From Synechococcus sp. KORDI-49 (GTDB lineage Bacteria; Cyanobacteriota; Cyanobacteriia; PCC-6307; Cyanobiaceae), in contig NZ_CP006270.1 of the NCBI RefSeq assembly GCF_000737575.1, positions 437,163 to 501,162 on the forward strand: a stretch of DNA of 64,000 bases. The letters are read 5' to 3'. The position numbers and the translations under genes were made by a program. The notes beneath the pieces were generated by a model. It ran no database searches. It saw nothing but the letters and a program-made list of their open reading frames with translations, and was not told where the DNA came from. Of the stretch, positions 1 to 64,000 are shown piece after piece. How positions within the stretch are numbered: the first letter of the stretch is position 1; the number at the start of each line of letters is the position of its first letter.

Positions 1-839
1 CAAACGTGCTCACCGCAGGCCAGCTCGTCAGCTTCGTAGATCTTGTCGGGATCGGTGATGCCCATCTCAGCGAGACGCGCCAGGTTGCCCTCCTTGGTCA
101 GGTCAGCCCATTCGGAGGTCTGAGCCACAGCAGGGTCGTACACCAGCTGACCCTGGAAGTGACCGCCGAGAGCCCGCATGGCAGCAGCGGAGATCACACC
201 TTCAGGAGCGGCGCCGATGCCCATCAGGCAATGGGTGCCAGTGCCGGCGAAACCACAGGCGATAGCGGCCTGAACGTCTCCGTCGGAGATGGGCTGGATG
301 CGGGCTCCGGTGGCCCGGATTTCAGCGATCAGGTCCTTGTGACGGGCACGATCCATCACCACGATCGTCAGTTCATCAACAGCGAGGCCGAGACATTCGC
401 TGAGGATCTTGATGTTTTCAGTGGCCGACTTACGGATGTCCACCTTGCCCTTGGCCGCCGGAGGCGCGGCCAGCTTCTTCATGTAGAAGTCGGGAGCATT
501 GAACAGACCGCCGCGGTCGGAAGCAGCCAGAACCGCCATGGATCCGCGCTGATTGAACGCGCAGAGGTTGGTGCCTTCGCAGGGATCGACAGCGAAGTCA
601 ACGCCAGGACCGGTGCCGCTGCCGACTTCCTCACCGATGTAGAGCATGGGAGCTTCATCACGCTCGCCCTCACCGATGACGATGCGGCCCTGCATCTGAA
701 TTTGTCCCATGCGCTTGCGCATGGCTTCCACGGCAGCGGCATCGGCCTCGTTCTTCAGGCCTTTGCCGGAGAGCTTGGCGGAGGCGATGGCAGCCTGTTC
801 GACAACCTCGAGAATTTCCTGAATGAGGGTCTGATCCAC
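1..839 (-). CDS. glpX: Class II fructose-1,6-/sedoheptulose-1,7-bisphosphatase (GlpX type), 3' end cut by window edge
   Basis: Dephosphorylates fructose-1,6-bisphosphate and, in cyanobacteria, sedoheptulose-1,7-bisphosphate in the Calvin cycle (established for the family). The visible N-terminal 279 residues carry the GlpX signatures [10 protein letters not shown] (about 56-65) and DPCEGTNLC (about 85-93). The family is about 334 aa, so roughly 55 C-terminal residues lie beyond the left edge. I chose the GTG at 839 because family members begin MDxTLIQE; the frame stays open upstream but with no family-like residues. It is divergent from rpe, another Calvin-cycle/pentose-phosphate gene, with about 150 nt between the starts that should hold both promoters. 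Identification is secure; the start is likely. Confidence 0.93.
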
Positions 840-990
840 GGGACTCCAGATGTGGGGTGAAGGGGTTAGCAAGTCCATCGGGGCGGGCAGTTTGCCCTTG
901 CCGCAGTGGATCTCGGCGTCTGAGCGCGGCTCACTGTATCAGTGGCTTCCGTTGTCCCTAAAATCACCCCGCACTTCCGCGGTTCCCGCC

Positions 991-1674
991 ATGAGCACCA
1001 AGCCCCTGGTGATCTCGCCCTCCATTCTCTCGGCCGACTTCTCCCGTCTCGGAGAGGAGGTCAAGGCCGTTGACGAGGCAGGCGCAGACTGGATCCACGT
1101 TGATGTGATGGATGGCCGCTTCGTTCCCAACATCACCATCGGCCCCCTGATCGTGAGCGCCCTGCGCCCGGTGACGCAGAAGCCGCTGGATGTGCACCTG
1201 ATGATCGTTGAGCCTGAGAAGTACGTCCCTGATTTCGCCAAGGCCGGCGCAGACATCATCTCGGTGCAGGTGGAAGCCTGCCCTCACCTGCATCGCAACC
1301 TGGCCCAGATCAAGGACCTCGGCAAGAAAGCCGGTGCTGTGCTGAACCCCAGCACTCCCCTGGACACCCTGGAGTACTGCCTCGAGCTCTGCGATCTGGT
1401 GCTGATCATGAGCGTGAACCCCGGCTTCGGTGGTCAGAGCTTCATCGAGAACCAGGTGCAGAAGATCCGTGATCTCCGCCGCATGTGCGACGAGCGGGGC
1501 CTGGATCCCTGGATCGAGGTGGACGGCGGCATCAAGGCCGGCAACGCCTGGAAGGTGATCGAGGCCGGAGCCAATGCGATCGTCTCCGGATCCGGTGTAT
1601 TCAACCAGCCCGACTACGCCGAGGCGATCAAAGGAATCCGCAGCAGCAGCAGCAAGGAAGCGGTTCTGGTCTGA
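991..1674 (+). CDS. rpe: Ribulose-phosphate 3-epimerase
   Basis: Interconverts ribulose-5-phosphate and xylulose-5-phosphate in the Calvin and pentose phosphate pathways. The 227-aa TIM barrel shows the family motifs ILSADFSRL (12-20), the metal-binding HVDVMDG (37-43) and HLMI (69-72), the NPGFGGQ loop and the phosphate-binding VDGGI near the C-terminus. I take the ATG at 991 because the protein then begins [17 protein letters not shown] as homologues do; the longer open frame upstream has no family similarity. A strong hairpin terminator follows directly. The divergent neighbour glpX suggests shared carbon-fixation context. Confidence 0.97.
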
Positions 1675-1701
1675 ACCAGGCGGTGTCGCTTCGTCATCGA
1701 T

Positions 1702-1726
1702 GCCCCGGCCATGGCCGGGGCTTTTT
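1702..1726 (+). terminator. Rho-independent terminator after rpe
   Basis: A perfect 9-bp GC-rich stem (GCCCCGGCC / GGCCGGGGC) with an ATG-sized loop is followed by five T residues. It lies 28 nt after the rpe stop codon. It also separates rpe from the convergent leftward microprotein gene. Confidence 0.85.
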
Positions 1727-1739
1727 CATGGGCCTCCGT

Positions 1740-1874
1740 TCAGAGAAGAGCCAGCAGAGCGATCAGCATCACCACCGCCAAACCGATCAGCACTCCCGTC
1801 ACAGCGGGGCGCACATCCACCGGTCGGTAGGCCGGAGCACAACGGCGGCAGCCACGGCGACTGGCCTGACTCAC
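1740..1874 (-). CDS. 44-aa membrane microprotein with N-terminal CxxC, downstream of ccsA
   Basis: The frame opens with GTG at 1874, encodes 44 residues and stops at 1740. The N-terminal part is basic with a CRRC motif (residues 9-12), followed by a clean hydrophobic helix from about residue 24 to 44, so a single-pass membrane peptide is predicted. It starts 22 nt after the ccsA stop on the same strand and would be the last gene of that unit. No family is recognised. Because it sits behind a cytochrome c maturation gene and carries a CxxC, a link to haem or thiol handling is possible, but that is inference. It could also be chance coding in a GC-rich spacer. Confidence 0.5.
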   Translation of the reverse strand: MSQASRRGCRRCAPAYRPVDVRPAVTGVLIGLAVVMLIALLALL

Positions 1875-1896
1875 GGCGCTTGGGTGCTGTTTGCTC

Positions 1897-2814
1897 TCAG
1901 CCTAGAAACCAGCCGTAGCTGTGCAATCCGATCCCGAGCAGGTTCACGCCGATGTAACAGACGCCGATCACGACAAGGCCGGCCACCGCCACCAGTGCCG
2001 GACGGCGCCCCTGCCAACCCCGGCTGAATCGGGTGTGGAGATAGGCCGCATAGACCAGCCAGCAGATCAGGGCCCAGGTCTCCTTGGGATCCCAGCTCCA
2101 GTAACTGCCCCAGGCTTCATTCGCCCAGACGGCACCGCTGATGATGCCCACCGTGAGCATCAGGAACCCGACGGTGATGGTGCGGTAGCTGAGGCTGTCG
2201 AGCTGCTCACTGGTGGAGAGCTGAACCGACTGCAGCTGCAGAACACCGACATCAGAGGCGGCAACGGACTGACGGAATCCACCACTGCCGATGGAACTGC
2301 TGCGCAGCTCCAGGTCGTCCCCTCGATCAGTGAACAGCACCGCCAGGGACAGCAGCGACCCCACCAGCAGAGCCGCGTAACTGACCATGATCACGCTCAC
2401 GTGCATCACCAGCCAGCTGGAGCGCAGGGCCGGAACAAGGGGAGCTGCCTCCTGCAGCTGATCCGGCAACGCGAAGCTGGCGAAGGCGATGCAGCCGAGC
2501 CCCATCGGTGTTGCCGCGGCGGCCACGAGCGGAGACGGCCAGCTGCGTTCCACCAGAAGCTGCGTGAGCGTGCAGGCCCAGGCCAGAAAGCACAGGGATT
2601 CGTAGAGGTTGCTGATGGGGAAATGACCCGACTGCCACCAGCGCAGAACCAGCTGGGTTGTGAGCAGAAGGTTCGCAACCGCCACCAGGAGCCTGACCTG
2701 CGACTGCAGGGATCGACCGGAGACCGCCCAGAACGCCAGAGGAAGAGCCAGCAGCAGCAGCGAGAAAGCGATGAATCCCAGCAGGGTCACCACGTCAGTC
2801 GGAGGGGTCGGCAA
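1897..2814 (-). CDS. ccsA: Cytochrome c biogenesis protein CcsA (System II haem handling)
   Basis: CcsA works with CcsB to move haem across the thylakoid membrane and attach it to apocytochromes c/f. The 305-aa protein is polytopic, with a hydrophobic N-terminal helix (about 8-30) and several further helices. It carries the diagnostic tryptophan-rich WWD-type motif [15 protein letters not shown] in the C-terminal third, followed by conserved transmembrane histidine context ([10 protein letters not shown] at the end). Length matches cyanobacterial and plastid CcsA. It follows the Lpt permease on the same strand after a 43-nt gap and is followed by a small CxxC membrane peptide. Confidence 0.95.
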
Positions 2815-2857
2815 CGGTGTCGTGCGATCAACCAGAGATCAATTCTGACGGCTCACC

Positions 2858-4012
2858 TCAACGACTGGCCTGGCGAAGCAACGCTCCGCCGCAGCCCAGG
2901 GAGATCAGCACCGGTAACCAGGCGGCTGTCACAGCCGGAAGCGTGCCCTTCACGCCCAGGGAGCTGAAGCTGAAACTGAGCACGTAATAGCCGAGAATCA
3001 ACAGCACGCTGATGCCGAAGCCCTGGCTGCGGCTGGTGCGTGACCCTGGCCTGGAGCCGAGACTGCTGCCGATCAGAGCGAACACCAGGCAGGAGACCGG
3101 GAAGGTGAACTTCTCCTGGATACGAACGGCAAGCCGGCGAGCTTCCTTGGCGTTGCCTGCCTCCACGTACAGCTGCCTGGCCTTGATCGCCTCCCCGATG
3201 GTCATGTTGTTGGCATCCCGCGGAAGACGGGCCACCTTCAGAGGCCCGGCACTGAGGGGATAGAGGTAGCGATCGAAATCCACACGGGTGGTGCTGCCGT
3301 TGGTGTTGAGCGTGAGGATCTGACCGTCGAGAAACTCCCATTTCGCCTCCTGTTCCCGCCAGAGAGCCTTTTCGGCAACGAGCATCTGGCGGAAACCGAC
3401 CCGGGAGAAATCCAGCACGGTCACATCGAGCATCTCCCCCTTCTCGAATCGGCGGGCATAGAACAGCTGATTGAGCCCTCGTCCGCGTTGTTCATCGTCC
3501 CTGCCCTGCAACCGCCCGAAACGTGAATAGATGATGTCCTTGCCCTTCTCCGTGGCCAGGGAGCGGCCGAGAGCACGCTGCAGAGTGGATTCAGCGCTTC
3601 GGTTCGCCTGCGGAACGATCACATCGTTGAACACCAGGGTGAGCCCGGTGAGCAGGATCGCCAGAACCAGGGCCGGTGCCACCAGTCGCACCGTGCTGAC
3701 TCCAACGCTGCGCAGCGCCGTGAGCTCACTGTTGGCCGAGAGCCGGCTGTAGGCCAGAAGTGTCGCCATCAACGTGGCCATCGGGAAGGAGATGACCAGA
3801 AAACTGGGGAGTTTGAGAGCCATCACCTGCACGGCCACCGTCACCGGCAATCCCGATTCGACGATGCGCCGCACCAGATCGAACATCACACCGACGGAGA
3901 GGGAAACGACGGTGAAGGCCGCGATGGCGAACAGCAGCGGCCCCGTGAGTTCACCGAACAGCCAGCGATCAAGAAGCGGTACTTTGCGCGGCAGCGGGGG
4001 AAGGCTGATCAA
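2858..4012 (-). CDS. LptF/LptG family (YjgP/YjgQ) permease, LPS export
   Basis: This is a 384-aa inner-membrane permease of the YjgP/YjgQ family. It shows two hydrophobic helices near the N-terminus (about 25-75), another pair around 100-125, a large periplasmic beta-rich domain, and three helices at the C-terminus (about 305-375). In enterobacteria LptF and LptG pair with LptB to drive lipopolysaccharide out of the membrane; cyanobacteria usually have one such permease, so I do not choose F or G. Its start overlaps the lptB stop by 4 nt (ATGA), and lptA is just upstream. Together they make a compact LPS-transport operon. Confidence 0.9.
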   Translation of the reverse strand: MISLPPLPRKVPLLDRWLFGELTGPLLFAIAAFTVVSLSVGVMFDLVRRIVESGLPVTVAVQVMALKLPSFLVISFPMATLMATLLAYSRLSANSELTALRSVGVSTVRLVAPALVLAILLTGLTLVFNDVIVPQANRSAESTLQRALGRSLATEKGKDIIYSRFGRLQGRDDEQRGRGLNQLFYARRFEKGEMLDVTVLDFSRVGFRQMLVAEKALWREQEAKWEFLDGQILTLNTNGSTTRVDFDRYLYPLSAGPLKVARLPRDANNMTIGEAIKARQLYVEAGNAKEARRLAVRIQEKFTFPVSCLVFALIGSSLGSRPGSRTSRSQGFGISVLLILGYYVLSFSFSSLGVKGTLPAVTAAWLPVLISLGCGGALLRQASR

Positions 4013-4737
4013 AGCTGGAATCCCTCCCCGAGGTAATGACGACGGACCAGGGGATCGGAGGCCACCGTTTCGGAAAGTCCCGACGCCAGAATCGATCCAT
4101 CGTTGAGGATGTAAGCGCGATCGGTGATGGCGAGGATCTCCCGAACGTTGTGATCGGTGATCAGGATTCCCATGCCGAGGCTGCGCAGAGACTGAATCAG
4201 CAGCTGAAGATCGGCGACAGCAAGCGGGTCGACCCCGGCGAACGGTTCATCCAGCAGCAGATAACGGGGACCATCGCGGCCGACCGCCAGAGCCCTGGCC
4301 ACCTCGCAACGGCGGCGTTCACCTCCGGACAGCTGAAACCCGCGGCGATCCATGAAGAGAGTGAGATGGAACTGATCGATCAGCTGATCGCGGCGGTCCC
4401 GACGCTCCTGATTGCTCAGATCGGTCTGGGCAAGAGCGATCTCCAGATTCTCCCGGACGCTCAGCTGTCGGAAGACGCTGGGTTCCTGCGGCAGATAACC
4501 GATGCCCAGCCGGGCGCGCTGAGGCATGGAGAGTCCGGCAACGGCCAGGCCGTCGAGATTCACCGCTCCACGGTCGGGCCTCAGCAGCCCGACCACGAGA
4601 TTGAAGGTGGTCGTCTTTCCCGCACCGTTGGGACCCAGCAGCCCCACCACTTCGCCCGGAGAGAGATCGAGGCTCACGTCACGAACAAGCTGACGACCGC
4701 CCAGGCTGATGGAGACAGTCTCCAGCGTCAGGCTCAT
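4009..4737 (-). CDS. lptB: LPS-export ABC transporter ATP-binding protein LptB
   Basis: LptB is the cytoplasmic ATPase that energises LPS extraction by the LptF/G permease. The 242-aa protein has Walker A GPNGAGKTT (35-43), a Q-loop Gln near 84, the ABC signature LSGGE (136-140), Walker B LLLDEP (160-165) and an H-loop in ITDHN. I start it at the ATG at 4737, which overlaps the lptA stop as ATGA and gives the family-typical MSLTLE beginning; the longer frame upstream runs into lptA. The ATGA junctions on both sides suggest translational coupling across lptA-lptB-permease. Confidence 0.95.
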   Translation of the reverse strand: MSLTLETVSISLGGRQLVRDVSLDLSPGEVVGLLGPNGAGKTTTFNLVVGLLRPDRGAVNLDGLAVAGLSMPQRARLGIGYLPQEPSVFRQLSVRENLEIALAQTDLSNQERRDRRDQLIDQFHLTLFMDRRGFQLSGGERRRCEVARALAVGRDGPRYLLLDEPFAGVDPLAVADLQLLIQSLRSLGMGILITDHNVREILAITDRAYILNDGSILASGLSETVASDPLVRRHYLGEGFQL

Positions 4738-5156
4738 GGAACCATCGGAGTCGGACTGCTGGACTTCGTCTCGAGGGACCACTGGCTGAACACCTGCCCA
4801 CCATCGGTTGGCAGGGCAAGAGCACGCTCTTCGTCGAGCAGGTAGGTCACCTGTCCGGCCCTCAGAAGATTGCCATCCTTCTGAACCACGTCGACATCCC
4901 CGCTGAGCACGATGCGCTCCTCCTTGGTGAAGTACTGGGCCTGCCGGCTGGTGGCGACGACACCGCGGTTGGCATGAACCAGCCGCACGTTGCCGGAGGC
5001 GGTGATCACGCCGGTGACATTGTCCGCCGACTGCTGATCGGATTCGATGGTGATCAGCCCCTCCCCCTGCGGATCAGCGGCTTGGAGCGGAACAGCTCCG
5101 AACAGAAGTGATGACAGCAGGATCAGAAGGGGTGACCAGCCGGTGGACCTGAACAT
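4734..5156 (-). CDS. lptA: LptA/OstA-like periplasmic LPS-transport protein
   Basis: A 140-aa protein with an N-terminal signal sequence (hydrophobic stretch about 8-24 ending near AQA-like VPLQAAD) followed by an OstA-type beta-jellyroll. Repeated short strands such as GVITASGNVRLVH and RIVLSGDVDVVQKDGN are characteristic of LptA/OstA N domains. LptA forms the periplasmic bridge that carries LPS to the outer membrane. It overlaps lptB by 4 nt, supporting the function through context. It follows the DUF309 gene after about 59 nt. Confidence 0.88.
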   Translation of the reverse strand: MFRSTGWSPLLILLSSLLFGAVPLQAADPQGEGLITIESDQQSADNVTGVITASGNVRLVHANRGVVATSRQAQYFTKEERIVLSGDVDVVQKDGNLLRAGQVTYLLDEERALALPTDGGQVFSQWSLETKSSSPTPMVP

Positions 5157-5215
5157 CTCGGAAGGCGCTTTCGCAGCCTGAAGCTGCTGGATGTTGCGTG
5201 GACACTACAGCCTGC

Positions 5216-5572
5216 TCATGGGCTGTTCCGAAGCACGGGGACAGTGCACGACTCGGGATCGCCGTCCAGCTGCAGCAGCTCGAGACGCCCCTGGATCACA
5301 GCGCAGAGGCCGTCGAGATCGAGACCGAGATCGGGTGTTCCCGGCCGGCGAAGCCTTCCGAGCGCTTCGCCGAACAGGATGGTGGCCCCACGACGGTTGC
5401 CCCTCTGCAGATGCAGCTGGGCCACCGCTACCTGCAGGATGCCCTGGAGGCTGCGTCGTTCGGGCTCGCCGGTTTCATGCCAGAGCTCCTCGAACACGTC
5501 ATGGGCGTCGTACCACTGCTGACTGTTGAAGAGCTCGATCGCCTGCTGAAAGCGGGGATCCGCCTCGGGCAT
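5216..5572 (-). CDS. DUF309 family protein
   Basis: This 118-aa protein contains the DUF309 signature HDVFEELWHETG near residues 23-34 and a second helical stretch (RSLQGILQVAVAQLHLQRGN). The domain is a small all-helical fold of unknown function, common in cyanobacteria, plastids and Gram-positives. Its ATG overlaps the typA stop codon by one base (TGATG), so it is probably translated from the typA message. I do not assign a biochemical role. Confidence 0.88.
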   Translation of the reverse strand: MPEADPRFQQAIELFNSQQWYDAHDVFEELWHETGEPERRSLQGILQVAVAQLHLQRGNRRGATILFGEALGRLRRPGTPDLGLDLDGLCAVIQGRLELLQLDGDPESCTVPVLRNSP

Positions 5573-7374
5573 CAGCGCTTGGCCATCTTCTTGGCCGGCA
5601 GCTTGCGGAGACGGATGGATTCCTGGGTGACTTCCAGCATCTCGCCGGGTCCGATGTACTCAAGCGCACGCTCGAGGGTCATCTGGATGGGTGCCTGGAG
5701 GGTATCGAGTTCATCGGCACCAGCCGAGCGCATGTTGGTGAGCTGCTTCGTCTTGCAGACGTTGATCTCCAGATCCTGGGGCCGGTTGTATTCGCCGATG
5801 ATCATCCCCTTGTAGACCTTGGTGCCGGGCGAGATGAAGAACTGACCGCGGTCCTCGGCGTTCTTGAGGGCATAGAACGTGGCGGTGCCTTCCTCGAAGG
5901 CGATCAGAACACCGTTGCGTCGGGTATCGAAATCCCCAACCATCGGCCGGTACTCGAAGAAGGAATGGCTCATGATTCCCTCGCCGCGGGTGGCACGGAT
6001 GAATTCACCGCGGAAGCCGATCAGACCACGGGAGGGAACGATGAACTCCAGCTGGGTACGGCCGTCCTGACCGGTCTCCATGTTCTGCATCTCACCCTTC
6101 CGGGTGCCCAGCTTCTCGATGCAACCGCCGACCGCCTCTTCGGGCACATCCATCACCAGCGTCTCAACAGGCTCACAGGGGGTGCCATCGATGGTGCGGT
6201 AGATCACCTGCGGCTGCGACACCTGGAATTCATATCCCTCACGCCGCATCGTCTCGATCAGGATGCCGAGGTGCAGCTCGCCGCGGCCGCTGACGGCGAA
6301 GCGGTCCGGAGAATCGGTGTCCTCGACCCGGAGCGCCACGTTGGTGAGCAGTTCCCGCTGAAGACGGTCGCGCACCTGACGGCTGGTCACGAACTTGCCC
6401 TCTTTGCCAGCGAAAGGGGAGTCGTTGACCACGAACGTCATCTGCAGCGTGGGCTCATCCACTTTGATCAGCGGCAGTGCTGTGGGCTCATCGGGACAGG
6501 CGATGGTTTCGCCGATGTTCACGTCATCGAAGCCGGCCACAGCCACCAGATCTCCGGCGGAGGCCTCTTCGATTTCAACGCGTTGCAGCCCCTCGAAGCC
6601 CAGCAGCTTGCTGATGCGGCCCTTCTTGACGGAACCATCGTCTTTGATCAGAGCAGCGCTCTGGCCCTGCTTGATTTTTCCGTTGTGAACGCGGCCGATG
6701 ATGATGCGACCCAGGAAATCGGAGTAATCCAGAGTGGTGATCTGGAGCTGAAGCGGTTTCTCCGAATCACCCACCGGGGGTGGAACATGGCGCAGGATCG
6801 CGTCGAACAGCGGCCGCATGTTCTCGCTGTCGGTCTTCATGTCGGGCTTGGCAAAGCCGCCCAGACCACTTCCGAACAGATAGGGGAAATCGCACTGGTC
6901 GTCATCAGCGCCCAGTTCGATGAACAGATCCAGCACCTTGTCGACGGCGGTTTCGGGATCAACCCGGGCCCGATCGATCTTGTTGACGAACACGATCGGA
7001 CGCAGTCCCTGCTCGAGGGCTTTCTTCAGGACGAAACGGGTCTGTGGCATCGGACCCTCGTTGGCATCGACGATCAGCAGACAGCCATCGACCATGCCGA
7101 GCACCCGCTCCACCTCCCCGCCGAAATCAGCGTGACCCGGGGTATCAACAATGTTGATGCGCGTCTCGTTGTACGTGACAGCGGTGTTCTTCGACAGGAT
7201 TGTGATGCCGCGCTCGCGCTCCAGGTCGTTGGAGTCCATCACGCAGGTGGGAACCGCTTCGTTGTCGCGGAAGATGCCCGACTGAGCCAGCAGTGAGTCG
7301 ACCAGGGTCGTCTTGCCGTGGTCAACGTGGGCGATGATCGCGATATTGCGAATCGCCTTTTGCTGGGCGCTCAT
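5572..7374 (-). CDS. typA: Ribosome-associated GTPase TypA/BipA
   Basis: TypA/BipA is a translational GTPase that binds the ribosome under stress and helps 50S assembly. The 600-aa protein has G1 AHVDHGKT (15-22), G3 DTPG (77-80) and G4 NKID (131-134), then elongation-factor domains II, III and V and the BipA-specific C-terminal domain (motifs [14 protein letters not shown] and [13 protein letters not shown]). Length equals the family norm. It leads a leftward run into the DUF309 gene and the lpt cluster. Identification is secure. Confidence 0.97.
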
Positions 7375-7431
7375 GCGGGTTGACCGTTAGAAATTGTGAA
7401 GAACGCCATAGGCGCAGGGCGAAAGGATATC

Positions 7432-9930
7432 TCAACGTGAGATCCGACTGGTCCGTTCTGGACCTTGCACGCGCAAGCTGCCGCGGGTGACCCCGAGTTG
7501 ATGGTCGATGCGCTCCTGCTTCCAGACGTCACGCGATGCAAGCCGGCCAGCCAGGGCATCCGCGTAAAGGAGGACGCGTCTTCGGGTGGCCTCTGCCCCC
7601 TCGTCGAGCAGTTCCAGACGGACGTGACGCACGCCGGCCTGACGCAGAGCCGGCAACCCCTCGACACCGGTCTGAGCCGTGCCGTTGAACAGGGTGTTGC
7701 GGCAGCCCAGATCCGCGCGCAGAGGATGTTCCACACCACTGCGGTCACGGAGAGTCACTGTGTGCTGCTCGCAGGGGCGACCACAGTCGGTGTGATCGTG
7801 CCCCTCGGAGAGGAAAGCGCAGAACAGACAGTGCTCCATGTGAAACAGGGGCATGTGCTGATGCAGGGTCACCTCCAGGCGCGATGACTCCACCCCGGCG
7901 GACAGATCCAGCAACTGCTGGAGATTGAGGTCGTAGCTGGCTGTGATCCGTTTCAGCCCCCAGTGACTTCGATACCAGTCGAAGCTGAGGGGATTGGCGG
8001 CATTGAGGGAGAAATCACCGACGCAGGGTGCCAGGGGAGTGAGGATCTCCAGTTGATCGGCATTGCGCACCAGATAGCCATCCGGTCGAGCGCGGATCAG
8101 CGGCTCCAGGGTCCAGCGCTCATCAGGCCGGGTGATCCGGCTGCCGGCAAGCCAGATGCCCTCGGGCCAGACGCCCCGGGCCATGGCCACAGCCTCCCGG
8201 AGCTGCCGTGGCTGATCGAGGTCGGCCACCACGGAGCGGATCGGCGCTGCCCCGTCGGGAAGCTCCATCAGCGCTCGAAGCTGGTTCAGGCTTCTCACGA
8301 GCACCACCAGACCCATCGGCTCGTCTTGGCAACCGTCTGCTGCCGCCGGGACAAACTCCGAGAGGACGGCTGCAGGATCGAGAGGCACAGAAGCAAGCGG
8401 CTGCTCAGCGACCGGTGATCCAAGAGCCTCCAGAAGGGCCCGGCGCATGCGGTTCAGTTCTGCCACCGGTAGGAACAGATCGCCTTCGAGCTCGACCTTG
8501 AGATCACGCAACCGCCAGCCGCTGCCGCCGAGACGCCCGAGCTGCTGCTCAAGACGCGCCCGGTCCAGGGGGCGCTGATCCGCGGACTGCAAGGGCATGG
8601 CACTGCTGATGACTACGCCCCTCTCCGGCTGCTCGAGCCTCAGGACGTCACCACGGCGTCCAACCACCCGCAGCGACAGATCACGGGGCCGGGCCTCGGT
8701 GGGTCGACGCGCCATCCGCTGCCACTGGCTCTGCCATTCCGGATCGCTGGTCAGCCAGACCGATGCTCCGGCGCGCAGGGCGCGGGTTTCGATCCTTCCA
8801 GGACCCAGACGCAGTTTCAGGCGTTCCTGTCCGAGCTGTTCACAGGCCATGACGCGGCCTCCCACCTCGTCGGGAGGTCGCAACGGGTCGTCCGACAGAG
8901 CCTCCAGGACGATTCCCTGACCGGGTCGCAGGCGCTCCCGGCTGCGGATCTGCAGCCAGCCTCCGCGATCAACCTGCAGCAGGCGACCGATCAGCGGTCC
9001 ACGCTTCTTGCTCCAGCGCCCATGGACCAGCCGGCGATGGTTCACTCCCTCAAGCCAGCCTGTTGAAAGCCCCCGGGAGAAGGCCAGCTCCAGCTGCCTC
9101 TGGACGGGTTCGGGCTCAGGACGGTCGAGGCGCTGCCGATAGGCATCGGTCACCGCTGCTACGTAACTGGCGTCCTTCAAACGCCCCTCGATCTTGAGGC
9201 TGGCAATGCCGATGCGCTGCAGCTCAGGCAGCAGCTCCCAGGCCGCCAGGTCCTGGGGTGAGAGTAGATAGCGCTGATCCTCAAGCGCACGGGGAACGCC
9301 GTCAACGACGAGTTCATAGGGCAGGCGACAGGCCTGGGCGCATTCCCCGCGATTGGCACTGCGCTGGCCCAGGGATTCACTCGTGAGGCACTGGCCGGAG
9401 TAGGCCACGCAGAGCGCTCCGTGCACGAAGACCTCGAGTGGCATGGCCAGGTGGCGATCCCGCAGCTGACGCTGCAGGCGTTCGAGGTCTCTCAGCGCCA
9501 GTTCCCGGGCCAGCACCACCCGTTCGCAGCCCAGGGATGCGGCCTGAGCCACGCCGGCGGCACTGGTGATCGACATCTGAGTGGAGGCGTGCAGCGTCAG
9601 CTGGGGCACGAGTCTCCGGGCCAGCCTGCAGAGGCCGACGTCCTGCACGATCACGGCATCCACACCGGCCTCCGCTGCGGCGATCAGCAGCTGAGCTGCC
9701 CGCTCGAGCTCATCGCTGAACACCAGCACGTTGAAGGTGAGACATCCCTTCACCTGTCGCTCGTGCAGCCAGTGCATCACCGACGGAAGCTCGTCGATGC
9801 GGAAATTCTCGGCCCGCTGGCGGGCGTTGAAGGCGTCCACACCGAAGTAGACGGCATCGGCTCCAGATGCCACCGCTGCCCGCAGAGCCGGCCAGTCGCC
9901 GGCTGGCGCCAGCAGCTCAGGAATGTTCAA
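7432..9930 (-). CDS. U32 family peptidase/tRNA-rRNA hydroxylase-like protein
   Basis: The 832-aa protein begins MNIPELLAPAGDWPALRAA, the hallmark of U32 proteins, and carries the core U32 signature (about 168-205: FVHGALCVAYSGQCLTS then a GECAQACRLPY cysteine stretch). Further cysteines occur late in the protein (CLFCAF, CGRPCEQH), consistent with an iron-sulfur site. Bacterial U32 members include TrhP/RlhA (RNA 5-hydroxycytidine/uridine synthesis) and UbiU/V; this long form resembles the RlhA/collagenase-like branch with a C-terminal extension. Old names say collagenase-like protease, which is probably not the real activity. It overlaps the upstream carboxypeptidase gene by 4 nt. Confidence 0.88.
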   Translation of the reverse strand: MNIPELLAPAGDWPALRAAVASGADAVYFGVDAFNARQRAENFRIDELPSVMHWLHERQVKGCLTFNVLVFSDELERAAQLLIAAAEAGVDAVIVQDVGLCRLARRLVPQLTLHASTQMSITSAAGVAQAASLGCERVVLARELALRDLERLQRQLRDRHLAMPLEVFVHGALCVAYSGQCLTSESLGQRSANRGECAQACRLPYELVVDGVPRALEDQRYLLSPQDLAAWELLPELQRIGIASLKIEGRLKDASYVAAVTDAYRQRLDRPEPEPVQRQLELAFSRGLSTGWLEGVNHRRLVHGRWSKKRGPLIGRLLQVDRGGWLQIRSRERLRPGQGIVLEALSDDPLRPPDEVGGRVMACEQLGQERLKLRLGPGRIETRALRAGASVWLTSDPEWQSQWQRMARRPTEARPRDLSLRVVGRRGDVLRLEQPERGVVISSAMPLQSADQRPLDRARLEQQLGRLGGSGWRLRDLKVELEGDLFLPVAELNRMRRALLEALGSPVAEQPLASVPLDPAAVLSEFVPAAADGCQDEPMGLVVLVRSLNQLRALMELPDGAAPIRSVVADLDQPRQLREAVAMARGVWPEGIWLAGSRITRPDERWTLEPLIRARPDGYLVRNADQLEILTPLAPCVGDFSLNAANPLSFDWYRSHWGLKRITASYDLNLQQLLDLSAGVESSRLEVTLHQHMPLFHMEHCLFCAFLSEGHDHTDCGRPCEQHTVTLRDRSGVEHPLRADLGCRNTLFNGTAQTGVEGLPALRQAGVRHVRLELLDEGAEATRRRVLLYADALAGRLASRDVWKQERIDHQLGVTRGSLRVQGPERTSRISR

Positions 9931-10682
9931 AACGGACGACGGGCGAGACGCCGGGCTGCCTCGAAGCGTCGGAGTGCATCGGCCGTGCCCTCGAAGCGCC
10001 AGTGCCAGGGCTCGTAGCTCACACCCTGGGAATTGCCGTCCGGAAACGACATCACGAAGTGATAGCGGGCGGCATTGTCCTGCAGCCAGCGGAAGGTGCG
10101 CGTCTGCTCGAAATCGGTCGAGAGGTGGGTCTCAGGAGCTTGCCCATCTCCCAGATCCACAGCGAAACCGGTGCTGTGCTCGGAATAACCCGGCGGTGCC
10201 GACACCTGAGCCCGCTCCTCGGCGGTCTGATTCCGCTCCGAGGCCACATCAAAGAAGATCGATTCCTGCAGGTCATGGGATCGATAGCCGCTGAGCAACC
10301 GCAGATCAATGCCTTCGGCGGCGGCAGCCCGGAGCATGCCGTCGAGAGCCTCGGCCGCATCGACATGAAGCTGAATACCCGGCTCGACGACGATCAGCTC
10401 GTCCGGGCTGACCTGGTCATAGGGGAAGTGGCCCAGCAACCGACCATCCGCTGCCGGCGGCTCGGGGATCCCCGGAACAACAGGCGCTGGCGGCGTGCGA
10501 TTCAGCCTCGCCATCAGCTGCGGCCCCATCAGCACGACGGCTCCACTGACACCGCACACCACCAGGCAGGCGAGCAGCAGCCCGAGACCACGGCCCCGCG
10601 AGCGACGCGGAGCCGGACGGGAGCGACGCGCGACCGGAATGTCGTCCCTCTGTTGCCGACGAGCAGAGGCAGCCCGACTCAC
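9927..10682 (-). CDS. D-alanyl-D-alanine carboxypeptidase, VanY-like (M15B)
   Basis: A 251-aa protein with a basic cytoplasmic N-terminus, one membrane anchor (about 33-53) and a periplasmic VanY-type zinc peptidase domain (about 85-235). The metal ligands and catalytic residues are visible: H169 and D176 in SEHSTGFAVDLGD, and E224 with H227 in EPWHWRF. VanY enzymes trim the terminal D-Ala of peptidoglycan stem peptides. The stop overlaps the U32 start by 4 nt. It is divergent from chlP. A second D-Ala-D-Ala enzyme of the VanX type lies at 16.4-17.2 kb. Confidence 0.92.
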   Translation of the reverse strand: MSRAASARRQQRDDIPVARRSRPAPRRSRGRGLGLLLACLVVCGVSGAVVLMGPQLMARLNRTPPAPVVPGIPEPPAADGRLLGHFPYDQVSPDELIVVEPGIQLHVDAAEALDGMLRAAAAEGIDLRLLSGYRSHDLQESIFFDVASERNQTAEERAQVSAPPGYSEHSTGFAVDLGDGQAPETHLSTDFEQTRTFRWLQDNAARYHFVMSFPDGNSQGVSYEPWHWRFEGTADALRRFEAARRLARRPF

Positions 10683-10790
10683 AGCGCTGATGCGTGTTGT
10701 TTCGATCGTAAGGGCGATGGCCAGGGAGCCCCACCGTCATTGATGACGCAGTGGTAGCTTCAAAAAACAATCCAGCGGAGAATGGCTGAG

Positions 10791-12158
10791 ATGTTGCGTG
10801 TTGCGGTTGTCGGCGGTGGTCCGAGCGGATCCTGTGCTGCCGAGGTGCTCGCCAAAGCTGGAATCGAGACCTGGCTGTTCGAACGCAAGCTGGATAACGC
10901 CAAGCCCTGCGGTGGAGCGATCCCCCTCTGCATGGTCGAGGAATTCGATCTGCCGGACGACATCATCGACCGCAAGGTTCGCAACATGAAGATGATCTCC
11001 CCTTCCAACCGGGAGGTGGACATCCGACTCGATCCGCTCGGTTACGACGACAACGCCTACATCGGCATGTGCCGCCGGGAGGTGTTCGACGCCTTCCTCC
11101 GCAACCGTGCCGCCGATCTCGGCACCACCCTGGTGAACGGTCTGGTGCAGAAGATCGACACCGGCACCAACCGACAGGGCCCATACACCATCCATTACGC
11201 CGACTACAGCGCTGGCGGCCCCACCGGTGACCGCAAGACCCTGGAGGTGGATCTGATCATTGGAGCCGACGGCGCCAATTCCCGGGTGGCCAAGGCCATG
11301 GACGCCGGCGATTACAACGTGGCGATCGCCTTTCAGGAGCGGATCAAGCTTCCTGCTGAGGAGATGACCTACTACGAGGATCTGGCGGAGATGTACGTCG
11401 GAACCGACGTCTCCCCCGACTTCTACGCCTGGGTGTTCCCCAAATACGACCACGTGGCCGTGGGAACCGGCACGATGCAGCAGAACCAGAGCCTGATCAA
11501 GGGTCTTCAGAAGGGAATCCGCGAGCGTGCCACCAAGCGCCTGTTCAAGGGCGAAGTGATCAAGGTGGAAGCGCATCCCATCCCGGAACATCCCCGACCC
11601 CGTCGTGTGGTGGGGCGCATGGCCCTCGTCGGTGACGCTGCCGGCTATGTCACCAAAAGCTCCGGTGAAGGGATCTATTTCGCAGCCAAGAGTGGCCGGA
11701 TGTGCGCCGAAGCGATCGTGGAGATCTCCAAAAACGGCAGCGTCATCCCCACCGAGAAACAGATCAAATCCAGCTATCTCAAGCGCTGGGATCGCAAGTA
11801 CGGCGCGACTTACGCCGTGCTCGACATTCTTCAGCGCATCTTCTACAGAAACGACGCCGCGCGAGAAGCGTTCGTCGAGATGTGCGACGACAAGGACGTT
11901 CAGAAGCTCACCTTCGACAGCTACCTCTACAAGCGGGTGGTGATGATGAACCCCTGGCAGCAGATCAAGCTGACGCTGCGCACTCTGGGCAGCCTGATCA
12001 GAGGAGAGGCCCTGGCTCCCTCGAGCTACAACCCCGTGCCCTCGGCGGTTGGACGTTCCGATGGAGATTTCCTTGCTGAGGAAGCTGCTCAGGCGGTGAA
12101 GGCTCAGGCCAAGGAGAACGAGATGGAAAACGAGAAGGAGAAAGCCGGGATCAGCTGA
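10791..12158 (+). CDS. chlP: Geranylgeranyl diphosphate/chlorophyll reductase
   Basis: ChlP reduces the geranylgeranyl chain to phytyl for chlorophyll a, tocopherol and phylloquinone. The 455-aa flavoprotein starts with the FAD-binding GGGPSG (8-13) and contains the LVGDAAGYVTKSSGEGIYFA motif and the RWDRKYG region typical of the family. Two ATGs are in frame (10782 and 10791). I prefer 10791 because the GGAG at 10777-10780 is then 10 nt upstream, whereas it nearly touches 10782, and because homologues begin MLRVAVVGGG. The C-terminal tail is Lys/Glu-rich and low complexity. Confidence 0.97.
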   Translation: MLRVAVVGGGPSGSCAAEVLAKAGIETWLFERKLDNAKPCGGAIPLCMVEEFDLPDDIIDRKVRNMKMISPSNREVDIRLDPLGYDDNAYIGMCRREVFDAFLRNRAADLGTTLVNGLVQKIDTGTNRQGPYTIHYADYSAGGPTGDRKTLEVDLIIGADGANSRVAKAMDAGDYNVAIAFQERIKLPAEEMTYYEDLAEMYVGTDVSPDFYAWVFPKYDHVAVGTGTMQQNQSLIKGLQKGIRERATKRLFKGEVIKVEAHPIPEHPRPRRVVGRMALVGDAAGYVTKSSGEGIYFAAKSGRMCAEAIVEISKNGSVIPTEKQIKSSYLKRWDRKYGATYAVLDILQRIFYRNDAAREAFVEMCDDKDVQKLTFDSYLYKRVVMMNPWQQIKLTLRTLGSLIRGEALAPSSYNPVPSAVGRSDGDFLAEEAAQAVKAQAKENEMENEKEKAGIS

Positions 12159-12179
12159 CCCCGGCTGCAGGGGCCTGAC

Positions 12180-12422
12180 TCAATCCCGCTGTTCGATCGC
12201 CTTGTCGACGCCTTCCTTGATGCGTTCGATCCCCTGCTGCAGGTTCTTGCCTGGGGCGGTTTCTTTCTTGGTGGTCGACCAGACGTTGATGGCATAGACG
12301 ACGGCACCTGCCACGATCAGGGCCGCAAGAACAAGGCCGATGCCGTTGCCTCCCTGTTTGACCACGACTGGCTGTTGCTGATTGCTCGACTCGTCAGCCA
12401 TGAATGTGATGGTTGATGCCAT
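12180..12422 (-). CDS. Small single-pass membrane protein, unknown
   Basis: The frame codes for 80 aa from the ATG at 12422, or 73 aa from the ATG at 12401 (MADESSNQQQ). Neither start has a clear ribosome binding site. One hydrophobic helix (about 28-48, GIGLVLAALIVAGAVVYAI) is followed by a charged amphipathic C-terminal helix (NLQQGIERIKEGVDKAIEQRD). It is convergent with chlP with a 21-nt gap. I do not recognise a family; the regular topology and codon use suggest a real gene. Confidence 0.65.
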   Translation of the reverse strand: MASTITFMADESSNQQQPVVVKQGGNGIGLVLAALIVAGAVVYAINVWSTTKKETAPGKNLQQGIERIKEGVDKAIEQRD

Positions 12423-12489
12423 CTCTCGATAGCCGGTTCATCGCCGGTTGCCAACAAAGGGAACGGCGGCCCAGGGGAACAGTCGCGAC

Positions 12490-14652
12490 TCAGGACTGAA
12501 TCGACTCGAATCGCGCCAGCACTGAGGCCTGGTTGCGCAACACGCCCAGAAGGTTGAGACGGTTCCTGCGCAGGTCTTCATCCTCAGCCATCACCATCAC
12601 GCTGTTCTCTCCGTCGAAGAAGGCTTCCAGGACCGGCGTGGCCTTCACAAGACCGTCTGAAAGAGCCTGGTAGCGCCGTTCCGCGGCGAGAGGTTCCAGC
12701 TGCTTCAACACATCGAACATGCCCTGTTCGCTGACGGATTCGAAACGATCCGGATCCACCACACCTGGCAGGGCCAGGGTGTCCTCGGGGAGGTTCCCCT
12801 TCTCCGCCAGGCGAGCGGCGCGCTGGACAACGGCCTGAACGGCCGCCAGTCCGCCTTGCTGACGCAGCGCACGCAGCAGCTGAATTCTTTCCTGCACATC
12901 CATCGGGTCGCCGAGGAGACGAGCGTCCGTGACCCCTTCCCCGGCCACCGCCTGAACCAGATCCGGTTCATAGCCGTCCTCTTCAAGCTGCGAGACGATG
13001 CGTTGCCTGAGCAGTTGCAGTAGATCCGCCAGCAGCGGGCCCGGTTCGATGGCGAAATGCGGGAACAGCTTCACCCAGTCCGCGACGGCAGCCTTCAGGA
13101 AGGTCGGCAGATCGAGGCGCCAGCCTCTGTCCCAGAGGATCAGAAGAATTCCATTGCCGGCTCGTCGCAACGCGTAGGGATCGGAGGAGCCGCTTGGACG
13201 CTCTCCCTTGGCGAAGATGCTCAGCAGCAATTCAAGCCGTTCCGCCAATGCCACGACGGCTCCGGCATCGCTGCCGGGCAGGGCATCGCCGGCTCCCCGC
13301 GGCAGGTAATGCTCCACCACCGCAAGAGCCACCTCCCTCGGTTCCCCCTCCTCGAGCAGATATTTGCCGCCCATGAGCCCCTGAAGCTCCGGGAACTCCC
13401 CCACCATCTGACTGACGAGATCATGCTTGCAGAGGTGGGCGGCGCGACTCGCATGACCTGCGATCTCCTTCGGTAACACAAGAGCCTCCAGGAGACGTTC
13501 CGCCAGACGTTCGATCCGTTCGCAGCGTTGGCGGAGACTCCCGAGCCCCTCGGCGAACGTGACTCGGTGGAGTGACTCCCGACGATTGACGCTGGAGTCG
13601 CGGCGGTCGACGGCCAGAAAGAACTCCGCATCCGCGAGACGGGCCCCGAGCACACGTTCATTGCCTCGGACGATCTGTTCCGAGGCCTGAGCGCGACCGT
13701 TGCTGACCAGCAGAAACTCTGGACGCAACACCGACTTCGCCTGCAGCCGCAGCGGATCACTCTCGACATCCGGGACATCCAGGGGGATGTAGCGCTGATG
13801 AGCCTGCATCACGGTGCTGATCACCTCTGGAGGGAGATCCAGAAAGCGGTCAGCGATCGATCCCCGCAGCACGCGCGGATCCTCCACCAGATCGACAAGC
13901 TCCTCGAAAAGAGTTACAGGGCAGTTCGGAACCCCTCCAACCGCCTCAGCTTCGCTGTCGATGGCGGATTGGATCAGCTCGGCCCGCGCTTCGCGATCCA
14001 CCAGCACACCCAGAGCCGCAAGGATGTCCGCATAGCTCTCGGCATCGGAGATCTCCACCGGGGCATCGCCATGCAGCCGGTGACCACGACTGAAACGATC
14101 GCTGCACACCCGGGGATCGGCACCCTCCAGCTCCACGGGGATCAGATCCGCTCCCAGAAGAGCCACGAGCCAGCGGATCGGGCGACTGAAGCGCTGGTTA
14201 CCGGTCCCCCAGCGCATGAATCGCCTCCCCTGCAGGGAATCGATCCAGGCAGGAATCAGGCTTTGGAGAAGATCGCTACTGCTCTGACCGGGCGTTCGCA
14301 CCGTGGCGAAGACGCAGGGGCCTTTCGGGGTCTCCCGCACCTCGAGTTCGCTCGGTTCAACGCCGCAGCGACGGGCGAATCCAATCGCCGCCGCACCGGG
14401 CTTTCCCTCCACGAAGGCCTGGGCCACGGGGGGACCTTTGCGATCTTCTGTCAGATCGTCCTGACGAACTTGCAGATCGGCCACTCGGACAGCCAGACGC
14501 CGTGGCGTGCCACTGACGCTGATGCCCTGATGGCTGAGGCGGCACTCACCCAGATCTCTGGTGACGCGCTGCACAAGCTGCTGCAGGGCCAGCCGGGCGA
14601 AATCAGCGGGCAGCTCCTCGGTGCCGATCTCGAGAAGAAACGTAGATGTCAC
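12490..14652 (-). CDS. glyS: Glycyl-tRNA synthetase beta subunit
   Basis: The beta chain of the bacterial alpha2-beta2 glycyl-tRNA synthetase, needed for tRNA recognition. The 720-aa protein begins MTSTFLLEIGTEELPADFA, the diagnostic GlyS N-terminus, and includes RWGTGNQRFSRPIRW (about 170-184) and the HD-like/anticodon region near the C-terminus (SDPYALRRAGNGI). Length is normal. The alpha subunit glyQ is not in the window. The gene is divergent from sir. Confidence 0.97.
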   Translation of the reverse strand: MTSTFLLEIGTEELPADFARLALQQLVQRVTRDLGECRLSHQGISVSGTPRRLAVRVADLQVRQDDLTEDRKGPPVAQAFVEGKPGAAAIGFARRCGVEPSELEVRETPKGPCVFATVRTPGQSSSDLLQSLIPAWIDSLQGRRFMRWGTGNQRFSRPIRWLVALLGADLIPVELEGADPRVCSDRFSRGHRLHGDAPVEISDAESYADILAALGVLVDREARAELIQSAIDSEAEAVGGVPNCPVTLFEELVDLVEDPRVLRGSIADRFLDLPPEVISTVMQAHQRYIPLDVPDVESDPLRLQAKSVLRPEFLLVSNGRAQASEQIVRGNERVLGARLADAEFFLAVDRRDSSVNRRESLHRVTFAEGLGSLRQRCERIERLAERLLEALVLPKEIAGHASRAAHLCKHDLVSQMVGEFPELQGLMGGKYLLEEGEPREVALAVVEHYLPRGAGDALPGSDAGAVVALAERLELLLSIFAKGERPSGSSDPYALRRAGNGILLILWDRGWRLDLPTFLKAAVADWVKLFPHFAIEPGPLLADLLQLLRQRIVSQLEEDGYEPDLVQAVAGEGVTDARLLGDPMDVQERIQLLRALRQQGGLAAVQAVVQRAARLAEKGNLPEDTLALPGVVDPDRFESVSEQGMFDVLKQLEPLAAERRYQALSDGLVKATPVLEAFFDGENSVMVMAEDEDLRRNRLNLLGVLRNQASVLARFESIQS

Positions 14653-14719
14653 GCCACTGACTTAACCGGAGGTGACTGTATTGGAAGCCGTTTCGCTACC
14701 TTCAAACAATCGAGATCCG

Positions 14720-16489
14720 ATGCAAGTGAGCGACGGGCCAGCGGCGGTGAAGCAATCAGTGGAGAGCGCCCTCCCGAAGGCGGAGCAGAGGAAGCTGGAC
14801 AGTGAGCACCTGCGACAGCCCCTGCTGGACGAGTTGGCTAATGACAGCCATCACTTCAGTGAGGACGCTCTTCAGATTCTCAAATTTCACGGCAGCTATC
14901 AGCAGGACGATCGCGACAAGCGGGAAAAGGGAAAGGACAAGAGCTGGCAGATGATGCTGCGCCTGCGCAGCCCGGGAGGACGGATCCCGGCCCAGCTGTT
15001 CCTCGCGCTCGACGACCTCGCCGATCGCCTCGGGGATGGAACACTGCGGGCCACCACCCGCCAGGCCTTTCAGATGCACGGCATCCCGAAGGCCGACCTC
15101 AAGGAGGTGATCGGGACGATCGTGACCAATCTGGGATCAACCCTGGCGGCCTGCGGGGACATCAACCGCAACGTGATGGCTCCACCGGCTCCCTTTGAGA
15201 AAGGGGGGTATCCAGTCGCCCGCCGACTGGCGGATGAGATTGCCGATCTGCTGAGTCCTGAGGCCGCCGAAGGGTCTTACCTCGATCTCTGGGTCGATGG
15301 GGATCTGAGCTACCGCTTCAAACCATCGCGCGAGGTCCGCAAGGCGCGCGAGCGTCAGCTCGAAGGTGGTGTCTTTTCCGGCAGCAAGGACGAACCGCTG
15401 TACGGAGACACCTATCTGCCCCGCAAGTTCAAAGTTGCCGTCACGGTTCCGGGGGATAACTCCGTTGACCTGCTGACTCAGGACATCGGACTGGTGGCAT
15501 TCACCGGCGCCGATGGTGCCTTGCGCGGCTGCAATGTCTACGTCGGCGGAGGCATGGGTCGGACCCACAACAAGGAGGAGACCTTCGCGCGGATTGCCGA
15601 TCCTCTCGGCTACGTCGATGCCAGGCATGTCTTCGACCTGCTGCAGGCGATCGTCGCGTTGCAGCGCGATCATGGCGATCGGCGTGTGCGCCGCCATGCC
15701 CGGATGAAGTATCTGATCGAGGACCGTGGCATCGGCTGGTTCCGCACGGAGCTCAAACAGAACTACTTCGATGGGGAGTTGAAGGGGCTGCGCAACGAGC
15801 CGAAGGCGAAACTGCAGGACTATCTGGGCTGGCACCGCCAGCGCGCCGGTCTCTGGTTCGTCGGCCTGCCCCTGCTCTGCGGACGCTTGAAGGGGGAGAT
15901 GAAGTCGGGCCTGCGCCGTCTGGTGGAGACCTACCAGCTGGAGATCCGACTCACCGCCAACCAGGATCTGCTGCTCTGCAACATCGGCACAACCCAGCGT
16001 GCCGCCATTCGGGAGGATCTTGCGGCACTCGGTTTCGCTGTGCCTGAGGAACCGGCCGCCCTGGCACGTCATGCCATCGCCTGTCCCGCGCTGCCGACCT
16101 GCGGACTGGCGATCACTGAATCAGAGCGCATCCTCCCCGAAGTTCTGGATCGACTGGATGCGCAGCTCCGCAGGCTCGGGATTGAAAAATCCCTGCTCGT
16201 GCGCATGACCGGCTGCCCCAACGGTTGCGCTCGCCCTTACATGGCGGAACTCGGGCTGGTGGGCAGCGGTGTGAATCAGTATCAGCTCTGGCTTGGTGGA
16301 ACTCCGAATCTGCAGCGCCTTGCCCAGCCCTTTCTTCAGCGCATGCCCCTGCAGGAGCTGGAGACGACGATCGAACCCCTTCTGAAGAGCTGGAAGGAGG
16401 CAGGCGGACGGCGCAGCTTCGGCGACCACATCCAACGGCTGGGGGATCAGACCGTCGCCGAACTGCTCGGAACCAGCGCTCCGGCATAG
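14720..16489 (+). CDS. sir: Ferredoxin-sulfite reductase
   Basis: Reduces sulfite to sulfide with electrons from ferredoxin, in sulfate assimilation. The 589-aa protein has the paired sirohaem/4Fe-4S cysteines C455 and C461 (CPALPTC) and C499 and C503 (TGCPNGC), and two nitrite/sulfite reductase ferredoxin-like halves (LRSPGGRIPAQLF and CNVYVGGGMGR). A GTG at 14672 gives a 16-residue extension; I prefer the ATG at 14720 because conserved sequence only begins near there. The 3' end overlaps the convergent VanX-like gene by 43 nt. Confidence 0.95.
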   Translation: MQVSDGPAAVKQSVESALPKAEQRKLDSEHLRQPLLDELANDSHHFSEDALQILKFHGSYQQDDRDKREKGKDKSWQMMLRLRSPGGRIPAQLFLALDDLADRLGDGTLRATTRQAFQMHGIPKADLKEVIGTIVTNLGSTLAACGDINRNVMAPPAPFEKGGYPVARRLADEIADLLSPEAAEGSYLDLWVDGDLSYRFKPSREVRKARERQLEGGVFSGSKDEPLYGDTYLPRKFKVAVTVPGDNSVDLLTQDIGLVAFTGADGALRGCNVYVGGGMGRTHNKEETFARIADPLGYVDARHVFDLLQAIVALQRDHGDRRVRRHARMKYLIEDRGIGWFRTELKQNYFDGELKGLRNEPKAKLQDYLGWHRQRAGLWFVGLPLLCGRLKGEMKSGLRRLVETYQLEIRLTANQDLLLCNIGTTQRAAIREDLAALGFAVPEEPAALARHAIACPALPTCGLAITESERILPEVLDRLDAQLRRLGIEKSLLVRMTGCPNGCARPYMAELGLVGSGVNQYQLWLGGTPNLQRLAQPFLQRMPLQELETTIEPLLKSWKEAGGRRSFGDHIQRLGDQTVAELLGTSAPA

Positions 16490-17172
16490 ATCGCCTGCGG
16501 CGCGCCGCAGCGCCACGCCCACAGCTGATCACCGTGGCTGAAATGCCACCACTCGTTGGGGTGCTGTTCAAATCCAGCTGCAGCCATCACCTCCTTCAGC
16601 AGGTCTCGCCGTCGCTGCCAGACGCCAGCCTGCGACTGCGGCTGTGATCGAGCCGCCGCGCTGTAGTGATCCGGCTCGGAGACCGCACCGATGGCGTCGA
16701 TCGCCCCGCCCATGTCGAGCACCGAACCCGACTCGGCGAGGGTCAGATCCACGGCCGCGCCTGTGCTGTGAGGGGGAGGCGTGGCGGGATCGTCACTCGG
16801 AGGAGCCCAGAAACGCCCAACCTCGGCTGTCACTCTCCTGAGTGCATCCCGCTGGCCCGCATCGGAGGGATCAACGCCCTGCCTCTGGCATTCCTCAGCG
16901 ATGGCGTGATCCACCATGAAGGCCTGCACGGCCACCGGGCGCCAGGCATCGAAGATGGCCAGCTGCAGCGTGGGTTCCCGCAGCTGCAACTGGCCCTGGG
17001 CCTCAAGCAACCGTGCCACGACCCCTGACCTGAGCCGGAACGGATCCGCACCGCGGCCATAGGGAGCCCCGATCGCCTGATAGGGATGGGGGGTCAGCCG
17101 CAGAAGGGATGGCGGCAGCGGTTCAAGGGGCTCGTGGCACTCCACGATCGGACGATCACTCCAGGGCCTCAC
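16447..17172 (-). CDS. D-alanyl-D-alanine dipeptidase, VanX-like (M15D)
   Basis: VanX enzymes hydrolyse free D-Ala-D-Ala dipeptide; in bacteria without vancomycin resistance they take part in wall recycling. The 241-aa protein shows the substrate-binding Arg context IFDAWRP (73-79), zinc ligands H135 and D142 in HSTGAAVD, and the catalytic E207 with ligand H210 in EWWHF. No signal peptide is seen, fitting a cytoplasmic enzyme. The start is GTG at 17172. The stop lies inside the sir coding region on the other strand, giving a 43-nt convergent overlap. It sits 46 nt downstream of recG. Confidence 0.92.
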   Translation of the reverse strand: MRPWSDRPIVECHEPLEPLPPSLLRLTPHPYQAIGAPYGRGADPFRLRSGVVARLLEAQGQLQLREPTLQLAIFDAWRPVAVQAFMVDHAIAEECQRQGVDPSDAGQRDALRRVTAEVGRFWAPPSDDPATPPPHSTGAAVDLTLAESGSVLDMGGAIDAIGAVSEPDHYSAAARSQPQSQAGVWQRRRDLLKEVMAAAGFEQHPNEWWHFSHGDQLWAWRCGAPQAIYAGALVPSSSATV

Positions 17173-17218
17173 CTGCTCAGGTGCGAAAACGAAATCCTTC
17201 CACAGCCCGTGGCGATGG

Positions 17219-19750
17219 TCAGTTCAGCGGGTTTCCGCCGCTGAGGCGTCTCTGCTGGTCGTGCAACAGCTCACGAAGCCTGGGGTGATCCTCCAGGTGA
17301 GGATCCGCGGCCAGCACTCCCTCAGCGAAGCTGCGGGCATCGTCGAGAACGGCACCATCGTCGGCGAGGCTGGCGAGGGCGAGATCCGGAAGGCCGGACT
17401 GACGCGTACCGAGCACCTGTCCTGGCCCCCGCAAGCGCAGATCCATCTCGGCGATCTCGAATCCATCGCTGGAGCGCACCAGCACATCGAGGCGCTGCCG
17501 GGCCAGCGCATTGGAGCTGCCGTTGATCAGCACACAGTGAGACGCAGCGGCCCCCCGGCCCACGCGGCCACGCAGCTGATGCAGCTGCGCCAGCCCGAAG
17601 CGCTCTGCGTGTTCGATCACCATCACCGACGCCTCCGGGACATCGACGCCCACCTCCACCACGGTGGTGGACACCAGAATCTGGCTTCGCCCACCTGCAA
17701 AATCCGCCAACACCGACTGCTTCTCAGGGCTGCTGAGACGACCATGCAGCAGACCCACGGTCAGATCAGGAAACACCTCGGATGCCAGTTCCGCATGCAC
17801 ATCCACCGCAGAACGCAGGGCGAGCTTCTCCGACTCCTCCACCAGGGGAAGCACCACATAAGCCCGCTGACCGCGTTCCACCTCCGAGCGGATCAACTCA
17901 TGCGCTTTCTCCCGCTGGGAGCTGTTCAGCAGCGTGGTGCGGATCGGCGTGCGGCCGGGCGGAAGCTCGTCGATCTGACTGACGTCCAGATCACCGTGCA
18001 GTGACAGGGCAAGGGTGCGCGGGATCGGTGTCGCCGTCATCGTGAGCAGATGGGGCTGCAGACCCTTGCTGAGTAGGCGATCGCGCTGATGCACACCGAA
18101 GCGGTGCTGCTCATCCACCACCACAAGACCGAGGCGGGAGAACACCACCGGATCCTCCAGCAACGCATGGGTGCCCACAAGCAGCTTGAGAGAGCCATTG
18201 GCGAGGTCATCGAGCAGTTGCCGCCGCCGTGGTCGCGGCGTGGATCCGGTGAGCAGCTCGACCGTGACGTGCAGCGGTGGCATCCAGCGACAGAGGTTGC
18301 GGTAGTGCTGTTCCGCCAGCACCTCGGTGGGGGCCATCAGGGCACCCTGCCAGCCGGCATCGATGGTGCTGAGCAAGGCGGCGATGGCCACCACGGTCTT
18401 GCCGGAACCCACGTCCCCCTGCACGAGGCGGGCCATCGGCTCGGACCGCTGCAGGTCCGCCTCGATCTCGGCGAAGACACGTTGCTGAGCCCGAGTGAAG
18501 TCGAACGGGAGCAGCTCCTGGAAACGCTGCAGCAGCCCTCCTTCGGCAACGCGTGTCAGCAGTTCGGGAGCCGGCCTGGAACGGAGCTCACTGCGGCGTT
18601 GCAGCAGTCCGAGCTGAAGCAGCAGAAATTCATCGAACACAAGGCGACGACGGGCCTGATCCAGCTCCTCACGGCAACGGGGCGCATGGATGCAGCGCAG
18701 CGCCTCAGCGATGCTCAGCAACCCGCAGCTCTCACGTTCCCCACTGCCGAGCGGCTCGCTCCACAGGCGAGCCGAGGGCAGAGCCTGTTCGATGAGAGCG
18801 CGGAAACGATCCGAGGCCACCCCCTCGGTCAGGGGATAGACGGGCAACAGCCTGCCGATGGTCTGGGATCGCACCGTGGAATCGGCACCATCGAGCACCT
18901 CGATCAACGGATCATGCACCGTGATCCCGTACCCCCCCTCCTTGACCAGCCCGCTGACGGCAACCCTGGACCCGACGGGATAAAGCCGCTGCTGAGCTTT
19001 CAGCGCAGCCGGAGAACTGAACCGTTTGCCTGCGAGGAACCGGGTGATGCGCAGGCGACCGGTGGGATCCTGAAGCTGAAGTTCCAGGATCGCGAGATTG
19101 GGATTCCGAGGGCTGACGAAACCGTTGCAACGACGGACGGTCGCCACGATCGTGGCCGTCTCACCGGTCACCAGAGCCTCGATGCGGCGCATCGCTGAGT
19201 AGTCGACGTGGTCCCGCGGGTAATGGCGCAACAGGTCGCGCACCAGAAGCAGTCCGAGGGAGGCAAGACGGGCCGCCAGCTTCGGTCCCACTCCCCGCAG
19301 CGCGGAGAGCGGACTGTCGAGCGGCAGCGGTCCGGAGCGATCTCCAGCAGCGGAGCTGGCCGAGGCGGTCTCCAGTCGCAGACGTGGTGGAGCCATCGGT
19401 GCCGACGGTTCGACGCGATGACGCAGCTCATGCAGCCACTGACGGGTGTCCGTCACCAGACGGCGGCGGGCGGCGTCCGTCATCCCCGGATAACGGCCGT
19501 ATCCCTCTGCAAGGCCACGGACGCGGTCCCCGGCACCACGGGGAAGGGGAACGGCCGGAAGCGTTTCCAGCTGCTCTGCAAGGAAGGCATGAAAGCGTTG
19601 CCGACGGCCTTCGAGATCGGAGAAGCCGCGGTCAGCCTCCAGTGCCAGGGCCTGCTGCAGAGGGGAGATCCAATCGAGGATCAGCCGGAGCTGACCGGCG
19701 GTCAGTCCCCGTTCTCCGGGGGCAGCTTCGGCTCGGATGGGCTCTGCCAA
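17219..19750 (-). CDS. recG: ATP-dependent DNA helicase RecG
   Basis: RecG remodels stalled replication forks and branch-migrates Holliday junctions. The 843-aa protein has an N-terminal cyanobacterial extension of about 140 residues, the OB-fold wedge domain (LSALRGVGPKLAARLASLG onward), Walker A GDVGSGKT, the DEQH box (VVDEQHRFG) and helicase C motifs including LRGRVGRG. Its first 49 nt overlap the 3' end of the unknown gene upstream, so the two are probably co-transcribed. Identification is secure; a start further inside is possible. Confidence 0.95.
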   Translation of the reverse strand: MAEPIRAEAAPGERGLTAGQLRLILDWISPLQQALALEADRGFSDLEGRRQRFHAFLAEQLETLPAVPLPRGAGDRVRGLAEGYGRYPGMTDAARRRLVTDTRQWLHELRHRVEPSAPMAPPRLRLETASASSAAGDRSGPLPLDSPLSALRGVGPKLAARLASLGLLLVRDLLRHYPRDHVDYSAMRRIEALVTGETATIVATVRRCNGFVSPRNPNLAILELQLQDPTGRLRITRFLAGKRFSSPAALKAQQRLYPVGSRVAVSGLVKEGGYGITVHDPLIEVLDGADSTVRSQTIGRLLPVYPLTEGVASDRFRALIEQALPSARLWSEPLGSGERESCGLLSIAEALRCIHAPRCREELDQARRRLVFDEFLLLQLGLLQRRSELRSRPAPELLTRVAEGGLLQRFQELLPFDFTRAQQRVFAEIEADLQRSEPMARLVQGDVGSGKTVVAIAALLSTIDAGWQGALMAPTEVLAEQHYRNLCRWMPPLHVTVELLTGSTPRPRRRQLLDDLANGSLKLLVGTHALLEDPVVFSRLGLVVVDEQHRFGVHQRDRLLSKGLQPHLLTMTATPIPRTLALSLHGDLDVSQIDELPPGRTPIRTTLLNSSQREKAHELIRSEVERGQRAYVVLPLVEESEKLALRSAVDVHAELASEVFPDLTVGLLHGRLSSPEKQSVLADFAGGRSQILVSTTVVEVGVDVPEASVMVIEHAERFGLAQLHQLRGRVGRGAAASHCVLINGSSNALARQRLDVLVRSSDGFEIAEMDLRLRGPGQVLGTRQSGLPDLALASLADDGAVLDDARSFAEGVLAADPHLEDHPRLRELLHDQQRRLSGGNPLN

Positions 19751-20829
19751 TGGGAAAGGGCCTCACGATCCAGACAGCGGCGCTCCCAGTGGCGCTGCTG
19801 TCGCACCATTGTGTGCACCTCCTGCTGATGCTCGCGCAGACGACGGCGAACCCGTCGCAGGCGGTGACTGTCGAATTCCAGTTCGCTGGTTCGCAGAAGC
19901 AGGCACAGCACATCCATTCCCTGCTCCATCTCACCCACTGCGATCGGCAGGTGCAAGCGCAGCAGATTGGAAGCGGCCGGTTGCGTCTCCATCTGACCGC
20001 GCAGCACCGCCTCCAGCAAGGTCACGGGCAGCAGAGTGCTGGCCAGGCCGCTGCGCAACAACTGCACGTTCACGGCATGGGAGAGGTTGCGAAGACGACG
20101 GTCCATCGCCTGATCGAATCCCTCCATCCAGAGGCCAAGAGCATCCGGCTGGGAGGGCAACAGGCCAGAGTCCCTGTCCTCCCGTGGATGCACTGGATAC
20201 GTGCTGACCGTGGGATCCGGGGATGGATGATCCAATGCCTCACCAGCCAGCTGGAACAGCGAGCGGAGCACATCGAGATCCGCGGGATCCGCGCTGGAGT
20301 CAGCGTCCGCAGTCTCCGATCTCTCTTGCTCCTGCGGACCGGTGATCGGCCGGAACGGCTGATCGCTGTCGAGGGGAGACGCCAGGCTGAGCTCGATGGA
20401 GCCGGAAGCCTCCTGTCGCGGCGCCGTGTCCGCCGCTTCCTCACCGGCTTCGCTCTGCTTCGCCAGTTGTTCGAGCATGCCCCGGCTGGCACGGGCCTGC
20501 CGGCGTCGGTTCTCCTGACGCATCTGGTCAACCAGAAGCCTCAGCTGCTCGACGGTGAGCAGCACGGAACATCGCTGCACCAGGCTGTCGACAGCTGCAT
20601 GAAATCCCTGCCGTGCCGTCTCACTGAGTTCGCGGAAACGCAGTGGATCAACGTCACTGATCAGCCTGTACAGCGCCTGACGGGTCGCTGACAGCAGTTC
20701 ATCCCGAAGGATCTGGAGATAGAGCGCCTGATCCCTGTAGACGGAGACCGATCGCTGCCGGCACACCCTGCGCAGGCGCGCCAGCTGCTCGGATGGATCG
20801 TGGCAGGGCGGATGGTCCCTTCCAGGCAC
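19702..20829 (-). CDS. Conserved-looking protein of unknown function between tsf and recG
   Basis: A 375-aa soluble protein with no signal peptide and no motif I can name. It is predicted mostly helical: an N-terminal helical region (about 10-120), an acidic low-complexity linker (about 125-215, rich in D, S, P) and a C-terminal helical region (about 225-365) with a long Arg/Gln-rich helix near the end. It follows tsf after 5 nt and overlaps recG by 49 nt on the same strand. This suggests a tsf-unknown-recG unit. The large size and lack of competing frame support it as real. Confidence 0.8.
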   Translation of the reverse strand: MPGRDHPPCHDPSEQLARLRRVCRQRSVSVYRDQALYLQILRDELLSATRQALYRLISDVDPLRFRELSETARQGFHAAVDSLVQRCSVLLTVEQLRLLVDQMRQENRRRQARASRGMLEQLAKQSEAGEEAADTAPRQEASGSIELSLASPLDSDQPFRPITGPQEQERSETADADSSADPADLDVLRSLFQLAGEALDHPSPDPTVSTYPVHPREDRDSGLLPSQPDALGLWMEGFDQAMDRRLRNLSHAVNVQLLRSGLASTLLPVTLLEAVLRGQMETQPAASNLLRLHLPIAVGEMEQGMDVLCLLLRTSELEFDSHRLRRVRRRLREHQQEVHTMVRQQRHWERRCLDREALSHWQSPSEPKLPPENGD

Positions 20830-20834
20830 CGGGG

Positions 20835-21491
20835 TCAGCCGGCCTTCATGGAAGCCACTTCCGCGGCGAAGTCGCTTTCCTCCACCTCGATTCCTTCCCC
20901 GAGGGTGTATCGGGTGAATCGCCGGACCTTCACGTTCTCGCCGATCTTGCCGGCGGTCTGCTTGACCAGTTCGGCAACGGTGATCGCACTGTCCTTGATG
21001 AACGGCTGCTCCAGAAGCGCCAGCTCCTTCAGGCGCTTGCCGATGCGGCCTTCGACGATCTTCTCCTTCATCTTGTCGGGCTTGCCTTCGAGATCATCAC
21101 GGCCCATTTCGATGGCTTTCTCCCGCTCGCGGATCTCACCGGGGATGTCATCGGTGGACACGTATTCCACGTTCGGGCAGGCCGCCACCTGCATGGCCAC
21201 ATCACGGACCAGCTCCTGAAAGATCTCACCTCTGGCGACGAAATCGGTCTCGCAGTTCACTTCGAGAAGCACCCCGACGCGGGCGCCAGTGTGGATGTAA
21301 CTGCCGACGGATCCCTCGGCAGCCGTGCGGCCCGACTTCTTCTCGGCGCTGGCGATGCCCTTCTGACGCAGCCACTCCACGGCCTTGGCGGCATCACCGT
21401 CGGTGGCTTTGAGAGCCTTCTTGCAGTCCATCATTCCCGCGCCGGTCTTGTCGCGCAGGTCTTTGACAAGCTTGGCGGATACGTCAGCCAT
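20835..21491 (-). CDS. tsf: Translation elongation factor Ts
   Basis: EF-Ts is the guanine nucleotide exchange factor for EF-Tu. The 218-aa protein begins [21 protein letters not shown], containing the conserved UBA-like N domain and the EF-Tu-contacting TDFVAR motif. The short form without the second coiled-coil-containing core repeat is normal for cyanobacteria. It follows rpsB, the near-universal arrangement, across an 85-nt spacer that holds a stable hairpin. Confidence 0.98.
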
Positions 21492-21523
21492 CAGAACTCG
21501 AAGAGATGAGGGGGAATGAAATA

Positions 21524-21551
21524 CCGCCGCCCCAGGGTGATGGAGCGGCGG
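21524..21551 (-). promoter_or_regulatory. Hairpin in the rpsB-tsf spacer (attenuator or mRNA-stability element)
   Basis: On the minus-strand transcript a 10-bp stem (CCGCCGCTCC pairing with GGGGCGGCGG, one G-U) surrounds an 8-nt loop. It is followed by TATTTCATT, too weak a T-run for full termination. It lies between rpsB and tsf and may tune the ratio of the two products. The stem is clear in the sequence; the role is inferred. Confidence 0.45.
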
Positions 21552-21576
21552 CGCGAACTTAGCGCTTCAGCGGGAC

Positions 21577-22296
21577 TCAGGCCTCGCCGTCGTCACCACC
21601 GCGCTGATCGTTGTTGCCGTGGCGTCCTTCGTTGATGGCATCCGCCAGGCGCCCCAGCACAAGCTGCACCGAGCGCACGGCGTCGTCGTTGCAGGGAATC
21701 GGGACCTCGCAGAGATCCGGGTCGCAGTTCGTGTCGAGCATCGACACGAGCGGAATGTCGAGCTTGCGGGCTTCGAGCACAGCGTTCGATTCGCGGCGCT
21801 GATCCACGAGAACCACCACGTCCGGAAGACGCCGCATGCTCTTGAGACCACCCAGGTACTTCTGCAGACGTTCCAGTTCACGGCGAAGCACGGCGCCCTC
21901 CTTTTTGGGGCGCATCGCGATGGCTCCGCTGGACTCCATCCGCTCGAGATCCTTGAGGCGATCGATGCGCGCCTTCATGGTCGTCCAGTTGGTGAGCATG
22001 CCGCCAAGCCAGCGCTGGTTCACAAAGGCGGCACCGCAACGGGCAGCCTCCTGGGCCACCACTTCGGAGGCCTGCTTCTTGGTGCCCACGAACAGGAACC
22101 GCTTGCCGCTGCGGGCGGCAGAGCGGGTCCATTTGTACGCGTTGTTCATGCAGACCGCGGTCTGCACGAGATCGATGATGTGGACTCCGTTGCGCGCGCA
22201 GTAGATGTAGCGCGACATCTTGGGATTCCAGCGGCGGGTCTGGTGCCCGAAGTGGGCACCCGCCTCCATCATCTCGGCGAGGGTTACAACAGCCAT
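21577..22296 (-). CDS. rpsB: 30S ribosomal protein S2
   Basis: The 239-aa protein starts [27 protein letters not shown]-like in full S2 fashion and carries [15 protein letters not shown] and [11 protein letters not shown], both S2 signatures. The C-terminal tail is charged and low complexity. It is followed by tsf. The region upstream (22297-22423) holds its probable promoter and a GCGATCGC octamer, but I can pick no promoter elements with confidence. Confidence 0.98.
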
Positions 22297-22423
22297 GGTT
22301 TGAGGGTTTCGGGTTCGCCTCCACCTGCTAGGGACGGATCACGGCACTGCCTGAGGGCATTCTCCGCGATCGCATTCACCCGAAACGAGCAGGTGTGCGG
22401 TTTGAAAGGACTTTCCGACGTTA

Positions 22424-23368
22424 TCAAAGCAAGGGGCAGGGGACGCCGGCAGCACTGGCTTCCCGGAACAGAGCCCGCACGCCGATGCGGTTCAGGGGAA
22501 GCCGCAGCAACTCCATGGCCGTTCCCGCATGGCCCCGACGGATGAGCCAGCGCAGCAGGGGTCGCAGGCTGTGCTCATTCAGCAGACCTCCGAGCGTCAG
22601 AAGCTCCCAGAGAACTCGGTGCAGCCAGGTGAACTGGATGATGAAGCGCACACGCCGGGTCGGGTGCTTCCGATAGAAGACCAGACCCATGCGGGCCCGT
22701 TCCCCTTCCACCTCAATCAGGCGGGGGATCTGATCCAGGCTCAGGGCTGGGTGCCAGTGGTACCCCACAGCCTCCGGGCACTGGATCAGTTGAACCCCCA
22801 TGCGTCGGAGTCTTTCCCCGAGTTCGAGATCCTCCCAGCCGTAGAGACGGAATCCTGTGTCGAACAGACCGGAGTCCTCCAGCACATCGCGATCGATCGC
22901 CACATTCCCGGTAGCGAAATACGCCCAGGACAGATCACGCAGCTTGTGCCGTTCCGAGGTTGGGTTGTCGAAGTCGGCCGTGTTGACAACGGCTCCGTAG
23001 GTGAAGGCCAGCCTGTCCCCGTGGGTCTGCCAGTGCTGGCTGAGCGCCCGTGCATGGCTGGCAAGAAACGTGTCAGTCACCACAAGATCGCTGTCAATGA
23101 AAACGATCACGTCTCCATCGGCCTGCTGCACGCCGCGGTTGCGGCCCGCGGCAGGGCCGCCATGTTCCTGTTCAATCAAGCGGACGTGGGGGAAGCGGGC
23201 CGCGTGCTCGCGCAGCCAGTCGGGCGTCCCATCGGTGGATCCATCGTCCACCACCACCACCTCATAACGATCAAGTGCTCCACCGAGCTGCTGCTGCTCG
23301 AGAGCGAGCAGACACTTCTCCAGGATCGGCTTCCGGTTGTAGGTCGGGATGACGACGCTGGCGAACAT
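22424..23368 (-). CDS. Family 2 glycosyltransferase
   Basis: A 314-aa GT-A fold glycosyltransferase. The N-terminus reads SVVIPTYNRKPILEKCL, followed by the nucleotide-binding VVVDDGSTDGT (about 38-48) and the DSD-type metal motif in VIVFIDSDLV, then the acceptor-site GWEDLELGERLRRMG. It likely decorates surface polysaccharide or lipid; substrate is unknown. I start at the ATG at 23368. A longer frame would begin with TTG inside the T-run of the upstream terminator and is therefore unlikely. Confidence 0.88.
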   Translation of the reverse strand: MFASVVIPTYNRKPILEKCLLALEQQQLGGALDRYEVVVVDDGSTDGTPDWLREHAARFPHVRLIEQEHGGPAAGRNRGVQQADGDVIVFIDSDLVVTDTFLASHARALSQHWQTHGDRLAFTYGAVVNTADFDNPTSERHKLRDLSWAYFATGNVAIDRDVLEDSGLFDTGFRLYGWEDLELGERLRRMGVQLIQCPEAVGYHWHPALSLDQIPRLIEVEGERARMGLVFYRKHPTRRVRFIIQFTWLHRVLWELLTLGGLLNEHSLRPLLRWLIRRGHAGTAMELLRLPLNRIGVRALFREASAAGVPCPLL

Positions 23369-23408
23369 CGCGGAACCCTCGTGGCAGAGATCAGCAAGCC
23401 TAGAGACC

Positions 23409-23431
23409 AAAAAAAGGGGCCTTCAGGCCCC
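23409..23431 (-). terminator. Rho-independent terminator of the 51-aa basic protein gene
   Basis: On the minus strand a 6-bp GC stem (GGGGCC / GGCCCC) with a TGAA tetraloop is followed by seven T residues. It is 24 nt downstream of the stop of the basic 51-aa protein. It isolates that gene from the glycosyltransferase. Confidence 0.88.
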
Positions 23432-23455
23432 TTTGCGATGGAATGACTCGGCGGA

Positions 23456-23611
23456 TCAGTCCGCCGCTCCGCCGTTGTTTGCGGTTCCGGTCACACCGTT
23501 GCCGGCTCCCTCACCGCGGCCGTCGTTGCGGAGCTTGCGCTTCTTGAACTTGCGCGCGTAGGCGCGATTGCGCTCCTGCTTCTCCTTCTTCAAGTTCCTG
23601 CGCTTAGCCAT
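23456..23611 (-). CDS. 51-aa highly basic small protein
   Basis: Encodes 51 residues from the ATG at 23611. The first 30 residues are strongly basic (MAKRRNLKKEKQERNRAYA then RKFKKRKLRND), followed by a Gly/Asn-rich tail ending NNGGAAD. The composition suggests RNA or ribosome binding. It is a stand-alone unit: a strong terminator follows 24 nt after the stop, and the DevA gene ends 32 nt upstream. I believe similar proteins occur in related picocyanobacteria, but the function is unknown to me. Confidence 0.8.
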   Translation of the reverse strand: MAKRRNLKKEKQERNRAYARKFKKRKLRNDGRGEGAGNGVTGTANNGGAAD

Positions 23612-23643
23612 GGAATGTTGTCTGCGTGACACAGACCATCACC

Positions 23644-24324
23644 TTACTGAACGGGCGGCAGCAGGCAGCCATCTTCCATTCTCAGCAGCCGATCAGCCAC
23701 GTCGAGAATCCTGGGGTCGTGCGTGACCATCAGCACGGCGCAGGACTGTTCGAGCGCAAGGGTGCGCAGCAGCTCAACGACACCGCGGCCCGTGGCGCTG
23801 TCCAGGGCTGCGGTGGGTTCATCCGCCAGCAGCAGACGTGGATGGGCAGCCAGAGCCCTGGCGATGGCGACCCGTTGCTTCTGCCCTCCGGACAGGTCGT
23901 GGGGCATCTGGGCCATCTGGTCCTCGAGGCCGACAGCCCTCAGCCAGCGGCGGGCTTCATCCCGACGGGCCCTGTAACCAAGACCCGGAAGAAGATCCGA
24001 CCCCATCTGAACGTTCTGCTCAGCGGTGAGGCAACGGAGCAGGTTGTGTCCCTGAAAGATCATGCCGATCCTGCGTCTGACCTGCTGACGTCGACGACGG
24101 CCGGCTCCATCCAGACGTTCACCGAGAACTGTCACATCCCCTGACTGCACCGAACGCAGGGCTCCGATCAGGGTGAGCAGCGTCGTCTTGCCGCAGCCCG
24201 ATGGTCCGGTCAGCAGCACAACCTCCCCCGGATCGATCCGCAGGCTGATGTTCTGCAGCACCTGACGGCGCATGGCACCGCGGCCGTAGGCGTGACTCAG
24301 ACCGCTCAGTTCAACGGCGGCCAT
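23644..24324 (-). CDS. devA: DevA-type ABC exporter ATP-binding protein
   Basis: The 226-aa ATPase has Walker A GPSGCGKT (40-47), the signature LSGGQ (144-148) and Walker B LLLADEP (164-170). It belongs to the MacB/LolD-like branch and, with its partners, matches the DevBCA exporter that secretes heterocyst glycolipids in filamentous cyanobacteria. The ATG at 24324 overlaps the devC stop by one base (TGATG); the longer frame upstream lies within devC. The substrate in a unicellular strain is unknown. No TolC-like outer membrane partner lies in the window. Confidence 0.9.
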   Translation of the reverse strand: MAAVELSGLSHAYGRGAMRRQVLQNISLRIDPGEVVLLTGPSGCGKTTLLTLIGALRSVQSGDVTVLGERLDGAGRRRRQQVRRRIGMIFQGHNLLRCLTAEQNVQMGSDLLPGLGYRARRDEARRWLRAVGLEDQMAQMPHDLSGGQKQRVAIARALAAHPRLLLADEPTAALDSATGRGVVELLRTLALEQSCAVLMVTHDPRILDVADRLLRMEDGCLLPPVQ

Positions 24325-25493
24325 CAGAAGATCTCCGCAGGATCGGCATCCACAAGCCTGCGCATCGCCAGGAGGGAGGACGCCACACACATCACCAGGA
24401 TCATCACCAGAACCGTCAGAGCTCTCGTGGCGTTCATGCCCACCGGCAACCGGGTGGCATCCCTGACGAACCAGTACAGACCCTGACCGGCGAGATAGGC
24501 CGGCACATAGCCCATCGCCGCGAGGTAGACCCCCTCCCGCAGCACCACCCCAAGCAGATGGCTCAGCCGGTAGCCCATCGCCATCAGCGTGGCGTACTCG
24601 GGCAGGTGGTCGCTCACATCCGTGTAGAGGACCTGATAAACGATGACGCAACCGACCACGAAGCCCATGGCGGCACCGAGCGTGAAGATGAATCCGATCG
24701 AGGTGCTGCTGCGCCAGTAGTTCTGCTCGAAATCGATGAACCCCTGCTTGCTGAGGACGATCACGTCATCAGGCAGCCGTTGCTTCAATCGAGCCAGCAC
24801 CCGATCAGGATCACTGCCTGTTCGAAGACGGATCAGACCGACCTCGATCGCCCCGGGCGGTTTCTGAGGCAGCAGATCGAGAAAAGTCTCGGTACTGGTC
24901 AGCAGGTTGCCATCGGCACCGAAACTGGTGCCGAGGCTTACAAGACCGGCAACACGGACGCGATTGCCCGCAATCTCGGTCTCGACGGTGCGCCCCTCGC
25001 GATGCCATTGCGCGATCGGACCGAACTCAGGGCGGGACAGCTGATCAAACAGGATGCGCCCTTTCTGCTTAAGAACCCCCGTCTTCTGCGCCAGACCGGG
25101 ATCCATGAAGAAGGGATCATCGGGATTGAACCCCAGAGCCAGAATCGCCCGGTTGCGACGGGTCTCCGGGTTGCGCCAGAGCATCAATCCCCAGTGGACC
25201 GGCGTGACACCTTCGACCTCCGGATCAGCCAGGGTCTGCACCAGACGGCGACGCGGAAAACCCGCCATGCGCACCGAACTGGCGGATCGGGGACTGATCA
25301 GCACCAGATCGGCATCGAACAGCCGGTGCACTGTGACGCTGGCGTCGAACAGCCCGTCGCGAAAGCCGAGCTGCATGAACATCAGAATGCCGGCGAAGCT
25401 GATGCCGGCGAGGGCAACGAGCAGCCGGATCGGCTGGCGCGTCAGCAGCAGCCACGACAAAGGAATGCGACGGCCCTGCCAGGGCCTCTTCAC
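24324..25493 (-). CDS. devC: DevC-type ABC exporter permease
   Basis: A 389-aa membrane protein of the FtsX/MacB permease class. One helix lies near the N-terminus (about 22-42), a periplasmic domain of about 220 residues follows, and three helices occupy the C-terminal part (about 268-290, 315-340, 360-380). The motif YQVLYTDVSDHLPEYATL is typical of DevC. It overlaps devB by 4 nt and devA by 1 nt, so the three are translated as a unit. Confidence 0.92.
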   Translation of the reverse strand: MKRPWQGRRIPLSWLLLTRQPIRLLVALAGISFAGILMFMQLGFRDGLFDASVTVHRLFDADLVLISPRSASSVRMAGFPRRRLVQTLADPEVEGVTPVHWGLMLWRNPETRRNRAILALGFNPDDPFFMDPGLAQKTGVLKQKGRILFDQLSRPEFGPIAQWHREGRTVETEIAGNRVRVAGLVSLGTSFGADGNLLTSTETFLDLLPQKPPGAIEVGLIRLRTGSDPDRVLARLKQRLPDDVIVLSKQGFIDFEQNYWRSSTSIGFIFTLGAAMGFVVGCVIVYQVLYTDVSDHLPEYATLMAMGYRLSHLLGVVLREGVYLAAMGYVPAYLAGQGLYWFVRDATRLPVGMNATRALTVLVMILVMCVASSLLAMRRLVDADPAEIF

Positions 25494-26401
25494 GACGTCA
25501 CTCCGAAACGGGCGATCACCTTCAGTCCGGACAACCGGCTGACCCTGGCTGCGTCCTGCGGGTCAAGCGCCACGTTCACCTCGACCACACGGGCATCCGC
25601 GTCACCGGTGGGATCGGTCGACAGCACCTGACGCTGCTGAACCTGAGGTGTGATGGACGCCACGCGACCCTGCAACTCACCCTTGAACCCGCCGTTCTCG
25701 CTGGTGAGCGTCACAGGTTGGCCGATGGTGATTCTTGAGATGTCGGATTCGTACACCTCGATCCGTGCCTGCATGCGCTGGCTGGCACCGACCTCCATCA
25801 CCCCTTCCGATCCCGGACGCTCGCCGACCTGGGCGTGCACCCTGAGCACAAGGCCATCGATCGGAGACCTGAGTTCACTGTTCAGCAGATCAACCTGGAG
25901 AACCCCGCGCTCGGCCCTGGCCTGAAGCAGCTGTCCCTCGAGACGCCCCAGCTCGGCCTGCTTCGTTTCAAGCAGCACCAGCGAAGCAGCCCCTCCACGG
26001 GCCGCTCTGGAGTAGCGCTCGACCTCGATGCGCTGGAATCCGATCTCGCTCTCCAGGCTCTTCAGCAGAGCCGCATTGGACGCCAGGCGCGCCTGAACCT
26101 TGTATCGGCTGTCGAATCGCGCCAGGGGCTGGCCCTCCCGGACCGTCTCACCCTCCGCCACCAAAAGCTCCGCCATCCGCGCACTGCCGGCCAGCCCTGA
26201 TGAGGGAGCCGCCAGTCGCCGAACCTCACCGGAGGGTTCCAGCTGCCCGAGCGCCGCCACCGCTTCGGGTGCCCGCGTCAGCGGGGCAGGATCTGCCACC
26301 TGCTGTGACGTTGACGGCAGGTTCTTGACAACGGCCCAGACGCCGGCGGCGAGCGCGAGAGTTCCGCCAGTCAGCAGCCCCCAGCGGCGCAGCCGACTCA
26401 T
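25490..26401 (-). CDS. devB: DevB-type membrane fusion protein (HlyD family)
   Basis: The periplasmic adaptor of the exporter. The 303-aa protein has an N-terminal membrane anchor (about 6-24), a lipoyl-like half ([14 protein letters not shown]), a coiled-coil hairpin (about 100-170, rich in L, E and R) and the second lipoyl half ([16 protein letters not shown]). I start at the ATG at 26401, which overlaps the pcyA stop as ATGA and places the membrane anchor at the N-terminus; the longer frame lies inside pcyA. Confidence 0.9.
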
Positions 26402-27141
26402 CTCAGAGGAGGCGGATCGTCGAACAGGAGCTGCTCGATGTAGCGATCCGCCCAGGTCGGGTCGAAGGCCTTCTCCAGCACCCGGCGGGTCTTGTCGTTG
26501 CGCTTCTGCTGGAGGCAATAGTTCAGCTGACCCTCATGTCTGCGGATCGTAGAAGTCGCTTCAGGGGAATCGAGTGAGGCACCGGCCACCGCCTCCCGCA
26601 TCACGGCCAGGTAATCCATCACCAGCTGACGGAACAGCTCTTCCTCGTCGGCACCGTCCGGACGGATGAAACGCACGAAGCTGGAGAAGATCGTCCCCCA
26701 GCCAGGCAGTTGGCGAACCTGCCGGAATCCCGGCACAGGCACGGTCTGCAGAGCCGACACCACAGGCGCAGGAAGGTTCTCCCCTGCCGGGGAGAGATCA
26801 ACGATGGCCGCCGAGATGCCGGCCGGACCCGCCACGACATCCGCTCCGAAGATCGGCAGGTCAAAGCGGGGGTCCGGGAACCAGACGCAGTGCAGGATCT
26901 GCAGACCGTTGCCGAGGCGAGCGACCTCAAGGTGAAGCTTGCGCAGCCCACGGCACTGGTGAACCTCATTGGCGATGAACAGGCGTTCACCATCCAGCCG
27001 CCCCTGGACTTGCTCGAGATCGGCCGCCAGCGGCAGGAGCCGCAGCTCGGGCAGCTCACCCCGGGCACTGCGGATTCCCTCCGACAACGCCTTCACCAGG
27101 GGGTGCAGTCCCTCACAGGAGTCCGACACGGAGGACTGCAT
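26398..27141 (-). CDS. pcyA: Phycocyanobilin:ferredoxin oxidoreductase
   Basis: PcyA reduces biliverdin IXalpha to phycocyanobilin, the phycobilisome chromophore. The 247-aa protein keeps the catalytic residues known from Synechocystis PcyA by motif: the Glu in HLEVA (E72), the His in ILHCV (H84) and the Asp in FGADVV (D101). I chose the ATG at 27141, which gives the usual length; the longer frame overlaps the divergent M16 gene. Its stop overlaps devB by 4 nt, so pigment synthesis and the exporter may share a transcript. Confidence 0.95.
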
Positions 27142-27160
27142 CAGGGGCAGCAGGCACAGA

Positions 27161-28441
27161 ATGGAACTTTGCCACGTAGTTCTGAGCACTTCGCTGGTCG
27201 GACCTGACCTCACCCCTTGGACACTCCCCAACGGCGTCCGCTGCGTGACAGCGGCGATGCCGGAGGCTGCGCTGACATGCCTTGATCTCTGGTGTCGCGC
27301 TGGAAGCGCCAGCGAAGAGAGGGGAGAAGAGGGGATGGCGCACTTCCTTGAACACCTCGTGTTCAAAGGCAGCGATCAGTTGCCAGCAGGTGCCTTCGAT
27401 CGCGAGATCGAAGCTCTCGGAGGCAGCTCCAATGCGGCCACCGGATTCGACGATGTGCATTTCCATGTGCTGATTCCCGCCGAGCAGACCACCCGTGCCC
27501 TGGATCTGCTGCTTGATCTGGTGCTGCATCCGGCGGTTTTGGAGCGCGATTTCAGCACCGAGCGGGAAGTCGTGCTTGAGGAGATCGCCCAGTGTGCCGA
27601 TCAACCCGACGAACTGGTCCTGCAGGTGCTGCTGAGCCGTGGCTGTCCGGACCATGCCTACGGCCGGCCGATCCTCGGCGCACGTTCCAGCCTGATGGCC
27701 ATGACACCGGACATGGTCCGGCGCTTTCATCAGCGACGGTACCGGGGCTCGAACTGCAGTCTCGCCATCGCCGGCGCTCCGGATGGATTCCTGGAAGCAC
27801 ACATCCGTTCCTCAGCGCTGATGGATCTGGAGCCGGCACCGCTCGATGCCATCCCGACGCCGGCTGCAGCCGTGCGCAGCGGCCGCCATGCGATCCGGGT
27901 CGATCGCCTCGAGTCCGCCCGGCTGTTGATGCTGTGGTCAACAGCGGAAGCAGCCGATCAGGAGATGGTGATGGGGGCGGATCTGGCCACCACGCTTCTT
28001 GCCGAGGGACGACGCAGTCGTCTGGTCGGGCGGTTGCGGGAGACACTGCGCATCGCGGAGACCGTGGACATGGATCTCACGGTGCTGGAGCAGGGGAGCC
28101 TGGTCACCCTCGAGATCTGCTGCAGAGAGGAGGATCTGGCGAGTGTGGAACGGGAGCTCGAGGCAGAACTGGCCAGGAGCCTCCATGAGCCACCAGCCGA
28201 GTGGGAGCTGAATCGAGCCCGACAGCTCGTTGGCAACGGACTGCGCTTCTCCCTTGAATCCACGGCGCAGGTGGCTGGCACAGCGGGGAGTCAACAGCTC
28301 TGGGAGCGTCAGCAGGACCTGTTGCAACCCCTGCAGGTTCTGAACGGCTGGAGTGCTGACCGCCTCCTGCAGGAGCTGATGCCGACGCTCAGCAGCGACA
28401 GAGCCTGCACCCTGATTGCCACCCCCGGAGCGGCAGCGTGA
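27161..28441 (+). CDS. M16 family zinc metallopeptidase, catalytic subunit
   Basis: A 426-aa insulinase-like protein with the inverted zinc motif H61-F-L-E64-H65 and the third ligand E141, 76 residues later, exactly as in active M16 enzymes. The surrounding [14 protein letters not shown] and VVLEEIAQ are typical. M16B enzymes work as a pair with an inactive partner to degrade peptides, and the next gene is that partner. I start at the ATG at 27161, only 19 nt from the divergent pcyA start; the longer upstream frame would lie inside pcyA. Confidence 0.9.
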
Positions 28442-29697
28442 TGGGACGGCCTGAACTGCTGCTCGAGCCACGCTCCACGCCTGGAGTGATGGCAGCCAAG
28501 CTGCTGCTGCCCAGGGGAAGCGCATGTGATCCCGCCGGACAGCGTGGCGCCCATCAGCTTCTGGCCGCCCTGCTCACCAGAGGATGCGGTCCGCACAACC
28601 ACCAGCAACTGGCTGAACTGATCGAAGGCCGGGGAGCAGGACTACGCAGCGAGGCTCACGAGGATGGGCTGCTGATCAGCCTGCGCTGCGCCAGCGAGGA
28701 TGCTCGGGAGCTGCTGCCCAGCCTGGCCTGGATGGTCACGGCCCCGCACCTGGAGCCTGATCAGCTGGAGCTGGAGCGGCAGCTGTCGGTTCAGGCCCTG
28801 GTGCGCCAGCGCGAGGACCCGGTGCAGATCGCCTTTGACGGCTGGCGAAACCTGAACTACGGAGAGGGCGGCTATGGCCACGATCCGCTGGGAATCGAAG
28901 CGGATCTGATCAGCCTCGAGCGATCCGCACTCGAACCCCTCGCCTCTGATCTGCAACGGCAACCGGCGGTTCTGGCGCTCTGTGGCCAGTGGCCTGATCA
29001 GTTGACCCAGCAGTTCGGAACGCTGCCCGGGTTCGCCTCCTGGCCGCCCGGGACTGCCGATGCCGGCCAGCTGCCGGACACCGGTGCGGAGCATTCGAAC
29101 AACCGATTGCACGGGTCGGTGATGGCCACGGAACAGGTGGTCGTGATGCTGGGGCAGGCGACCATCCCGCACGGACACCCGGATGATCTCGCCCTGCGAT
29201 TGCTGGCCTGTCATCTCGGGGCCGGAATGTCGGGCCTCCTGTTCCAGCGGCTGAGGGAGGAGAACGGTGTCGCCTATGAAACCGGCGTGCATCATCCGGT
29301 CCGCGCCGGCGCAGCTCCGTTTCTTCTGCATGCCTCGACCAGTGCCGATCGGGCTGATCTCACCCTGCGCCTGCTGATGCAGATCTGGTGGGAGCTCCGG
29401 GAGGGGCTCCTCGACCAGGCTGAGCTGGCCCTGGCCCGAGCCAAATTCATCGGCCAGATGGCCCATGCCGGCCAGACCTGTTCCCAACGGGCTGAGCGCA
29501 ACGTGCAGCTGTGCGGCCTCGGTCTGCCGCAGGATTTTGATCAGCAGTGTCAGAGCAGTCTGGAATCGCTGGATGCAGAGGCACTCCGGCAGGTGGCGGA
29601 TCGCTGGTTGCACAGACCAAGCCTGAGTCTCTGCGGACCCCGGCAGCCTCTGGAGACCCTCAGCCGGCTCTGGTGCAGTCAGTCGTCGCGGTCCTGA
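28441..29697 (+). CDS. M16 family peptidase-like protein, non-catalytic partner
   Basis: A 418-aa M16-fold protein without the zinc site: where HxxEH is expected it reads AHQLLAALLTRG, and the downstream glutamate pattern is absent. The C-terminal half keeps the M16 fold, with GMSGLLFQRLREENGVAYETG matching the conserved R/Y substrate region. Its ATG overlaps the stop of the catalytic gene by one base (TGATG), the classic active/inactive pair. The last 19 nt overlap sipA on the other strand. Confidence 0.88.
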   Translation: MGRPELLLEPRSTPGVMAAKLLLPRGSACDPAGQRGAHQLLAALLTRGCGPHNHQQLAELIEGRGAGLRSEAHEDGLLISLRCASEDARELLPSLAWMVTAPHLEPDQLELERQLSVQALVRQREDPVQIAFDGWRNLNYGEGGYGHDPLGIEADLISLERSALEPLASDLQRQPAVLALCGQWPDQLTQQFGTLPGFASWPPGTADAGQLPDTGAEHSNNRLHGSVMATEQVVVMLGQATIPHGHPDDLALRLLACHLGAGMSGLLFQRLREENGVAYETGVHHPVRAGAAPFLLHASTSADRADLTLRLLMQIWWELREGLLDQAELALARAKFIGQMAHAGQTCSQRAERNVQLCGLGLPQDFDQQCQSSLESLDAEALRQVADRWLHRPSLSLCGPRQPLETLSRLWCSQSSRS

Positions 29698-29906
29698 GCG
29701 ACGGCCTCGAGACGATCCATGGGGATCAGAAACGTGCCGCGCCTGAAGCGCACAGCCAGGGTGTCAAGCGGGCGCAGGGCCACCACCTCACCGATTTCTC
29801 CGGCTTCGACCAAGTCCGGAGGTCGCAGCATGGGCATGGGATCCGCCGTCTTCAGGTACGGCATGGGTTCTTTCAGGCGCAGGCGGTCGCCGATCGACGC
29901 ATCCAT
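29679..29906 (-). CDS. sipA: SipA-like regulatory protein (DUF3148), NblS-interacting
   Basis: SipA is a small SH3-like protein that binds the histidine kinase NblS and stimulates its autophosphorylation in Synechococcus elongatus (established knowledge). This 75-aa protein has the expected IGDRLRLKEPMPYLKTADPMPMLRPP core (given in parts: IGDRLRL, PYLKTADPMPMLRPP) and the RFRRGTFLIP strand. The gene is divergent from bioY (56 nt between starts) and its 3' end overlaps the M16 partner gene by 19 nt. NblS itself is not in the window. Confidence 0.88.
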   Translation of the reverse strand: MDASIGDRLRLKEPMPYLKTADPMPMLRPPDLVEAGEIGEVVALRPLDTLAVRFRRGTFLIPMDRLEAVAQDRDD

Positions 29907-29962
29907 GGAGTCTGGGCAGGGCTTGCATTGTCAAGCAGGATGGGCCGAGTCGAAGCCAAGCC

Positions 29963-30529
29963 GTGCGGGCCCTGGCCACATGGAGCGGCGCCCTCGCCGG
30001 TCTGCTGCTGATCCTGATCGGCAGCCTGCTGCCGGCAGCCCTGTTGGTGCCGTTGCCGTTGTCAGTGGTGGAGCTGCCGGCGACCTGGCAGGTCCCGGCC
30101 CTGCTGCTCTGCGCACTGGTCTGTGGTCCCAGGGCCGGGGTGATCGCTGCCGTCGCTTATCTGAGCATCGGCCTCACTGATCTGCCCGTGTTCCAGAGCG
30201 GTGGCGGAATCACTTATGTGCTCGAGCCCGGGTTCGGCTATCTGGCCGGATTCATTCCGGCCGCCTGGCTCACAGGACGGCTGTCCCAGCAGAACGAGAT
30301 GGGGGATCTGACCGCGCAAACCGGCTCCGCCATCGCGGGGCTGATGGTTCTGCAGCTCTGCGGACTTCTGAACCTTGGCCTTGGTGCTCTGTTGAGCCGC
30401 TGGAGCGTCTCCCTGCCCCAGCTGATCGTTCAGTACTCGCTGGGTCCCCTGCCGGCGCAGCTCCTGCTGTGCTGCGGAGTGGGCCTGATCGCCGTCGTGC
30501 TGCGCCGTCTGCTGATGGTGCCGGGATGA
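29963..30529 (+). CDS. bioY: BioY family biotin transporter (ECF S component)
   Basis: BioY binds biotin in the membrane and works alone or with a shared ECF module. The 188-aa protein has about six hydrophobic helices and the BioY-type sequence LPVFQSGGGITYVLEPGFGY followed by LAGFIPAAWLTG, which marks the biotin site. It starts at GTG 29963 (no closer ATG fits the first helix). It overlaps lspA by 4 nt and heads a rightward coupled run. Confidence 0.9.
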   Translation: MRALATWSGALAGLLLILIGSLLPAALLVPLPLSVVELPATWQVPALLLCALVCGPRAGVIAAVAYLSIGLTDLPVFQSGGGITYVLEPGFGYLAGFIPAAWLTGRLSQQNEMGDLTAQTGSAIAGLMVLQLCGLLNLGLGALLSRWSVSLPQLIVQYSLGPLPAQLLLCCGVGLIAVVLRRLLMVPG

Positions 30530-31005
30530 ACCATCGCGTGCTGGGACGGAGTGGCGTGATTCTGATCGCCGTCGCCGTTGTGCTCTGTGATCAGCTGAGC
30601 AAGGCCTGGATCACGGCCCTGCTGAGCGATGGCCGCTCGATCAAGGTTGTTCCCGGTCTGCTGGATCTGCGCCTGGTGCACAACACCGGAGCAGCGTTCA
30701 GCCTGCTGCGGGGAGCGACACCGCTGCTTGCACTGCTGAGTCTGGTGGTGGTCATCGCCGTTCTGATTTGGCTCTGGCGACAGCAGAGGCTTCCGATCTG
30801 GCAGGGGCTGGCTGTCGGCTTCCTGCTGGGGGGCAGTCTCGGCAATGGACTGGACCGCTGGCGGCTCGGCTATGTGGTCGATTTTCTGGCCCTTGTTCCG
30901 ATCGACTTCCCGATCTTCAATCCGGCTGATGTCGCCATCAATCTCGCCGTGATCTGCTTCGCTGTGGACCTCTGGTCGAACCGCAGCGGGATTCGCCGTG
31001 GCTGA
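30526..31005 (+). CDS. lspA: Lipoprotein signal peptidase (signal peptidase II)
   Basis: LspA cleaves the signal peptide of prolipoproteins after lipid attachment. The 159-aa protein has four membrane helices and the conserved motifs CDQLSKAW (21-28), VHNTGAAFS (51-59), GNGLDRWRLGYVVDF (106-120) and FNPADVAIN (131-139). The catalytic aspartates should be D119 and D135. I start at the ATG at 30526, which overlaps the bioY stop (ATGA). It overlaps the next gene by 8 nt. Confidence 0.96.
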   Translation: MNHRVLGRSGVILIAVAVVLCDQLSKAWITALLSDGRSIKVVPGLLDLRLVHNTGAAFSLLRGATPLLALLSLVVVIAVLIWLWRQQRLPIWQGLAVGFLLGGSLGNGLDRWRLGYVVDFLALVPIDFPIFNPADVAINLAVICFAVDLWSNRSGIRRG

Positions 31006-33148
31006 ACGCATTGCTGAATCCGGAGTGCCCAGCCTGGTTGTTCACCAGCTGGATCAGCCGGACCGAAGCATCCCCCTGCATGGAGACGGCTATCGACTCG
31101 GGCGGGAGGACAGTCTCGAGGTTCCGCTCAATCATCCGGCCATCAGCCGCCTGCATGCTCTGCTGCAACGTCGTGGACGGCACTGGCTGCTGATCGATCA
31201 GGACTCCACCAACGGGATCTGGTGGAAGGGCCGCCGTGTCAGAGAACTGGAACTGCGTGACGGTGACCGGATTGCCCTGGCACCCGCTTCCGAGGCGGGA
31301 TCACCGACTCTTCGCTTCATCAACCCGCGTGAACACAACGGTCGGCGTCTTGCCTGGCTGACCGGGGCCCTGGTGGTGGCGGGACTCAGCACCACCGGCG
31401 CCTTGCTGCTTCTCGCCAATCTCAGTGTCCCGGTCCGCGGGAGGTTGGCCACGGTTCAGGGTCCGATCGCCATCTACGACCGGAACAACCAGCCGATCCG
31501 TTCTGCTGATTCCCAGCGCCACCGTGAACTCGGCAGCATCCAGGAATTTTCTCCATCCATCGTCGATGCTCTGCTGGCCAGCGAGGACAACCGCTTCTGG
31601 TGGCATCCCGGCATCGATGCCATCGGCACCCTGCGGGCACTGACGACCAATGTCGTTGGTGGCGAGGTGCTTGAAGGGGGCAGCAGTCTCACCCAGCAGC
31701 TGGCCCGCAGCCTGTATCCCGACCAGGTCGGGCAGGGCGACACGATCGAACGCAAATGGAGGGAGCTGCTGGTGGCTCTGCAGCTGGAGAGCCGCTTCAG
31801 CAAGGCAGAGCTGCTGCTGAGCTATCTGAACAGGGTGTATCTCGGTGTCGGCTTCGGATTCGAGGACGCCGCCCGGGCCTACTTCAACACCTCGGCCAGC
31901 AAGCTCAACCTGGAGCAGGCGGCCCTGCTGGTGGGCCTGCTGCCGTCTCCGAACGGACACGATCCCTGCCGTTACCCCCAGCGGGCACTGGAGGCCCGCA
32001 ATCTGGTGCTCAACAAGATGGCCGATGAGGGGCGCTTGTCCCTGGAAGCCGCCCGCGAAGCCCGTCGTCGACCGATCCAGCTGTCGCCGAAGGCCTGCAG
32101 CCAGGTCAATGCCGGTACAGCACCCTTCTACAGCGACCAGGTGCGCCGAGATCTCACTGCCCTGGTGGGACCGGAGGTGGCAGCGGAAGGGAATTTTCTG
32201 ATCGAGACCCATCTCGACCCTGTGCTCCAGTCCGTGGTGGTCCGACAGCTGCAAAATCTGCTCGAGAGCAGCGCCGGCCTTGGCGTCGGGCAGGGGGCAG
32301 CGGTGGTGCTTGACAGCCGCAACGGTGGTGTTCTCGCCATCGCCGGTGGCCGTGACTATCGATTCAGCCAGTTCAACCGGGCCACGATGGCGCTGAGGCA
32401 GCCCGGCAGCACCTTCAAGCTGATGACCTACCTCGCGGCGCTGGAGCGCGGCATTAGCCCGGGAACCAAGCTGAACTGCGAGGGGCTGGAGTGGGGAGGT
32501 CAAACCTTTGAGAGCACCTGCAAGGGGGAACTGACGCTGCTGAGCGCCTTTGCGTTCAGCAACAACACCGCAGCCCTGCGACTGTCCCGTCGGATCGGAT
32601 TGGAGCAGGTCGTGCGTCAGGCCAGGGCTCTCGGGATCACCACACCGCTCGACCCCGTACCGGGTCTTGCCCTCGGTCAGAGCGAAGTCCGACTGATCGA
32701 ACTCACCAGTGCCTATGCCGCGGTGGCCAACGACGGACTGTGGCATCCACCGACCACCATCCGCAGGCTTGTGGACGCGGAGACCTGCACAGCCGAGCAG
32801 GCCAGGTCCTGCCGCAGTCTCACAGCCACCGGCAGCGGAAGTCTCAACGCCGAGCGTCGGGCCGTCCGGCCCGAGACTGCCAAGCGGATGCAGACGCTGC
32901 TGCAGGCGGTGGTGCGCAACGGCACCGGTCGAGGGGCCTATCTCGGCGGCAAGGAGGGAGGCAAGACGGGCACCACGAACGACGGTCGTGATCTGCTGTT
33001 CATCGGCTACGAACCCTCGCGTCACTGGGTGCTCGGCATCTGGCTGGGCAACGACGACAACAGTCCGACCGCCAGCTCCAGCGCCCTTGCCGCGGTCCTC
33101 TGGGGCGACATCATCCGGGCAGCGGGTCGCGGCAGCGTCACGCAATGA
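30998..33148 (+). CDS. FHA domain-containing class A penicillin-binding protein (PBP1A type)
   Basis: A bifunctional glycosyltransferase/transpeptidase with a cytoplasmic phosphothreonine-binding FHA domain in front. FHA residues are complete: G35-R36, S50-R51-x-H53 and N72-G73. One membrane helix follows (about 118-141). The GT51 domain has the catalytic E196 in SEDNRFWWH, GGSSLTQQLAR (227-237) and the RKWRELLVALQLE helix. The transpeptidase domain has S471-T-F-K474, S521-N-N523 and K656-T-G-T659, so both activities look intact. The start is GTG at 30998, 8 nt inside lspA; its stop overlaps the GTPase gene as ATGA. Confidence 0.94.
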   Translation: MAERIAESGVPSLVVHQLDQPDRSIPLHGDGYRLGREDSLEVPLNHPAISRLHALLQRRGRHWLLIDQDSTNGIWWKGRRVRELELRDGDRIALAPASEAGSPTLRFINPREHNGRRLAWLTGALVVAGLSTTGALLLLANLSVPVRGRLATVQGPIAIYDRNNQPIRSADSQRHRELGSIQEFSPSIVDALLASEDNRFWWHPGIDAIGTLRALTTNVVGGEVLEGGSSLTQQLARSLYPDQVGQGDTIERKWRELLVALQLESRFSKAELLLSYLNRVYLGVGFGFEDAARAYFNTSASKLNLEQAALLVGLLPSPNGHDPCRYPQRALEARNLVLNKMADEGRLSLEAAREARRRPIQLSPKACSQVNAGTAPFYSDQVRRDLTALVGPEVAAEGNFLIETHLDPVLQSVVVRQLQNLLESSAGLGVGQGAAVVLDSRNGGVLAIAGGRDYRFSQFNRATMALRQPGSTFKLMTYLAALERGISPGTKLNCEGLEWGGQTFESTCKGELTLLSAFAFSNNTAALRLSRRIGLEQVVRQARALGITTPLDPVPGLALGQSEVRLIELTSAYAAVANDGLWHPPTTIRRLVDAETCTAEQARSCRSLTATGSGSLNAERRAVRPETAKRMQTLLQAVVRNGTGRGAYLGGKEGGKTGTTNDGRDLLFIGYEPSRHWVLGIWLGNDDNSPTASSSALAAVLWGDIIRAAGRGSVTQ

Positions 33149-34746
33149 TTCCGCCGCGCAGCCGGTTGCTGATCGGCCTTGCTGCCGGGCTCCTGGCCCT
33201 TGTGGTGATTGGAGCCATCCTCCAGGCGGTCCGCAGCCTGCTCTGGGATCTCAGCTATCTGCTGCCGGGCTGGTTGCTCACTCCGGTGCTATTGCTGGCC
33301 GTCGGCCTGATCCTCGCTCTCGGGATCCAGATCGGCTGGCCATGGTGGCAGAGCTGGCAGCGACGGAAGCGGCGGCCGGATCAGACCACGGAACCGCAGA
33401 TTCAGGTTCCGAGCGATCGGCGCGAGGCCGCGACCCGAAGTCTGGACAGCATCGACCGCGTGCTGGAACAGCTTCAGGACGACATCACCCGCGAGGGACT
33501 GCGACGGGAGCGGCAGCGGGTCGCGGAGGATCTGACGCGCGGCGACCTCGTGGTGGCCGTGTTCGGCAGCGGCTCAAGCGGGAAGACCTCTCTGATCCGT
33601 GCACTGCTTCAGGAGATGGTGGGGGAGGTCGCCGCGGCGATGGGCTCCACCCAGCACAGCCGCACCTATCGCCTGAAACTGCGGGGCTTGCAGCGTGGCC
33701 TGCAGCTGGTGGACACCCCCGGCATCCTCGAGGCCGGGGACGCCGGGTATACCCGTGAGGAAACGGCACGGAGGGTGGCCGTGCGTTCCGATCTGCTCCT
33801 TGTGGTGGTGGATGGAGATCTGAGGGCCTCCGAGTTCGGCGTTCTGCAGTCGATCGCCGACCTTGGAAAGCGTCTGCTGCTGGTGCTGAACAAGCGTGAT
33901 CTGCGAGGTGTTGAAGAGGAGCGACGGTTGCTGGAGGTGCTGCGTCACCGCTGCAGAGGGCTGGTGGAGGAGCTGGATGTGATCGCCTGCAGTGCCTCAC
34001 CCCAGTCGATTCCCAGACCGGGGGGCCAGCCGCTGCAACCGGCACCGGATGTGGTGGAGCTGCTGCAGCGGCTCGCAGCCGTGCTCCACGCTGATGGCGA
34101 GGAACTGATCGCCGACAACATCCTTCTGCAGTGCCGCAGGCTGGATGAGCAGGGTCGGCAGCTGCTGAACCGCCAGCGACGACGGGAGGCTCAGCGCTGC
34201 GTGGACCGCTACAGCTGGATCAGTGGCGGGGTCGTGGCAGCCACGCCGCTGCCCGGCGTTGACCTGCTTGGAACGGCTGCCGTGAATGCCCAGATGGTGA
34301 TGGAGATGGCCGGCGTCTATGGAGTCGAACTCTCCAGAGATCGGGCTCGTGAGCTGGCGCTGTCCGTGGGACGGACGCTGGCGACCCTGGGACTGGTCAA
34401 GGGAGCGATGAGCCTGATCGGTACCGCTCTCAGCCTCAGTCTGCCGACCCTGCTGGCCGGACGGGCGATCCAGGGCGTGGCTGCGGCCTGGCTGACCCGC
34501 ATCGCCGGGTTCAGCTTCATCCGCTATTTCGAGCAGGACCAGGACTGGGGGGACGGAGGTGTTCAGGATGCCGTGCGGCAGGCCTTTGAACTGAACCGTC
34601 GCGATGCCTCTCTCAGGAGCTTTGTTGAGATGGCCGTGCGGCAGGTGGTGGAACCGTTGCAGCGCCGCCCAGATCGGAAGCTCCCACCCCGGCCAGAGCC
34701 TCGGGAGGAGGGGGGAGCATCGGACCGCGGGCGTCCAGGACCGTGA
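33145..34746 (+). CDS. Membrane-anchored GTPase with C-terminal DUF697 domain
   Basis: The 533-aa protein begins with two membrane helices (about 8-28 and 41-61), then a coiled linker, then an Era/YcjX-like GTP-binding domain: G1 FGSGSSGKTS (140-149), G3 DTPG (190-193), G4 NKRD (249-252). The C-terminal part (about 350-470) matches DUF697, a membrane-associated helical domain found in chloroplast and cyanobacterial GTPases. It is translationally coupled to the FHA-PBP gene by ATGA. The role is unknown; context suggests envelope or division. Its last 134 nt overlap a convergent small gene. Confidence 0.88.
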   Translation: MIPPRSRLLIGLAAGLLALVVIGAILQAVRSLLWDLSYLLPGWLLTPVLLLAVGLILALGIQIGWPWWQSWQRRKRRPDQTTEPQIQVPSDRREAATRSLDSIDRVLEQLQDDITREGLRRERQRVAEDLTRGDLVVAVFGSGSSGKTSLIRALLQEMVGEVAAAMGSTQHSRTYRLKLRGLQRGLQLVDTPGILEAGDAGYTREETARRVAVRSDLLLVVVDGDLRASEFGVLQSIADLGKRLLLVLNKRDLRGVEEERRLLEVLRHRCRGLVEELDVIACSASPQSIPRPGGQPLQPAPDVVELLQRLAAVLHADGEELIADNILLQCRRLDEQGRQLLNRQRRREAQRCVDRYSWISGGVVAATPLPGVDLLGTAAVNAQMVMEMAGVYGVELSRDRARELALSVGRTLATLGLVKGAMSLIGTALSLSLPTLLAGRAIQGVAAAWLTRIAGFSFIRYFEQDQDWGDGGVQDAVRQAFELNRRDASLRSFVEMAVRQVVEPLQRRPDRKLPPRPEPREEGGASDRGRPGP

Positions 34747-34837
34747 TCATCCCGAGATAGAGAACGCCGATGGCGACGGAGATCGCACCGGTGATGATGG
34801 CGATCCAGCGGGAACGGCCTCGTTCCTCCTTCATCAC
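34613..34837 (-). CDS. Small single-pass membrane protein, antisense to the GTPase 3' end
   Basis: A 74-aa frame (or 73 from the second Met) beginning MMKEERGRSRWIAIITG, with one membrane helix (about 10-31) and then a Pro-rich segment RGPMLPPPPEAL. The N-terminal half looks conserved and protein-like, whereas the last part, which lies opposite the GTPase C-terminus, looks degenerate. Overlap with the GTPase gene is 134 nt. I believe similar short proteins occur in related Synechococcus, but this is memory. Confidence 0.6.
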   Translation of the reverse strand: MMKEERGRSRWIAIITGAISVAIGVLYLGMITVLDARGPMLPPPPEALAGVGASDLGGAATVPPPAARPSQQSS

Positions 34838-34872
34838 AGACTGCGCAGTGGGGCGATTCTGAGGGATGACGC

Positions 34873-36321
34873 TCAGAGGAGCGAGTCGTTGATCAGCTCA
34901 GCCAGCCGGTCCAGGTGCTGGGGTCCGGTGTGGGGGTTGCCGAAGACGGCCTTCAGGCAATAGCGGTCGCCGTAGCGCGGTCTCGACAGCATGAACCCCT
35001 GACCCAGAAGCCATTGGCGGGTGGTCTGCGACCAGGAGTCGCAATGGTCCGCGTCAGCGGCGTGGGGATGCAGGGACAGCAGATGCAGTGAGCCGTCCAG
35101 CAGCGTCAACCGGTCCAAGTCCAACCGACGACGGACATGGTCCCGCCGCTCGAGGGCCGATCGCAACACCATCGCGATTCCCTGTTCACCGAGCTGTCTC
35201 AGTCCCAGCCAGAGCTTCAGCACTTCGGCAGGACGTGTGCCCTGCAATCCGAGCTCACCGCCATGGGGCTCACCGCTGGCGCCGTCCATGTACGGCAGGC
35301 CGGTGGAGAAACTCTGATGCAGATGACCGACGTCCCGGACCAGCAGAAGGGAAGACGCTTTGGCGATCCCCAGAAGCTTCTGCGGATTGAGCGTGATCGA
35401 ATCCGCCTGCTCAAGCCCACGGAACAGGGGAGACCAGTCCTCCGAGAGGGCGAAGACGCCCCCGATCGCAGCATCCACGTGAAGCCAGGCCTCATAGCGA
35501 CGGCAGACGGTGGCGATCTCAGCAAGAGGATCGATGGCACCGCGGATCGTCGTGCCCGCTGTCGCCACCACCGCAAGGCAGGGTCGACCACGGCGGTGAA
35601 GATCCTGCAGCGCCCGCTCGAGAGCGGTGGAGCAGAGGCGACCCTCGCTGTCCACGGGAAGCTGCTGCAGACCGTCTCCGGCCAGACCCATCACCCGTGT
35701 CGCCTTCTGAAGGGAAACATGGGCATCCCGACTGCAGAGGACGACGCCATCACCGGGGCCTTGCAGGCTACGGGCAGTCACCAGGGCCATCAGGTTGCTG
35801 AGTGTTCCACCTGTAGCCAGCACACCTCCGGCGTTCTCAGGCAGCCCGAGTCGCTGACAGAACCAGCGGCAGAGCTGGCGCTCCAGGCTGGACAGGCCTG
35901 GGGAGAGTTCCTCGGCCAGCAGGTTGTTGTTCAGGCCGGCACAGATCAGATCCGCTGCAATCGAGGCGGTGAGCGGAGGGGGATCAAGGTGGGCCAGCGC
36001 CCCGGGGTGGGACGGCTGATAGGCCCCGTCCATGACGATCTGCAGGTCGTTCAACAGCGCCGGTACGTCGCATCCCTGATCCCCAGGCACCAGCTCCGGC
36101 TCGGGACGGACCACAGGCAGCGGTGGGCGGTCCGCGGCCGTGCCGATCCACTCGCAGAGCAGGTCGCTCGCCTGATGAAGGAAATGGCGCAGGACAGGGT
36201 CCGGGCTGTCAGGGGAGGCGAAGGGTGGAAGCCAGGTCACGGGCTGACGCAGATCGGAGCTGGCGTGCACCGGCAACGGTGGAGCTTCGCTGATCCTCGC
36301 CTTTCGTGGGAACGTGCTCAC
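34873..36321 (-). CDS. Group II pyridoxal-phosphate-dependent amino acid decarboxylase
   Basis: A 482-aa member of the glutamate/diaminobutyrate/aromatic amino acid decarboxylase superfamily. HVDAAIGG carries the Asp that pairs with the PLP pyridine nitrogen, and the Schiff-base lysine is K315 in LNPQKLLG. The residue before the lysine is Gln rather than the commoner His (NPHK). The substrate cannot be read from sequence; diaminobutyrate, glutamate, aspartate or an aromatic amino acid are all possible. The start at 36321 overlaps the divergent tadA region; the true tadA start is probably 36342. Confidence 0.87.
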   Translation of the reverse strand: MSTFPRKARISEAPPLPVHASSDLRQPVTWLPPFASPDSPDPVLRHFLHQASDLLCEWIGTAADRPPLPVVRPEPELVPGDQGCDVPALLNDLQIVMDGAYQPSHPGALAHLDPPPLTASIAADLICAGLNNNLLAEELSPGLSSLERQLCRWFCQRLGLPENAGGVLATGGTLSNLMALVTARSLQGPGDGVVLCSRDAHVSLQKATRVMGLAGDGLQQLPVDSEGRLCSTALERALQDLHRRGRPCLAVVATAGTTIRGAIDPLAEIATVCRRYEAWLHVDAAIGGVFALSEDWSPLFRGLEQADSITLNPQKLLGIAKASSLLLVRDVGHLHQSFSTGLPYMDGASGEPHGGELGLQGTRPAEVLKLWLGLRQLGEQGIAMVLRSALERRDHVRRRLDLDRLTLLDGSLHLLSLHPHAADADHCDSWSQTTRQWLLGQGFMLSRPRYGDRYCLKAVFGNPHTGPQHLDRLAELINDSLL

Positions 36322-36341
36322 AGATCGTTCGATGTGCGTTG

Positions 36342-36812
36342 ATGCGGGAAGCCACCGTGCAGCGCTGGATGACAGTGCTGCTTCAGCGGGCGGAGAGGGT
36401 CGGTGAGGCCGGGGAAGTGCCGGTGGCAGCCGTGGTTCTGGATGCCGAAGGTCGCTGCATCGGCCATGGCAGCAACCGACGCGAGACGGGGAGGGATCCT
36501 CTTGGTCACGCCGAACTGGTTGCGCTCAGACAGGCCGCCTGGGTTCAGGGCGACTGGAGATTCAACGACTGCACCTTGATCGTCACGCTTGAACCGTGCC
36601 CGATGTGTGCCGGAGCCCTTGTGCAGGCGCGGATGGGCTGTGTGATCTATGGAACATCGGATCCCAAGCGAGGGGGCCTGGGGGGAAGCCTCGATCTGTC
36701 CACCCATGCAAGTGCGCACCATCACATGTCGGTGCAGGGAGGGGTTCTACGGATCGAAGCCCGAGATCAGCTGGAAGGCTGGTTCAGGCAGCGGCGGCGA
36801 CGGTCCCCTTGA
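36342..36812 (+). CDS. tadA: tRNA-specific adenosine deaminase (A34 to I34)
   Basis: TadA converts the wobble adenosine of tRNA-Arg(ACG) to inosine. The 156-aa protein keeps the zinc/catalytic motifs H56-A-E58 and P85-C86-P-M-C89, followed by GALVQARMGCVIYG and RGGLGG. The ATG at 36342 is chosen because it starts after the divergent decarboxylase start at 36321; an ATG at 36369 is also possible. The last 29 nt overlap the convergent aminotransferase gene. Confidence 0.93.
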   Translation: MREATVQRWMTVLLQRAERVGEAGEVPVAAVVLDAEGRCIGHGSNRRETGRDPLGHAELVALRQAAWVQGDWRFNDCTLIVTLEPCPMCAGALVQARMGCVIYGTSDPKRGGLGGSLDLSTHASAHHHMSVQGGVLRIEARDQLEGWFRQRRRRSP

Positions 36813-37968
36813 AGCTGGGGAGCTCGGTCTTGAACAGATCAAGCAGCCGGTCGACGTTCTCGGGGGTTGAGTTGTAGCCCATCAGACCGATGCGCCAGAT
36901 CTTGCCGGCGAGGGAGCCGAGGCCACCACCCACCTCGATGCCATGGGTATTGAGCAGATGCTGGCTGAATGCCTTTCCATCAACCCCTTCAGGGATGCGA
37001 ACGGTGGTGAGGGTGGGAAGCCGATGCTCCTCGGGAACGACCATTTCAAGACCGAGTGCCTCCAGGCCGCTCCAGAGCGCTTCCGCATTGCGACGATGTC
37101 GGGCCCAGGACTGGTCCAGCCCTTCCTCGGCAAGCAGACGCAGGGCCTCCCGCATGCCGAAGTTCATGTTCACAGGCGCTGTGTGGTGGTAAACCCTGTC
37201 GCTGCCCCAGTACTTGTTGAGCAGGGAGACGTCGAGATACCAGTTCGGCACCTTGTCCCGGCGAGCTTCCATCTTGGCCTCAGCGCGGGGGCCCATCGTG
37301 AAGGGACCAAGCCCAGGGGGGCAGCTGAGTCCCTTCTGACTGCAGCTGTAAGCGAGATCGACCTGCCAGTCATCGATGTAGAGCGGAACACCGCCGAGAG
37401 ACGTGACCGTATCCAGCAGCAGCAGGCAGTCGTGCCGGCGGCACAGCTCGCCGACTCCCTCCATGGGCTGGCAGACCCCTGTGGAGGTTTCGGCATGCAC
37501 CATCGCCAGGATCGCCGGCTTGTGCTCGAGGATCGCCGCCTCGAGCTCCTCAAGGGAGAACCATTCTCCCCAGGGCTTTTCGATGGTTCTGACGTCGGCG
37601 CGGTAGCGACCGGCCATGTCCACAAGCCTTAAACCGAAGTACCCCTTCACCGCGACGAGAACGGTGTCACCGGGTTCGACGGTGTTCGCCAGGGTTGCCT
37701 CCATTGCGGAGCTACCGGTACCGCTCATCGGAAGCGTGAGTCGGTTTTCGGTCTGCCAGGCGTAACGAAGCAGTTCCTGAACCTCGCTCATCAATTCCAC
37801 GTAGAGCGGATCGAGATGGCCGATGGGCGTGCGAGACAGAGCTTTCAGCACCGTCGGGTGGGCATTGGACGGCCCCGGTCCGAGAAGCAGTCTGTCCGGG
37901 GTGGCGATCGGATCGAAGCTCCTGCGGTGACTGTCGTCTACGGGAAGGAGTGAGTGGGTCGTCGCCAA
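36784..37968 (-). CDS. Class V aminotransferase, alanine/serine-glyoxylate type
   Basis: A 394-aa PLP enzyme related to alanine-glyoxylate and serine-glyoxylate aminotransferases, formerly called the 42-kDa subunit of soluble hydrogenase in cyanobacteria. It starts with LLLGPGPSNAHPTVLKA, has the substrate-loop MSGTGSSAMEA (81-91), LLLDTVTSLGGVP with the PLP Asp, and the Schiff-base K212 in CSQKGLSCPPGLG. It likely acts in photorespiratory glyoxylate-to-glycine conversion. Its 3' end overlaps tadA by 29 nt. Confidence 0.92.
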   Translation of the reverse strand: MATTHSLLPVDDSHRRSFDPIATPDRLLLGPGPSNAHPTVLKALSRTPIGHLDPLYVELMSEVQELLRYAWQTENRLTLPMSGTGSSAMEATLANTVEPGDTVLVAVKGYFGLRLVDMAGRYRADVRTIEKPWGEWFSLEELEAAILEHKPAILAMVHAETSTGVCQPMEGVGELCRRHDCLLLLDTVTSLGGVPLYIDDWQVDLAYSCSQKGLSCPPGLGPFTMGPRAEAKMEARRDKVPNWYLDVSLLNKYWGSDRVYHHTAPVNMNFGMREALRLLAEEGLDQSWARHRRNAEALWSGLEALGLEMVVPEEHRLPTLTTVRIPEGVDGKAFSQHLLNTHGIEVGGGLGSLAGKIWRIGLMGYNSTPENVDRLLDLFKTELPSFKGTVAAAA

Positions 37969-38064
37969 GGCCCTGAGCAGGAGGTCTGGCCGCAGATGCT
38001 ACGCACTCATCTCACCCAGCGGACGAAATCCGTCGGTTTGCAACGCAGTCGTTGAAGCTTCGGA

Positions 38065-38589
38065 TCAGCGCTGACGCACGTTGGTCTCAGCGAGGCCTCT
38101 GGCCATGTGATCGAAGGGCTCTCGGACGGTGGCCAGGCGCTCCAGGGGGACCCCTTCGGACCGGAGTCGTTCACAGACGACCTCACCGAGAAGCACGATG
38201 CTTCGAACCGTCGGACCGGTTGGTACCCCGAGGCTCTTGTAGGTGTCATCCAGCCCGTTGAGCACCCGCTCGTTGAGGATCGTGCTGTCTCCAGCCACGA
38301 GGGCATAGCTGGCGTAGCGCAGGAAGTAGTCCATGTCCCGCAGACAGGCCGCGAGGCGCCTTGTGGTGTAAGCGTTGCCTCCCGGGAGCAGCAGTTCCGG
38401 CTCATCCAGGAACAGCGTCTGACTCGCCTCGCGGACGATCTCGGCGGCATCGCGGTTGATCAGCTCCACGGCGCGGATCCGAAGTTCGGACTCACCAAGG
38501 AACGACTCGATCCGGTCGATGGCCATGCGGTCGAAGTAACGACCCTGCTGGTCATATCGACCGATCAATCCGCTGATGGCGTCGCGCAT
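38065..38589 (-). CDS. apcF: Allophycocyanin beta-18 subunit
   Basis: ApcF replaces one allophycocyanin beta subunit next to the core-membrane linker at the terminal-emitter trimer of the phycobilisome core. The 174-aa protein begins [20 protein letters not shown], has the Asn methylation site N72 in [10 protein letters not shown] and the bilin-binding C82 in AACLRDMDY. It is slightly longer than typical (about 169 aa). The gene is divergent from glnA with about 240 nt between starts. Other apc genes are not in the window. Confidence 0.92.
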
Positions 38590-38753
38590 GCTGTGGATTC
38601 GACAGACACTCCCGGCCGGAAGCTAACACCTGTCATCCGGCGAAAAGCCTCTGGGGGCCTGAGTTCCAGCGAAGTTGACAGAAACGGTTACGCGGAGCGT
38701 CAGCGGAACCGGCCGAGCAGAGATGTCGCCCCAGGCGATGGGTGGAGAATTTT

Positions 38754-38795
38754 GTACCCCTTGCTACACAATGGGGTATTCAGGATCTTTACGGT
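38754..38795 (+). promoter_or_regulatory. NtcA-activated promoter of glnA
   Basis: A perfect NtcA site GTA-N8-TAC spans 38754-38767. Exactly 22 nt later comes a TAN3T -10 element (TACGGT, 38790-38795). This is the canonical class II NtcA promoter, GTAN8TAC-N22-TAN3T, established for nitrogen-regulated cyanobacterial genes. The glnA start codon is 34 nt further on. No other gene starts nearby on this strand. Confidence 0.9.
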
Positions 38796-38829
38796 CCTAA
38801 AAGCACGCCTAGGGCCGAGACGTCTTTCC

Positions 38830-40251
38830 ATGGCAAAAACTTCACAGGATGTCCTCCGTCAGATCAAAGACGAGGGCATTGAACTGATCGACCTCAAGTT
38901 CACTGACCTCCACGGCAAGTGGCAGCACCTCACGGTCTGCACCGATCTGCTGGAGGAGGAGTCCTTCACCGAGGGCCTTGCCTTTGACGGTTCATCGATC
39001 CGCGGCTGGAAAGGCATCCAGGCCTCCGACATGGCCATGGTGCCCGACCCCAACACCGCCTGGGTGGACCCGTTCTACCGGCACAAAACCCTGAGCATGA
39101 TCTGCTCGATTCAGGAGCCGCGCACCGGTCTGCCCTACGAGCGCTGCCCTCGCGCCCTGGCCCAGCGGGCTCTCGATTATCTGAGCTCGACCGGCCTTGC
39201 TGACATGGCCTTCTTCGGTCCTGAGCCTGAGTTCTTCCTCTTTGACGACGTCCGCTACAACTCGTCCTCCGGTGGCGCCTTCTACAGCGTTGACACGATC
39301 GAGGCGGGCTGGAACACCGGTCGCCTCGAGGAAGGCGGCAACCTCGCCTACAAAATTCAGGAGAAGGAGGGGTACTTCCCCGTCGCTCCGAACGACACAG
39401 CCCAGGACATCCGTTCGGAGATGCTTCTGCTCATGGGCCAGCTCGGGATTCCCATCGAGAAGCACCACCATGAAGTGGCCGGCGCTGGCCAGCACGAGCT
39501 GGGCATGAAATTCGCTGAGCTGATCCAGGCAGCCGACAACGTCATGACGTACAAGTACGTCGTCCGCAACGTCGCGAAGAAGTACGGCAAGACGGCCACG
39601 TTCATGCCGAAGCCTGTCTTCAACGACAACGGAAGCGGCATGCACGTGCACCAGAGCCTCTGGAAGGGCGGCCAGCCCCTGTTCTTCGGAGAAGGCACCT
39701 ACGCCAACCTCTCCCAGACGGCTCGCTGGTACATCGGTGGAATCCTGAAGCACGCTCCGGCATTCCTCGCCTTCACAAACCCCACCACCAACAGCTACAA
39801 GCGACTGGTGCCCGGATTCGAAGCTCCTGTGAACCTGGTGTACTCCGAAGGGAACCGGTCCGCCGCCGTCCGCATCCCCCTCACAGGCCCAAGCCCCAAG
39901 GCCAAGCGTCTGGAGTTCCGCTCGGGTGATGCTCTGGCCAATCCTTATCTGGCCTTCAGCGCCATGATGATGGCCGGCATCGACGGCATCAAGAATCAGA
40001 TCGATCCCGGTGACGGCTTCGACAAGGACCTGTTCGAACTGCCTGCCGAAGAACTCGCCAGCATCTCCACGGTTCCGCCATCTCTCAACGGCGCCCTCGA
40101 AGCTCTGGATGCCGACAGGGGATTCCTGACCGAGGGAGGCGTCTTCTCTGATGACTTCATCCAGAACTGGATTGACATCAAATACGAGGAGGTTCAGCAG
40201 CTCCGGCAGCGTCCTCACCCCCACGAGTTCGCGATGTACTACGACGCCTGA
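38830..40251 (+). CDS. glnA: Glutamine synthetase type I
   Basis: Makes glutamine from glutamate and ammonium, the entry point of nitrogen. The 473-aa protein has the GSI signatures FDGSSIRGW, the metal/glutamate [22 protein letters not shown], and [17 protein letters not shown]. At the position of the enterobacterial adenylylated tyrosine (LYDLP) it has F402 in [11 protein letters not shown], consistent with cyanobacterial GSI not being controlled by adenylylation. A perfect NtcA promoter lies upstream and a strong terminator follows. The long upstream frame in the same phase is not coding. Confidence 0.97.
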
Positions 40252-40279
40252 TCCGGGGATCCGGTCGGTGTGTTCAGGG

Positions 40280-40308
40280 GCCCGTCTTCTCAGGAGACGG
40301 GCCTTTTT
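40280..40308 (+). terminator. Rho-independent terminator after glnA
   Basis: An 8-bp stem (GCCCGTCT / AGACGGGC) with a 7-nt loop is followed by five T residues. It lies about 29 nt after the glnA stop. It separates glnA from the methyltransferase gene. Confidence 0.88.
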
Positions 40309-40391
40309 GATGACCGTCAGGTTCCGTCTGATGAGCAGAGTCCCCGTTTCAGCAATGGATTCGCTGGAATGGTCGTCTTCAACGCACTCCG

Positions 40392-41465
40392 ATGGCGACC
40401 ACGCCCTTCAGCAAGCTCGCTTACCAGACCCTGCAGCAGGGGAAAGGTCTGGCCGGTCTGGTTCACAAAGACCTCAGCACGCGGCTGATGTCGCTTGTGG
40501 CTCCGGAAGCCGTCCCCAGCACGGAATCGGTTCCTCCCGAGATGCTGAACACCCTCCGAGCTGCCATGGCGAAGCTCGAGGAACGGGACTGGGCTGACGC
40601 TGAGCAGGGTGTGTATCCACAGGAACTGCTCTTTGATGCGCCCTGGCTGGAGTGGGCCAGAACGTATCCGATGGTCTGGCTCGATCTGCCCTCAACCTGG
40701 TCCCGCCGCAAGCAGCGCAATGTGAGAGATCTGCCGGAAGGAACCGACCCCAGCCTCTATCCCGACTACTACCTCCAGAACTTCCACCACCAGACGGATG
40801 GGTATCTGAGCGATCACTCGGCAGGCCTCTACGACCTCCAGGTTGAGATTCTGTTCAACGGCACCGCCGATGCCATGCGTCGCCGCGTTCTGGCACCTCT
40901 CAAGAGAGGTCTGCGTCACTTCTCAGATCGATCGCCGGCCTCGCTGAGGATTCTTGATGTGGCGACCGGCACCGGTCGAACCCTGCATCAGATCCGCGGA
41001 GCCTTTCCCCACGCGGAACTGATCGGGATCGATCTTTCGGAGGCCTACCTCAGGCAGGCGAATCGCTGGCTGAATGGTGGGACGTCACCACTGGTGGAGC
41101 TACTGCGGGCGAATGGAGAACGTCTTCCTCTGGCTGATGACGGCCTGCAGGCCGTGACCTGTGTGTTTCTGCTCCATGAGCTCCCGGGGGAAGCGCGCCA
41201 GAACGTGCTGAACGAAGCCTGGCGGGTGCTGGAGCCCGGCGGAACCTTCGTTCTCGCGGATTCGGTCCAGATCAACGACTCGCCGGAGTTCGGCGTCGCG
41301 ATGGAGAACTTCAGAAGGGTCTTTCACGAGCCCTACTACCGCGATTACATCAGTGATGACATCCCCGCACGCCTGGCCAGCGCAGGATTCGAGGCCATCA
41401 AAGGCGAATCCCATTTCATGACGAGGGTATGGACCGCGCGGAAACCTGTGGTTTCAGCACTCTGA
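40392..41465 (+). CDS. SAM-dependent methyltransferase (class I), unknown substrate
   Basis: A 357-aa protein with a helical N-terminal region (about 1-180) and a Rossmann methyltransferase domain. Motif I is LDVATGTGRT (188-197), the acidic SAM ribose motif is in LIGIDLSEAYL, and motif post-I includes CVFLLHEL. The C-terminal part is UbiE/ubiquinone-methyltransferase-like. The N-terminal segment contains an unusual YPDYYLQNFHHQTDGYLS stretch seen, I believe, in cyanobacterial homologues. Substrate unknown. It starts 83 nt after the glnA terminator. Confidence 0.87.
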   Translation: MATTPFSKLAYQTLQQGKGLAGLVHKDLSTRLMSLVAPEAVPSTESVPPEMLNTLRAAMAKLEERDWADAEQGVYPQELLFDAPWLEWARTYPMVWLDLPSTWSRRKQRNVRDLPEGTDPSLYPDYYLQNFHHQTDGYLSDHSAGLYDLQVEILFNGTADAMRRRVLAPLKRGLRHFSDRSPASLRILDVATGTGRTLHQIRGAFPHAELIGIDLSEAYLRQANRWLNGGTSPLVELLRANGERLPLADDGLQAVTCVFLLHELPGEARQNVLNEAWRVLEPGGTFVLADSVQINDSPEFGVAMENFRRVFHEPYYRDYISDDIPARLASAGFEAIKGESHFMTRVWTARKPVVSAL

Positions 41466-41538
41466 ACGGGTTCGCTGACAGCCCACCTTGCAGATCCGTT
41501 CAACATCCATAGGGTGTGTTCGACCGTTGGGATGATCC

Positions 41539-41847
41539 ATGACCAATCCTTTCCGGTTGCGTTGGCTTCAGGGATGGATCTTCCAGGTCGTTCTGATGGA
41601 AGGCCATGTTCAGGTGGAAGCCCACGGTTTTGGCATCTGCCTGCGAACCGCTGTGCTCCCCGGGGAAAGTCCTCAGAGCGCAGCTGATCGTCTGGTGCTC
41701 GCTGAGGACCGCCGTCGCCGTGCGCTCCACAGTGCCTGGCTTCGGGGTAATGATCTGCCCAGACCTTCGGAACGCCCCTTTCCGCCCCTCAGGGAAGCTC
41801 AGTCAGAGCGACCCGTCTCCCTCGTGGTTGTTCAGCAGAATTCCTAA
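41539..41847 (+). CDS. Hypothetical protein, 102 aa
   Basis: The frame begins MTNPFRLRWLQGWIFQVVL and encodes 102 residues with a beta-like N-terminal half and an Arg-rich middle (AEDRRRRALHSAWLRG). No motif, signal peptide or family is recognised. It lies alone between the methyltransferase and a convergent weak ORF. It may be real or a GC-driven open frame. Confidence 0.5.
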   Translation: MTNPFRLRWLQGWIFQVVLMEGHVQVEAHGFGICLRTAVLPGESPQSAADRLVLAEDRRRRALHSAWLRGNDLPRPSERPFPPLREAQSERPVSLVVVQQNS

Positions 41848-41853
41848 AAGCTG

Positions 41854-41874
41854 GGCTGAGGGTTCTCCTCAGCC
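41854..41874. terminator. Candidate bidirectional hairpin between two convergent small ORFs
   Basis: A perfect 8-bp inverted repeat (GGCTGAGG / CCTCAGCC) with a 5-nt loop. On the minus strand it is followed by CAGCTTTT, a weak T-run; on the plus strand there is none. The stop codon of the leftward ORF lies in the stem. Confidence 0.4.
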
Positions 41875-42141
41875 TCCCCTCAGCCACCAGGCGACCACGA
41901 ATCCTGCTCCCCCCCAGCGCAGGGCCCGCCAGAACCTTGCACCTCGCTGACGCGGCAGCGTCCAACCTTCTGCTGGGCTTTCCAGAAGTTTCTGAGCCAG
42001 GTTCTGGCGCTGCTTCCAGCGACGCTGGGAACTGCCTCTCCCGCTCCGCAGGCTGACAGCCTGACGGCGACCCTGAAGCATCAACAGGGAGGCGGTGTGA
42101 AGCCAGCGGAGCTGGCGACGTTCAGCACGGTGCTGAGGCAT
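41869..42141 (-). CDS. Hypothetical basic protein with C-terminal hydrophobic segment
   Basis: A 90-aa frame from the ATG at 42141 (94 aa from 42153). It begins MPQHRAERRQLRWLHTASL, is very rich in Arg and Gln, and ends in a short hydrophobic stretch GGAGFVVAWWLRGG. No family is recognised. Nothing competes for the region, but the composition is close to what random GC-rich sequence gives, so confidence is modest. Confidence 0.42.
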   Translation of the reverse strand: MPQHRAERRQLRWLHTASLLMLQGRRQAVSLRSGRGSSQRRWKQRQNLAQKLLESPAEGWTLPRQRGARFWRALRWGGAGFVVAWWLRGG

Positions 42142-42194
42142 CAACCACTGCACTGTTTCCCTGAAACTAGACCGATCTCCTCTCCTCCAGCTCG

Positions 42195-42443
42195 ATGCCG
42201 CCCGCTGAATGGCCTGATGGAACCCGCAAGCTGACCCAGGAGCTGCATGATCTGATGAAGATCAGCGATCGGGACTGGCATCGTCTGAAAACCAGTTCCG
42301 ATCGTCGCGCCGCTGAACTGCTCATGGCAGCACTGGCTCAGCTGACCGCCAATGGCCGCCGCGAGGATGTGGCCAGCCTCACCGAACAGGCTCTCGGCTG
42401 GATCAGAGGTGAGCTGAAGGATCCTGGCTGCCCCCATCGCTGA
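42195..42443 (+). CDS. Small helical cyanobacterial protein, unknown
   Basis: An 82-aa all-helical protein with the pattern ELHDLMKISDRDWHRLKT and RRAAELLMAALAQL, ending in EQALGWIRGELKD. I think this belongs to a conserved cyanobacterial family (possibly DUF6439), recalled rather than checked. It has no membrane segment. Its last 41 nt overlap the convergent anti-sigma-like gene. Confidence 0.75.
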   Translation: MPPAEWPDGTRKLTQELHDLMKISDRDWHRLKTSSDRRAAELLMAALAQLTANGRREDVASLTEQALGWIRGELKDPGCPHR

Positions 42444-42903
42444 CGGGCCTGCGGCAGGCGAGTTGCAGACGGTTGCCCCGTCGGCTCCAGCGGACATCGT
42501 CGAAGCACTGATGGATCAGGAAAAGACCTCGGCCGCTGGCGGCATCAAGCTGATCCGGGAGAGAGGGCTGACGCACCCCCCTCGGCATCCCCTGACCTTC
42601 ATCCTGGATCTGCCAGATCAACCAGTTGGGCGTGAGGATGCGACGGACCCGGAGCCGCTTGGCGGGGTTTTCCGCGTTGCCGTGACGAACGGCATTGACC
42701 AGTGCCTCGTGCAGACCGAGCTCAATGCGCTGGCATGTCACCAGACATCCGACCGGTTCGATCAGAAGCTCCATCAGCGGTGCCAGCTGAAGCGTGGAGG
42801 GCAGAACGAAATCGGCCCACCGGAACGACGGAATCGACGCGATCGGATCGCTCGACGGAGGAACGAGGGATAAGGACCGCTGAGGTGGCACGATCCGGAT
42901 CAC
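42403..42903 (-). CDS. Anti-sigma factor-like ATPase (RsbW/HATPase_c_2 family)
   Basis: A 166-aa GHKL-fold protein. The N box is LHEALVNAVRHGN (64-76) with E66 and N70, the G1 box is DEGQGMP (101-107), and the G2 box is SGRGLFLI (123-130). Such proteins are serine kinases/anti-sigma factors of partner-switching systems, which bind a sigma factor or phosphorylate a STAS antagonist. No STAS protein or PP2C phosphatase is in the window. Start is GTG at 42903. It lies downstream of gun4 on the same strand (53-nt gap). Confidence 0.85.
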   Translation of the reverse strand: MIRIVPPQRSLSLVPPSSDPIASIPSFRWADFVLPSTLQLAPLMELLIEPVGCLVTCQRIELGLHEALVNAVRHGNAENPAKRLRVRRILTPNWLIWQIQDEGQGMPRGVRQPSLPDQLDAASGRGLFLIHQCFDDVRWSRRGNRLQLACRRPVSDGGSQDPSAHL

Positions 42904-42956
42904 TGCTGGACTTTCTCGAACCTAACGGTTCTTTGCGGTCTGCACAGATCGATTGG

Positions 42957-43673
42957 TTACCGCCGTTGCTGCAGGGCTGGGTGATTCAGCAAGGCATCCA
43001 TCAGACGGACACCACGCAGTTGGTTGACCAGGGGCATGTGCCCTTCCGGCGCCTCCAGGCTCCAGGTGAAGGCGCCGGGATAGCGGGTCCAGACACCATC
43101 AAGTTTCCAGCCGATACGAGGCCAGAGAAGGTCATAACGCCCACCCAGTGCCTGAAGAAGCCGTGCCTGAGTCGTGAAACCGAATCGTCCCTGGGAATAC
43201 GCGGTCCAGAGACGGTCGATCACGGTCAGGTCAACCCCCGGCATTGCCGGCACCTCGCTGAAGTACACGTAACCCCGCCTCTCAGCTTCCGGACCTGCCA
43301 ACTGCCTGAGTGCGGCACTCGTGAAGCGGTCGGCTGCCTGGAAATCCTCCTGAAGCAGATCCTGCTGCAGGCCCCGGTAGTCGATGCCGACAGCTGATTC
43401 AACCTTGAACCATCCATCCGGGCAGCTGCCGAGCAATGCGCTGACCCGTTCGGGGTGTTGGCGATGCAACAGCTGCAGGATCCAGCCGGCCGCCCAGTCA
43501 TCACCAGCAGGGTCAAATGGCTCCAGCAAGCCATCTCCTAAGGCCTCAAGATCACCGATCCGAGCCTCGACGGTCTTGATCAGACTGCGGCGCTGACGTG
43601 GATTGCCGGTCGCGAACCGCTCGAGCAGTTGGTCGGGACTGAGGCTGGTGGCGGGTGAGGAACCAGAAAGCAT
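42957..43673 (-). CDS. gun4: GUN4 domain protein, Mg-chelatase activator
   Basis: GUN4 binds protoporphyrin IX and Mg-protoporphyrin and activates Mg-chelatase for chlorophyll synthesis. The 238-aa protein has an N-terminal helical bundle (about 12-85) and the GUN4 core (about 93-222), with GIDYRGLQQDLLQEDFQAAD, the WTAYSQGRFGFTTQ motif and FTWSLEAPEGHMP. I start at the ATG at 43673; the frame stays open upstream into the divergent mnmH start, but that part is not family-like. Confidence 0.9.
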   Translation of the reverse strand: MLSGSSPATSLSPDQLLERFATGNPRQRRSLIKTVEARIGDLEALGDGLLEPFDPAGDDWAAGWILQLLHRQHPERVSALLGSCPDGWFKVESAVGIDYRGLQQDLLQEDFQAADRFTSAALRQLAGPEAERRGYVYFSEVPAMPGVDLTVIDRLWTAYSQGRFGFTTQARLLQALGGRYDLLWPRIGWKLDGVWTRYPGAFTWSLEAPEGHMPLVNQLRGVRLMDALLNHPALQQRR

Positions 43674-43713
43674 GGATTGCAACCGGCCCTGACTGGCTCG
43701 GCGTTGGCCCACT

Positions 43714-44757
43714 ATGTCAGGCATGGGAATCGCCCGTTCCGTCACCGTCGAGGAACTGCGGGAGCAGAGCGGTCCGCTGATCGATGTGCGCAGTCCATCG
43801 GAATTCGACCGCGGGCATTGGCCAGAGGCTCGGAACCTTCCTCTCTTCGAGGATGACGAGCGCGCTGCCGTCGGCACGGCTTACAAGCAGGAGGGGCGCC
43901 GCCGGGCGGTGCAGCTCGGTCTTGAGATCACCGGCCCGAAGCTGGCCGAACTCGCCGCCAGGCTGGAGTCTCTCGCCGGGGGAGTCCCCCCGAGGATCTA
44001 CTGCTGGCGAGGAGGCATGCGATCAGCCAGCATCGCCTGGCTGGCGGAACAGATCGACCTCAAACCGCTGCTTCTGAAGGGTGGCTACAAGCAGTACAGG
44101 CACTGGGTGCTCGAGCAGTTCAGCAGACCCTGGCCCCTGCGCCTGCTCGGAGGCCGCACCGGGACGGGCAAGACCGATCTACTGCTGGCTCTGGAACAGC
44201 GGGGCGTGGCCATGGTCGATCTCGAGGGACTGGCCCATCACCGGGGCAGCAGCTTCGGAGGGCTGGGATTGCCGCAGCAGCCGTCCACAGAGCACTACGA
44301 GAACAAACTGGCCGAGTGTCTCGACCGGCATCGGCGGTCGCAGGCCCGAAGCATCTGGCTGGAAGCCGAGAGTGTGCAGGTTGGACGCTGCCGGATTCCT
44401 GCAGGTCTGTTCCAGCAGATGCAACAGGCCCCGGTGCTGGAGATTCAGCGAACACTCGAGGAACGGGTCAACCAGTTGGTGGAGGTCTACGGATCACAGG
44501 GGCAGGAAGCCCTGAGCGAGGCCACGCAACGCATCAGCCGGCGGCTGGGACCGCAGCGCACGGCCATGGCCCTGAAGGCGATTGAGGCTGAAGACTGGGG
44601 AACCGCCTGTCGGGCCACCCTCGATTACTACGACCGCTGTTACGACCATGAGCTGGAACGGACACCGCAACGCCAGAGCATCGACATCAGCGGTCTGTCA
44701 CCCTCGGCGGCAGCAGATCACCTGATCCAGCTCAGTTGCATGGAGAGATCCGACTAA
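43714..44757 (+). CDS. mnmH: tRNA 2-selenouridine/geranyl-2-thiouridine synthase
   Basis: MnmH (SelU, YbbB) converts 2-thiouridine at tRNA position 34 to 2-selenouridine through a geranylated intermediate, using selenophosphate. The 347-aa protein has an N-terminal rhodanese domain with catalytic C97 in [10 protein letters not shown] and a P-loop domain with GRTGTGKT (147-154). It starts at ATG 43714; ATG 43723 is also possible. It is divergent from gun4 with only about 40 nt between starts. selD is not in the window. Confidence 0.92.
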
Positions 44758-44782
44758 GATCCGCCCTCAGATCAGTGGGCCA

Positions 44783-45178
44783 ATGAGCGAAGCATCCGGG
44801 GCGGCAGCCATCCAGTTCTTCCGGGGAGTCAACGAACCTGTGGTTCCAGATATCCGCCTGACCCGCAGTCGTGATGGACGCACCGGTCAAGCGACGTTCC
44901 GTTTCGAGCAGCCGGCTGCGATTGCGCCGGAGACGATGGGTGACATCACGGGGATGTGGATGATTGATGAAGAAGGAGAGATGGTCACCAGGGAAATCAA
45001 CGGCAAGTTCGTGAACGGCAAAGCGAGTGCCCTTGAAGCTGTGTACTCATGGAAATCCGAGGAGGATTTCGAACGCTTCATGCGCTTCGCCCAGCGCTAT
45101 GCCGCCGCTAACGGACTGGGATATGCCCAGAACCAGAACGGCGACGACACGAACCAGGATTCCGACCCGAACGCGTGA
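44783..45178 (+). CDS. psb28: Photosystem II assembly protein Psb28
   Basis: Psb28 binds CP47 assembly intermediates on the cytoplasmic side of photosystem II. The 131-aa protein contains [20 protein letters not shown] and the [18 protein letters not shown] core. It is longer than the usual 110-115 aa because of an Asn/Asp-rich tail ([16 protein letters not shown]). It is 25 nt after mnmH, and its stop overlaps the next GTG start by 4 nt. Confidence 0.95.
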
Positions 45179-46251
45179 ACCTGGCGCGATGGCTGTCCCT
45201 GGCGGCGCTGATCGCTGCCGGTGTCCTGATCTGGAGCCTTCGTCACGTGCTTGTGCTGATGTTCACAGGCATTGTTCTGGCGATGGCTCTGTGCACGTTG
45301 GTCGGCCAGCTTCAGGCCCTGCGACCGATGCCGCGGACCATCGCCCTGCTCTCCTGCATCGGTGGGGTGATCGGCGGGTTGGCCATCGCATCGGCCGTCG
45401 TCGTTCCACCCTTCGTGAAGGAATTCGCGGTTCTGCTGGAACAACTTCCGGAGGCCGCACGGATCCTGATCAGCAGCACCCTGAGTTCTCTTGATCGCGT
45501 CAGTGATGCGATTTACGGCGTTGACACGCTGCCTGATCTGCAGGAGCTGGGACGTTCGGAACTGCGGCTGATCCCCGATGGTTCTTCCCTCTTGTCAGGA
45601 GTGGGCACAGGCCTGGTGAGCCTTGTCGGTGTTGCCGGCAATCTCGGGAATGGACTGCTCCGGGTGCTGTTCGTGCTCGCCATCGGGCTGATGGTCAGCA
45701 TCCAACCCCAGGCCTACCGCGACGTCAGCATTCAGCTGGTTCCATCCTTTTACAGACGACGGGCACGTCGCATCCTGACCCTGTGCGGGGAGGCCCTCAG
45801 CAGCTGGATGGTCGGTGTGCTGATCAGCTCGCTCGCTGTGGCGATGCTCTGCGGCATCGCTCTCTCCCTGCTCGGTGTGAAGCTGGTTCTGGCCAACGCC
45901 CTGCTGGCGGGATTGCTCAACGTCATCCCCAATGTGGGGCCGACGATCAGCACCGTGTTTCCGATGGCTGTGGCCATTCTTGACGCCCCCTGGAAAGCCG
46001 TGGCCGTGCTCGGGGCCTATGTGCTGATCCAGAACCTGGAGAGCTATCTGATCACCCCCTCGGTGATGCATCACCAGGTGAAACTGCTGCCGGGATTGAC
46101 CCTGATGGCCCAGTTCATCTTCACCCTGCTGTTTGGTCCTCTCGGACTGCTGATGGCCCTGCCGCTGGCCGTGGTGATCCAGGTGCTGGTACGTGAAATC
46201 CTGATTCACGACGTTCTGGATCACTGGAAGCGCACAAGACTTCAGACATGA
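45175..46251 (+). CDS. AI-2E family transporter (PerM/YdiK type), first copy
   Basis: A 358-aa polytopic membrane protein of the AI-2E/UPF0118 family. It has two helices at the N-terminus, a soluble middle region (about 85-160) and a C-terminal helical bundle containing the family signature [12 protein letters not shown] and [13 protein letters not shown]. Functions in the family range from autoinducer-2 export to Na+/H+ antiport, so no substrate is assigned. Start is GTG, overlapping the psb28 stop (GTGA). Confidence 0.87.
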
Positions 46252-47249
46252 ACTCACGTTCACTGCTGATTGCGCTGACATCGATCGGCCTTGCCCTGAT
46301 GGCCTGGCACCTCCGCTGGGTTCTGCTGGTGCTGTTCGGGGCCGTTGTGGTCGCTGTCGCCCTTGATGTGCTGATCACGCAGCTGATGACACGCACGCGA
46401 CTCAACCGTCCGCAGGCTCTCAGCATCGTGTTGGTGCTGCTGCTGCTGGCCGCCGTGATCGTGGCCCAGCTGCTGCTGCCGGAGCTGATCACTCAGATCC
46501 AGCAACTGGGGCGGGATCTGCCGGAGCTGCTCAGCAAACTGAACACCATCCTCGCGACCAATCCACGCTTTGTGGAACTGGACAAGGCCATCGGCGGTGA
46601 CGTCAGCCTCGACCAGCTTCAACCGCTTGGATCACGGCTGCTGGGCATGGCCGGCAATGCCGCCAACAGCGTGGTGCAGCTCGGGCTGATGACGCTCCTT
46701 GCCGTGCTCCTCGCCCTCGACCCGGCATCACACCGCCAGATGGTCGTTGCGGTGACTCCCCGCCCGGCCCGGGTTCAGATGGTTCAACTGCTCGATGCAT
46801 GCCGGACCGCACTGGGGGGATGGCTGAGCGGCATGACCATCTCCGCCACAACAGTCTTCCTGTTGAGCTGGGCAGGACTGAGCCTGCTCAAGGCACCCCT
46901 GGCACTGCTGAGCGCCCTGGTCTGCGGTCTGCTCACGTTCGTCCCCACCATCGGACCCACCACAGCCACACTGCTGCCGGCAGGACTGGCGCTGCTGCAG
47001 TCACCGGAGCTGACGATCTCGGTGCTGGTGTTCCGTCTTGTCCTGCAGAACCTGGAAGCATTCGTCCTCACGCCGTTACTGCTCCGTCAGACCGTCAACC
47101 TGCTCCCGACGGTTGCACTGACAGCGCAGCTCAGCCTTGGCGCCCTGCTCGGACTTCCCGGCGTACTTCTGGCTCTGCCGCTGGTGGTGGTGATGCAGGT
47201 GGGCATGCAGCGCGTGGTGGTGCAGCAGGTGATGGATCAATGGCCATGA
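46248..47249 (+). CDS. AI-2E family transporter (PerM/YdiK type), second copy
   Basis: A 333-aa paralogue of the preceding gene with the same topology and the matching signature LTFVPTIGPTTATL and NLEAFVLTPLLLR. The two differ widely in sequence, so the duplication is old. Its ATG overlaps the stop of the first copy (ATGA). The pair may form a hetero-oligomer or have diverged in substrate. Confidence 0.87.
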   Translation: MNSRSLLIALTSIGLALMAWHLRWVLLVLFGAVVVAVALDVLITQLMTRTRLNRPQALSIVLVLLLLAAVIVAQLLLPELITQIQQLGRDLPELLSKLNTILATNPRFVELDKAIGGDVSLDQLQPLGSRLLGMAGNAANSVVQLGLMTLLAVLLALDPASHRQMVVAVTPRPARVQMVQLLDACRTALGGWLSGMTISATTVFLLSWAGLSLLKAPLALLSALVCGLLTFVPTIGPTTATLLPAGLALLQSPELTISVLVFRLVLQNLEAFVLTPLLLRQTVNLLPTVALTAQLSLGALLGLPGVLLALPLVVVMQVGMQRVVVQQVMDQWP

Positions 47250-47297
47250 GGCCCATCGCTGGCATACGGTGGAATCCAACCAACTGCGTCATCGCGC

Positions 47298-47507
47298 GTG
47301 GATGTCATTTTCAACTTCTCCCGCTACGACGATCTGAAACAGGCCGTACTTCAACTGGTGAGAGACAACATTGACCCTGATTCCCTGTACGAAGAAGCAC
47401 AGGATTTGTTTGAATCGTGGTGGGAATCAAATCAATCTGCAGGCCGTTGGAATGACGAAGTCAAGCGCAGAACGTGGGACTCACTCTGGCAGGAGTTTGG
47501 AACCTGA
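47298..47507 (+). CDS. Small acidic protein, 69 aa, unknown
   Basis: Starts at GTG 47298 and reads MDVIFNFSRYDDLKQAVLQL. The product is helical and acidic with several tryptophans (LFESWWESN, WDSLWQEFG). No family recognised. The local composition is AT-richer than its surroundings but the frame has good protein-like character. It is 48 nt downstream of the transporter pair. Confidence 0.62.
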   Translation: MDVIFNFSRYDDLKQAVLQLVRDNIDPDSLYEEAQDLFESWWESNQSAGRWNDEVKRRTWDSLWQEFGT

Positions 47508-47541
47508 GAAACACAGCCTGACCAGAATCACTCCTTGAAAT

Positions 47542-47730
47542 CTATCGATAACGACGCCAAAGAGAAGGGAATGCCACCAGTACCACGACGGCCAGCATGT
47601 GATGGCGCAGGGCGTAATTCAGGCCAGTGAAGGTGAACTGATCGGCAAGCAGGATGATTTCAGTTTTCAGATCCCACAGCGACAGGACCATCAACAGCAA
47701 CGGAAACCATTTGTAGGTGCGAGCTCCCAC
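47542..47730 (-). CDS. Small membrane protein downstream of secF
   Basis: A 62-aa frame from GTG 47730, beginning VGARTYKWFPLLLMVLSLWD and containing two hydrophobic segments (about 8-30 and 42-56) with the charged motif DLKTEI between them. It ends with WRRYR. The gene is 19 nt after the secF stop on the same strand, so it probably belongs to the secDF unit. I think similar small proteins follow secF in related strains, but cannot check. Confidence 0.65.
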   Translation of the reverse strand: MGARTYKWFPLLLMVLSLWDLKTEIILLADQFTFTGLNYALRHHMLAVVVLVAFPSLWRRYR

Positions 47731-47749
47731 GGGGGTCGACGGCAGACCC

Positions 47750-48736
47750 CTACGCACGGGAGCGGTCCCAGAGCGTGAGCAGAGATGGAGCCAGGGCGAT
47801 GCTCGACCAGCTGCCCACCACCACACCAACGGCCAGAGCCGTGGCGAACCACACCAGCGTTGACCCTCCGAAGAAGATCAGTGCGAGCAACGGCATCAGG
47901 GTGGTGCCGCTGGTGTAAAGCGTGCGCGTCAGGGTTGCCGACACGGCCTGGTCCACCTGCTGGGAGAGGCTGAGCTCCTCCATCTCGCGACGCCGTTCTC
48001 GGATGCGATCGAACACCACCACCGTGTCGTTGACCGAATATCCGGCGATCGTCAGCAACGACACCGCGAACAGACTGTCCACCTCCAGCTGCAGAAGCAG
48101 ACCGAGCCAGGCGAACAGGCCGCAGACGATGGTGACATCGTGAGCCAGAGCCACCAGCGCCAGCAGGGCGTATCGACGGTCGTAGCGGAAGGAGATGTAC
48201 ACAGCGATGCCACTGAAGGCCACCAGCAGTGAAATGAGGCTGCTGCGCAACAACTGACCGCCCAGGCTCGGGCCGATCGTGTCGACGGCCTGCCCCCCTT
48301 CGATGAAGGGACCGGCGAGCGGCTCCACGCCACGAATCACCGCCTGGCCCTGACCGGCCGTCAGGGTTGGAAGTCGAAGCGACAGCGACTGACCACCGTC
48401 AAGCAGTTGCACACGGGGAGCACTGAGATTGGGTGGAGTCGTGTCGGGCTCTTCAGGAAGCTCGAGCGAGCGGATCAGCTCCTGAACCTCAACCGTCTTC
48501 AGCGCACCGCAGGATGACCCGCAGTTCCGTTCAAGCTGAATCTGCGTCCCCCCTGTGAAATCAAGACCGGGACGCAAAGGGAACCCAACGGAGGGATCCA
48601 GCCAACACAGCACCAGTGCAGTCAGGCTGACCAGAACGACGGCGGCGGAGACCAGCCAGATGCGGCGGCGCATGCTGCTCAAGGACCAGCGCAGCTGGAG
48701 CGTTGACGCAGAGAGCTCAGGCGATGAAGCGACCAT
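47750..48736 (-). CDS. secF: Protein translocase subunit SecF
   Basis: SecF with SecD forms the RND-like, ion-driven motor that completes Sec-dependent export in plasma and thylakoid membranes. The 328-aa protein has one N-terminal helix (about 27-47), the periplasmic P1-type domain opening with LDFTGGTQIQL, and five C-terminal helices with GYSVNDTVVVFDRIRE. It follows secD after 3 nt. Confidence 0.96.
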   Translation of the reverse strand: MVASSPELSASTLQLRWSLSSMRRRIWLVSAAVVLVSLTALVLCWLDPSVGFPLRPGLDFTGGTQIQLERNCGSSCGALKTVEVQELIRSLELPEEPDTTPPNLSAPRVQLLDGGQSLSLRLPTLTAGQGQAVIRGVEPLAGPFIEGGQAVDTIGPSLGGQLLRSSLISLLVAFSGIAVYISFRYDRRYALLALVALAHDVTIVCGLFAWLGLLLQLEVDSLFAVSLLTIAGYSVNDTVVVFDRIRERRREMEELSLSQQVDQAVSATLTRTLYTSGTTLMPLLALIFFGGSTLVWFATALAVGVVVGSWSSIALAPSLLTLWDRSRA

Positions 48737-48739
48737 CGT

Positions 48740-50221
48740 TCAGGCAGACGGGGGGGAGATCTGCCGCAGCGGCAGGAAATTGCTTGGGTTGCGCAGGCCG
48801 GCATACCCCATGAGGAACCGCAGCAGTGTCCGCGTGCAGGTCAGGGCGGTGAACAGGCTCAGCAGCACCCCGATACCGAGGGTGGCGGCAAATCCCTTGA
48901 CCAGTCCTGTGCCCAGGAAGAACAAGGCCGCACAGCTGATCAACGTGGTGAGGTGACCATCAACGATCGAGGAGAACGCCTGAGCGAAGCCCGTCTCGAT
49001 CGAACGGATCAGCGTGTTGCCCTGCCGCAGTTCATCCTTGATGCGCTCGAAGATCAGCACATTGGCGTCCACCGCCATGCCGATGCTGAGGATGAACCCT
49101 GCGATTCCAGGAAGTGTCAGCGTGACAGGCAGCAGCGTATAGATGGCGAGGTTGAACAGGGCGTAGAGGCTGAGAGCCGCAACAGCCACCCCTCCCGGCA
49201 GTCGATAGACAAACACCATGAACACCGCCACCAGGGCGAGGCCGGATAGAGCGGCCACCAGGCTGCGACGGATGTTCTCAGCCCCAAGGGTCGGACCGAT
49301 CGTGCGCACCTCGATCACCTCGACCGGCAGAGGCAGCGAGCCACCTCGCAATTTCACCTCCAGCTCCCGTGCCGTCTCGGCGCTGAAGTTGCCGCTGATG
49401 GTGGCGGCGCCTCCGGAAATGCCGGCTGTCTTGAACTGGGGGCCAACGGTGGCGGCGCTGATCAGCTGATCATCCAGAACGATCGACAGCAACTGGTCGG
49501 TGCCGGCGATCGACTTGGTCAGCTCGGCGAAGGCCTCGGCACCTTCACCATTGAAATTGAGGGTCACCTCCCAGCTGTTCGGATTGTTCTGCAACGGCTG
49601 ACGACCTGCGGAGACCAGCTGTTTGCCGGTGAGGGCTGCCGGCTCGAGAAGCTTCAGGATCTCGGCATCCACCTTGACCAGAAGTGCCCTGAGCTGGTCC
49701 TCTTCGCTGCCGATGTCGCCATCCAGGCCAAGAACCGACTGCGCTTCGCCGAGCCGCTCAAGATCCAGCGGGTCGGTTTCCTCCCCGCGACGGATCTGCT
49801 CTTCCCTCAGGTTGAGAATCGCTTCGGCCTGGCTGCGCAGCTGACGCAGAGCCCGGAAGTCCGCCTCGGTTCCAGGCTTCTGAGCTCTGAACTCCAGCAG
49901 AGCCGTGTCGCCGAGGATCCTGGCCGCCGCCGTCGGATCCTGCTCACCGGGCAGCTGAAGCACAAGCTGGTTCTCCCCGACGGTCTGGAGGGTCGATTCA
50001 GCCACGCCCAGACCGTTGACTCGGCGGTCGAGCACGACCTTCACCGCCTCCATCTGCTCGGCACCCACCCGCTTGATGTCACCGGCAGGCTGCACCTCCA
50101 CGGTGATCTGGCTGCCACCGCGGAGATCCAGCCCCAGCTGGAGGGGGGTGGTGAACAGCAACGCCGCAGCCGAGATGGCCAGCGCGAGGACAAGGGCGAA
50201 CCAGCCCTGCTGACGAGCCAT
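48740..50221 (-). CDS. secD: Protein translocase subunit SecD
   Basis: Partner of SecF. The 493-aa protein shows LGLDLRGGSQITVEV at the start of the first periplasmic segment, a long periplasmic P1 domain (about 30-300), and six helices with the D-containing SIGMAVDANVLIFERIKDE motif for ion transport. It lies 3 nt from pdhB downstream of it on the same strand. Confidence 0.97.
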   Translation of the reverse strand: MARQQGWFALVLALAISAAALLFTTPLQLGLDLRGGSQITVEVQPAGDIKRVGAEQMEAVKVVLDRRVNGLGVAESTLQTVGENQLVLQLPGEQDPTAAARILGDTALLEFRAQKPGTEADFRALRQLRSQAEAILNLREEQIRRGEETDPLDLERLGEAQSVLGLDGDIGSEEDQLRALLVKVDAEILKLLEPAALTGKQLVSAGRQPLQNNPNSWEVTLNFNGEGAEAFAELTKSIAGTDQLLSIVLDDQLISAATVGPQFKTAGISGGAATISGNFSAETARELEVKLRGGSLPLPVEVIEVRTIGPTLGAENIRRSLVAALSGLALVAVFMVFVYRLPGGVAVAALSLYALFNLAIYTLLPVTLTLPGIAGFILSIGMAVDANVLIFERIKDELRQGNTLIRSIETGFAQAFSSIVDGHLTTLISCAALFFLGTGLVKGFAATLGIGVLLSLFTALTCTRTLLRFLMGYAGLRNPSNFLPLRQISPPSA

Positions 50222-50224
50222 CGA

Positions 50225-51208
50225 TCAGATCCCCTGACGCACGATCTGCTCAGCCGCCTCGATGATCTGATGCGGCTGGATGATCGTCAGATTCTCCAGC
50301 GAGCCGTTGTAGGGCGTAGGGATGTCCTGGCTGGACAGCCGCACCGGGCGGGCATCCAGGTCGTCGAAACACTGCTCGGTGATCAGAGCGATCAGCTCGG
50401 CTCCGATGCCGCCTGTCTTCATGCATTCCTCCACCACGATCACGCGATGGGTCTTGCGGATGGAGCGCGCGATCGTCTCCATATCGAAGGGCTTGAGGCT
50501 GATCAGATCGATCAGTTCCACACTGATGCCATCCGCCTCCAGTTGCTCCACGGCCTTGAGGCAGTGGTGGCGCATGCGCGAGTAGGTGAGGATCGTGACG
50601 TCGCGTCCTTCCTGCACCAGATCCGCCTGGTCCAGCGCACAGGTGTACTCACCCTCCGGCAGCTCTTCGGTGAGGTTGTAGAGCAGGACATGCTCGAAGA
50701 ACAGCACCGGGTTGTTGTCGCGGATGGCGGCCTTCATCAGACCCTTGGCATTGGTGGGCGTGCTGCAGGCCACGATCTTGATGCCCGGCACCGCATGGAA
50801 GTACGCCTCCAGACGCTGGCTGTGCTCCGCCCCCAGCTGACGGCCCACACCACCGGGACCGCGCACCACCGTGGGGATGGTGAAGTTGCCGCCGCTCGTG
50901 TAGCGGAGCATTCCCATGTTGTTCGAGATCTGATTGAACGCCAGGAGCAGGAACCCCATGTTCATGCCCTCAACGATCGGCCTGAGACCGGTCATCGCGG
51001 CACCGACCGCCATGCCGGTGAAAGCGTTCTCCGCGATCGGGGTATCCAGAACCCTCAGTTCGCCGTACTTCTCGCAGAGATCCTTGGTGACCTTGTAACT
51101 GCCGCCGTAGTGACCGACGTCCTCTCCCATGACACACACATGAGGATCGCGGGCCATCTCCTCGTCGATGGCTTCCCGCAGGGCGTTGAAGAGAAGGGTT
51201 CCTGCCAC
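50225..51208 (-). CDS. pdhB: Pyruvate dehydrogenase E1 component, beta subunit
   Basis: Forms the thiamine-pyrophosphate-dependent E1 of the pyruvate dehydrogenase complex, making acetyl-CoA. The 327-aa protein begins [18 protein letters not shown] and contains [38 protein letters not shown] and [16 protein letters not shown], all E1-beta signatures. pdhA is not in the window. It heads the pdhB-secD-secF run. Confidence 0.96.
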
Positions 51209-51270
51209 GGCGTCGCTGCAATCCCGGCCTTCCCGGGGTGAGCGGCCAAGCTATCTCAGCCGCTGCGGAC

Positions 51271-51366
51271 TCAACCGCCGGCGGCGAAGGTGAACAGCAG
51301 CAGCACCGACAGCAGCATCGCCGGCGAGAGCAGCAGAGCCAGCTGTCCCAGGTCGTGGGGGGTCAT
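51271..51366 (-). CDS. 31-aa single-helix membrane microprotein
   Basis: An ATG at 51366 opens a 31-codon frame: MTPHDLGQLALLLSPAMLLS then VLLLFTFAAGG. It is a short polar N-terminus followed by one membrane helix, the shape of small photosystem or cytochrome b6f subunits, though it matches none that I can recall (PsbM, PetM, PetN, PsaM and Ycf12 were considered). It lies 26 nt downstream of the DUF3082 stop and 62 nt upstream of pdhB, same strand. Confidence 0.55.
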   Translation of the reverse strand: MTPHDLGQLALLLSPAMLLSVLLLFTFAAGG

Positions 51367-51392
51367 GCACGTCGTCCGAGCTCAGCCAGACG

Positions 51393-51719
51393 CTAGGCAG
51401 GGTCTGAGTCCTGACCCGTGAAGAGACTGCGAAGAAACACCAGGGTCAGCCCGAAGGCGACGAATCCGGTGCTGAACGTGGCCAGGAAGGACAGACCGAC
51501 CAGCAGCGTCTTGAGCGTGACGGCGATGTTCTGGGCGATCGGGGAGCTGTAGTGCGGCGGATGCATCGCGAAGTAAACGACCATGCGCCGGCTGAACCCC
51601 AGGGCCAGCCAGGCGAGCAGTCCAGCCGTCACGGCACCGGAGAAGAAACTGAGGGGCCCCTTGCGGGCTCTGGTCTCAGCGGAGTCGCTGGCCGGAAGTT
51701 TGGTGTCGTCGGAACTCAT
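51393..51719 (-). CDS. DUF3082 family membrane protein
   Basis: A 108-aa protein with an acidic N-terminus and two membrane helices (about 24-42 and 67-92). Sequence such as [20 protein letters not shown] resembles DUF3082 proteins of cyanobacteria. Function unknown. The ATG at 51719 overlaps the ispE stop as ATGA; the longer frame lies in ispE. Confidence 0.8.
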
Positions 51720-52645
51720 GCTTCGATCCTCGCCCCCCCGGAGCGGAGGGAACAGCACCAGGCCCGCAGCCCTTCGGACTCCAGATCCTTCCGGAGCCTT
51801 TCATATCCCTGCCGGGAGCTGTTGAGATCGGGGAACAGGGCAAAACAGCTGGGACCGGAGCCGCTCATGGCGACAGCAAGGCTGTCGGGAAGGGAGCGCA
51901 GCAGCTGAAGCGCGGTCTGCACCGCTGGCGTCTCGGGCTCCACCACGGACTGGAGATCGTTCCGCAGAGGCGGAGGCTGCGCGGCACGGATCGGCCGGAT
52001 CCAGCCGGCCTGGCGCAGGGCCCGGCGTCTCAGCTCGAAGGCGGGCTCGCCGACCAGATAGTCGCCGCCATGCCGTTGCCGGCAACGTCCATAGGCCCAG
52101 GGGGTGGAGACACTCACCCTTGGATCCTTCACCAGCAGAACCGCCAGCGGTTCACTCCCGTCCGACAGAGGCTCCAGCAGCTCTCCACGTCCGAAACAGA
52201 GCTGACTGCCCCCCTGAACGCAGAAGGGCATGTCGGACCCGAGCTCAGCTGCCAGCCGTTCCAGATCCGCGCAGCTGTGCCCCAGTCCCCAGAGCGCGTT
52301 CAGCCCCACGAGCGTCGCGGCACCATCGCTGGAGCCTCCGGCCAGTCCGGCACCGATGGGGATGCGCTTCTCGAGTGTGATGGCGGCACCGAGCTCCTGG
52401 AAGCCGGAACGCTCCCGCAGCAGACGAGCGGCCCGCAGCACCAGATTGTCCTCGCCGATGCTGAGTGCGGGGTCATCACAGCTGAGGCTGAGGCGCCCAT
52501 CGGCGGTGTTGCTGAACGTGAGGCGATCGGCGAGGTCGATGCTCTGCATCACCATCGCCAACTCGTGGAAGCCGTCCGCACGCAGGCCGAGCACCTCGAG
52601 ATGCAGATTCACCTTGGCCGGAGCCGTCACCGTGATCGTGCTCAT
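51716..52645 (-). CDS. ispE: 4-diphosphocytidyl-2-C-methyl-D-erythritol kinase
   Basis: Fourth step of the MEP pathway for isoprenoid precursors, feeding chlorophyll, carotenoids and quinones. The 309-aa GHMP kinase has [11 protein letters not shown] (8-18) with the catalytic Lys, the ATP motif [16 protein letters not shown] (96-110) and [11 protein letters not shown]. It follows rsmA after 13 nt and overlaps the DUF3082 gene by 4 nt. An rsmA-ispE pair is common in bacteria. Confidence 0.96.
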
Positions 52646-52658
52646 GCCGAGGCGCTGA

Positions 52659-53483
52659 TCATTCGCTCCGATTCAAGCCCTTCGCCAGTGCCACCCAGGC
52701 CTGAGGGGCCACCTCCTGGGGCCGTTGCTGCAGGGTGATCCCGGCGGCTGCGGCCAGTGCCTCCAGCTCGGAGGGTTCCGCAAGCGAGGCCAGGGTGTTG
52801 CGGAGCATCTTGCGGCGACTCTGGAAGGCCTGCCTGAGCAGCCCCTCCACCCGCCGTGCCAGCCCAGGCTCCAGCCGTTGATGCGCTGGAATCGGATCAA
52901 GGGCGATCACTTCCGACTGAACCTTTGGAGGCGGCTGAAAGCAACGGGGTGGAACCGGACAGACGCTGCGACATCGGGCGAGCAACTGCATGCGCACACT
53001 CAGGGCACTGAAGCTGCTGTGTCCGGGCCGCGCCCGGATCCTCTGGGCGACCTCCTGCTGCACCAGCAGCACCAGGCGTTGATAGGGCGGGTCGACCGGT
53101 TGATCAAGCCGTCCGATCAATCGGTCCAGCAATGGGCCAGTGATGTTGTACGGAATATTCGCAACCACCTTCCCTGCGGGACAGGCATCCGGGAGCAGCA
53201 GAGGCACCTCCAGCACATCCCCCTGGGTCAGGGAGAAACGCGGTTGATTCTCGAAACGCTGCTGCAGGCCGGTCACCAGATCCCGGTCCAGCTCCACGGC
53301 ATGCACCGCAGCAGCGGACGACGCCAGCAGACGATCCGTGAGGGCACCGCGTCCGGGCCCCACCTCGAGCACGCGATCCTGGGGCTGCAGGTCCGCCGCC
53401 TCCAGGATGCGATCAAGCACCGCCGCATCGCGGAGCCAGTGCTGCCCGAAGCGTTTGCGGGCGGTGTGGCCATGGAAGCTCAT
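52659..53483 (-). CDS. rsmA: 16S rRNA (adenine1518-N6/adenine1519-N6) dimethyltransferase
   Basis: RsmA (KsgA) dimethylates two adenosines at the 3' end of 16S rRNA during 30S maturation. The 274-aa protein has [12 protein letters not shown] at the N-terminus, SAM motif [12 protein letters not shown], the catalytic [11 protein letters not shown] and the C-terminal helical domain with RKMLRNTL. I start at ATG 53483 ([12 protein letters not shown]); ATG 53498 adds five residues. Confidence 0.96.
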
Positions 53484-53510
53484 GGATTCACTGTGCACCA
53501 GCTGCCGAGT

Positions 53511-53876
53511 TCAGCCGAGTTGATGCACAGGAAGCCAGCGCACGCCCCTGCGGCGGCCGGACAGTGGCACCAGGGCCAGCACCACCTGCAACTGCTGCCG
53601 TTCCGCCTCGGGGTGGACGGCACGCCAGCAACTGATCGCTCTGGCAAGACAGCGTCGTTTCCGCTGATCGAAGGCGGCCGCCCCGCTGTCAGCACGCAGG
53701 CGTGAACGACGACCCTTCACTTCCACCACCAACAGTCGCCGATCCTTCTCGAGCACAAGATCCAGCTCGCCCCAGCGGCAACGCCAGTTGCGATCGAGCA
53801 ACCTCCATCCCGTCGAGCGCAGCAGCTCAAGGGCTGTCGCTTCCGCGCGACGGCCGAGAGTCAGGGAGTCCGCCAT
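53511..53876 (-). CDS. YraN/UPF0102 family endonuclease-like protein
   Basis: A 121-aa protein with the PD-(D/E)XK-like core of UPF0102: GRRAEATALELLRSTGWRLL, NWRCRWGELDLVLEK (the D of GELDLV) and LLVVEVKGRR (the ExK). Members are thought to act on structured DNA, but the role is not settled. It lies 27 nt upstream of rsmA on the same strand and is divergent from the pentapeptide gene. Confidence 0.9.
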   Translation of the reverse strand: MADSLTLGRRAEATALELLRSTGWRLLDRNWRCRWGELDLVLEKDRRLLVVEVKGRRSRLRADSGAAAFDQRKRRCLARAISCWRAVHPEAERQQLQVVLALVPLSGRRRGVRWLPVHQLG

Positions 53877-53953
53877 GGACAGGACACGCAGAGGGGCGTT
53901 CAGAGCATTCCCCGTTCCGCCAGGCCTAGGGTCCTGTTGTGGAACACGACTCC

Positions 53954-54442
53954 ATGCATCGACGATTACTGGCGGTTCTGGCCACCACGCTGCTGCTGGT
54001 GCCCCTCCTGATCAGCGGAGCAGCACCATCCTTCGCCGCGATGGATGTCGCCAAACAGGTGCTGATCGGAGCGGATTACTCGGACAAGGATCTCCGGGGC
54101 GCCACCTTCAACCTGAGCAACCTGCGGGAAGCGAATCTCTCCGGCTCAGATCTGCGGGGGGCGAGTCTTTACGGAGCGAAGCTGCAGGACGCCGATCTCA
54201 GCGGTACTGACCTTCGCGAAGCCACCCTGGACGCAGCGGTGCTCACCGGAACAGATCTCTCCGACGCCGTTCTGGAGGGTGCCTTTGCCTTCAACACCCG
54301 CTTCCAGGACGTCACCATCACCGGAGCGGACTTCACCGATGTACCGATGCGCGGTGACCAGCTGAAAAGCCTCTGCGCGATGGCCGATGGAATCAATCCG
54401 ATCACCGGCCGCGAGACCCGCACCACTCTGGGTTGCGGCTGA
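53954..54442 (+). CDS. Thylakoid-lumen/periplasmic pentapeptide repeat protein
   Basis: A 162-aa secreted protein. The signal peptide (about 1-29, MHRRLLAVLATTLLLVPLL ending SFAA) is followed by pentapeptide repeats of the A(D/N)Lxx type from about 45 to 130, for example LRGATFNLSNLREANLSGSD. These form a right-handed quadrilateral beta helix. A short C-terminal tail has two cysteines. It resembles lumenal pentapeptide proteins of cyanobacteria and chloroplasts, whose role is unclear. A GTG at 53939 could add five residues. Confidence 0.87.
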   Translation: MHRRLLAVLATTLLLVPLLISGAAPSFAAMDVAKQVLIGADYSDKDLRGATFNLSNLREANLSGSDLRGASLYGAKLQDADLSGTDLREATLDAAVLTGTDLSDAVLEGAFAFNTRFQDVTITGADFTDVPMRGDQLKSLCAMADGINPITGRETRTTLGCG

Positions 54443-54454
54443 GCGGAGGATCCG

Positions 54455-54889
54455 ATGAGCTTTGACCCTCGCAGCCTCGAGCGTCTCCGGGAACTGGGAC
54501 GGCAGTTGCCTCAGAAGCTTCCCGATCCAGCAGGGAACGCCGACGCGACGACAACGCCGAAGACCGGCCCGAAACGCCACAGGGTGGAGACGGAACAGGA
54601 TCCCGATGCGCTGTTCCGGGAACTGATGACGGTCAGCGAAGACGGCACTGTTCCTGAGCATCTGATGGCCCGCCTCAAGCAGCTGGAAGCCAGGCGCCAG
54701 CCACCGCAAACCAACCCACTGGAGTCGCCGATCCGCAGCTCCGAACTGCCTCCACCTCCCAGCGGCAGCAGTGGCAAGGGCAAGACGACCCGCCCCCGGC
54801 GTCCTTCCGTGACTCCCGGCAGTGAAGAGGAAAGCCTTTATGTGGCCTTCGGACAGCTGCTGCTGGAGGACGACGAGGACGCCGATTGA
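54455..54889 (+). CDS. Conserved-looking protein of unknown function upstream of rlmH
   Basis: A 144-aa acidic protein. The N-terminus is amphipathic ([19 protein letters not shown]), the middle is low complexity and Pro/Ser-rich, and the C-terminal end is conserved-looking and acidic ([18 protein letters not shown]). Probably partly disordered. It follows the pentapeptide gene by 12 nt and overlaps rlmH by 4 nt (TTGA), implying co-translation. Confidence 0.75.
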
Positions 54890-55320
54890 ATCCCTCACGC
54901 CTCCGCATCCTGGCCGTGGGCAAGGTGCGCCGCGGCTGGATCCAGGACGGTATCGATCTCTATCGCAAACGACTGCCGGGCCTGAGCATCGTGGAATTGC
55001 GAGACAGCACTCCTGAGAAGGAATCGGAAGCGATCCGCGCCGCGCGGCGGCCTGATGAGCGACTGGTGGTGCTGATGGAGCAGGGAGAGACGCTTGCCTC
55101 GATTCCCTTCGCCCGCAAGCTGGAGCAGATCAGCAGTGAACGGATCGCCTTTGTGATCGGTGGAGCCGATGGCCTCACCGATGACCTCAAGTCAGAAGCC
55201 CACTGGCGACTGAGCCTGTCGCCGATGACCTTCCCCCATGAGCTGGCCCGTCTGATGCTGGTCGAGCAGTTGTTCCGTGCCCAGGCGATCCTGCAGGGAA
55301 GCCCCTATCACCGAGCCTGA
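54886..55320 (+). CDS. rlmH: 23S rRNA (pseudouridine1915-N3)-methyltransferase
   Basis: RlmH is a SPOUT methyltransferase acting on 23S rRNA helix 69. The 144-aa protein begins [19 protein letters not shown] and has the SPOUT knot motifs FVIGGADGL and [20 protein letters not shown]. Start is TTG at 54886, overlapping the previous stop by 4 nt; this gives the usual family start. Downstream, the oxygenase begins 4 nt after the stop. Confidence 0.95.
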
Positions 55321-55324
55321 ACCG

Positions 55325-55909
55325 ATGCTGCACGTGGTCGACAACCTGATCCCGAACGAGGAGATTCCGGCACTGCGCCACCTCTGCGACCTTCACGGCG
55401 ACCTGAAACAAGCCAGTGAAGGGCGGAACCTGTTCAGCTGGATTCCGGCCGACGCGTCAGACCGGTCGGCACGCTCGCTCCACACGCCCGATCAGCAGTC
55501 CCTGGTGGAGCATTACATCCGGAAGAGACTGGGGCCGCTGCTCGACCGTTTCACCCCACAGGCCGCTGGTTACGAATGGTGGTGCAACACCAACAACGAC
55601 CTGGACTGGCACATTGACAAGCACGAAGCGACGGCCGGGCGAGACGGGCGCTATGACCTGCCGTTGCTGTCCACGGTCTTCTATCCCCACGTCAGCTGTG
55701 CAGGCGGCGAATTGCTCATCGCCGACAACGCGCCTGTGCAGCAGAACAGCCCCATCGCCTCCCCCGACTTCCGCTCGGTGATCTCCGTGCCACCTGTGGT
55801 GAATCGCGTTGTGCTGTTCTCTGCCGGCGTGCTGCATCGGATCAACCCATTCGAAGGGGAGCGCTACTCCGTTGCCGTGAATGTCTGGGGGCACCCACTG
55901 ATGGAGTGA
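55325..55909 (+). CDS. 2-oxoglutarate/Fe(II)-dependent oxygenase
   Basis: A 194-aa cupin-fold dioxygenase of the prolyl-4-hydroxylase-like class. Iron ligands are H96 and D98 in DWHIDKHE and H171 in GVLHRINPFEGER, with R180 for the 2-oxoglutarate carboxylate. VFYPHVSCAGGELLI is the typical jelly-roll core. Substrate unknown (peptide or free amino acid). Start at ATG 55325, 4 nt after rlmH; a longer frame lies in rlmH. Confidence 0.87.
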   Translation: MLHVVDNLIPNEEIPALRHLCDLHGDLKQASEGRNLFSWIPADASDRSARSLHTPDQQSLVEHYIRKRLGPLLDRFTPQAAGYEWWCNTNNDLDWHIDKHEATAGRDGRYDLPLLSTVFYPHVSCAGGELLIADNAPVQQNSPIASPDFRSVISVPPVVNRVVLFSAGVLHRINPFEGERYSVAVNVWGHPLME

Positions 55910-55934
55910 GGCGCATCAGATGATGCCGAAAGCA

Positions 55935-56159
55935 TCAGGCACTTCTCGCCATCAGATGAGTCTGATGAATCAACTGACGGGCATACAAGCGACCGGCACG
56001 ATGAGCATCAGCCAGAGATCGATAGTTACCGACAAAGTCATAATCAGAGCCATTACTTGTTGCGGCAACCGCATAAAGACCGGTTGAAATCTTCCTGACC
56101 GTCCAGCTCAGGTGACAGGCTGGAGCTTGTGCACGGGACTTCACGACCACCCTCGACAT
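55935..56159 (-). CDS. Hypothetical protein, 74 aa
   Basis: From ATG 56159 the frame reads MSRVVVKSRAQAPACHLSW, then ISTGLYAVAATSNGSDYDFV and a helical end (YRSLADAHRAGRLYARQLI). No family recognised. It ends in a less GC-rich stretch and its stop is next to a small inverted repeat (TGATGC / GCATCA, 55921-55937). It is convergent with the oxygenase. An upstream ATG at 56183 would add eight residues. Confidence 0.55.
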   Translation of the reverse strand: MSRVVVKSRAQAPACHLSWTVRKISTGLYAVAATSNGSDYDFVGNYRSLADAHRAGRLYARQLIHQTHLMARSA

Positions 56160-56183
56160 CGAATCCCAGCAAGCTAGGGGCAA

Positions 56184-56377
56184 TCACGAATCACGACTGC
56201 AACCCTTATTAGTTCGCAAATAAGTATTTACAGACAGGCGCAATGAGCGCCGCAACAGAATCTCTCCCCTGGCAACGCTAGGCAATCTCTCCTAGGTACT
56301 TCGCCACACTTCACAGATGACTTTTGAAATTTCATTACCGGTGATAAATCACATCATCACGGCAAATCAACAGCATC
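56184..56377. other. AT-richer intergenic stretch
   Basis: About 190 nt with clearly lower GC than the rest of the window (for example TTATTAGTTCGCAAATAAG). It contains repeated CTAGG words (56279-56296) and a TTGAAA hexamer at 56324-56329 followed by ATAAAT at 56344-56349, a possible but poorly spaced promoter for the next peptide. No gene is seen in it. Confidence 0.5.
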
Positions 56378-56545
56378 ATGGCTGAACCCAATGGCAGCTC
56401 CGGCACCGCACCCCTCAGCGAACGCTGGGCAGCGGTCGACGACTACTTCGTCTGCATCACCGAGTGCAGCCTGGATGACGGCACCTGCGTCACGCGCTGC
56501 ATGGAAACCCACCTGAAGCAGGACGGAGCCAGCGGCGCCTCGTGA
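56378..56545 (+). CDS. 55-aa twin-CX3C peptide
   Basis: From the ATG at 56378 the frame encodes 55 residues: a Gly/Ser/Pro-rich start, then LSERWAAVDDYFVCITECSL and DDGTCVTRCMETHLKQDG. The four cysteines are C26, C30, C37 and C41, that is CX3C-X6-CX3C on two predicted helices, the layout of a helical hairpin closed by two disulfides or binding a metal. There is no signal peptide. No family is recognised, though I recall similar peptides in marine Synechococcus. Confidence 0.7.
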   Translation: MAEPNGSSGTAPLSERWAAVDDYFVCITECSLDDGTCVTRCMETHLKQDGASGAS

Positions 56546-56549
56546 CGAC

Positions 56550-56568
56550 GCTAATGAGAATCACTTGC
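56550..56568 (+). promoter_or_regulatory. Fur-box-like site
   Basis: The 19 bases matching GATAATGATAATCATTATC agree at 14 positions, including the AATGA core and AATCA. A related inverted half, ATTCTCA, occurs at 56602-56608 and mirrors TGAGAAT at 56556-56562. No recognisable iron gene follows. Confidence 0.3.
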
Positions 56569-56694
56569 AATTTTCTCCGGACTCGGATTGAATTGCGAAA
56601 CATTCTCAGCAAGCGCCCATGATCCGCGTCTTCGGGCATCGCGACACCCTGCTCGCCTCGCTCGTCGCCCACTGGGCGAACGAGCGCCTTGGCA

Positions 56695-57084
56695 TCACCA
56701 GAGCTGCGTCAGGCTCACCGGCTGGAATTTCTCCACGGCGATGGTCCAGGCCCGCGGGCTCATCCCCTGCAGGCCCTTCCTGAACGCCTCCGCGTCGCCA
56801 CTGTTCAGCCAGGCCGCCTTGAGCACCGGCAGATCCTCCGGCAGCCGCTCCATCGGCAGCTCCACCAGCAGCAGACTCTCCGCCGCCGCCGCCCGCTTCA
56901 GCAGCCCCTCGTCGCTGCGCTGCCAGACCCGCAGCAGCAGCTCAAGCACCAGGGCCCGCCCCAGTTCGTCCGGCGCCTCCCCCTCCGCCGCCACCTCTTT
57001 CTGGGATCGTCCGGCCAGCGGCAACGCTCGCCGCCCTTCCTGCTCGATCAGGGCCAGCGCCACGAGGTAAGGAGTGTCGGCCAC
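56695..57084 (-). CDS. Unknown 129-aa protein divergent from umuD, possibly SOS-regulated
   Basis: The frame starts at ATG 57084 (MADTPYLVALALIEQEGRRAL) and encodes a helical, Leu/Ala/Glu-rich soluble protein ending VEKFQPVSLTQLW. No motif or family is recognised. Its start is 43 nt from the perfect LexA-type palindrome at 57128-57141, which also serves umuD on the other strand, so joint SOS control is plausible. The strongly helical, charged character argues for a true protein. Confidence 0.68.
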   Translation of the reverse strand: MADTPYLVALALIEQEGRRALPLAGRSQKEVAAEGEAPDELGRALVLELLLRVWQRSDEGLLKRAAAAESLLLVELPMERLPEDLPVLKAAWLNSGDAEAFRKGLQGMSPRAWTIAVEKFQPVSLTQLW

Positions 57085-57127
57085 GGATCATGCGCGAAAC
57101 CACACCATCCTCCCCGCGAGCCAGTTC

Positions 57128-57141
57128 AGTACACCTGTACT
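57128..57141 (+). promoter_or_regulatory. LexA operator (SOS box) between umuD and the divergent gene
   Basis: A perfect palindrome AGTACACCTGTACT, matching the cyanobacterial LexA consensus of the AGTACN4GTACT/T type. It ends 24 nt before the umuD GTG and lies 43 nt before the divergent ATG. The overlapping TACTAT could be the umuD -10 element. Confidence 0.82.
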
Positions 57142-57165
57142 ATCAAGCAGGTCGCGTCGTCCGCT

Positions 57166-57597
57166 GTGGAGTTCCACCAACCTCCGCTTCCCCTGCAGCC
57201 CAGGCGGGCGCGACTGAGTCTGCCGCTGGCCGGCGAGCGGGTGGCGGCCGGCTTCCCCTCCCCGGCCGACGACTACGTGGAGGTGGGAATTGACCTCAAT
57301 GAGCAGCTGATCCGCCACCCCACCAGCACCTTTTTCCTGCGGGTCAGCGGCGAGTCGATGACGGGCGCCGGCATTCACGACGGTGATCTGCTGGTGGTGG
57401 ATCGCAGCCTCGACCCTCGCCCGGGCCGGGTGGTCGTCGCCGTGCTGGACGGTGCATTCACCCTCAAACGACTGGTGCGCCACCGCGGTCGCCTGCGACT
57501 CGAGGCAGCCCATCCGAACTATCCGCCCCTGGAACTGCACCGCTGCGGCGAGGTGCAGATCTGGGGTGTGGCGGTTCACGTGATCCATCCGCTCTGA
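57166..57597 (+). CDS. umuD: UmuD-like S24 peptidase, DNA polymerase V accessory subunit
   Basis: UmuD self-cleaves on the RecA filament to UmuD' and joins UmuC in polymerase V. The 143-aa protein has a candidate cleavage bond A28-G29 in RVAAGFPSPADDY, catalytic S64 in SGESMTG and K101 in FTLKRL, the S24 Ser-Lys dyad. I start at GTG 57166, just after the SOS box; the longer frame runs antisense through the neighbour gene. No Shine-Dalgarno is visible, so a short or leaderless message is possible. umuC follows after 8 nt. Confidence 0.92.
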   Translation: MEFHQPPLPLQPRRARLSLPLAGERVAAGFPSPADDYVEVGIDLNEQLIRHPTSTFFLRVSGESMTGAGIHDGDLLVVDRSLDPRPGRVVVAVLDGAFTLKRLVRHRGRLRLEAAHPNYPPLELHRCGEVQIWGVAVHVIHPL

Positions 57598-57605
57598 ACC
57601 ACGCC

Positions 57606-58883
57606 ATGCCCTCGGCCACCGCCCTGATCGACGGCAACAACTTCTATGCCTCCTGCGAGCAGAGCCTTGATCCCGCCCTGATCGGTCGACCGGTGGTGGT
57701 GCTCTCCAACAATGACGGCTGCATCGTGGCCCGCAGCGCCGAGGCCCGCGCCCTCGGCATCGCCATGGGCACGCCGTACTTCAAGGCGCGCACGGAGCTG
57801 GCACGCCAGAACGTGGTGGTGCGCAGCTCCAACTACGCCCTCTACGCCGATATGAGCCAGCGGATGATGAGCCTGCTGGAAACCCATTGCGAAGAGCTGG
57901 AGATCTACTCGATCGATGAGGCCTTCGCACGGCTGAGTCGTCCCCGCAGCGGCGATCTGCAGCACTGGGCCCGCCGGCTTCGCGCCCGTGTTCGACAGGA
58001 TCTGGGGCTGCCGATCGCCATCGGTGTGGGAGCCAGCAAAGGGCAGGCGAAGCTGGCCAACCGTCTGGCCAAGCAGGTGCCGGCCCATGCCGGCGTCTTC
58101 GATCTGGGTCGCTGCGATGACGCCGACAACTGGCTGGAAACGGTTGCGATCGAGGATGTCTGGGGCATCGGTCGCAAGCTGGCCCGTTGGTGCCGGCTGC
58201 GGGGCATCACCAATGCCCGGCAGCTGCGAGACATGCCCAGTGGAGAACTGCGGGCGAAATGCGGTGTGGTGGGGCTGCGACTGCAACGGGAGCTGCGTGG
58301 CCATGCCTGTCTGCCTCTGGATCTGGCACCCGCACCGAAACAGGAAACCTGCGTCAGCCGCAGCTTCAGCCGCCCGATCACCAGCCTCGAAGAACTCCGC
58401 CAGGCCGTGGCCACCTACGTGGTGCGCGCAGCGGAGAAACTGCGCAGGCAACGCCAGCGGGCCGCCGCCCTCACGGTCTATACCCGCACCAGCCCCTTCA
58501 TCCCGGCGTTCTACAGCCAGGCCGCCAGCACCCGGCTGGATCTGCCCAGCAACGACACCGCGGTGCTGCTCGAGGCGACATTACCGCTGGTGGATCGCAT
58601 CTTCCGGCCGCACCGGCAACTGGCCAAGGCCGGTGTGCTGATGCAGCACCTGCAGGGCACCGACACGCTGCAGTCCCATCTGATGGTGCCGATGAGCGCG
58701 GAGCAGCAAGGGAAGCGGGAGTGCCTGATGCAGACGATCGATCGGCTCAATCAGCGCTACGGCCGCGGCACGGTGCACTGGGCGGCCTGTGGCCTGCAGC
58801 CGGGCTGGATGATGCGCCGGGAACGCCTCAGCCGGGCCGCCACCACCCGGTTGAGCGATCTGCCGACCATTCATGCCCGTTGA
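57606..58883 (+). CDS. umuC: UmuC, Y-family DNA polymerase V catalytic subunit
   Basis: Error-prone translesion polymerase of the SOS response. The 425-aa protein has the catalytic acids D9 in LIDGNNFYASCE and D104-E105 in YSIDEAFARL, the helix-hairpin-helix DVWGIGRKLARW, and the C-terminal DUF4113-like end typical of UmuC (YGRGTVHWAACGLQPGW). Length is normal. It is in one unit with umuD under the SOS box. A convergent pair of small genes ends 44 nt away. Confidence 0.95.
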   Translation: MPSATALIDGNNFYASCEQSLDPALIGRPVVVLSNNDGCIVARSAEARALGIAMGTPYFKARTELARQNVVVRSSNYALYADMSQRMMSLLETHCEELEIYSIDEAFARLSRPRSGDLQHWARRLRARVRQDLGLPIAIGVGASKGQAKLANRLAKQVPAHAGVFDLGRCDDADNWLETVAIEDVWGIGRKLARWCRLRGITNARQLRDMPSGELRAKCGVVGLRLQRELRGHACLPLDLAPAPKQETCVSRSFSRPITSLEELRQAVATYVVRAAEKLRRQRQRAAALTVYTRTSPFIPAFYSQAASTRLDLPSNDTAVLLEATLPLVDRIFRPHRQLAKAGVLMQHLQGTDTLQSHLMVPMSAEQQGKRECLMQTIDRLNQRYGRGTVHWAACGLQPGWMMRRERLSRAATTRLSDLPTIHAR

Positions 58884-58927
58884 CGACGCATGAAGCGGAG
58901 CCTCACCGATCCGCCGGCGCACATCCT

Positions 58928-59224
58928 CTAGGTCTGCTGCAGCAGCTGTACCGCCTGCTCACGCCTGCTGAGCAGCAGCACCATGCGCTCGCCATGAGCA
59001 TTCAGACCGATCTGCTCGCGGACGAGGTCCGTGCTGGCCAGAGCCAGCCCGCAGGTCTCGATGAACAGAACCGGCAAGGTGCCGTGATGGCCGCGCATGC
59101 CCTGCAGATCCAGAGCCTGACGAACCGCCCGCTGAGCCCGATCGGTGCCGAGCCGCTCCACCAGGGACGGCCAGAGGTGGTTGACGGGCTGCAGGGCCGC
59201 AAAATCCAGCTGAGCATCAGGCAT
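58928..59224 (-). CDS. Small unknown protein, distal gene of the acr3 cluster
   Basis: A 98-aa frame beginning MPDAQLDFAALQPVNHLWPS with a mixed helix/strand pattern (LPVLFIETCGLALAS) and two helices at the end. No family recognised. Its start overlaps the stop of the 85-aa gene at 59224, so the two are coupled. Position behind an arsenite pump suggests a stress link, but nothing in the sequence shows it. Confidence 0.6.
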   Translation of the reverse strand: MPDAQLDFAALQPVNHLWPSLVERLGTDRAQRAVRQALDLQGMRGHHGTLPVLFIETCGLALASTDLVREQIGLNAHGERMVLLLSRREQAVQLLQQT

Positions 59225-59481
59225 CAGGACGGCAGCAGGGCGATCGCCTCCATGATCATCTGCGGTGTCACGGCGATCCTCTCCAGCGGATCAGCGTTGT
59301 CCAGATAGGCGTCGAAGGAGGCGAAACGCTCGATCACGGGGTCGGCCCCCTCGGCAGCACAGGCCTCGACCCAGTCGCCGTCCTCCGGTTTCACAACCGC
59401 ATAGGCCTGCAGGGTCTCCTCCAGATCACCGCCGTCCCCGACCCCCTCGCCGTGCCAGATCGCTTCGAAGAATTCAGACAT
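59224..59481 (-). CDS. Small acidic unknown protein directly after acr3
   Basis: An 85-aa very acidic protein (MSEFFEAIWHGEGVGDGGDL at the start, then KPEDGDWVEACAAEGADP). One cysteine, no membrane segment. The ATG at 59481 lies one base after the acr3 stop, so co-transcription with the pump is very likely. Function unknown. Confidence 0.65.
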   Translation of the reverse strand: MSEFFEAIWHGEGVGDGGDLEETLQAYAVVKPEDGDWVEACAAEGADPVIERFASFDAYLDNADPLERIAVTPQMIMEAIALLPS

Positions 59482-59482
59482 C

Positions 59483-60493
59483 TCAGGCGGGGAAGAGCTG
59501 TTGGTTCCGGTTGGCGATCGCCACCAGCGACAGCATCACCGGCACCTCCACCAGCACGCCCACCACGGTGGCGAGAGCGGCGCCGGAATTCAACCCGAAC
59601 AGGCTGATGGCAACCGCCACCGCCAGCTCGAAGAAATTGGAGGCGCCGATCATGGCGCCAGGGGCAGCAATGGTGCGCGGCTGGCCCCAGACCCGCATCC
59701 ACTGAGCCGCGATCCAGAAGATCAGATAGGTCTGGAGAATCAGTGGAATGGCAATCAGCACGATCGCCAGTGGATTGGAAAGGATCGCCTGGGCCTGCAC
59801 CATGAACAGCAGCAGCACCGTGGCGATCAGAGACGTGATCGCCAGCGGCTTGAGCTGTGCCTCCAGCCGCTCGATCCGGCCGGGAGAGTGGAGGAACACC
59901 CGCGTCAGCCAGCCCGCCGCGAGGGGCACCACCACGAACAGACCAACCGCGGTGATCATCGTGTCCCACGGCACCAGCACATCGCTCACCCCGAGCAGAA
60001 GCGCCGCGATCGGGGCGAAGGCGAACACCATGATCAGGTCGTTCACCGCCACCTGCACCAGGGTGTAATTGGGATCGCCATCACTGAGGCGGCTCCACAC
60101 GAACACCATGGCCGTGCAGGGAGCCACCCCCAGCAGAATCATCCCGGCCACGTACTCCTGGCCCATCGCTTCCGGGATCCAGGCAGCGAACAGGCCGCGG
60201 ATGAACAACCAGGCCAAAGCCGTCATCGTGAGCGGCTTGATCAACCAGTTCACCGCCACGGTGATCAGCAGTCCGCGCGGTTGCTGACGGATGCCGCCGA
60301 TGGCGGAAAAATCAACCGCCAGCATCATCGGGAAAATCATCCCCCAGATGAGAATGGCGATGGGAAGGTTGATGCGAGCCACTTCCAGCGAGGCGATCCA
60401 GGCCGCCAGATCGGGCAGCAAGCCGCCGAGGACGACTCCCGCCACGATCGCCAGACCGATCCAGAGGGAGAGATAACGCTCGAAGATTCCCAT
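59483..60493 (-). CDS. acr3: ACR3 family arsenite efflux permease
   Basis: ACR3 exports arsenite (and antimonite in some members) across the plasma membrane. The 336-aa protein has about ten helices, the essential cysteine C126 in [15 protein letters not shown] and the conserved glutamate E316 in [10 protein letters not shown]. Also present are the family motifs [10 protein letters not shown] and [19 protein letters not shown]. No arsR or arsC is in the window. Two small unknown genes follow directly. Confidence 0.95.
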
Positions 60494-60576
60494 CAGGTGA
60501 TCACCGGAGTGGTGCAGAGATCGACATCACTCACGGCATCCAAGCTCCTGCTGTGGAACAGAACAAAGGCGAAGGT

Positions 60577-60591
60577 ATCAAGACGCTCGAT
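60577..60591 (-). promoter_or_regulatory. Candidate ArsR-type operator upstream of acr3
   Basis: The spacer has an inverted repeat ATCAAGACGCTCGAT (half-sites ATCAAG and CTCGAT, one mismatch), resembling the ATCAA-N-TTGAT sites of ArsR/SmtB repressors. It is 84 nt upstream of the acr3 start. Evidence is weak. Confidence 0.25.
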
Positions 60592-60631
60592 CACCGACTG
60601 ACCCCAGAGGTGTTCTCATGCAGCTTGTGGG

Positions 60632-62680
60632 TCAGGCGGAGAGAGGCTCCTGATCGCCGTAGCCGCTGCATCGCTGCTGATCGAGATGAAGGATGTGCTT
60701 CCGTTCGCTGTAGTACAGCTCCTGATAACGGAGAGCATCGCGATTGAGCTCGTCGAAGAGATCCTGAATGCACTGCTCCATATCCACCGGCTCCTCCGCT
60801 GGCTGATGCTCGATCAGCGTGGCGATGCAGGCCTCGAGCGTCTGCAGTCGCTGCCCGCCCCAGGCCTCCAGAAGATGCCGGCAGCGTTTGAGACTTTTCT
60901 GCCGTTCCAGCAGCGCGGTCGTCCCCCTCAGCTGGACGAGAGGCTCAGCAAGGGAGACCCGATCCAGTTCTCCAGGCTCCAGCAGGGGCGTCAGCCGTGA
61001 CACCAGAGCACTGTTCTCGAGCAGAAGCTGATCGGTGAGCAGCCTGGGAAGATCCAGGTCCGCCAGCTGATCCCCGGTGTCCTCGGCACGGCTGATCAAC
61101 TCGAGCCTGCCGACGCCGAGATTGGTTTCCTCCAGTTCCGTGATCGCAGCCCAGAGCAGCCGGTGCGGCTGCAAGGCGAAGTCCTCCAGTTCACGCTGAC
61201 GAAGCTGCTGACGAACCTCAGCGCGATGGCGCGGGCAGTGGAGATACAGCCGCAGAAGGTCGGCCTCGCAGCGTTCCCGCTGACTGGCCTCCCCAGGCTG
61301 TTCGTGACGACTGGCACGTCCGTGCCAGCGCTGTCCCTTCACCTGCTGACGCAGATCCTCCTCCAGCTGCAGCGCGAGGCGCCCCTGCCCGCCGCTGAGC
61401 CGCTCGGCCACCCGTTGCAGGTAGTGGGTCCGCACAGCCGACTGCGGCAATTTGCCGAGCAGAGCCACCAACTCGCTGACGGACTGCTGGAACTGATCGG
61501 AGCGACTGAGATCGCGCTCCTCCAGGACCTGCTCGATTTGCCAGTCCAGCCACAGGGGGGCCTGATCCAGCAGCGCTCGGTAATCCCCGGCGCCGTGATC
61601 CTTCAGGAACTCGTCAGGGTCCTTGCCCGACGGAAGGTGCAGGACCCGCAATTCCAGCTGACCCTGCATGGCCAGCTGCTCGACCTCGCCGATCGCACGA
61701 TTCGCCGCCCGGATTCCGGCCCGATCGGCATCGAAATTCAGCACGATCCGCTTGCTGTCGCTGACGCGGCAGAGCTGCGTGATCTGCTGGCTGCTCAGGG
61801 CCGTTCCCAGAGCGGCCACCGCGTTGTTGACCCCGGCGGAATGCAGGGCGATCACATCGAAATAGCCCTCCACCACCACAGCGCGGTCATCCCTGCGGAT
61901 GGCGTTGGCCGCCTTGTCCAAACCGAACAGGTGCTTGCCTTTCTCGAACAGCTCCGTCTCCGGAGAGTTCAGATACTTCGGTTCACTGCCGTCCAGGCTG
62001 CGACCACCGAATCCGATCACCCGACCCTGACGGTCATGGATCGGCACCATCACGCGATGGCGGAATCGGTCGTAGAACCCGTTGCCACCCTTGCGGGGCA
62101 CCACGAGACCGGCCGCCTCCAGCACCTCTGGTGCCAGCCCCTCCACCTGCTGCAGATGGCTGAGCAGGCCATCCCATTGATCCGGAGCGTAGCCGAGTTG
62201 AAACGCGTCCTGCGTCGCCGCGGACAATCCCCGCTTGGTCGTGAGATACGCCAGGGCCTCCTTGCCGGCAGGGCTCTGGAGTTGCGATCGAAACCAACCA
62301 GAGGCCAGGGAAACAGCCCGCTGAAGCTTCTCGCGACGGGACAGCTGCTGACGCAGACGTTCCTGCTGAGGACCATCAACGGTCTCCACCGGCAGCTGAT
62401 ATTTGCGAGCCAGCTCCAGCACCACGTCACTGAAGCTCTGGCGCTGGAACTCCATCAGGAACTTGATGGAGTTCCCACCCGCACCGCAGGAGAAGCAGTA
62501 ATAGAACTGCTTCTGCGGCGACACGGTCATCGACGGCTTGCTGTCGTCGTGGAACGGGCAGATCCCGACGAACTCACGCCCCTTCTTCTTGAGAACAACG
62601 TGCTCTCCCACCACATCGACGATGTCAGCGCGCTCCTTGACGGCGTCGATCGTGCGGGGGTGCAGGCGTGCGTTCACCAT
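60632..62680 (-). CDS. dnaG: DNA primase
   Basis: Synthesises RNA primers for replication. The 682-aa protein has the zinc ligands C41, H44, C62 and C65 (CPFHDDSKP and YYCFSCGAGG), the RNA polymerase core with VVVPRKGGNGFYDRFRHRVM-like sequence, the TOPRIM motif VVVEGYFDVIALH and a C-terminal DnaB-interaction domain. I start at ATG 62680 because MVNARLHPRTIDAVKERADI is the family beginning; the longer frame upstream lacks similarity. The C-terminal helicase-binding part is divergent as usual. Confidence 0.96.
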   Translation of the reverse strand: MVNARLHPRTIDAVKERADIVDVVGEHVVLKKKGREFVGICPFHDDSKPSMTVSPQKQFYYCFSCGAGGNSIKFLMEFQRQSFSDVVLELARKYQLPVETVDGPQQERLRQQLSRREKLQRAVSLASGWFRSQLQSPAGKEALAYLTTKRGLSAATQDAFQLGYAPDQWDGLLSHLQQVEGLAPEVLEAAGLVVPRKGGNGFYDRFRHRVMVPIHDRQGRVIGFGGRSLDGSEPKYLNSPETELFEKGKHLFGLDKAANAIRRDDRAVVVEGYFDVIALHSAGVNNAVAALGTALSSQQITQLCRVSDSKRIVLNFDADRAGIRAANRAIGEVEQLAMQGQLELRVLHLPSGKDPDEFLKDHGAGDYRALLDQAPLWLDWQIEQVLEERDLSRSDQFQQSVSELVALLGKLPQSAVRTHYLQRVAERLSGGQGRLALQLEEDLRQQVKGQRWHGRASRHEQPGEASQRERCEADLLRLYLHCPRHRAEVRQQLRQRELEDFALQPHRLLWAAITELEETNLGVGRLELISRAEDTGDQLADLDLPRLLTDQLLLENSALVSRLTPLLEPGELDRVSLAEPLVQLRGTTALLERQKSLKRCRHLLEAWGGQRLQTLEACIATLIEHQPAEEPVDMEQCIQDLFDELNRDALRYQELYYSERKHILHLDQQRCSGYGDQEPLSA

Positions 62681-62841
62681 GGGGCCATTCTGCGAAGTCA
62701 CGCCCTGCCGTCCAGTGACGGATCCTGCAACCGCACGACAGGACAGGCGACCGGCAGGCACGTTAGGAGCAGGTTCGGCCTTGATCTCCACTCCGGAGGA
62801 GGACCTTCAGAGGACGGAACCATCAGAGTGAGCCGACCGCC

Positions 62842-63750
62842 ATGTCCAGACGATTGGAACGATCGGAACGGATGAAGGCTGCCGCTGATCAACTCCGAGC
62901 CGGCTTTGAGCTGTGCAGGCCCTGTGTTCTCAGCTCTCTGGCTTTCAGCCTGATGACCGTCTGCGTGAAGCAGCTGGGGGGACGGCTGCCCGTGGCGGAA
63001 GTGGTGCTGTGTCGCGCCCTGATCAGCGTGGTGCTCACCGCGGTGGGACTGAAACTGGCCAACGTCTCGCCCTGGGGAAAGCGACGAGGCCTGCTGCTGC
63101 TGCGAGGACTGTGCGGAAGCCTGGCCCTGCTCTGTTTCTTTGAGGCGATCACCGTGCTGCCGCTCGCCTCGGCCACCGTTCTTCAGTACACCTATCCAAC
63201 CTTCACGGCACTGGCAGCAGCCGTGTTCCTGGGGGAGCGGCTGCGCCGGAGCATCGTGCTGGCGGTGCTGCTGGGCTGGGGCGGAATCATGCTCGTCGCG
63301 CAGCCGGATTGGCTCAGCCGTGGGATGACCACACTGCCGATGACGGCGATCGTGATCGCTCTTGGTGGTGCCGTGTTCACAGCACTGGCCTACGTCTGTG
63401 TGCGCCGGCTCTCCAGCACGGAACACCCCCTGGTGATCATCCTCTACTTCCCGATGCTGTCTGTACCGCTCACCCTGCCGCTGGTGGCTCGTGAAGGCGT
63501 GATGCCCCTGGGAGCGGAGTGGATCTGGTTGCTTGGGGTTGGCGTGTTCACCCAGCTGGGACAGATCTGGGTGACGGAAGGGTTGAGCCGGATGCCGGCC
63601 GCGCGGGCGACATCGATCAACTATGTGCAGGTCGTGTTCGCTGCACTCTGGGGTTGGCTGGTCTTTTCGGAGTCCCTGAATGCTTGGGTGATCAGCGGAA
63701 GCATCCTCGTCCTGATTTCAACCCTGGTGAGCCTCGCCGCCAGACGCTGA
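62842..63750 (+). CDS. DMT superfamily (EamA) permease
   Basis: A 302-aa membrane protein with about ten helices in two EamA repeats (first about 25-160, second about 170-300). Signature stretches are LLRGLCGSLALLCFFEAITVL and SATVLQYTYPTFTALAAAVFL. Family members move amino acids, nucleotide sugars or other metabolites; no substrate can be assigned. ATG 62842 is used; ATG 62872 is an alternative. Confidence 0.85.
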   Translation: MSRRLERSERMKAAADQLRAGFELCRPCVLSSLAFSLMTVCVKQLGGRLPVAEVVLCRALISVVLTAVGLKLANVSPWGKRRGLLLLRGLCGSLALLCFFEAITVLPLASATVLQYTYPTFTALAAAVFLGERLRRSIVLAVLLGWGGIMLVAQPDWLSRGMTTLPMTAIVIALGGAVFTALAYVCVRRLSSTEHPLVIILYFPMLSVPLTLPLVAREGVMPLGAEWIWLLGVGVFTQLGQIWVTEGLSRMPAARATSINYVQVVFAALWGWLVFSESLNAWVISGSILVLISTLVSLAARR

Positions 63751-63772
63751 CGCCTTCCGGCAGATGGCCTCC

Positions 63773-64000
63773 TCAGGCATGCTCCAGGCCGAGAGGAAAC
63801 AGCTGCCACTGCTGCTCTCCAGGGGATGAGGCCAGTGGCCTGGCGAGAGACCAGCTGTCGCCCTGCTCCCCCCGTTCAAGAAACAGCTCGAAGGCGCTGT
63901 CGACCCGCATGCTGTCTCCCGGAAGCTGCCAGTCGAAAGAGCCGAGCAGATGCACGAGACGCGCCCCATCAAGCTTGATCTGCTCCTGCTGCTCGATCCG
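63773..64000 (-). CDS. Partial unknown protein, C-terminal end only (runs off right edge)
   Basis: The frame is open from the right edge to the stop at 63773-63775, giving 75 visible C-terminal residues (for example DGARLVHLLGSFDWQLPGD and SAFELFLERGEQGDSW, ending PLGLEHA). Soluble and mixed in composition. I do not recognise it. It is convergent with the DMT gene with a 22-nt gap. Confidence 0.65.
   Translation of the reverse strand, partial: RIEQQEQIKLDGARLVHLLGSFDWQLPGDSMRVDSAFELFLERGEQGDSWSLARPLASSPGEQQWQLFPLGLEHA

Follow-up and report, generated by a model that had tools for sequence, protein, structure and literature searches.

How cyanobacteria tie the growth of their wall to signals is, to our knowledge, little understood, and the locus analyzed here raises the question in concrete form: which partner might control a class A penicillin-binding protein (PBP) that carries an FHA domain and is encoded directly ahead of a GTPase? 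The window, that is, the whole stretch of 64,000 nt that was analyzed, belongs to Synechococcus sp. KORDI-49 (G000:C1:437163-501162), whose genome of 2.59 Mb forms a single contig. As read in the sequence, bioY and lspA overlap by ATGA at 30526, lspA and the PBP gene by 8 nt (GTGGCTGA), and the PBP stop and the start of the DUF697 GTPase by ATGA at 33145-33148 (Table 1). The gene coupling contained in the original prediction was therefore confirmed at each junction. It had also been proposed that wall synthesis may respond to Thr phosphorylation and that the GTPase may be a dedicated partner of the synthase. Comparison of sequences across genomes indicates that this was most likely the right kind of signal and the wrong partner, and that a membrane kinase is likely the partner.

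Table 1. Features of the FHA-PBP locus, in window positions
Feature	Position	Strand	Basis
bioY, first gene of the overlapping run	29963..30529	+	PF02632, E 1.1e-27
lspA (signal peptidase II), overlapping bioY and the PBP	30526..31005	+	PF01252, E 4.8e-37; TIGR00077 above cut-off
FHA-fused class A PBP, 716 aa, GTG start	30998..33148	+	Pfam, alignment, AlphaFold2
FHA domain, residues 32-94	31091..31279	+	PF00498, E 1.8e-15; pocket alignment
Single long helix at the FHA-catalytic junction, residues 110-143	31325..31426	+	AlphaFold2; putative membrane span
Glycosyltransferase 51 domain, residues 164-341	31487..32020	+	Transgly, PF00912
Transpeptidase domain, residues 433-684	32294..33049	+	Transpeptidase, PF00905
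slr1306-like GTPase with DUF697, 533 aa	33145..34746	+	Pfam, NCBIfam

The fused protein possesses what is expected both of a class A PBP, namely glycosyltransferase 51 and transpeptidase domains with their active-site motifs, and of an FHA reader, namely an FHA domain with a conserved pocket of Arg, Ser, His, and Asn. In an alignment of 117 FHA-PBP rows, where a few genes are represented twice, the catalytic Glu of EDxRF and the Ser and Lys of RQPGSTFK are identical throughout, and the KTG motif is retained with Lys in 116 rows and Thr and Gly in all 117, so that both catalytic sites are intact as predicted. Within the FHA domain, G35, R36, S50, H53, T71, N72, and G73 are identical in 116 of the 117 rows, the remaining row being gapped there. 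The pocket that had been described as intact thus stands with respect to R36, S50, H53, and N72 and fails at R51, which is Arg in just 63/117. The AlphaFold2 model (mean pLDDT 80.7) displays a beta domain at approximately 12-108, the long helix, which would serve as a membrane span, and then the catalytic modules. Because the FHA domain is placed ahead of this single long helix, it is presumably cytoplasmic. Among solved FHA domains, Rv1747 provides the closest in sequence (E 2e-8). Of the named relatives, Synechococcus WH7803 (CT971583.1) and WH5701 and several Cyanobium possess an FHA-PBP.

The distribution of the PBP points to a kinase. In an FHA search of 26 chosen genomes, the PBP was the sole FHA protein found in the window genome, and 0/15 genus mates lacking the FHA-PBP gave an FHA match. 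Among 260 genomes of the family, an FHA-PBP (either of two paralogues) and a protein over the PF00069 cut-off are both present in 124 and both absent from 132; the PBP occurs without the kinase in one genome (G313, a fragmentary assembly) and the kinase without an FHA-PBP in three (G135, G221, and G258). A genome-wide correlation between FHA domains and Ser/Thr kinases in bacteria is already known, as cited in PMC2176072. Beyond that general correlation, the specific feature here is that one kinase is paired with one PBP.

In the window genome, the sole protein over the PF00069 cut-off has 711 aa and is encoded outside the window at G000:C1:1740691-1742826, some 1.27 Mb from the FHA-PBP. It comprises a kinase domain (approximately 30-280), a juxtamembrane linker, a helix at 349-372 that is taken as a membrane span, and an extracytoplasmic domain (approximately 397-640). 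A search with this kinase itself recovered homologues in 144 of the 260 family genomes, of which 22 lack this FHA-PBP and 122 were counted as having it, the latter comprising the 121 genomes in which this PBP occurs and, in addition, G470, whose fragmented assembly yielded the second FHA-PBP paralogue alone. Kinase rows were read for all 22 PBP-less genomes and for 85 of the 122 PBP-bearing ones. PF00069, the motifs, and AlphaFold2 agree on a kinase fold with an HxD catalytic loop with its Asn and a DFG motif, and the best Foldseek match of the model is a PknA entry. Asp161 and Asn166 are retained in 83/83 readable PBP-positive rows and the Asp and Gly of DFG in 84/84, with Phe replaced in five of these 84. 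In place of the beta-3 (VAIK) Lys, all 83 readable PBP-positive rows carry Arg, a substitution given in the accessible part of PMC12599244 as a common pseudokinase mark. The protein is accordingly called kinase-like, with its activity uncertain. PASTA repeats gave no match at E 0.01, which places it outside the PASTA kinases PknB/StkP, and by analogy it may work like them. A search of the window genome with PP2C_2, the one phosphatase family used, gave no cognate phosphatase over the cut-off.

As far as the available text of PMC2176072 goes, the Ser/Thr kinases (STKs) of marine Synechococcus and Prochlorococcus cluster with SpkE (Slr1443), their nearest named relative, and deviate from the canonical motifs; reports on the activity of SpkE conflict in the part of the literature covered. 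The label “SpkE-like” is adopted from that account together with the deviant motifs. The same portion of PMC2176072, in its account of SpkE and the picocyanobacterial STKs, mentions no FHA-PBP partner, juxtamembrane motif, or co-decay.

A candidate docking site lies in the linker of this kinase. T299, in the context RADR-T-VVL, is present in all 84 readable PBP-positive rows, and of 33 Thr in the protein it alone is invariant (83/83 readable rows, G470 left out). It sits in a conserved island at approximately 286-304 of an otherwise variable linker, where mean conservation is 0.83 (286-303) as against 0.38 (306-345). At 299-328 the pLDDT of the AlphaFold2 model falls below 50, as would be typical of disorder. 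Some FHA ligands carry an aliphatic residue at +3.

On these grounds we consider it rather probable that the FHA-PBP acts as the reader in a small circuit based on phosphothreonine, in which the kinase-like protein is the writer or scaffold and docking takes place between pT299 and the FHA domain. T299 in the linker of the sole Hanks-type kinase over the Pfam cut-off would become phosphorylated (R-A-D-R-pT-V-V-L), the cytoplasmic FHA domain of the PBP would dock onto it, and docking would recruit or gate the wall synthase according to the signal perceived by the extracytoplasmic domain, with a putative effect on the activity or the place of the synthase. The proposal resembles the mycobacterial pair of PknB and FhaA (Rv0020c), as described in the accessible part of PMC12077195, where the phosphorylated juxtamembrane region of a membrane Hanks kinase binds an FHA protein of division and shape. 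It differs in that the FHA domain is here fused to a wall synthase and that the kinase lacks a PASTA match and bears Arg at the beta-3 Lys. If true, this would be a minimal circuit of one writer and one reader, the phospho-reader being the peptidoglycan synthase itself, and a role would be suggested for the deviant kinases of marine picocyanobacteria. With T299 and pocket residue R36 named and natural lineages of loss to draw on, a phospho-controlled class A PBP becomes directly testable in non-pathogenic strains.

A second reading, suggested by the Arg at beta-3, makes the kinase-like protein a pseudokinase scaffold that receives its phosphate from a different enzyme and on which the PBP docks as FhaA does on MviN in mycobacteria. 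In that system, according to the part of PMC12599244 at hand, FhaA is recruited by the tail of MviN once PknB has phosphorylated it, and the likeness extends to a kinase-like domain with a Thr-bearing tail and to recruitment of an FHA protein to wall synthesis. However, the reader of MviN is a separate inhibitory protein, and here no readable PBP-positive row has lost the catalytic Asp, the Asn, or the DFG Asp, which would be odd for a dead scaffold. The window genome also holds no other protein over the PF00069 cut-off to perform the phosphorylation. A scaffold of this kind is therefore regarded as unlikely.

The fate of the kinase in lineages without the PBP bears further on the proposed circuit. 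With PF00069 alone, PBP-less mates would be described as devoid of the kinase. This description was rejected, since the search with the kinase itself shows that most of them keep the gene with its kinase half decayed. Asn166 is found in only one of the 22 PBP-less kinases (G221), five having no residue there. The DFG Phe is found in three (G135, G221, and G258), its position being otherwise occupied by Gly in nine and Leu in one, with nothing aligned in nine. T299 is retained in two (G135 and G221), while no residue is aligned in 19 and G258 carries Pro. Since 20 of the 22 retain a match to the extracytoplasmic domain, what was lost is the signalling half. T299 belongs to a cytoplasmic module that was lost whole, so its disappearance is not independent evidence of docking. 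One further PBP-less genome, G431, has no kinase homologue at E 1e-6. The exceptions should be noted: G221, sister to the PBP-bearing G411, retains the kinase motifs and T299 without the PBP, G135 retains T299 and DFG, and G258 retains DFG. Three of the 22 genomes (G175, G331, and G342 of genus g9) have lost this PBP and kept the second FHA-PBP paralogue, which adjoins a kinase of its own in the two for which coordinates are available. Asn, DFG, and linker are gone from their kinase regardless. The second reader thus does not preserve this kinase, and the link is specific to the first.

The dependence between the two losses was examined on a GTPase tree of 64 rows (62 chosen family genomes and two outgroups), on which PBP and kinase each require seven changes. 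Five independent pairs lie on supported branches; four agree and one does not differ, giving a sign test p of 0.125. A loss-only likelihood model, written for this analysis and rooted with both traits present, supports dependence of kinase decay on PBP absence over the 62 tips with a likelihood ratio (LR) of 34.5 and p ~4e-9, a p-value that is rough, as are the others, because rates reach their bounds and the tree is built from a single gene. The LR is 27.7 with g6 coded as kept, 24.9 after removal of the streamlined clade and three single genomes, 17.1 with both changes combined, and 7.9 (p 0.005) within the window genus alone. The reverse dependence fits nearly equally (LR 30.4), and the order of loss is therefore not settled by the model.

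Streamlining could be the driver of both losses, in which case the FHA-PBP and the cytoplasmic half of the kinase would have been removed independently, with no functional link. Both are indeed absent from small-genome clades, and the independent contrasts are few. Against this, within the window genus, G411, of approximately 2.2 Mb, retains both, while G199 and G400, of 2.6 Mb, are PBP-less with a decayed kinase. Moreover, the dependence persists without the streamlined clade, and the loss is domain-specific. Independent removal is accordingly held to be quite improbable, and the coupling of FHA-PBP and kinase, as traced in their sequences, is well supported. A predicted link between wall synthesis and Thr phosphorylation is supported in substance by the invariant FHA pocket, by the PBP being the sole FHA protein found in the genome, and by co-occurrence and co-decay with the kinase.

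For the adjacent GTPase, which contains MMR_HSR1 (residues 137-250) and DUF697 (328-486, E 8e-56) domains in Pfam, the picture is different. Its best NCBIfam match is NF049994, the slr1306 family of DUF697 GTPases, at 261.9 bits against a cut-off of 490, so that this family is the nearest only. In a draw of 291 genomes across the phylum, 114 contain the PBP at E 1e-100 or better and 141 the GTPase at E 1e-20 or better, although twelve of the latter, all of genus g2, have a match only 33-36% identical that may be a paralogue, for which reason the GTPase is not claimed to be universal. Conservation of the adjacency was followed in the 103 genomes outside the family that have both genes, 52 of them with both on one contig: the two lie within 500 bp in none and within 1.4 kb in two, and they are thus unlinked in most cyanobacteria. 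Inside the family, the gap is at most 410 bp in all 112 genomes with coordinates compared, a count that omits nine of the 121 with this PBP; this adjacency is not chance. Of the 260 family genomes, 182 have the GTPase at E 1e-120 or better, and at least 61 of these lack this PBP; in the window genus the GTPase is present in 19/19 genomes, the PBP in 4/19. Five PBP-less genomes that were examined (G221, G195, G283, G135, and G175) retain bioY, lspA, and the GTPase with gene order unchanged. Co-expression of PBP and GTPase is likely, since the operon is conserved in the family wherever the PBP is present, and from this distribution the GTPase is probably a co-expressed neighbour that has a separate function. 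That it is a dedicated regulator of the FHA-PBP, as originally proposed, is very improbable in view of its separation outside the family and its retention without the PBP, even with the constant adjacency inside the family and the overlap of stop and start in the window. Neither is lspA an obligate neighbour, because it falls in the 1.5 kb flank of the PBP at only 8/20 loci outside the family. The pair around the FHA-PBP is undescribed in the titles and abstract openings of the literature on FHA and penicillin-binding proteins, FHA and TerY, DUF697 and cyanobacteria, and slr1306.

The history of the PBP in the window genus was considered separately. Horizontal gain is unsupported, both by the PBP tree (25 rows), in which the window genus is split off whole by one branch, as is g5, and by the operon kept minus the PBP; vertical descent with loss is consistent with these sequences. 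A further class A PBP is encoded in the window genome at G000:C1:2422009-2423775. It is 37% identical, the match spanning residues 110-706, behind the FHA domain, and its presence may be what allows the FHA-PBP to be lost.

Outside the family, the pattern T..[VIL][AGS][PRG] occurs in 16 of 30 linkers, compared with 1.74 +/- 1.23 in shuffles (loci L356-L385). Each of the 30 linkers stands for a different genome, its locus being drawn from the best kinase matches of 65 genomes. Because the pattern was devised with the linkers already in view and the loci are putative orthologues at best, it is treated as a lead only. The related TxxV/I/L motif in the linkers of many other cyanobacterial kinases would point to an ancestral wall-control system. 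That the FHA-PBP is a phospho-reader docking the juxtamembrane pThr of a Hanks-type envelope sensor, and that such a system is ancestral in cyanobacteria, is a tentative proposal for which our confidence falls slightly short of even.

Several observations were made at other loci. In PBP-less genus mates (L132-L143), the extracytoplasmic domain of the kinase is mostly kept after decay of the kinase half, and it therefore probably has a kinase-independent role. The second FHA-class A PBP (approximately 43% identical) is encoded divergently beside a Hanks kinase and a VWA protein at L098:6492-12634 (G215), L097, and L101, with a PP2C phosphatase in L097 and L098 and a separate small FHA protein in L098 (Pfam). 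This locus, which we take to resemble a TerY-P triad, links an FHA-PBP directly with a kinase and a phosphatase. Finally, in G135, which has no FHA-PBP, locus L100:3347-5704 encodes an ABC transporter that resembles Rv1747 in having two FHA domains; a Hanks kinase and a PP2C phosphatase lie close by, with a gene that appears VWA-like by eye between them.

Follow-up and report, generated by a model that had tools for sequence, protein, structure and literature searches.

The stretch of DNA that was analyzed (the window, 64,000 nucleotides in length) corresponds to positions 437163-501162 of the single-contig genome of Synechococcus sp. KORDI-49 (2,585,813 bp) and carries, on opposite strands, umuD, with umuC downstream of it, and the gene of a 129-aa protein conserved in Cyanobiaceae, here called P129 (Table 1). 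The two divergent genes are separated by a gap of 81 bp, inside which lies AGTACACCTGTACT, the GTG start of umuD at 57166 being located 24 bp beyond its end. The preliminary description of this DNA had reported, between umuD on the plus strand and the 129-aa gene on the minus strand, a perfect 14-nt palindrome having the established form of a cyanobacterial LexA site. Its position (57128-57141), its placement between the two genes and its form were all found as described, whereas "perfect" was slightly generous, since AGTACACCTGTACT is a 6+2+6 palindrome composed of two 6-nt arms, pairing over 6+6 bases, and a 2-nt spacer, the asymmetric central CC.

Table 1. Features of the umuD-P129 region, in window coordinates.
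Feature	Position	Strand	Details
P129, 129-aa conserved Cyanobiaceae protein	56695..57084	-	GTG start at 57084; conservation, dN/dS, AlphaFold2
Probable P129 -10 box GAGGAT	57107..57112	-	At -28 to -23
Candidate LexA operator AGTACACCTGTACT	57128..57141	.	AGTACA-CC-TGTACT; assigned to umuDC
Probable umuD -10 box TACTAT	57138..57143	+	First four bases within the operator
umuD	57166..57597	+	GTG start; S24 peptidase; Peptidase_S24 PF00717, E 4e-29; NF007621 above cut-off
umuC	57606..58883	+	Y-family polymerase subunit; PF00817, E 4.6e-36, and DUF4113

Compared with the published consensus AGTACWNWTGTACT (PMC3091678), AGTACACCTGTACT deviates only at the two W positions in the middle, and the same genome encodes a LexA (TIGR00498 above cut-off, C1:39877-40479). 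In the 64-kb window it was the sole match to AGTACANNTGTACT at 0 or 1 mismatch. It has the 14-bp palindromic form AGTAC-N4-GTACT, with 12/12 arm bases. Pattern searches of the whole genome (2,585,813 bp) returned 2 matches at 12/12 bases compared with 0 for a reversed control pattern, and those of the genus returned 35 forward matches compared with 0 for the reversed control; the occurrence of AGTACACCTGTACT is beyond chance. The sequence GTACTAT overlaps or trails the operator in nearly all loci of the compact type, in which P129 and umuD lie close together. The reading of the palindrome as the LexA operator of umuDC has good support, since the palindrome combines the published form, a fixed place over the probable umuD -10 box in compact relatives and the induction of umuC by mitomycin in two related strains.

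The gene to which the operator belongs was indicated by the comparison of relatives. In the compact loci of the genus, 81-95 bp separate P129 from umuD, the site being 24-29 bp away from umuD. Other strains of the genus have gaps of 359-928 bp, and two further ones have gaps of about 2.0 and 3.3 kb; in these split loci, where read, the site was found 13-21 bp from umuD and none was found near P129. The second genus, which we take to include WH7803 and CC9311 (the latter presumably genome G243, with P129 about 1.5 kb from umuD), displayed the same pattern: umuD and P129 are parted there by a GDSL-hydrolase gene of about 880 bp or by a longer insert, and the distance from the site to the umuD start, as aligned, is at most 46 bp. 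In both marine Synechococcus genera, the site thus keeps its place 13-46 bp before umuD, whether the locus is compact or split, and moves with umuD, the inserts that part the two genes (about 360-1490 bp) belonging to at least five unrelated groups. At the P129 loci read outside these two genera, umuD was absent from the vicinity, as was any comparable site. When scored with a PWM, the compact operators reached 12.3-23.9 bits, and no score above 12 was obtained within 500 bp of P129 in the P129 loci of relatives apart from the umuD site; the best site near P129 outside the two genera was a weak 10.5-bit match at a Prochlorococcus locus (L145). Among the loci read, P129 adjoined umuD in the two related genera only, and in other genera it was far from umuDC (for example, 2340271 vs 199551 in G041), with no conserved P129 neighbor across them in a gene-neighborhood comparison. 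Since the surrounding genes are likewise common to both genera with this adjacency, the gene order indicates that the adjacency is inherited.

P129 seems to have its own promoter, as suggested by a conserved sequence island about 28 bp before its start, which is present with or without umuD nearby. The sequence of this island varies: marine Synechococcus has GAGGAT or GAAGAT, other relatives have CAAGAT, CAGGGT or CAAGGT, and several AT-rich genomes have TAGAAT, TATAAT or GATAAT. Between -31 and -24, a -10-like hexamer was present in 42 of 57 non-redundant P129 loci (16.0 ± 3.0 in shuffles), counts that represent support rather than proof because the pattern was defined after the data had been viewed. 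Relative to the P129 start, the operator spans -57 to -44 in KORDI-49 and covers the -35 element expected from a 17-bp spacer (-51 to -46), so local repression is conceivable and LexA possibly also acts on P129 in this strain; in the common class of loci with an 88-bp gap, the operator abuts the expected -35. The wider proposal that umuDC and P129 share one LexA site in compact strains and are both repressed from it, P129 being SOS-induced there and not elsewhere, draws on this overlap and appears rather doubtful, as the umuD/P129 arrangement has been split repeatedly and the distance from the operator to the probable P129 -10 box varies (15 bp in KORDI-49, 23-25 bp in most loci and 33-43 bp in some). 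A weak additional argument against it is that the main text of a mitomycin study (PMC3744912) does not mention the P129 orthologues by name.

Homologues of P129 were found in 27 of the 34 genomes of the genus and in 254 of the 300 genomes of the family (181 of the 196 of high quality), making the protein near-universal in Cyanobiaceae. With dN/dS values of 0.10-0.31, invariant residues and a fixed start throughout the family, P129 is, judging from this conservation, a real gene. Within the genus, most compact loci (57084, L008-L019, L024, L025 and L032) use GTG or TTG as its start codon; almost everywhere else the codon is ATG. Two profiles, built from one genus and from many genera, gave no convincing relatives outside Cyanobiaceae among 131 sampled cyanobacteria, the three matches at E 0.017-0.08 being ignored. 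The AlphaFold2 model predicted an alpha/beta domain with confidence (mean pLDDT 92.5, pTM 0.87), so that the first description of the protein as helical was not quite apt. Scans of P129 against Pfam, NCBIfam and PHROGs gave no significant match, and the best hit among PDB sequences, a phosphatase (E 0.019 over 61 residues), was treated as chance. Similarly, the best results of the fold searches, with Foldseek against the PDB (E 0.11), with VIA-align (CheC, Z 4.5) and in a viral search (E 0.06), were not trusted; P129 may nevertheless have a known fold. A resemblance to the little finger of Y-family polymerases (Dpo4/Dbh; Z 3.1-3.5 over 63-64 residues) was at noise level and was not used. Searches with locus tags guessed from gene order found no paper discussing P129 orthologues. 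Our guess is that P129 is a general cytosolic picocyanobacterial protein rather than a subunit of polymerase V.

The co-occurrence of P129 with umuC, proposed earlier as a check, gave a divided answer. Among the 196 high-quality Cyanobiaceae genomes, 186 carried umuC, and P129 was absent from all 10 of the umuC-less genomes compared with 5 of the 186 umuC-bearing ones. These 10 genomes represent about four lineages (genus g8, G029, G057 and G081). On the other side, genus g48 kept umuDC and lexA with P129 absent, and P129 was also missing from the umuC-bearing G050 and G305. Neither lexA nor umuC nor P129 was matched in the near-complete genomes G029 and G057, which look as though they had lost the SOS system. 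The co-loss of umuC and P129 is weak evidence and the sole result in favor of a shared role, and it may reflect a general loss of damage repair, because the lineages concerned had 0-2 photolyase-family matches, compared with 4 in most others tested, and two of them were without lexA. A conserved role for P129, as partner or modulator, in polymerase V or in DNA-damage tolerance, for which this co-loss is the argument, was judged improbable, given this explanation, the separate persistence of umuDC in g48, the lack of a fold or sequence link between P129 and the parts of polymerase V, and the P129 loci outside the two genera, where neither a LexA site nor umuD stands beside the gene. The SOS partner of polymerase V envisaged in the preliminary description was not borne out, as the operator follows umuD upon separation, P129 elsewhere is without it and often has its own -10-like box, and the adjacency is confined, among the loci read, to two related genera. 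Equally hard to credit is the composite in which P129 would be a picocyanobacteria-specific damage-tolerance factor, lost with umuDC in repair-poor lineages and controlled by LexA through the umuD operator in compact marine Synechococcus. The idea that the P129 frame is open by chance, opposite other sequence, and is not a gene, compatible with its lack of Pfam or NCBIfam matches and with the overlapping open frames of this G+C-rich region, is refuted by the family-wide conservation, the low dN/dS, the invariant residues, the fixed start and the confident model.

The palindrome is best explained, with fair probability, as the LexA operator of umuDC, the genes of a mutagenic polymerase, with P129 as a separate gene that has its own promoter and neighbors umuD through ancestral gene order. 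LexA bound at the operator would cover the probable umuD -10 box and keep umuDC off, and upon DNA damage the RecA-driven cleavage of LexA would turn umuDC on. P129 would be a separate, divergently transcribed picocyanobacterial gene with a promoter of its own, placed next to umuD because the ancestor of the two marine Synechococcus genera presumably had this gene order, and where the gap is short, its repression by LexA may occur as a side effect. Counted against this explanation were the co-loss of umuC and P129, the position of the operator over the expected P129 -35 in KORDI-49, the definition of the P129 -10 pattern after the data had been viewed, and the distance of 23-25 bp between the operator and the P129 -10 box that most compact loci share in the two genera and that can be read as a kept spacing. 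A divergent operator should not be taken as the sign of a new SOS partner, the comparison of relatives being what shows the gene that owns it. P129 nevertheless defines an uncharacterized, near-universal family of Cyanobiaceae, the picocyanobacteria of oceans and lakes, with a confident predicted structure, and deserves a knockout on its own merits.

Perfect sites of the same kind were also found elsewhere in the genus, 3-17 bp before the starts of four types of proteins. Six genomes presented one 4-17 bp before a Cys-rich protein of 74-77 aa (MTCxxCQxF...GW.PEA) with no Pfam match above cut-off, at loci L001 (in KORDI-49, contig 113473-113486), L184, L187, L192, L193 and L195. In four genomes (L183, L188, L190 and L191, near position 1500), a site was located 3-13 bp before dprA (PF02481, E 6.8e-60), which suggests that DprA may be under SOS control in those four; no perfect site was seen before dprA in KORDI-49. 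In several genomes, sites also precede DUF3104 proteins (82-90 aa) and DUF1651 proteins (L002, in KORDI-49 at contig 387968-387981, and L177; L178, L179 and L185). As possible unstudied SOS genes, those of these four types seem more promising than P129.

LexA control of umuDC in marine Synechococcus was already predicted in 2010, when umuCD of CC9605, CC9902, CC9311, WH8102 and others were named among the putative LexA targets (Li 2010, PMC3091678). In the mitomycin C study, umuC was induced in CC9311 and WH8102, and umuD in CC9311, together with recA and lexA (Tetu 2013, PMC3744912). The boxes of Nostoc PCC 7120 LexA, cited in PMC3091678 as RGTACNNNDGTWCB, belong to a different cyanobacterial group and to other genes (lexA and recA), and AGTACACCTGTACT nevertheless fits this 14-bp pattern. 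A close likeness is to the umuDC operons predicted to be under LexA control in marine Synechococcus and Prochlorococcus (PMC3091678), in which a site of the same form is located in the umuD promoter; the strain differs, and the overlap with the probable umuD -10 box and the neighboring P129 are described here.
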